IMG/VR virus record: IMGVR_UViG_3300005918_001175
Span: 1 to 20,460 of that record
Length of the DNA: 20,460 nucleotides
DNA from: a virus
Direction: 5' to 3' (one strand)
The position numbers and the translations under genes were made by a program. Each line of letters opens with the position of its first letter. The stretch's first letter is position 1. Under the pieces are notes generated by a model. That model saw nothing but the letters and a program-made list of their open reading frames with translations, was not told where the DNA came from and ran no database searches. Shown one piece after another: positions 1 through 20,460 of this stretch.

Positions 1-101
1 AAATCATTCTCATCAGATGAAAAGGTTTTAGTATCTTCATCTATTGTATATTTAGATTTATCTAATGGTTTACCATACTGTGATATTGAATAGTTGTTCA
101 T
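1..101 (-). CDS. Hypothetical protein, N-terminal part only
   Basis: An ATG at 101-99 opens a frame that runs off the left edge; 33 residues are visible, beginning MNNYSISQYGKPLDKSKY. The fragment is hydrophilic, with many Asp, Ser and Lys, and I recognise no domain. It follows the NinB-like gene by about 40 bases and is probably the next gene of the same leftward operon. The leader is AT-rich with no Shine-Dalgarno sequence, as for the neighbouring genes. Without the rest of the protein no function can be proposed. Confidence 0.55.
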   Translation of the reverse strand, partial: MNNYSISQYGKPLDKSKYTIDEDTKTFSSDEND

Positions 102-142
102 ATTATATTGGGGTTATTTAATGTTTTTCATCTGCTTTTAAG

Positions 143-577
143 TTAATATTCGTAATCCACCTCATTCGGAAGCGGAATATAGATTGATAATTGTTGTGAA
201 GCCCACGCTCTAATTTTAGATAAGTAGTCTTCCATTTCAGTAGTTGATAATGTCGCTGTTGACCCTATTATACAGGTTTTTGAGCCTTTTGTGCTGATGA
301 TCTCCTTCTTTAAAAAGTGGTATTTTAGAATCTCATGTATCTCATTAGTAGTGTAACCAAGTTCATCTGATAGCATTTTTACCACGACTCCATGGTAATA
401 TCTATTCTCCTCTCCCGAGCGCTGTTTATAGGCTTTGTACTTATTCATTGTAAGAGTAACCTTCTCGCCAAGTAATCCTTTGGTGTGTGTGAGGAAGCCC
501 TTAACGTCGTCGGGTTTGAATACAGCATGACCCCTTTCGTTTTCTCGGACTTCCCCGTGGAATTTTAATTGCTTCAT
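143..577 (-). CDS. NinB-like phage recombination protein
   Basis: A 144-residue protein resembling the NinB family of phage recombination proteins, single-stranded-DNA-binding accessory factors of lambda-type recombination. Visible hallmarks are the segment ENRYYHGVVVKMLSDELGY (about residues 57-75), then a helix with EIHEILKYHFL, a Ser/Thr-rich stretch, and the C-terminal part with EDYLSKIRAWASQQLSIYIP and PNEV, which matches the typical NinB ending. Its length equals the usual family size. The start ATG overlaps the stop of the upstream gene in an ATGA arrangement, so the two are translationally linked. It lies in the same operon as a RecT protein and a YqaJ-type exonuclease, which supports a role in recombination. 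The assignment comes from motif memory, not from a search. Confidence 0.7.
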   Translation of the reverse strand: MKQLKFHGEVRENERGHAVFKPDDVKGFLTHTKGLLGEKVTLTMNKYKAYKQRSGEENRYYHGVVVKMLSDELGYTTNEIHEILKYHFLKKEIISTKGSKTCIIGSTATLSTTEMEDYLSKIRAWASQQLSIYIPLPNEVDYEY

Positions 578-852
578 GTTAGTTGTAGGGTTGATTGTTC
601 TTTTCTTTCTTCCATAAACTCATGGATTGAAAGCTTTGGTTTTCTAAATGCGTGTTTTCCTTTTAATACGAATCGGGTGTGAACTACCCTATTTACTGTA
701 CCAACACGCTGGTTTTCTATCTCGTAGCCCTGATCTCTTAGTTCTTTTATTCGGGCATTGTATTGTGCTATTCCCATTAGGAGCATATCCCTTGGTGTGA
801 GTATATTATCATTCTCCTTGAAGGCATTGAGTATTTTTTCTGCTTGTTTCAT
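574..852 (-). CDS. Winged helix-turn-helix domain protein
   Basis: A 92-residue protein starting MKQAEKIL. The layout (an N-terminal helix, TPRDMLLMGIAQYNARIKELR, then GYEIENQRV and a basic beta-like end with TRFVLKG) resembles the small phage helix-turn-helix domain proteins in which a short HTH plus wing occupies the whole chain. I chose the start at 852 because it lies two bases after the stop of the upstream gene behind an AAAA leader. An upstream in-frame ATG at 885 would overlap that gene by 31 bases and add an unconvincing extension. It probably binds DNA, perhaps as a regulator or replication helper; the target is unknown. It overlaps the NinB-like gene by four bases. Confidence 0.6.
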   Translation of the reverse strand: MKQAEKILNAFKENDNILTPRDMLLMGIAQYNARIKELRDQGYEIENQRVGTVNRVVHTRFVLKGKHAFRKPKLSIHEFMEERKEQSTLQLT

Positions 853-854
853 TT

Positions 855-1289
855 TTATCTTCTTAGGTAGTAAAAATTTACACATTCGTACCAGTTAGGG
901 TCTGTTGCATATCTCTTGTTCATTTGTAAAGGTGTTTGACCCCAGTATTTTCTTTCCAGTAGTGATAGATGGGCCATATAGCCTGCTAAACGGCTTTTGT
1001 ATATTGTATGGCCTTGGTTATCAGTTCTTCCCCCTGCCTTTAAATTCCCTGGGTTATTATTCCTATATGCTAGTGAGTCTACGTTTAGCCCTCCTTCGCA
1101 TATACTAACTGATTTTTGCAATAAATATAAATCTCTATATTGTTTTTGGGTTTCTTCTAGTAATTGACCGAACTGTAAACCCTCCTTTGCGTTTGCTTCC
1201 AATACTATCTGCGTCTTTCCCCCGTTTACTGCTATCATGTAAAGGACTGCGAGTATCACTATTATTAACTCTATTGGTATCTTTTTCAT
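855..1289 (-). CDS. Membrane-anchored muramidase/transglycosylase-like protein
   Basis: A 144-residue protein with an N-terminal hydrophobic segment (about residues 5-22, PIELIIVILAVLYMIAV) that looks like a signal anchor. A C-terminal domain begins at AYRNNNPGNLKAGG. The NNPGNL motif, followed by an aromatic/Gly region and the helix with LSLLERKYWGQTP and ATDPNW, is typical of a lysozyme-like family found in phages and their hosts. A peptidoglycan-cleaving role is inferred, not shown. The start ATG at 1289 lies just after in-frame stops and behind a run of A residues, so it is secure. It sits in the recombination operon rather than with the endolysin. It could act in cell-wall remodelling or superinfection control, or the fold could have lost activity. 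Confidence 0.6.
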   Translation of the reverse strand: MKKIPIELIIVILAVLYMIAVNGGKTQIVLEANAKEGLQFGQLLEETQKQYRDLYLLQKSVSICEGGLNVDSLAYRNNNPGNLKAGGRTDNQGHTIYKSRLAGYMAHLSLLERKYWGQTPLQMNKRYATDPNWYECVNFYYLRR

Positions 1290-1413
1290 TTTTATTTTTT
1301 TTAATTGTTATTATTAGTTTATGGTCGTTTGCTATTTGATTTGACCATTTTGCCATGATATAAAATGTTGGCATTGTTGCAACCACGAAGATTGCGAGTA
1401 ATAAGTTTTCCAT
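1135..1413 (-). CDS. Possible small membrane protein overlapping the muramidase-like gene
   Basis: A 92-residue reading frame starting MENLLLAIFVVATMPTFYIMAKW, with one clear N-terminal transmembrane segment and a strongly basic, polar remainder. The first 41 codons lie in otherwise empty sequence behind an A-rich leader. The last 155 bases overlap the muramidase-like gene in another frame, where the residues look low-complexity. Either it is a true overlapping gene, in the manner of phage Rz/Rz1-type lysis pairs, or only the first part is real, or it is spurious. A membrane protein next to a cell-wall enzyme would make sense, but nothing here proves translation. Confidence 0.4.
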   Translation of the reverse strand: MENLLLAIFVVATMPTFYIMAKWSNQIANDHKLIITIKKNKNEKDTNRVNNSDTRSPLHDSSKRGKDADSIGSKRKGGFTVRSITRRNPKTI

Positions 1414-1448
1414 GTTTTTGTTTTTGGTTAATTTTATTGTTTGTTTTT

Positions 1449-1464
1449 AGCGGGTGTCACCGCT
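1449..1464. other. GC-rich hairpin in the 1414-1505 gap
   Basis: A 5-bp inverted repeat, AGCGG and CCGCT around a 6-base loop, followed on the plus strand by five T residues. In the leftward mRNA it lies between the 106-codon membrane gene and the next gene, with a second small hairpin (GCCC/GGGC arms) at 1491-1502. As a terminator it would work only for rightward transcripts, for which I see no gene. In the leftward message it may be a processing or stability element. Confidence 0.35.
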
Positions 1465-1505
1465 TTTTAAATTGTAATCCGCTAGGCTAATGCCCAGCAG
1501 GGCTA

Positions 1506-1820
1506 CTATTTAAAGTCAGCAAGTATTTCTAGGTGTTCAGTATAATTTTCGATAATACCATCATAGCTCGACACTAATTTGCCGTAAGCATAATTGTAAT
1601 CAGCGTCAGTATCTAATACCGTGGAACAGTTATCAGAAACCAAGTCGCTATACTCGGTAATAACATTGTCCATTCCAAGCAACATGCTATCCAATTCGAC
1701 CATTTTAGAATGATAAAATTCTGATGAGTCCTTTTCACTTTTCAACATTACTGCTCCGACTCCACAAGTGACCAAGAGGGCGCAGGCTATCAAATAGATA
1801 ACGTAATTAAGATATTTCAT
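1506..1820 (-). CDS. Small membrane-anchored hypothetical protein
   Basis: A protein of about 104 residues starting MKYLNYVIYLIACALLVTC. It has one N-terminal hydrophobic segment of about 20 residues and an acidic, Ser/Tyr-rich soluble part, predicted helical. The Cys near the end of the hydrophobic stretch could suggest a lipoprotein, but no clear lipobox is visible. I prefer the ATG at 1820 over an in-frame TTG two codons upstream. The gene sits between the exonuclease and the putative muramidase gene pair of the leftward operon. I recognise no family. One anchored helix with an external soluble part fits an envelope-directed accessory protein. Confidence 0.6.
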   Translation of the reverse strand: MKYLNYVIYLIACALLVTCGVGAVMLKSEKDSSEFYHSKMVELDSMLLGMDNVITEYSDLVSDNCSTVLDTDADYNYAYGKLVSSYDGIIENYTEHLEILADFK

Positions 1821-1870
1821 AATCAAGGGGTTAATGATTAATTAAATTATAACATTATTTTTAAATGGTG

Positions 1871-2461
1871 TCAAGCATTGTATTTAGCTTGTAACGCTTT
1901 GATCTTTTCAGTACCGAGTGATATACCCTCTTTTAGTTTCTCCTGTTTTACCGGATCAAGATATACTCTCATAATGAATAAAGAGTTTTCAAAGTTAGGA
2001 TTGTAAGCTACAAAATCACACCACTTTCTGCCAGTAACGAGCATTTGCATTTGCATTTGCCATTCGTACTTTGATTCGATCTTCTTTTCAATTAAGGCTT
2101 TAAAGAAGTTAATATCATTCGGGCATTTAACCTCTGCCAATCCTTCTTCTTCTACGGTACGATCAGGGCTTGCGCCGACGTTCTCATTAAGCTCAACGAA
2201 TCCGATAGCCTTTGTCGTTACGCCCTTCTCTAATTCGTACATAGAGATTGCCTGTGCTTCGAGTTCATTACCCCTCTCCATGTCTTTATTGGTGTAATAC
2301 TCTTTCTCACCGCTTGAAAATGATTCAGCGACAACTTGCCAGCAATAAGTTTCAAGTCCTTTGCCGCATGATCCGATTGCCTGTGCGTGACTAGCGGTCA
2401 TTTTGCCCTTTCGGACCTCAAACCATTCGTCTGTTCCTTGTTCCATTGTGTGAATTTTCAT
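1871..2461 (-). CDS. YqaJ / lambda-exonuclease family nuclease
   Basis: A 196-residue phage recombination exonuclease of the PD-(D/E)XK superfamily, expected to resect double-stranded DNA ends so that the RecT partner can anneal the single strands. Visible motifs are the N-terminal GTDEWFEVRKGKMTASHA (residues 9-26), an acidic helix ERGNELEAQA (62-71), and the catalytic core SPD at residue 100 followed by EVK at 110-112. A Gln-rich helix YEWQMQMQM around residue 135 is also typical of YqaJ-like enzymes. All expected active-site residues are present, so it looks functional. It starts two bases after the stop of the coiled-coil gene, with recT just beyond. No Shine-Dalgarno sequence precedes the ATG. 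Confidence 0.92.
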   Translation of the reverse strand: MKIHTMEQGTDEWFEVRKGKMTASHAQAIGSCGKGLETYCWQVVAESFSSGEKEYYTNKDMERGNELEAQAISMYELEKGVTTKAIGFVELNENVGASPDRTVEEEGLAEVKCPNDINFFKALIEKKIESKYEWQMQMQMLVTGRKWCDFVAYNPNFENSLFIMRVYLDPVKQEKLKEGISLGTEKIKALQAKYNA

Positions 2462-2463
2462 AA

Positions 2464-3444
2464 TTATTTTAAGTTATAGGTCGCAACCTTTTTATAAAGT
2501 ATTTTCTGACTCTCATTACTGACAACGTAATACTCCTCTTTGGTTTCAGGTGTACAACCGTTATCGGCTAGAAATTTAACGTATTTATCAGCCTTTTCTT
2601 CTTTGGCTTTTTTGGCGGCAAGCTCATTGGCTTCATTCTCTTTACGCTCTTTTTCAGCCTTTTCATCTAAAATTCTTTTGGCTTCCAATTCTTTCTGATC
2701 GTCAATGATCTTCTGCTTGTCGGCTTCTGCTTCCTTTTTAACCCGATCAGCCTTCTCCTCTGCGTCACGTTTGATTTTATCCTCGCGCTCTTTGCCCTCT
2801 TTCTTGATCTGATCCTCTTTCTCCTTGGCTTCTTTTTTAAGACGCCCCTCATTGTCGCGAGCTTCCTGTGCTTTTTTGTCGGCTTCTGCCTTTGCAAGCT
2901 TGGCTTCTTCTTCTCTAGCTTTTCGCCCGGCTTCTTCAATTTCCTTTTTACGAGCTATACGATCCTCCTCCTCTTTTATCTTGCGTTCTTTTTCCACAAG
3001 GTATTCGGATTTTTTCTCGTTATAAAACTCTTGGAATTTCTCGGGAGTCATTAATAACAGCTCATCATCGGTCATTTCAATATTCATTTCCTTTAACCTT
3101 TCTTTGCGTTCAGGCAAAAGAGTACGTCTTTGCTCGATAATTTTCTGTTCATCAACCTTGTCTTGTTTTTCTTTAAGGTCTTTTTCAAGTGGCTCAATGA
3201 TTTGTACGAGTTCTTTTTCTAAAGCAATTATTCCCCTCTGAAACTCTAATGCTTCGGATCGTAGTTCCTTACCAGTCCTTTGTAAATCAACCCTCTTACG
3301 TTTTAAATCTTTCCGGGCTTCATCTACTGCCAAATATCCTTCCTCGTCCTCAACGCCCTTAATTGTGAGCGCTTGGTATTTTGTTGATAGCTCAATTAGT
3401 TCTGCTTTTTTCGGAGAGAACTTTTCCATGTTTAAATCATTCAT
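2464..3444 (-). CDS. Long charged coiled-coil protein between recT and the exonuclease gene
   Basis: A 326-residue protein. Residues 1-100 (with AVDEARKDLKRKRVDLQRTGKELR and a helix with IEPLEKDLKEKQDKVDEQ) resemble the N-terminal half of phage DUF1351-type proteins that often accompany RecT. Residues 140-285 form an almost uninterrupted Lys/Glu/Ala coiled coil. A short globular end with FLADNGCTPETKEEYYVV follows. It overlaps the recT stop by eight bases and ends two bases before the exonuclease gene, so it belongs to the recombination cassette. It may bring RecT and the nuclease together or inhibit host RecBCD in the way Gam does; both ideas are inference. The charged repeats make homology searches prone to false hits. 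Confidence 0.75.
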   Translation of the reverse strand: MNDLNMEKFSPKKAELIELSTKYQALTIKGVEDEEGYLAVDEARKDLKRKRVDLQRTGKELRSEALEFQRGIIALEKELVQIIEPLEKDLKEKQDKVDEQKIIEQRRTLLPERKERLKEMNIEMTDDELLLMTPEKFQEFYNEKKSEYLVEKERKIKEEEDRIARKKEIEEAGRKAREEEAKLAKAEADKKAQEARDNEGRLKKEAKEKEDQIKKEGKEREDKIKRDAEEKADRVKKEAEADKQKIIDDQKELEAKRILDEKAEKERKENEANELAAKKAKEEKADKYVKFLADNGCTPETKEEYYVVSNESQKILYKKVATYNLK

Positions 3445-4219
3445 TAGTTTTATTGGTTATGAAATTCTTACGATCTGCTAAAAGTTTATCTAATCCTTTT
3501 CCTTGGCCCCTGTTCTGCTCCCAATATTCTTTTAATCCTTTTAGGTCATTGATCTTTTCGATTGCTTGCTTGTGCTTTAAATCAACGTCAATAGGCAAAT
3601 TGATGTCATTCTCTTTGTTATCTTCGTCGATAATATCACTATAAAGATCATCGAAATGAAACTTCACCGCTTTCTTGATTACGGTTTTAAGTGCCATTTC
3701 TGCGAACCATGCGCGCCAGATGTAATCAGTCTTTGCAACCTTTCGGGCTTTTTCTATATCTGCCTTAGTTAAGGTAGTCATGAAGTTACCGCGCTTATTC
3801 TCAATAATACAATAACCTCCTACGATATTAAGCTCTGTTTGATTGAATGGGTCTTTTGGTACATGCTGGTACATAATGTCACCGTTCATTTTAGAGTAAG
3901 AAAACTCATCATCTTTATAAACAAGCTGAACATCTATTTTGCTTTCGGGATAAGCTAAAAGCATTTTGTTCTTATAAGCAACATAGTCATAACTTATTCC
4001 GCGAGCTTGTAAGGTAACGTGTTTACCATCAAATGCTAATCCTTGCGCCAATACTCTTTTGAATAGATCGACAAGTTCCGCTTCTGTTTTAAATTTAATC
4101 CATGGGTTCTTAGCTTTACCCATTTTATCAGTCTCTTTTTCAAGAGCGATAATGTAACTGGCGTATTGTTCAGCGCCGTGTTTTTCGCCAATCAATTTTA
4201 TAAGGCTTTCTTTAGTCAT
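3437..4219 (-). CDS. recT: RecT-family single-strand annealing protein
   Basis: A 260-residue RecT-like recombinase that would coat single-stranded DNA and anneal complementary strands. The family core is visible: an N-terminal helical region, NPWIKFKTEAELVDLF, then LAFDGKHVTLQARG, and a central segment GGYCIIENKRGNFMTTLTKA. A helix with KTDYIWRAWFAEMALKTVIKKA follows. The length is normal for the family, and the acidic C-terminal third is typical too. The gene leads the coiled-coil and exonuclease genes, the classic pairing of annealing protein and nuclease. The ATG at 4219 is preceded by AATAAAAC four bases upstream rather than by a Shine-Dalgarno sequence. Confidence 0.9.
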   Translation of the reverse strand: MTKESLIKLIGEKHGAEQYASYIIALEKETDKMGKAKNPWIKFKTEAELVDLFKRVLAQGLAFDGKHVTLQARGISYDYVAYKNKMLLAYPESKIDVQLVYKDDEFSYSKMNGDIMYQHVPKDPFNQTELNIVGGYCIIENKRGNFMTTLTKADIEKARKVAKTDYIWRAWFAEMALKTVIKKAVKFHFDDLYSDIIDEDNKENDINLPIDVDLKHKQAIEKINDLKGLKEYWEQNRGQGKGLDKLLADRKNFITNKTNE

Positions 4220-4240
4220 AATTGTTTTATTAAAGTAAAT

Positions 4241-4432
4241 TTAAAGATCAAGTCCCGAAGCAATATCGGCGTTATAATCACGCCATTTTTCCTGTTCTAG
4301 TTCTCCATGTAAATATCCATCTTCATCAGCATAATTGTCATTATAGCGATCAACTGCGCTGTCTAAACCTTTTTCTGAACATTCAACCTCCTGTAATATA
4401 TCGGAGGAGCCGTGTTTTATATGATTGTTCAT
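4241..4432 (-). CDS. Small acidic hypothetical protein, first gene of the early operon
   Basis: A 63-residue, strongly acidic soluble protein (MNNHIKHGSSDILQEVECSE at the start; DNYADEDGYLHGELEQEKW in the middle). No domain is recognised and there is no membrane segment. It is the first gene after a near-consensus promoter (4457-4485), with an expected leader of about 18 bases, and it ends 21 bases before recT. Small acidic leading-gene proteins in phages are often inhibitors or DNA mimics, but no such claim can be made from this sequence. Confidence 0.6.
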   Translation of the reverse strand: MNNHIKHGSSDILQEVECSEKGLDSAVDRYNDNYADEDGYLHGELEQEKWRDYNADIASGLDL

Positions 4433-4456
4433 TTAGTTTTATTAAGGAACACTCTT

Positions 4457-4485
4457 AGTATATCAAATTATGAAAAGTATTGCAA
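4457..4485 (-). promoter_or_regulatory. Sigma70-type promoter for the leftward early operon
   Basis: Reading the minus strand, a -35 box TTGCAA (4485-4480) is followed by a 17-base spacer and a -10 box TATACT (4462-4457), five of six bases matching consensus. Transcription should start near 4450, about 18 bases before the ATG of the small acidic gene. Its -35 half lies inside a 16-bp element that recurs at the upstream promoter, so both are probably under the same control. Confidence 0.7.
4470..4485 (-). repeat. Shared 16-bp promoter element, copy A
   Basis: The minus strand reads TTGCAATACTTTTCAT. It matches the element at 4733-4748 at 15 of 16 positions and includes the -35 hexamer. The same stretch at two promoters suggests a common operator or a duplicated promoter. 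Confidence 0.65.
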
Positions 4486-4493
4486 GTCTTTTT

Positions 4494-4700
4494 TTAAAAT
4501 AACTTTCCAATATCTTCATTTAACACCTTAGCAACGGCTTTCATATTCTTTAAAAGAGGCTCATGGTAGCCGTGGGCCATATTCCATATTGTTCTATAAG
4601 ATACAGTCGCCACACCCTCTGCGCCCATTGTGCCACGAAAGAGATCAATCAGTTTGATATTGTTCTTCTCGATGTACTTTAATAGTTTAGTCTTTTTTAT
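4494..4700 (-). CDS. Cro-like helix-turn-helix repressor with a probable non-AUG start
   Basis: A 68-residue frame whose sequence after codon 1 reads KKTKLLKYIEKNNIKLIDLF and continues with TVSYRTIWNMAHGYHEPLL and NMKAVAKVLNEDIGKLF. This is the usual plan of a small Cro/CI-type DNA-binding protein: helix 1, a helix-turn-helix around VSYRTIWNMAHGY, then the closing helix ending in LF. The frame has no ATG, GTG or TTG at its natural beginning. Codon 1 would be ATA (4700) or the ATT just before it (4703), and the upstream in-frame TAA leaves no room for another start. The first ATG (4628) would remove helix 1. A promoter at 4721-4748 predicts a transcript starting near 4714, just ahead of this point. 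It lies between two similar promoters and is the best candidate for the early-region switch. Confidence 0.65.
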   Translation of the reverse strand: MKKTKLLKYIEKNNIKLIDLFRGTMGAEGVATVSYRTIWNMAHGYHEPLLKNMKAVAKVLNEDIGKLF

Positions 4701-4720
4701 AATAAGTTTAAGTTAAGTTG

Positions 4721-4748
4721 CTTATATTTTACATGAAAAGTATTACAA
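4721..4748 (-). promoter_or_regulatory. Promoter for the Cro-like gene
   Basis: On the minus strand TTGTAA (4748-4743), a 16-base spacer and TATAAG (4726-4721) form a plausible sigma70-type promoter. The predicted start near 4714 leaves a leader of only about 14 bases before the ATA/ATT start of the Cro-like frame. It shares a 16-bp element with the operon promoter at 4457-4485. Confidence 0.55.
4733..4748 (-). repeat. Shared 16-bp promoter element, copy B
   Basis: The minus strand reads TTGTAATACTTTTCAT, identical to copy A (4470-4485) except for one base inside the -35 box. It overlaps the promoter of the Cro-like gene. Confidence 0.65.
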
Positions 4749-4758
4749 AAGTCAAGAA

Positions 4759-4792
4759 GTTAACCAAGCTAACATGAGTTAACTACTCTAAC
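4759..4792. promoter_or_regulatory. Pair of operator-like inverted repeats
   Basis: Two 15-bp sites, GTTAACCAAGCTAAC (4759-4773) and GTTAACTACTCTAAC (4778-4792), share the pattern GTTA-N7-TAAC and lie 19 bases apart centre to centre, roughly two helical turns. They sit directly upstream of the Cro-like promoter, as expected of binding sites for a dimeric phage repressor. A looser variant, GTTAGTTGTTTAC, follows near 4822. Confidence 0.55.
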
Positions 4793-4879
4793 TTACAAGG
4801 TTGAACTGTTGATTTCCTCGGGTTAGTTGTTTACTGAAAGCTTTCCCTGCTAAATGAATAGGAAAATTTTTAAATAAAC

Positions 4880-5160
4880 AATTACATACAATTAAAGTAG
4901 ATAGTTTGGCAAGCAAATACTATCCTGTTGTAATTCAATTAGTTTTTAAAGATCAGCAATCGATTGGTATTGTGCGGCTATTTCCTTCGGAAGCAGTCCA
5001 CTTCAGCGTTTCTATTTTTTATACGAGGTTTTAATTATCCCTGCTCCTCGCCTGTTATTCAGGATGTAGATTGTAAGGCATTGCGGACGTTTAGAGAGCC
5101 TACCTCAGGCGTATGCACCTTTTAAGGCTGTGCATTTGACGATACTCTTACAACCTACAT
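4880..5160. ncRNA. Gene-free structured region (possible untranslated RNA, leader or origin)
   Basis: About 370 bases around here hold no convincing reading frame but many inverted repeats. A nested hairpin pairs AATTACA (4880-4886) with TGTAATT (4929-4935) and encloses GATAGT/ACTATC (4900-4924). CGAGG/CCTCG arms lie near 5023-5050 and CCTG/CAGG at 5052-5063. A 14-base stem joins 5064-5077 to 5147-5160 and encloses two further hairpins (GCCT/AGGC near 5098-5109; ATGCAC/GTGCAT at 5113-5135). In the long stem the only imperfect pair is A-C if read rightward but G-U if read leftward, which favours an RNA made from the minus strand. I cannot assign it to a known RNA class. An origin of replication or a long 5' leader of the Cro-like gene are alternatives. 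Confidence 0.4.
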
Positions 5161-5170
5161 TCTAATTAAC

Positions 5171-5243
5171 AAAAATCCCTAGTTCGGTGGTCGTGGTGAA
5201 GCACACAAGCGAGTGTCCGACAACCACCAAACTAGGGGTTTTT
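5171..5243. terminator. Strong bidirectional hairpin terminator after the endolysin gene
   Basis: Arms at 5177-5194 and 5220-5237 pair at 16 of 18 positions, flanked by an A run on the left and a T run on the right, so both strands end in a U tract. Read leftward the two mismatches become G-U pairs, giving a nearly unbroken stem followed by TTTTTG. It is therefore best suited to stop transcripts leaving the virion/endolysin operon. The 25-base loop holds a second small stem (ACAC/GTGT). Confidence 0.8.
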
Positions 5244-5375
5244 ATGTGCTTCAAGAAAAATCTACCATACATTAAAATAAAAAGCAAGCATAATGAATAA
5301 CACTCCTTATTTGCCTAGTCCTTTCGGGTCCTTGGCGGGTTACAAACTCAAAAAGTTCAAAAAGCCCCAGAAATA

Positions 5376-5999
5376 TCATTCATTCCCTTTGATGTTCTTC
5401 CATAGTCTATGTAACATCACAAACATTTCTTCTCTTGTTACTGTGTCATGTGGCCGTCCTCCATGGGTAAGGCTATTTTTAACACACCAATCTACACCCT
5501 CCTTTGCCCAATCGGAAGGTAAATCAGGAAGTACAAAAAATTCCTCTGCATTAATCGCTGATAAGTAGATATTACTTTTCTTGCGTAGTTCAAAATGTAA
5601 ATGCTGTCCTTTGCTTTTGCCTGTATTTCCACCTTCTCCTAATACTTCTCCTGCTTTTACTGCCTGCCCTCCTGATACGAACAGCTTACTAAGATGTCCG
5701 TATAGCGTGAAATAAACAACATCATCTATAAAATGCCGAATAACACAATGAATACCATAAACACTACATTTTCTACCATTGATATATTTCGTTCCATCGT
5801 ACCAGTTACCTACTGATAACACATCAACAAACATTACTGTACCGTCCGCTACGGCTTTGATTTCTTTCTTAGGGTCATTCCATACCCTGAAGTCTGTTCC
5901 GTGGTGGTAAGTAAGATAGGCTGACGATTTTACCCCAAATCGTTGAGTGATATAAGGCACATTAGTTGGAAAAAGTAATTTAAGCATACAATTTGACAT
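5376..5999 (-). CDS. Endolysin: M23 metallopeptidase with SLH-like C-terminal domain
   Basis: A 207-residue peptidoglycan hydrolase of the lysostaphin/M23 type. The zinc ligands are visible: HHGTD (His32 and Asp36) and HLH (His123, His125), plus the catalytic-site YGHL (His102) and the GEGGNTGKSKGQHLHFEL signature. The M23 fold fills about residues 10-145. Residues 153-193 (WAKEGVDWCVKNSLTHGG, then TREEMFVMLHRLW) form one S-layer-homology-like repeat, a wall-binding module common in endolysins of Gram-positive prophages. There is no signal peptide, so export would need a holin or another route. It lies after the giant virion gene and just before a strong terminator, making it the last gene of the late operon. 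It probably cuts peptide cross-links at lysis. Confidence 0.85.
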   Translation of the reverse strand: MSNCMLKLLFPTNVPYITQRFGVKSSAYLTYHHGTDFRVWNDPKKEIKAVADGTVMFVDVLSVGNWYDGTKYINGRKCSVYGIHCVIRHFIDDVVYFTLYGHLSKLFVSGGQAVKAGEVLGEGGNTGKSKGQHLHFELRKKSNIYLSAINAEEFFVLPDLPSDWAKEGVDWCVKNSLTHGGRPHDTVTREEMFVMLHRLWKNIKGNE

Positions 6000-6021
6000 T
6001 TATGTAATAAATTGATATGGT
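5993..6021 (+). promoter_or_regulatory. Plus-strand promoter for the small membrane gene
   Basis: A perfect -35 box TTGACA (5993-5998), a 17-base spacer and TATGGT (6016-6021), with TGA directly before the -10 box as an extended -10 element. The expected start near 6028 lies about 17 bases before the ATG at 6045. It overlaps the start codon of the oppositely oriented endolysin gene. Confidence 0.6.
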
Positions 6022-6044
6022 ACTATCTAAATAATATTAATGCT

Positions 6045-6194
6045 ATGTTTGAAACAATATTTATAATTATCAGTTGTTTAATTCTTGCTTTCGCAGCATG
6101 GTCGGAATTTAGTGATAGAGATGCAATTATTAAGATTTGTACTATTTTTGTTCTTATTGTTGTCCTTAATGTGCTTAATCAAGTTCTTTCATAA
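6045..6194 (+). CDS. Small two-helix membrane protein, holin-like candidate
   Basis: A 49-residue frame on the strand opposite to all other genes. It reads MFETIFIIISCLILAFAAW, then a short charged turn SEFSDRD, then AIIKICTIFVLIVVLNVLN, i.e. two transmembrane helices joined by a tight polar loop. It occupies the only sizeable gap between the giant virion gene and the endolysin gene and overlaps the end of the giant gene by 20 bases tail to tail. A promoter with a perfect -35 box lies in the right place. The size, hairpin topology and position beside the endolysin suggest a holin or an anti-holin-like regulator; that function is inference. T-rich DNA can imitate hydrophobic proteins, so it may be spurious. 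Confidence 0.45.
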   Translation: MFETIFIIISCLILAFAAWSEFSDRDAIIKICTIFVLIVVLNVLNQVLS

Positions 6195-9100
6195 CTTCTT
6201 CCGCTGTCATAGTCTTATCTACCTTAAAGGCTCTAGCGAGCTTGTCGGCTTTTTTTCGTGTAATTTCTTCATTCTTTACCGCGATCCCTAGAGCAATATC
6301 AATAGGAGTATAAAGATCATGAAGCTCATTTGTGACTGGCATGAGGTTTTCGTCGCTCGTGTCACCTCCGGCTGTAACAGGTAGAATATGTTCAAGTTTA
6401 TAGTCGCCTTTTTTTGACCATGGTATTCCTTCTTTTTCCATAAGTTCTTTCTTTCTCTCTTGTGATCCGCCTTTATCTGTGAACTTAATTCCGTAGAATC
6501 TTTGAAGTTCGACAAGGTTTCCTTCGACAATCCCCAATTTTTCTTTTGTAGCAAGAGCCTTCCAAGCATTACCCGGGTCTTTGATAAATGCTTTTGTATA
6601 ATCAGAAATCAAACCGAACGTACCTCGTTGCTCTAAATATTCTTTTTTAGTAGGATTCTTTTTTTCCTCCTTATCCTTGCTATCTTGTATCACTTTTTTA
6701 AGTTGCTTATACAATGTAGGATCGCTTTTTGAAAGTTCTCGAGAACGCTTATTTGCTTCATCCTTTGGCAAGTCTTTAAGCTCATCATAAAGCGACCTTG
6801 CCTTGGATGTTTTTTTAAGTTCTGTAATTTGCTCCATTACATCATCTGAAATCAACTTCTTCGATTTTAGTTTTTCGATATAGTCATATTTCTCCTTGCT
6901 CGTTTTCATCTCCTCTGTCTGCTCATAAATGTATTCAGAACGTGCGCCATTCGCTACTCCAAGCTGTTTAATGCGTTTTTCTGTGTCACTTAAATCTAAC
7001 TTTTTCGCTTCAATTAAATCTACAAGCTGTGTATGCAAGGTAGGATCGCTCTTTTTTAAATCATTCGCGCGTTTGTTTGCTTCCGCTTTAGGTAAATCTT
7101 TCAATTCATCGTAAAGAGTATCAACTTCTGCCTTGGTTTCTTTGCGTTCTTTTGTCTGTTCTTTTATACGCTCTTTAAGTTCCGGGTCTTTGCCTTGTTC
7201 AGATTGCCATTCAGTTTGGAGTCCTCTTTTAACCTTTTCTCCTATGCTCATGTCCTCACCGCCAACAATATCTTTCATTTTTAAATACTCCTCTCGTAGA
7301 TTTTTGGTAGGGATTTTTAATAAAGCGCCTGCACCGTCGATCATATTAAGAATATCCTTGCTATCACCCTCTCCCTTTAGAACATCTTGCGTACTGTTTA
7401 TGGCCTTGTTGTACATTTTTAATGCTTCACCACTCAAAGAAGATGGATCGAAAGGCTTTAGGTGTTCGTAGTCGTCCTCGTCCTCCCCCATAGTAACGAG
7501 TATCGTCATTACAATCCCTGTCATTATTCCGTATTCTAAAACCTTACCAAATCCCATGAAACCACTTATCGGGCTTAATAGAGTCTTGGTCATAAGGCTA
7601 GCAGGGTTCCAGTTCCCACGACTGATCTCGTACATTCCGGGCAACATGAATTGATATGCCACGATCTCCTTTACCAATTTTGAGAAAGATTTTTTGCTCC
7701 ACTTGTTAGGATCATTCTTCCATTGTCTAACCGAGTCATACCACTTGGCACGGTACATTGATTGTGCCTGTTGAAATGCCCCTGTGGTTCTGATAACCGG
7801 ATGGGATCTCTTAATCCAGTTTGCAAATTCGGGTAATGCTGATTGCTGTGTGTTCACAACAAAATCTACCGCTTCATCAAGTGCCATTCTGTCGGCTGTT
7901 TTCTCGTCGTACCCCTGATCCTTAAATTCTTTTAACTTCGCGTCATACACACCATACCCTGCTCCGACAACACCGACCATATCACCAACCTTGGTGAAGT
8001 ACATAGCGGTTTCGGAAATATCTACGCCTTGTTTTGTGTAGGCTGTGGTTTCTTGCTCCATCATACCCTTGCTGAAACCTGCTTTTTTGTGACGGTATCT
8101 GATTATTGGACTCTCTGAAAGTTTCTCATAAGCCTTTTTGGGGTTGCTGATCGCTTTCATCACTCCTGTTGTAAAGTCTTTTACTGGAACTTCGGCCATC
8201 CCTGCAAGTGCGGAAGATCCCTGCGATAGTACATTCCGCGTCTTACCACCGATGAACATAATTGACATCATCTGCTTAATGCTATTTATTCCCTTCGCAA
8301 AAACATCTCCATAATCTTGTCCGTTATTAACAACAAATTCAAAGCTATCTACCAACTGCCTGTATGAAGAAGCACCAAAATATTCGATAAATTCGCTCTT
8401 AAAATCCTTGCTGTTTATTACTGAACTAATATCCGAAAAGGTCTTGTCATAAGCAACGAATCGTGATATGTCATTCCTCCAATTAAAGAACTTTGTGAAG
8501 GCGTCTGACATCAAAAGTGGATTATCATTTTTCACACGTTCCTTGAAAGCGCTCGGGGATAATGTAGTTTTATATTTTTGGTCCGGGGAAAGCATATCCA
8601 CTCCTTCTTGCTTGGTCCCCATGTATCTGCGTTGCATTGTCCAATATCCGCCTTGCACAAAAGGAAACGGCTTATTGTACTTGTCCTCGTAGGTCTTACT
8701 CATTTCGCTCGTGAAGTCTTTATTGCCTATCTGCTTTTCGATATAATCTGCAACCTTCTTGGCTTCTGGCCCCATATTTTTCTTTACGGTCTCAAACATT
8801 GGTTCAGTAAAAATCAATACCCTATTTTTAGGATTTTGACCTCCAATATACATTCCATTATTCATTAGAACTTCCCTGTTTTCTTTCATCAAACTTGAAA
8901 TGTAAATATCCACCATTTCCCCCTGTGAAAGCCATATCTTTAAATCCTTAATGTACTTTTGTTGTCTAAACTTCTTTAGTTTTCTATCCAGTTCAAGCCC
9001 TTTGTAGGCTTTGTTTACTTTTGTGATTACTTTGCCTTTCAAAAATATCTCCTCAAACATTTTCTTGTCTTTGGCTATGTAATCAGCCTCAATGTCAAAA

Positions 9101-12100
9101 AATCTCTCGTTAGCCTTTTGAATAGGTCGATATAATACGTCTTTAAAAAATCTGCCACCTCTCACCTTGTCCAATAACGAAACTATTTGAGCATATCCCC
9201 TGTCGAATATGTCCAATACGTTGATCGTTTTAGTTAAGAAATTCCCTTTCTTATTGTCATTCGGAGTAGTTATCTCTCTGCGTGACTGCATGTTCTCAAC
9301 TGAATTTTCAATATCAATCTGCAAGTTGATCGCCCGATCCGCTTGCTGAAATAGAAAGCTCTCCCTGCCTGTAAGCTGTTCCTCCTTAATCCGGCCGAGG
9401 ATGGTTTTAAGCTCCTTGCTGTCCATATCCTTTAAGCCCTTTGTGTTCTCCACCAATAAAGCATAAGTCACAAAATCCTGTGGAACTAAATCGGTATTCG
9501 TCTCGATCTTATCGGATAGTTCTTTTTCAAGTAGCTGATTTTCAGCAGTTGAGTTTTTGAGTATCTGCTTATACCCATTCCGTACAAGTTCATATCTTAA
9601 AGAGGTCTTTCCTTTCTCCTTTTTCTTCGCTTCGTACTTCTTCAATTCTTTAGGGATCGCCTTGCGTAGATCCCTTACTGTACTTTCCTCCAATAGATTT
9701 TCCATTCTGTCTAAAGCCTTTGCAAAGTCCTTTTCCGTTGCTTCATATCCCTTGGTAGTGATCTTTCCATCGACCTTGTTGATCCCGACATTCTTAATCA
9801 TCGGTAGCAACTTACCTCTTTCATTAAGAGAGAGATGCTTTTGAGAAAATTCGGTAATAGATTCTTTAGTTGTTTGAATATGTTTCAGCTTTTCCTTTTC
9901 GGTAGTCGCCTTCTTATAAGCGGTTTCAACCTTACTCCTTAATTTAGTAAGCTCATCTTGCCGTAATATAGCTCGCTCCTTGCGCGTGAGTAGCACCTGT
10001 GCGCTGTTTAGCTGTGCTAGGCTAGGCATATCCATAATCTCATCAAACGCCTCTGTATCAACGAGGTCTTGCCCTGTGGCTTCGTTAAATCTTTCGATCA
10101 TACGCTCAACATTCTCCGGGTAGTCTTTTCTTAATGTTTCGATGTCCCCGCTCGCGTACTTCTTCGTATCTTTTAACTTACGCATTTTGTCGAATAAAGC
10201 TAAATCGCCTTTAGTGAATAGGCTCGTTTGCGATTCGATCGCGTCTTTTTGTATCGCGCGTTCGGATTGTTTCTCTAAAATCTGTGTAGGTGTAGGCGGT
10301 TTCTCTTTCTCAACCTTCGGCTCCGGGGTAGGCATAGTCTTTGGCTTAACTTCTGTCTTTGGTTCAGGAGTAGGCATTGTCTTGGGTTTTGTAGGTTCCA
10401 TTTTCTTTGGTACTGGCATTACGTCCATTAGCTTTTTCTCCTGTATTTTCTTTGTATCAGCGTCAATATCTTCTTTTTTTAGTTCTTCCAGTTTTTCGTA
10501 TATGTTCCCTGATTGATACTCAAAATCGTCGTAATACTTACCTTTGTAAACATTAAGACCTTCCTTGCCTACCTTTGATGTATCAATGCTCCCGTCTGCG
10601 TTCTTAGCACCCCAAACAGCCAATTGCTCTTTCGTATAAGGAATTGCGCTTTTGTAGTATTGACCTAGCTTTTCATTTCCTTTTCCCTCTTTAGATACTC
10701 CTTCATCTTTCCTTGTTTCGCTAGTTCGCTTAGTTCCTTCTTTTGTGCTGGGCTTAGTTTGTTTAATGCCTTCAACAAGGCTGTCGTATTGTTCTTGATT
10801 AATTTTTTCGCTCTCTCTAATTGTTCCCCGTTCCGCTGATTCATCTCCCAAAGGTACGGGTGTTTCGTTTTGTCGATCTTCATAGGTTGGTTGTTTAACT
10901 GGTTCTATTTTACTCTCATTTTCGCTTGGTGTCAAGCTATCCTCGCCAAACATTGAACTTTGACCTTTTGGCGGTATATTTCTTCCACCTCTTGTATCTC
11001 CAGCGATTTCTTTTACTGCCTCTTTTAAAGTTCCAACATATTGAGGGCTTTTCATTAAGCTATCAAAAGTCATTATCATTAATGTTTCCTGTAATAATCT
11101 ATCTCTCCCTTCTTCCGTAGTAATAGGATCATAGTATTTTCTTTCATCTATAAATGCCTGTGCTGGCTCTCCTATTTCTTCCTCCAGTATCTCGGGTATT
11201 ATACCGTCCCACCTGATACCCTTTTCAATCTTTTTCATTACATTTGCCACTCCTTCGTTTTTTATCCACCTGTGCATTACTGTACGTTTCAGATTCCTTA
11301 TTGCTTCTGATTTCGGTATATTCATATAATCTCCCAATCTTTCTGTGTAGTTTTCCACAAACCTGCTCCCAAAGGCTCTAGTAGTAGCTTCCACGAATCC
11401 CATATCATTTTGAACCAACTCGAAAGCCCCACCTTTTTTATCATCAATAAATTCTAATTCAGGTACAACATTCCTCTTAATAACCTCTAAAACTGTTCCT
11501 TGTTGCAATGCTGTCTGTAATATCGTACTAGGTATTTCTTTAATTATTCTTTCTGCCTTTGTCTGAAAACTCCTTTCAATACTGTTTCTTATTGTTTTTC
11601 CTAGCTGTGCTTCGATAGAACCTAAAACATTTTTTGATACTTTCTTTTTTAAGCCTTTAAGTATGGCACTCGATGTCATCATTTCTGCACCGAACTCGGC
11701 ACTATCTACAAGCCCCATTGATAATTCTGAACCTGTCGACCTTACTTGGTGCTGATCTATTAAATAATTACTCTTCAATATATCATCTTCTACTGTGTAA
11801 TCCTTTTCGTCTTTCTTGGATAGTTTGAAAAGGTCGTAGTATTTTACTGCTTCAGGTATTAATGTAAATCTACTTACTGCCCCCTTCACATCTTTTACTA
11901 TTGTATCTGTTGTGTATTGAGGTTTCCCCGATACTACATTTGCCATGTCCTCTTTAGCCTTTTTGAGTTTATTTAATTGATACCGTTTTTTATTGTTAGA
12001 AAAGCTCATGCTGTCATTATCAAAGTCTTTCTCTATCTCGGCAATTCTTTTGTCTAAGGTTGTTACTCCTTTCTTAAAAGCTGGTATTAATTTCACTCTT

Positions 12101-12579
12101 TCATTCTCCTTTTCTAATGCCTTAACTGACTTATGGTAATCGCTTCCACTTCCTTCGTTAACTCTTATCTTGCTAATAAACCTTGATGTTCCGGTTATTG
12201 CCCTTTCTAAAAACGGTTGCTTTTCGCCTTTTTGATTTAACTGTTCGTCGCCATTAATAATATCGTACTCTTTCATTATTTTGTCTGCGTGCTGTATTCC
12301 TACTTCTCCTGCCTTGATTTTTTTCTTTAGATCATTTACTAATTTAACTCTCTTATCGTCTTTTTTATCTGCACGGCTAAAATCAAACTTAGCCTTCGTA
12401 GAAGGTAGTTTAGCTTGTTCAGCTTTATTTGTGATATAACCACCAACGCTTGATTTTATTCTATCCAAAGTACCCGTCCTAGTTTCGGGCTTCGCTGTAT
12501 ATTCTTTCGCTTTAGCTAGAGCGCTTTTACCTTTTTTTAAAGCATTAAGGTAAGTATTTGGGTCGAATAAGCTCGTCAT
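6175..12579 (-). CDS. Giant internal/ejection-type virion protein with C-terminal HNH-like motif
   Basis: A 2134-residue protein, the largest here, in the position of podovirus internal virion or large polyvalent proteins that enter the cell with the DNA. Residues 1-560 are helical and basic. Residues 560-790 are a polar linker with a Pro-rich stretch in which KPKTMPTPEP is repeated. Residues 800-1420 are mostly helical. Residues 1430-1710 form a more hydrophobic core (MSIMFIGGKTRNVLSQ, then RTTGAFQQAQSMYRAKWYDS) ending in a possible membrane segment YGIMTGIVMTILVTM near 1677. A duplicated 31-residue unit follows, then an HNH-like site at the end (His2064, Asn2078, His2087, with EHILPVTAGG). 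It starts just after the CHAP-like gene and is followed leftward by the endolysin. An ejected protein carrying a nuclease is plausible, but the roles are inferred from context. Confidence 0.7.
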   Translation of the reverse strand: MTSLFDPNTYLNALKKGKSALAKAKEYTAKPETRTGTLDRIKSSVGGYITNKAEQAKLPSTKAKFDFSRADKKDDKRVKLVNDLKKKIKAGEVGIQHADKIMKEYDIINGDEQLNQKGEKQPFLERAITGTSRFISKIRVNEGSGSDYHKSVKALEKENERVKLIPAFKKGVTTLDKRIAEIEKDFDNDSMSFSNNKKRYQLNKLKKAKEDMANVVSGKPQYTTDTIVKDVKGAVSRFTLIPEAVKYYDLFKLSKKDEKDYTVEDDILKSNYLIDQHQVRSTGSELSMGLVDSAEFGAEMMTSSAILKGLKKKVSKNVLGSIEAQLGKTIRNSIERSFQTKAERIIKEIPSTILQTALQQGTVLEVIKRNVVPELEFIDDKKGGAFELVQNDMGFVEATTRAFGSRFVENYTERLGDYMNIPKSEAIRNLKRTVMHRWIKNEGVANVMKKIEKGIRWDGIIPEILEEEIGEPAQAFIDERKYYDPITTEEGRDRLLQETLMIMTFDSLMKSPQYVGTLKEAVKEIAGDTRGGRNIPPKGQSSMFGEDSLTPSENESKIEPVKQPTYEDRQNETPVPLGDESAERGTIRESEKINQEQYDSLVEGIKQTKPSTKEGTKRTSETRKDEGVSKEGKGNEKLGQYYKSAIPYTKEQLAVWGAKNADGSIDTSKVGKEGLNVYKGKYYDDFEYQSGNIYEKLEELKKEDIDADTKKIQEKKLMDVMPVPKKMEPTKPKTMPTPEPKTEVKPKTMPTPEPKVEKEKPPTPTQILEKQSERAIQKDAIESQTSLFTKGDLALFDKMRKLKDTKKYASGDIETLRKDYPENVERMIERFNEATGQDLVDTEAFDEIMDMPSLAQLNSAQVLLTRKERAILRQDELTKLRSKVETAYKKATTEKEKLKHIQTTKESITEFSQKHLSLNERGKLLPMIKNVGINKVDGKITTKGYEATEKDFAKALDRMENLLEESTVRDLRKAIPKELKKYEAKKKEKGKTSLRYELVRNGYKQILKNSTAENQLLEKELSDKIETNTDLVPQDFVTYALLVENTKGLKDMDSKELKTILGRIKEEQLTGRESFLFQQADRAINLQIDIENSVENMQSRREITTPNDNKKGNFLTKTINVLDIFDRGYAQIVSLLDKVRGGRFFKDVLYRPIQKANERFFDIEADYIAKDKKMFEEIFLKGKVITKVNKAYKGLELDRKLKKFRQQKYIKDLKIWLSQGEMVDIYISSLMKENREVLMNNGMYIGGQNPKNRVLIFTEPMFETVKKNMGPEAKKVADYIEKQIGNKDFTSEMSKTYEDKYNKPFPFVQGGYWTMQRRYMGTKQEGVDMLSPDQKYKTTLSPSAFKERVKNDNPLLMSDAFTKFFNWRNDISRFVAYDKTFSDISSVINSKDFKSEFIEYFGASSYRQLVDSFEFVVNNGQDYGDVFAKGINSIKQMMSIMFIGGKTRNVLSQGSSALAGMAEVPVKDFTTGVMKAISNPKKAYEKLSESPIIRYRHKKAGFSKGMMEQETTAYTKQGVDISETAMYFTKVGDMVGVVGAGYGVYDAKLKEFKDQGYDEKTADRMALDEAVDFVVNTQQSALPEFANWIKRSHPVIRTTGAFQQAQSMYRAKWYDSVRQWKNDPNKWSKKSFSKLVKEIVAYQFMLPGMYEISRGNWNPASLMTKTLLSPISGFMGFGKVLEYGIMTGIVMTILVTMGEDEDDYEHLKPFDPSSLSGEALKMYNKAINSTQDVLKGEGDSKDILNMIDGAGALLKIPTKNLREEYLKMKDIVGGEDMSIGEKVKRGLQTEWQSEQGKDPELKERIKEQTKERKETKAEVDTLYDELKDLPKAEANKRANDLKKSDPTLHTQLVDLIEAKKLDLSDTEKRIKQLGVANGARSEYIYEQTEEMKTSKEKYDYIEKLKSKKLISDDVMEQITELKKTSKARSLYDELKDLPKDEANKRSRELSKSDPTLYKQLKKVIQDSKDKEEKKNPTKKEYLEQRGTFGLISDYTKAFIKDPGNAWKALATKEKLGIVEGNLVELQRFYGIKFTDKGGSQERKKELMEKEGIPWSKKGDYKLEHILPVTAGGDTSDENLMPVTNELHDLYTPIDIALGIAVKNEEITRKKADKLARAFKVDKTMTAEEVMKELD
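6700..6792 (-). repeat. 31-residue protein repeat, second copy
   Basis: This encodes residues 1930-1960 of the giant virion protein, beginning LYDELKDLPKDEANKR. It matches the copy at 7024-7116 in 24 of 31 residues. Confidence 0.75.
7024..7116 (-). repeat. 31-residue protein repeat, first copy
   Basis: This encodes residues 1822-1852 of the giant virion protein, beginning LYDELKDLPKAEANKR and ending SDPTLHTQL. The second copy lies 108 residues further on. The DNA has diverged more than the protein, suggesting an old duplication kept for its structure. Confidence 0.75.
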
Positions 12580-12589
12580 AGTCTAGTGT

Positions 12590-14581
12590 TTAAAATAAAT
12601 CTTCCTCAACAACTTCTTCTGTTGGGGTGGCATTACCTTCATCATAATCACTTGCCCCGTAAACTTCAGATTCGGCTTGGTCTGTAAACCCAGCTTCTTG
12701 TGCTAGTTTTTTGTATTTATCCTTTAATTCCCCTTCAATAAATCCCCAATCTTCGCCGTACTGACTCTTTAATTCATTGATATTATACTCGCCCATTGTA
12801 ATTTTCTCGTCCAAACCTTTGTTAGATTCTATCACACTTGCTACACCACTTTCAGGGTTAAATCTAAGAACTGTTGCAATATGGCCATTATCTACATTCG
12901 GGTCATTTACTCCCAAAGGAATTGCTAATTTATAACCGGGCTTTGGATTATCTCTTGTAGTAACTTTATTAATCTTCTCGGCCCATGTGTCGCCAACCTT
13001 TGAGGCTGTCGATACTGTACTTGCGAAAGTTCCACATTGTCCGCCAACCGTTCCTACTCCAAAGGCTTTTTCAGTTGGATTAGAAGCCGTGCTAGCTGTT
13101 ACTTTTCCAGCGCCAACCGCTGTACTTGTAGCAACAATCATTCCAGTTTTTTTGCTAACTGCAATTACATTCAGATCCCCGTTATCATCTCTCTCATATC
13201 TAATATTAAGGTCGTCCCCTGCGTTATCGGCCTTAAACTTCTCTATTGCTGTTTCTGTAAATCCGCTTGGTAGTCCTGCTTTTTCTTCTGTGTCTGCAAT
13301 TTGCTGTTTAACCTCATTAGATAATGAAGAATAGTTTTCAAGTGAATAGTTTTCTGCCAATAGTGAAAGGTCTTGCCTAGCAGTTTCAATATCTTCCATT
13401 TTAATATCTCTTGTTTTATCTGCTTTATCTTCTGCCCTTTGTCTTAATTGGTCTGTCCTTGTAATAACATTCCTTGAAAGTTCAAACCTTGCGTCGATAA
13501 CGTCCATACTGATTTGAGAAATTGTATTATTGTACTGGTCTTTTGCGTTATTGATAGACTTAACTTTATCCTCGTAAGCCATTTCTTCATCTTCCATTAT
13601 GTTCATAATGAAGCTTTGAAGGCTCTGATAATTAGCTTGTATTTGTTCTTGTTTCCATTGTTCTACCTTTATTTTATCGTTTTTATATTCATTTGTTAAA
13701 GCAACAACTTCGGCTGTGTGTTCTTGGTCCTGAAAAGAAAACTCTGTTTTAAGTACACCAATAGCTTGTTCCCCTTCCTCTACGGAATCGAGCAACATCT
13801 TATTCCCAGCCATGGACCCAAAACCCCCAATAACGGCAAGCATGTTCTCCTCGTTCATTGTTTTACGGTCCAATTGCTTCTCACGTTCTGACATTACCTT
13901 GCGTTGTGTTTCTTCTAATCTTAACTTTGCTATGCGTAATTGCTCTTGGTTTGCGTCGTATGCCGCTTGAATTTCTAAGTTCTGTACATCAGCACTACCA
14001 GCAATCAAAGCGTTCTTTTGGGTTGAAAGTTCCTTCATCATTCCCTCTAATTCATTCAAAGTATCCATTTGATGAGTGTACAATTCTTCGTATGATTGTA
14101 TTTTTTCGTCCTTTTGTTCCTCAAATTCGTCAAATAATCCTTCCATTCCTGACTTCCACTCATTGTAACCCGGCTCTAATTCTTCCTCTGCTTGTCCTGA
14201 AAAACTATCTGTCGGTGCTATATCACTTGTTGGTTCAGGTGTAGGAGTTGTAGCAGGTGGAGATGGTTGAGAAGTTACGGGCGCTGTCGGTACTGTTGGT
14301 TGAGTAGGTGTTGGTGGTTTGTATGTTCCGCTAGGGTCTTGTGCCTCTCCATTTATAGTACCACTTCCAGCATTAGCACCTAGATTTGAAGGAGTAGAAC
14401 CTGCTATTGGATTTGGATTAGGTGTAGGAGTAGCGGGAGTTGAAGGTAACTCATTCATATTTGATAAATCCTCCGTTGTTTTAGGTGTAGTTACAGGTGT
14501 TGTAGGAAGTGCAGGTTTGTTTGGGTCAGTACCAGCAAACCATGTACCACTTTTCCAATAATTTATTAATCTGTTTTCCAT
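12590..14581 (-). CDS. Pro-rich coiled-coil virion protein with CHAP-like C-terminal domain
   Basis: A 663-residue protein in three parts. Residues 1-130 are a Pro/Thr/Ser-rich, presumably unfolded tail. Residues 135-450 are a long helical, Gln/Glu-rich coiled-coil region. Residues 500-620 resemble a papain-like CHAP/NlpC amidase: GGQCGTF with Cys516, DNGHIATV with His567, and VIESN with Glu585/Asn587, in the expected Cys-His-polar order. Such domains cut peptidoglycan, and in virions they help the phage breach the wall at infection. The last 25 residues are acidic. The gene directly abuts the tail-fibre gene and precedes the giant protein by ten bases, which points to a tail or internal virion component. 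The catalytic reading is from motifs only. Confidence 0.65.
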   Translation of the reverse strand: MENRLINYWKSGTWFAGTDPNKPALPTTPVTTPKTTEDLSNMNELPSTPATPTPNPNPIAGSTPSNLGANAGSGTINGEAQDPSGTYKPPTPTQPTVPTAPVTSQPSPPATTPTPEPTSDIAPTDSFSGQAEEELEPGYNEWKSGMEGLFDEFEEQKDEKIQSYEELYTHQMDTLNELEGMMKELSTQKNALIAGSADVQNLEIQAAYDANQEQLRIAKLRLEETQRKVMSEREKQLDRKTMNEENMLAVIGGFGSMAGNKMLLDSVEEGEQAIGVLKTEFSFQDQEHTAEVVALTNEYKNDKIKVEQWKQEQIQANYQSLQSFIMNIMEDEEMAYEDKVKSINNAKDQYNNTISQISMDVIDARFELSRNVITRTDQLRQRAEDKADKTRDIKMEDIETARQDLSLLAENYSLENYSSLSNEVKQQIADTEEKAGLPSGFTETAIEKFKADNAGDDLNIRYERDDNGDLNVIAVSKKTGMIVATSTAVGAGKVTASTASNPTEKAFGVGTVGGQCGTFASTVSTASKVGDTWAEKINKVTTRDNPKPGYKLAIPLGVNDPNVDNGHIATVLRFNPESGVASVIESNKGLDEKITMGEYNINELKSQYGEDWGFIEGELKDKYKKLAQEAGFTDQAESEVYGASDYDEGNATPTEEVVEEDLF

Positions 14582-16876
14582 TTAAGTTTTTATTATGTAA
14601 TTTACTGTTAAGTAAGGTTGTAGTAAGCTGTGAGATTGAGTAGCGTCTGCTAGTGTTGAAGCACTAGTAACACCAGTCGATGAGAGTGTTGAAGTAGCAC
14701 CATAGACTTTTCCTCCACCAGCTCCGCCACCATTATACAATGGAACAGGGTGCGTATGAGCTGGTACTCCACTTTGTTCTCCAGCTAATTTATGAGTTTT
14801 CGCTCCACCTTCTGCTCCTATCTCGTAATTCTCTCCGTAAGCAACATCATCAATATTTAGAGTAAATGCTCCTTTATCATTAACTTGATAAATACCATGA
14901 CTAATTAATGATAAGTCATCTTGAGGATTAGCTAAAGGTAAGTATACCTTAGTCCACACACCTGCCTGTAAGGCTGGTATATCAATAGTTTCTGAAGGAG
15001 AAGCAATCGCCGCTGTATCATCTATCATATATTGTAGATCGCCTGCACTTAAAGCTATTGAACTCTTTAGCCATACTCCTATTGTAGTCTGAGCGTATAA
15101 ATTAGCTACTGATACTGTATAATAACCTAATATTTGTCCTGCTCCCGCCCCACCATCAACTGTTAATTTAATTGATTTAGACCCTGTTTTGTAATCCGTT
15201 GCGTCTGTTGCAGAAGTTACGTCTGCCCCTGCTGTCCAGTTAGTTTCGCAAGCATCAATTACTGTTTTTACTGAGGTATCTACTCCTATTGGTATCCTAT
15301 TCTCCATGTTTGGAACATTGAAGGTAGTTGAACCGTCCCCTCCCCCAAATCTATCTGATATAGCAGTAAATAATCCAGAATAAGTAGTTCTACTTACCTC
15401 TGACCCATCACATAGTAAATACCCAGCAGGGGCAGAAGAACCAATATAAGAATAAATAACTCCTGCAGGAATACCTATTCCAAAATTTCCCGCAGAGTTT
15501 AACTTAACCAATTTTCCTGAATCAGCAGTAGGGTCAAGAACACCTGCTGTTGCAGTTCCATTCCCTGTATCACTATCTGTCCAGTCATCAGCACCAGCAC
15601 CACTTATGTCTGTTCCTACTGTTCCTGTTGAAGTTTCTAGTACAAGAATAGCAGATGTTGAAGTTGTATCTGCGCTTGTGAATATAAAGTGATCCGTTGA
15701 CCATGTAACTGTTTCTAAGGCGCTTGTTTCTATTCTTATATAATGTTGAAGAACAGAAGCAACGTCGTCCATATCTGTAACAATTCCAAGAGGCCCCGTA
15801 GCCGTCATGTCCATACCATCAACATTGTAAGCCGTTCCGTCGATTGTCGCTCTGAATGAAGCGTCTGCCAAGTTATCCCATAAAGCTACTGTTGTTTCTG
15901 CGCTACTTCCACCAGTTAAATAGCCGGGTGTATAAATTACATGTTCATCAATAATATTCGGTACACAAAGTGCGGCAACAAGAGCGTCTACATACGATTT
16001 GCGAGTAGCTTGATTTGCAGTTGTCGGGTCGCTTGCTGGAAGAACTGGAATAGATGTAAGTGTTTTAACCCCTGCAATTGTTTGCGCTCCTGTTAGTTTA
16101 ACTACTTCGGCAATATATTCAGAATGTCTAACAAATTCATAACTTACTGGTACTGTCAAAGCAGAAGCCCCTAGTGAGCCGTCTGCGATTATATCAGAAT
16201 AAACAGTAGTTGTAGCGTCTGCAATTGTAGCAAGTAATTTCCAATCGCCAGTATCTCCTGCTACGGTTCGGTAGATTTTTCTTGAAACTGTATCGTCGTC
16301 GCCAGTAGGAATAGCAGTTAAAGCAACTGTTTTATTGCTTCCTGCCGTAGTAATAACATTTGATTTTGTTCCTGCAATAGTTTCTCCTCCTAAATCATCT
16401 ACGTATGAAATCTTATAAGAATGAGTACCAAGATCAACTGAACCACCTGCCGAAGGGGAGCCTGCTGTACAAGCTGTTGGTACTGTTGCACCTGCTTCAA
16501 CATCACACTTTGGTGCTAAGGTAAATATCTTTTTACCTGCGATTGTTTCGTAACCTGCATTTGATACTTTGTCATTAATAAGATAATGAACATTTGTTTC
16601 CTGAATAGTATCGTTTACAAGATGAGTCTTTTTATTCCCTGCCACTTCAGTATCAGTTAAAGCAGTCAAAGAAAGCCCTCTAAGCATTGATGAGATTGTT
16701 AAGCCTGCTTTCGCCTGCCATTTTATGATCTCTTGATTACTCTCTCCATTCTCCAAAACTGCATAACCATAGTCTTGCGCTGGGGCAACATCAACATTTA
16801 CCTCGGTGGAAGAAGTTGACATTACTGACTGTAAGTCTTGATTGTAGAATGACTCTACAAAGATTTTGTCTGCCAT
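14582..16876 (-). CDS. Tail fibre / receptor-binding protein with split phage collar domain
   Basis: A 764-residue fibre-like protein. The N-terminal 230 residues include a possible fibronectin-like segment (about 125-230, with YKISYVDDLGGET and SRKIYRTVAGD). A TIAGVKTLTSIPVLP motif with a following RKSYVDA is common in phage tail fibres. Residues 320-450 form a beta-rich Thr/Ser/Asp region. At about 470-531 comes the first half of a phage tail collar domain (SYIGSSAPAGYLLCDGSEV, TTFNVPNMENRIPIG). Its second half appears only at 688-764 (GGAKTHKLAGEQSGVPAHTH, ending QPYLTVNYIIK). The roughly 150 residues between look like an inserted beta-sandwich. The protein is likely to bind the host surface. 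Gaps of one gene boundary to seven bases on either side tie it to the virion operon. Confidence 0.8.
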   Translation of the reverse strand: MADKIFVESFYNQDLQSVMSTSSTEVNVDVAPAQDYGYAVLENGESNQEIIKWQAKAGLTISSMLRGLSLTALTDTEVAGNKKTHLVNDTIQETNVHYLINDKVSNAGYETIAGKKIFTLAPKCDVEAGATVPTACTAGSPSAGGSVDLGTHSYKISYVDDLGGETIAGTKSNVITTAGSNKTVALTAIPTGDDDTVSRKIYRTVAGDTGDWKLLATIADATTTVYSDIIADGSLGASALTVPVSYEFVRHSEYIAEVVKLTGAQTIAGVKTLTSIPVLPASDPTTANQATRKSYVDALVAALCVPNIIDEHVIYTPGYLTGGSSAETTVALWDNLADASFRATIDGTAYNVDGMDMTATGPLGIVTDMDDVASVLQHYIRIETSALETVTWSTDHFIFTSADTTSTSAILVLETSTGTVGTDISGAGADDWTDSDTGNGTATAGVLDPTADSGKLVKLNSAGNFGIGIPAGVIYSYIGSSAPAGYLLCDGSEVSRTTYSGLFTAISDRFGGGDGSTTFNVPNMENRIPIGVDTSVKTVIDACETNWTAGADVTSATDATDYKTGSKSIKLTVDGGAGAGQILGYYTVSVANLYAQTTIGVWLKSSIALSAGDLQYMIDDTAAIASPSETIDIPALQAGVWTKVYLPLANPQDDLSLISHGIYQVNDKGAFTLNIDDVAYGENYEIGAEGGAKTHKLAGEQSGVPAHTHPVPLYNGGGAGGGKVYGATSTLSSTGVTSASTLADATQSHSLLQPYLTVNYIIKT
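14828..15283 (-). other. Inserted beta-sandwich-like module inside the collar domain
   Basis: This encodes residues 532-683 of the tail fibre, between the two halves of the collar domain. The pattern TDYKTGSKSIKLTVDGG, then IGVWLKSS, GVWTKVYLPLA and FTLNIDDVAYGE resembles jelly-roll carbohydrate-binding modules, where a closing IDDV strand is frequent. A sugar-binding role is inferred from this resemblance. Confidence 0.5.
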
Positions 16877-16883
16877 GATAATT

Positions 16884-17423
16884 TTATGTTATAAGATTAA
16901 ATCTTAAGCCATTCCATATTCTACTTATTTCACTTTGGCTTACTTTAAATATTTTCGCAACTTCCCATTGTTTAAGTTTTGGTTCAAAGTTTTTTAGGTG
17001 TTTAATAACTTTTACTTGTTTTTCATTTAGCTTAGATAAATTACATTTAGAACCACATTTAACAGTTTTTCTTCCCTTACTATAAGCTATTTTAATGTTC
17101 TCTGATTGAGTACCCCATTTTAAATTTTCTAATCTATTATCATCTTTTTTATCGTTTAAATGTAAAATACATTTATAATTATTTGGGTTATTAAGAAAAC
17201 TCTCACCAATTAATCTATGAATTGTTTTTTGATATTTTTTATTATTTTTATAAAGACTAATCTGTACATAACCTGTCCTCAATATTACTCCCTTAATCTT
17301 TACTAATTTATCACCAATAATAGAACATTTATTTTTACCACCTATTTTTGTCCACTTTGAATATACCTGACCTTTATCAGAAATAAAATAACCTGGAAAG
17401 TTTAGAATTGTTCTTATATTCAT
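16884..17423 (-). CDS. HNH homing endonuclease (NUMOD4/HNH type)
   Basis: A 179-residue free-standing homing endonuclease of the SPO1-like HNH group. Residues 8-22 match the NUMOD4 motif (FPGYFISDKGQVYS). Residues 70-125 carry the HNH core: GYVQISLYKNNKKYQKTIH, RLIGESF, then HLNDKKDDNRLENLKWGTQSEN, with the conserved His and Asn present. The C-terminal part (VAKIFKVSQSEISRIWNG) is a helix-turn-helix for target binding. It is more AT-rich and Lys/Asn-rich than the virion genes around it, a sign of independent acquisition. It overlaps the preceding tail gene by four bases (ATGA) and stops seven bases before the fibre gene, so it has entered the operon without breaking either neighbour. Confidence 0.9.
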   Translation of the reverse strand: MNIRTILNFPGYFISDKGQVYSKWTKIGGKNKCSIIGDKLVKIKGVILRTGYVQISLYKNNKKYQKTIHRLIGESFLNNPNNYKCILHLNDKKDDNRLENLKWGTQSENIKIAYSKGRKTVKCGSKCNLSKLNEKQVKVIKHLKNFEPKLKQWEVAKIFKVSQSEISRIWNGLRFNLIT

Positions 17424-18994
17424 ATATTGAATGGTTGTTGACTTGCGGGTAATATTCCTAATTGTATTTGTTCAATTTCAATTCTTTGGCCGTCTAGTTC
17501 TGTGATAATACCAACTGCAAACATGTTATTTATATGAGAAGTAGAAATATGTTTAGAAAATGGATAAATTGTAGGCTCGTCGTCTGCTTTTACTGTAGAA
17601 CCTCCAAATGGTTTTGCTCCAAATATTACTGAACCAATCGGGCTTGCTATTGATGTTTCGCCCATTTCATCTGATGTAGGTTCAGGAATTACATAATCTG
17701 TATAAGTATTATAGTTCCCTTTGTATAGCCTTACTGTAACGGCTACACCCTTTGAACGTCCACCTCTTATATAAATTCTCCTGTTGCGATAATTCAAGTC
17801 AGGACGTTGAAAATCTGTAAAATTCAATCTCACTTCAAAAGGTATTGAGAAAGAATCTCCGAATGAATATCCGAATCGATCTAAATATAATTGTCCTGAA
17901 TCTGTTGTCGCCATGAAGACCTTGTTATTAGCCGTTGCCCATTCTTTAACAGAAGGAAAACGATCAATCCCATACCCTCCACTCACTATGTTGTAATTAA
18001 TAACTATATTTGCCTGTGAAGAACCTTTCTCCGCCAATGCTATTGTATAGATATTGTCGTGATAATGCGCTCGAGCAATACCACTTTGGTCAGTAGCCAA
18101 GTTATCTTTAATACCCTTGATTATGGCCGATATGTCCCTTGTTCGTGGGTCGTCGCCCATGTCTGCAACTGCCCCTAATGCTCTTATTTGAAGGTCAGTA
18201 GTTAAAAACCAAATATCATTTTCAACTGTTATTGTTGATTTTTGATTAACCGCTCCACCAGTAACAGAAAACGGTTGAGGAAAGTAAACTGTGTTAGAAG
18301 CGTCTATTACTTTTGGCACTATGTAATGAATAGAATCTCTTTTGAAAACATAAAGAGTATTTTTTAAGAACCTCAATGCTGTGTTTTTTCCGCCTTTCCC
18401 CACAAGTTCTGTTTGTGCGCTTGTAGCAAAATCCTCTACATAATTAATATGCGAAGCCGTAGCTGTTCTTGAACCGTATACTGTCGCTTCTGCGCCCTGT
18501 ACACCTGTTATCCACATCTTTTCCCATGCAAACTCTATCATGGATCCCTTCGGCATTGTGGCCACGCTGGCGAATGTTGTCGGGTCGCTTATCTTTCCCC
18601 CTCCTTCTGTTTGGCTAACTGTGTATAAACTGTTGATATATTGTGCACAATCAGTATCTTCATCTGTCGATAATGAAGCTGTAAGGGCCACTCTTGAACT
18701 AGACTCTGTGTCTACCATGTACCACTCTTTATCGTAAAGAGTAGCAAGGTATTCAGTAGTAACACCACCAGTAGTATATTCGTATTTTGATAATCTCCTG
18801 TAATTACTAGAACCTGCCAATGCGTCTAAGAAAGGATTATGCCCTGGGGAACTTTTGATCTTCCCTTGGTCGAAATAGCAATTCTTTCCGTAATAGCAGT
18901 AGTTATTGTCTGAACGGTTGGAAGCACGATAGTTAGCGAGTCCATTAAACTCGATAAAATTTACATTTGTGATTTGCTTGTGTCGTCTTTCCAT
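17420..18994 (-). CDS. Tail protein, P22 gp10-like stabilisation/beta-propeller candidate
   Basis: A 524-residue beta-rich protein starting MERRHKQITNVNFIEFNGLA. Repeated strand-rich units such as EYTTGGVTTEYLATLYDKEWY, NTLYVFKRDSIHYIV, NDIWFLTTDLQIRALG, ARAHYHDNIYTIAL and NKVFMATTDSGQLYLDRFGY look like blades of a beta-propeller. Propellers of this kind form the middle of podovirus tails. It follows the connector candidate by one base, the order expected for tail assembly. I place the start at the ATG at 18994, since the only earlier in-frame option is a TTG overlapping the previous gene. The family name rests on size, fold impression and position. Confidence 0.6.
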   Translation of the reverse strand: MERRHKQITNVNFIEFNGLANYRASNRSDNNYCYYGKNCYFDQGKIKSSPGHNPFLDALAGSSNYRRLSKYEYTTGGVTTEYLATLYDKEWYMVDTESSSRVALTASLSTDEDTDCAQYINSLYTVSQTEGGGKISDPTTFASVATMPKGSMIEFAWEKMWITGVQGAEATVYGSRTATASHINYVEDFATSAQTELVGKGGKNTALRFLKNTLYVFKRDSIHYIVPKVIDASNTVYFPQPFSVTGGAVNQKSTITVENDIWFLTTDLQIRALGAVADMGDDPRTRDISAIIKGIKDNLATDQSGIARAHYHDNIYTIALAEKGSSQANIVINYNIVSGGYGIDRFPSVKEWATANNKVFMATTDSGQLYLDRFGYSFGDSFSIPFEVRLNFTDFQRPDLNYRNRRIYIRGGRSKGVAVTVRLYKGNYNTYTDYVIPEPTSDEMGETSIASPIGSVIFGAKPFGGSTVKADDEPTIYPFSKHISTSHINNMFAVGIITELDGQRIEIEQIQLGILPASQQPFNI

Positions 18995-18995
18995 A

Positions 18996-19853
18996 TTAGT
19001 CAAAGACCGTGCCGGTCGTTTTTTTATTTCTTATATCTGATTGTTTCCCATAAGTAGCGTAAAACTTTCTTACAGCGTCATAGAATAATCCACCCCCTTT
19101 ATCTCTTGGATTTTGAGGTGGCCTGTAATAATAATCTGAACCTGATTGCATGTCTATAATCATCAATTTACCAACTGATCCGTTCACAATCAAAGCAACA
19201 CGCATATTGTTTGGTATAAGGGTTGTTATATCTGTCCCAGTAGTCATACGTGTCATTGCAGGAGTATATATGAATATAGCCCCCATAACGTCGTTGCCCT
19301 TCTCTAAGAGGATATAACCGTCAAATATGGCATAGTTCCTATTATTGGAAATATTTGTATTTAACATAGTCGTAAAGTCCACAATATCGTAAGGCAAACC
19401 ATCTATGTTTAAATGCTGGACCTTCTCTTTGTCTATTTCAGAAGGTAGCGCATAACACGGCCTTACTGTTATTCCGTCTGCATGGTTGTTTGAAATAGCA
19501 GTAGCACTACAAGTAAGCGTAGTAAGTGAGTCATTTGCAGTATAATCAATAAATTCATTCTCTATTAGAATACGTCCTGAAGCAGGATATTCAGAAGAAT
19601 CATCTAAAACAATTGAAGTATCTGCTGGCTCAATAGCCCCGTTTAAAGTGTTGTCCTCGATAGTTTCAAATTCGTGTTCATCTGTTCGGACGTTCACTTG
19701 CTTATTCGGTTGATTAAACACTTCCTCGTATATCTCATTCATTGTGTCATATATCAAAGTAGACGGAAAAGCTTCCGAACCTGTAATATCTTCCTTTAAC
19801 TGACGAAGTATTTTAATCTCTAATTCCTCTGCTGTTAAGTTTGTTTCGCTCAT
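18996..19853 (-). CDS. Head-tail connector / tail accessory protein candidate
   Basis: A 285-residue protein with an N-terminal helical part (ELEIKILRQLKEDITGSEAF, then a helix with MNEIYEEVFNQ). A central beta region carries the motif SSEYPASGRILIENEFIDYTA (about residues 88-108), a small beta module common in phage structural proteins. The C-terminal part has YRPPQNPRDKGGGLFYDAVRKFYA. An N-terminal helical bundle followed by beta-rich parts is typical of adaptor proteins that join the portal to the tail. Its start overlaps the upstream membrane gene by four bases (ATGA), and a putative tail propeller gene follows. I would expect it at the portal vertex of the virion. The assignment is from layout and position. 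Confidence 0.5.
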   Translation of the reverse strand: MSETNLTAEELEIKILRQLKEDITGSEAFPSTLIYDTMNEIYEEVFNQPNKQVNVRTDEHEFETIEDNTLNGAIEPADTSIVLDDSSEYPASGRILIENEFIDYTANDSLTTLTCSATAISNNHADGITVRPCYALPSEIDKEKVQHLNIDGLPYDIVDFTTMLNTNISNNRNYAIFDGYILLEKGNDVMGAIFIYTPAMTRMTTGTDITTLIPNNMRVALIVNGSVGKLMIIDMQSGSDYYYRPPQNPRDKGGGLFYDAVRKFYATYGKQSDIRNKKTTGTVFD

Positions 19854-20083
19854 TTATTAAGTTTTTTAGTGATACGAGAAATTATAAGACCCACTATAAC
19901 AGTAATAATATTATTTGGATCCCATGCTGTTAATTGTTGGATTAATATATCTCCTCCCCCTGCTATCGATTGAGCAAGTATATACCAATACAAGGCTTTC
20001 ATATCCTTGCAGGTAAAGAACTTCCATATTAAATTGGTCCACCATTTCACACTTTCTGTGAATACTTGTTTAATTTTTTGCAT
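19850..20083 (-). CDS. Small membrane protein, holin candidate
   Basis: A 77-residue protein with two hydrophobic stretches: ALYWYILAQSIAGGGDILIQQL (about residues 30-50) and IITVIVGLIISRI (58-71). It has basic ends, KKLNK at the C-terminus and a Lys/Trp-rich N-terminal amphipathic part. Length, topology and charged tail are those of phage holins, which make lethal holes in the inner membrane and release the endolysin. It is separated from the endolysin gene by the whole tail block, so the pairing is not by adjacency. It overlaps the gene before it by 14 bases and the next by four. Confidence 0.5.
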   Translation of the reverse strand: MQKIKQVFTESVKWWTNLIWKFFTCKDMKALYWYILAQSIAGGGDILIQQLTAWDPNNIITVIVGLIISRITKKLNK

Positions 20084-20282
20084 AATTATTGAGTTTAAAA
20101 TCTGTTAAAACGAATTTGGGGTTTAATGCTTTGTATATTTCATCTATCTTGACTTCCACCGAAGCAATCCTTGTATCAAAGTTTTCAATCTTCATGTAGA
20201 TACAACCTGCGGAAAACGCAAAAGCAATTATTGTTAATACTACTCCAAGGCTTATCCCTGTGCTTTTGTTTAGTGTTGCCAT
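20070..20282 (-). CDS. Small membrane protein with coiled-coil segment
   Basis: A 70-residue protein: an N-terminal transmembrane helix (ISLGVVLTIIAFAFSAGCIYM, residues 10-30) followed by a helix with coiled-coil character (ENFDTRIASVEVKIDEIYKAL) and a short polar end. This single-helix-plus-coil plan occurs in phage lysis accessories such as XhlA-like proteins and spanin subunits. Its start codon shares a base with the stop of the gene before it (TAATG), and its end overlaps the holin candidate, so the two small genes are probably made together. A lysis or membrane-scaffold role is inferred. Confidence 0.5.
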   Translation of the reverse strand: MATLNKSTGISLGVVLTIIAFAFSAGCIYMKIENFDTRIASVEVKIDEIYKALNPKFVLTDFKLNNYAKN

Positions 20283-20460
20283 TAAGATAGTTTTTTAATG
20301 ATAGAATGATCTCCTGTGATGTCTGAATAAGCTACTTTAGCGCCTGTACCCATAGTGTAAACAAGGCTTGTTAGGGATAGTGTACCTAGTACATATCCGC
20401 TCCCTGTATCTTCCCAGCCTGTCCAATCTGTATCTAAGCCATCTACTACATTCGGAAATA
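20282..20460 (-). CDS. C-terminal fragment of an unidentified phage protein
   Basis: A frame open at the right edge gives 58 residues ending in TGDHSIIKKLS and a TAA at 20284-20282. The visible part (DTDWTGWEDTGSGYVLGTLSL) is Gly/Thr/Asp-rich and beta-like, as in phage capsid decoration or fibre proteins. The stop overlaps the next ATG by one base, showing it belongs to the same operon. The missing portion prevents any firm identification. Confidence 0.6.
   Translation of the reverse strand, partial: FPNVVDGLDTDWTGWEDTGSGYVLGTLSLTSLVYTMGTGAKVAYSDITGDHSIIKKLS

Follow-up and report, generated by a model that had tools for sequence, protein, structure and literature searches.

An ATA triplet within an intact initiation region of a probable regulator gene in a partial phage genome

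Introduction

At which codon would a small phage gene be translated when no standard start codon stands where the gene appears to begin? The question is raised by a 68-codon frame heading the recT operon region of a virus record, here called the window (the whole stretch of 20,460 bases that was analysed, apparently a partial phage genome). A first-pass annotation had read this frame as a Cro-like repressor with a complete small helix-turn-helix (HTH) plan that seems to start at ATA or ATT, and had suggested that a rare start at a master switch would keep its level low. AUU starts are known, for example at E. coli infC. Here, we examine the frame, its initiation region, its probable product and the neighbouring sequence, and weigh a weak start at ATA against the other readings of the same facts.

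The locus and its reading frame

The frame is real, running from ATA at 4700-4698 to TAA at 4496-4494 on the minus strand, an orientation that the first-pass annotation had left out and that all confident genes of the window share (Table 1). Read along this strand, the order is TAA 4715-4713, CTT AAA CTT, ATT, ATA, AAA AAG ACT and onwards to the stop. As had been claimed, the in-frame stop lies five codons upstream of ATA and four upstream of ATT, no ATG, GTG or TTG occurs in frame before 4628, and the ATG at 4628-4626 is the sole in-frame ATG near the beginning. A frameshift from an upstream start was considered and rejected: the nearby ATG, GTG and TTG codons open no usable frame, and the ATG and one TTG there meet TAA at once. 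An altered genetic code was likewise discarded, as TAA, TGA and TAG all terminate genes normally.

Codon usage was modelled on the contig's other genes. From ATG 4628 to the stop the frame gains 18.7 bits over 44 codons, while the two alternative frames give -41 and -32; it is strongly coding from this ATG on, and this in-frame signal counts for a real gene. The 25 codons 5' of the ATG are mildly coding (+3.1 bits, other frames -30 and -13). True coding windows have a 5th percentile of 2.2 and a median of 10.2, and open off-frame windows reach 5.3 at the 95th percentile. Because +3.1 bits fits both ranges, codon usage alone leaves the N-terminal part undecided.

Table 1. Features of the locus and of the neighbouring recT gene row
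Feature	Position	Strand	Details
Small gene, 68 codons, probably helix-turn-helix protein	4494-4700	-	first codon ATA, stop TAA 4496-4494
ATA at start-codon position	4698-4700	-	start-context score 5.6, like true starts
ATT immediately 5' of ATA	4701-4703	-	weaker context, 0.4
First in-frame ATG	4626-4628	-	context -14.6; within predicted hairpin, -11.6 kcal/mol
Upstream in-frame TAA	4713-4715	-	reading of frame
Promoter-like site P1, TTGACT-18-TAAAAT	4726-4755	-	consensus match only
Promoter-like site P2, TTGCAA-17-TATACT, TG before second hexamer	4457-4485	-	consensus match only
16-bp repeat TTG[T/C]AATACTTTTCAT, copy 1, within P1	4733-4748	-	repeat search
16-bp repeat TTG[T/C]AATACTTTTCAT, copy 2, within P2, before next gene	4470-4485	-	repeat search
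Next gene, 63-aa acidic protein of no known family, ATG start	4241-4432	-	
recT, RecT single-strand annealing protein	3437-4219	-	PF03837, E 1.6e-13
yqaJ-type exonuclease, same gene row	1871-2461	-	PF09588, E 1.1e-19
Strong, near-perfect inverted repeat, T-runs both sides	5171-5243		arms 24 nt, 88% complementary

Several features elsewhere in the window were recorded along the way. About 450 bases (4716-5170) hold no convincing gene, which is long for so compact a genome, and Rfam has no match in the window. A small open frame on the plus strand (6012-6194) has a membrane-protein-like sequence (MFETIFIIISCLILAFAAW...) and may be a plus-strand gene amid the confident genes of the minus strand. 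On the minus strand, 6175-12579 encodes a 2134-aa protein with no significant Pfam family and no IMG/VR relative, as found by a pattern scan. Also on the minus strand, 16884-17423 encodes an HNH endonuclease (PF13392) whose C-terminal part weakly resembles sigma-70 region 4; it is inserted among tail genes, and its product looks like a homing endonuclease. The frame at the right end of the window runs open to the edge.

Where translation would start

To compare the candidate codons, we used a start-context matrix covering positions -20 to -1 and +4 to +9, trained on the contig's other 18 genes (all ATG). The ATA scores 5.6 bits, the ATT 0.4 and the ATG at 4628 -14.6; accepted starts, each left out in turn, range from -9.5 to 10.9. 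A first version of the matrix had placed ATG 4628 at -11.1, with a median of -8.5 for non-start ATGs. Few triplets on the same strand score this high: 1 among 404 non-start ATGs, 8 among 545 ATAs and 3 among 531 ATTs. In A+T-rich noncoding DNA, as high a score is reached by 3 of 132 same-strand ATN sites and by 3 of 135 opposite ones, so the context of the ATA is strong but not unique.

Predicted RNA structure agrees with this. The 45 bases around the ATA have no predicted structure (0.0 kcal/mol), as is also the case at the recT start, while the region around ATG 4628 folds at a predicted -11.6 kcal/mol. The genome has A-rich leaders and no Shine-Dalgarno sequences. In this it resembles Flavobacterium, in which initiation is promoted by A at -3, -6, -12 and -13 (PMC6847099); two of these positions, -3 and -13, hold A in front of the ATA, in agreement with these determinants. 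Leader lengths also agree: the ATA lies 48 bases from the TTG[T/C]AA of P1, and the next gene's ATG 53 bases from the TTG[T/C]AA of P2. In addition, ATT stands directly before ATG at four true starts of the same genome (1820, 2461, 4219 and 20083).

The initiation region therefore matches the true starts of its own genome, with no standard start codon at that place. If the gene is translated, the start site is well supported as the triplet 4700-4698, reading ATA. Context scores and structure predictions bear out the earlier view that initiation lies here and not at 4628, and of the ATA/ATT pair that had been named the context scores clearly favour ATA (5.6 bits) over ATT (0.4 bits). The triplet is one transition away from ATG. 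An ATG reading is available for each of the contig's 18 other genes, which would make ATA the only exception.

The encoded protein

The product is probably a small helix-turn-helix DNA-binding regulator, judging from the similarity of its C-terminal half to known domains. With residue 1 taken as the ATT codon, residues 34-67 align to positions 21-54 of Pfam HTH_3 (PF01381) at E 0.2 and 12.2 bits, below the cut-off of 23. On a second profile, for which 30 HTH domains were taken from Bacteroidota genomes, the C-terminal half scores 9.0 bits against -0.8 +/- 1.2 for shuffles, and 0 of 407 scored full shuffles came as high. The recognition helix and the C-terminal helices thus match the HTH profile above shuffled sequence. 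The N-terminal part behaves otherwise: on the Bacteroidota profile helices 1 and 2 gain -0.2 bits in residues 1-25, a value equalled by 344 of 1000 shuffles, and shuffling these residues leaves the score undiminished. AlphaFold2, run on the single sequence only, returned a model too poor to judge a five-helix fold by (pLDDT 56, pTM 0.31), and a search of solved structures was set aside as meaningless, its best matches being designed Pizza6 proteins and driven by repeats.

A product begun at ATG 4628 would have just 8 residues ahead of the part matched to HTH profile position 27. An HTH of the HTH_3 kind needs about 26 positions before that part, so the shorter product could not form one. The N-terminal extension is supported because of these missing positions, not because of any detected helix 1. 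The complete small HTH plan of the first-pass annotation accordingly holds for the C-terminal half (by an HTH_3 match below cut-off) and lacks profile support for helix 1. Similarly, a start at 4628, which had been said to cut off helix 1, would lose the part that helices 1 and 2 require, with the same reservation about helix 1 itself. The name Cro is not supported, since the window contains no divergent repressor and the HTH family match stays below its cut-off, and the idea of a master switch is not supported. Specifically, no plus-strand repressor gene that might share operators adjoins the locus, although the contig is incomplete and such a partner may lie outside it.

Promoter-like sites, repeat and operon

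Downstream of the small gene, the row continues with the 63-aa protein, recT, a coiled-coil-like protein and the yqaJ exonuclease. The earlier prediction of a promoter was borne out to the extent that a sigma-70-like site, P1, is present; its predicted transcription start at about 4719 lies some 16 bases before ATT and 19 before ATA. The region holds 7 such sites where shuffles give 3.9 +/- 2.0, and a single promoter-like site thus proves little. The Bacteroidota promoter TTTG/TAnnTTTG does not occur at the locus. The promoter-like sites are of the E. coli sigma-70 type, though Shine-Dalgarno sequences are absent as in Bacteroidota, and the host is uncertain.

A 16-bp direct repeat links the two sites. 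Its copies share 15 of 16 bases, a match that arises in 1 of 400 shuffles of stretches of this length. The twelve-base core is found nowhere else in the window at up to one mismatch; two such core matches also turn up in 9 of 100 whole-window shuffles, and what tells is where the two copies stand, not how rare the core is. The repeat is a candidate operator or, alternatively, a candidate promoter duplication. Its presence in the gene's own promoter-like site and in that of the recT operon would fit autoregulation, and the product of the small gene most likely regulates the recombination operon and itself, as far as we can infer from this arrangement. The inverted repeat at 5171-5243 is a probable two-way terminator, which would separate the early recT operon from the M23 peptidase gene.

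Search for relatives

Protein and DNA searches of IMG/VR, GTDB genomes, phage records and plasmids, from whose output near-identical records may have been held back, returned no homologue of the small protein. Among 395 genomes of the phylum to which the Saprospiraceae recT match belongs, 13 matches appeared at E 0.01-0.09, about the number that chance would give in a set of this size; L037, the best of these 13 weak matches at full length, proved to be an ordinary ATG-start HTH protein and was rejected. Neighbouring genes were also used as queries. The recT relatives comprise 15 loci at 44-56%, and the loci examined by way of recT and yqaJ, all distant, contain no recognisable homologue of the small gene. 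As synteny queries, the tail protein, the 2134-aa protein and the 63-aa protein had no relatives, and the M23 peptidase gave short matches only. Consequently, no relative revealing the first codon (ATA kept or ATG) came from IMG/VR, GTDB, phage records, plasmids or the 395 genomes.

Weighing the readings

Our preferred reading, to which we give a probability of roughly 0.42, is that of a real phage regulator gene at the head of the recT operon region, with an intact initiation region at the ATA and translation starting there at a low rate. Ribosomes of a host that does without Shine-Dalgarno sequences would begin at the AUA (4700-4698), with fMet, and yield small amounts of a 68-residue DNA-binding protein. 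This protein would probably bind the 16-bp element, found in two promoters, its own and the one of the recT operon that follows. The frame, the start context, the predicted absence of structure at the ATA and the repeat are what the analysis shows; that the gene is expressed, that ribosomes use the ATA in vivo, that the protein binds DNA and that it regulates its own gene, we infer. A more demanding version holds that the AUA is a genuine, selected start of an operon-leading regulator, used in a host of this kind with no Shine-Dalgarno help, and that it keeps the regulator scarce or ties it to initiation-factor state, as had been suggested. We consider this version doubtful. Among the points against use of the ATA at all, the examples known from S. 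aureus appear to compensate by extended Shine-Dalgarno sequences, of which the phage gene has none, and one substitution of A for G would account for everything observed just as well.

That change could lie in the record or in the virus. In the former case the virus has ATG, the ATA came from faulty base calling or assembly or is a minority variant that entered a metagenomic contig, and the gene encodes an ordinary ATG-start regulator. The context is that of an ordinary ATG start in all but one base, every other gene of the contig uses ATG, and no close relatives of the contig were found, so there is nothing to check the ATA against; yet direct signs of an error are missing, and with no other broken start or frame in the window the error rate is not visibly high. 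We hold this unlikely, while giving it serious weight. Less probable again is a true G-to-A mutation that removed the start and silenced the gene, or nearly so, in this lineage as a step of early decay. It draws on the same sequence facts, and the frame is otherwise undamaged, as a recent loss would leave it. Strict loss would nevertheless be unexpected, given that AUA keeps part of its activity in tested systems (PMC13009471), and the promoter-like site and the repeat are as intact as the frame. The remaining readings move the start within the frame. A start at the neighbouring, in-frame ATT 4703, by itself or along with the ATA, has a precedent in the AUU start of S. aureus cvfC1 (PMC13009471); the context of the ATT is far the weaker of the two, however, and where ATT precedes ATG at true starts of this genome, the start falls on the codon after ATT. 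This is very improbable. Most improbable of all is a start at ATG 4628, giving a 44-residue protein: it is the first standard start codon in frame, but it combines the poorest context with a hairpin over the codon and would leave the product without helices 1 and 2.

What the locus means depends on which of these holds. If the ATA is real and used, AUA starts, known together with strong Shine-Dalgarno sequences, would extend to a system lacking them and to a phage regulator, and ordinary gene finders would reduce such a gene to its 44-codon remnant or miss it. Should it be an error or a private mutation instead, the locus would teach no more than that a true start can be recovered from its context score despite a damaged first codon.

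Comparison with known systems

Small size and an operon-leading position are usual for phage regulators generally, and the gene resembles them in both. In its protein it is like the HTH_3 or Cro/C1 type (PF01381) in the alignment of residues 34-69 with the recognition helix and final helices; it is unlike that type in carrying about 7 surplus residues ahead of the recognition helix, with helix 1 unsupported. A similar arrangement occurs in a locus (L002) of a phage with related recT and yqaJ, where a 67-aa HTH-like protein (4104-4307), a small gene, recT and yqaJ follow each other on the same strand. That 67-aa protein has a weak family match (YdaS_toxin, E 0.027); unlike the phage gene studied here, its gene starts at ATG, and the two have no detectable sequence similarity.

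The closest parallel for the first codon comes from S. aureus, where infC, ccpN (an HTH repressor) and citZ start at AUA and cvfC1 at AUU; the ccpN, citZ and cvfC1 starts, when tested, reached about 10% to 30% of what AUG gives, and extended Shine-Dalgarno sequences are predicted at the infC, ccpN and cvfC1 sites (PMC13009471). The Shine-Dalgarno sequence of ccpN is strong and extended, its non-standard start is conserved, and reporter data back it (PMC13009471); the phage gene has neither a Shine-Dalgarno sequence nor a relative in the collections searched, and is compared here with no claim of kinship between the proteins. What the two would share, provided that the phage protein binds DNA as we suppose, is a DNA-binding repressor with AUA as its first codon (PMC13009471). 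Since the AUA and AUU starts of S. aureus act at a reduced level (PMC13009471), a rare start that keeps a regulator scarce is sound in principle.
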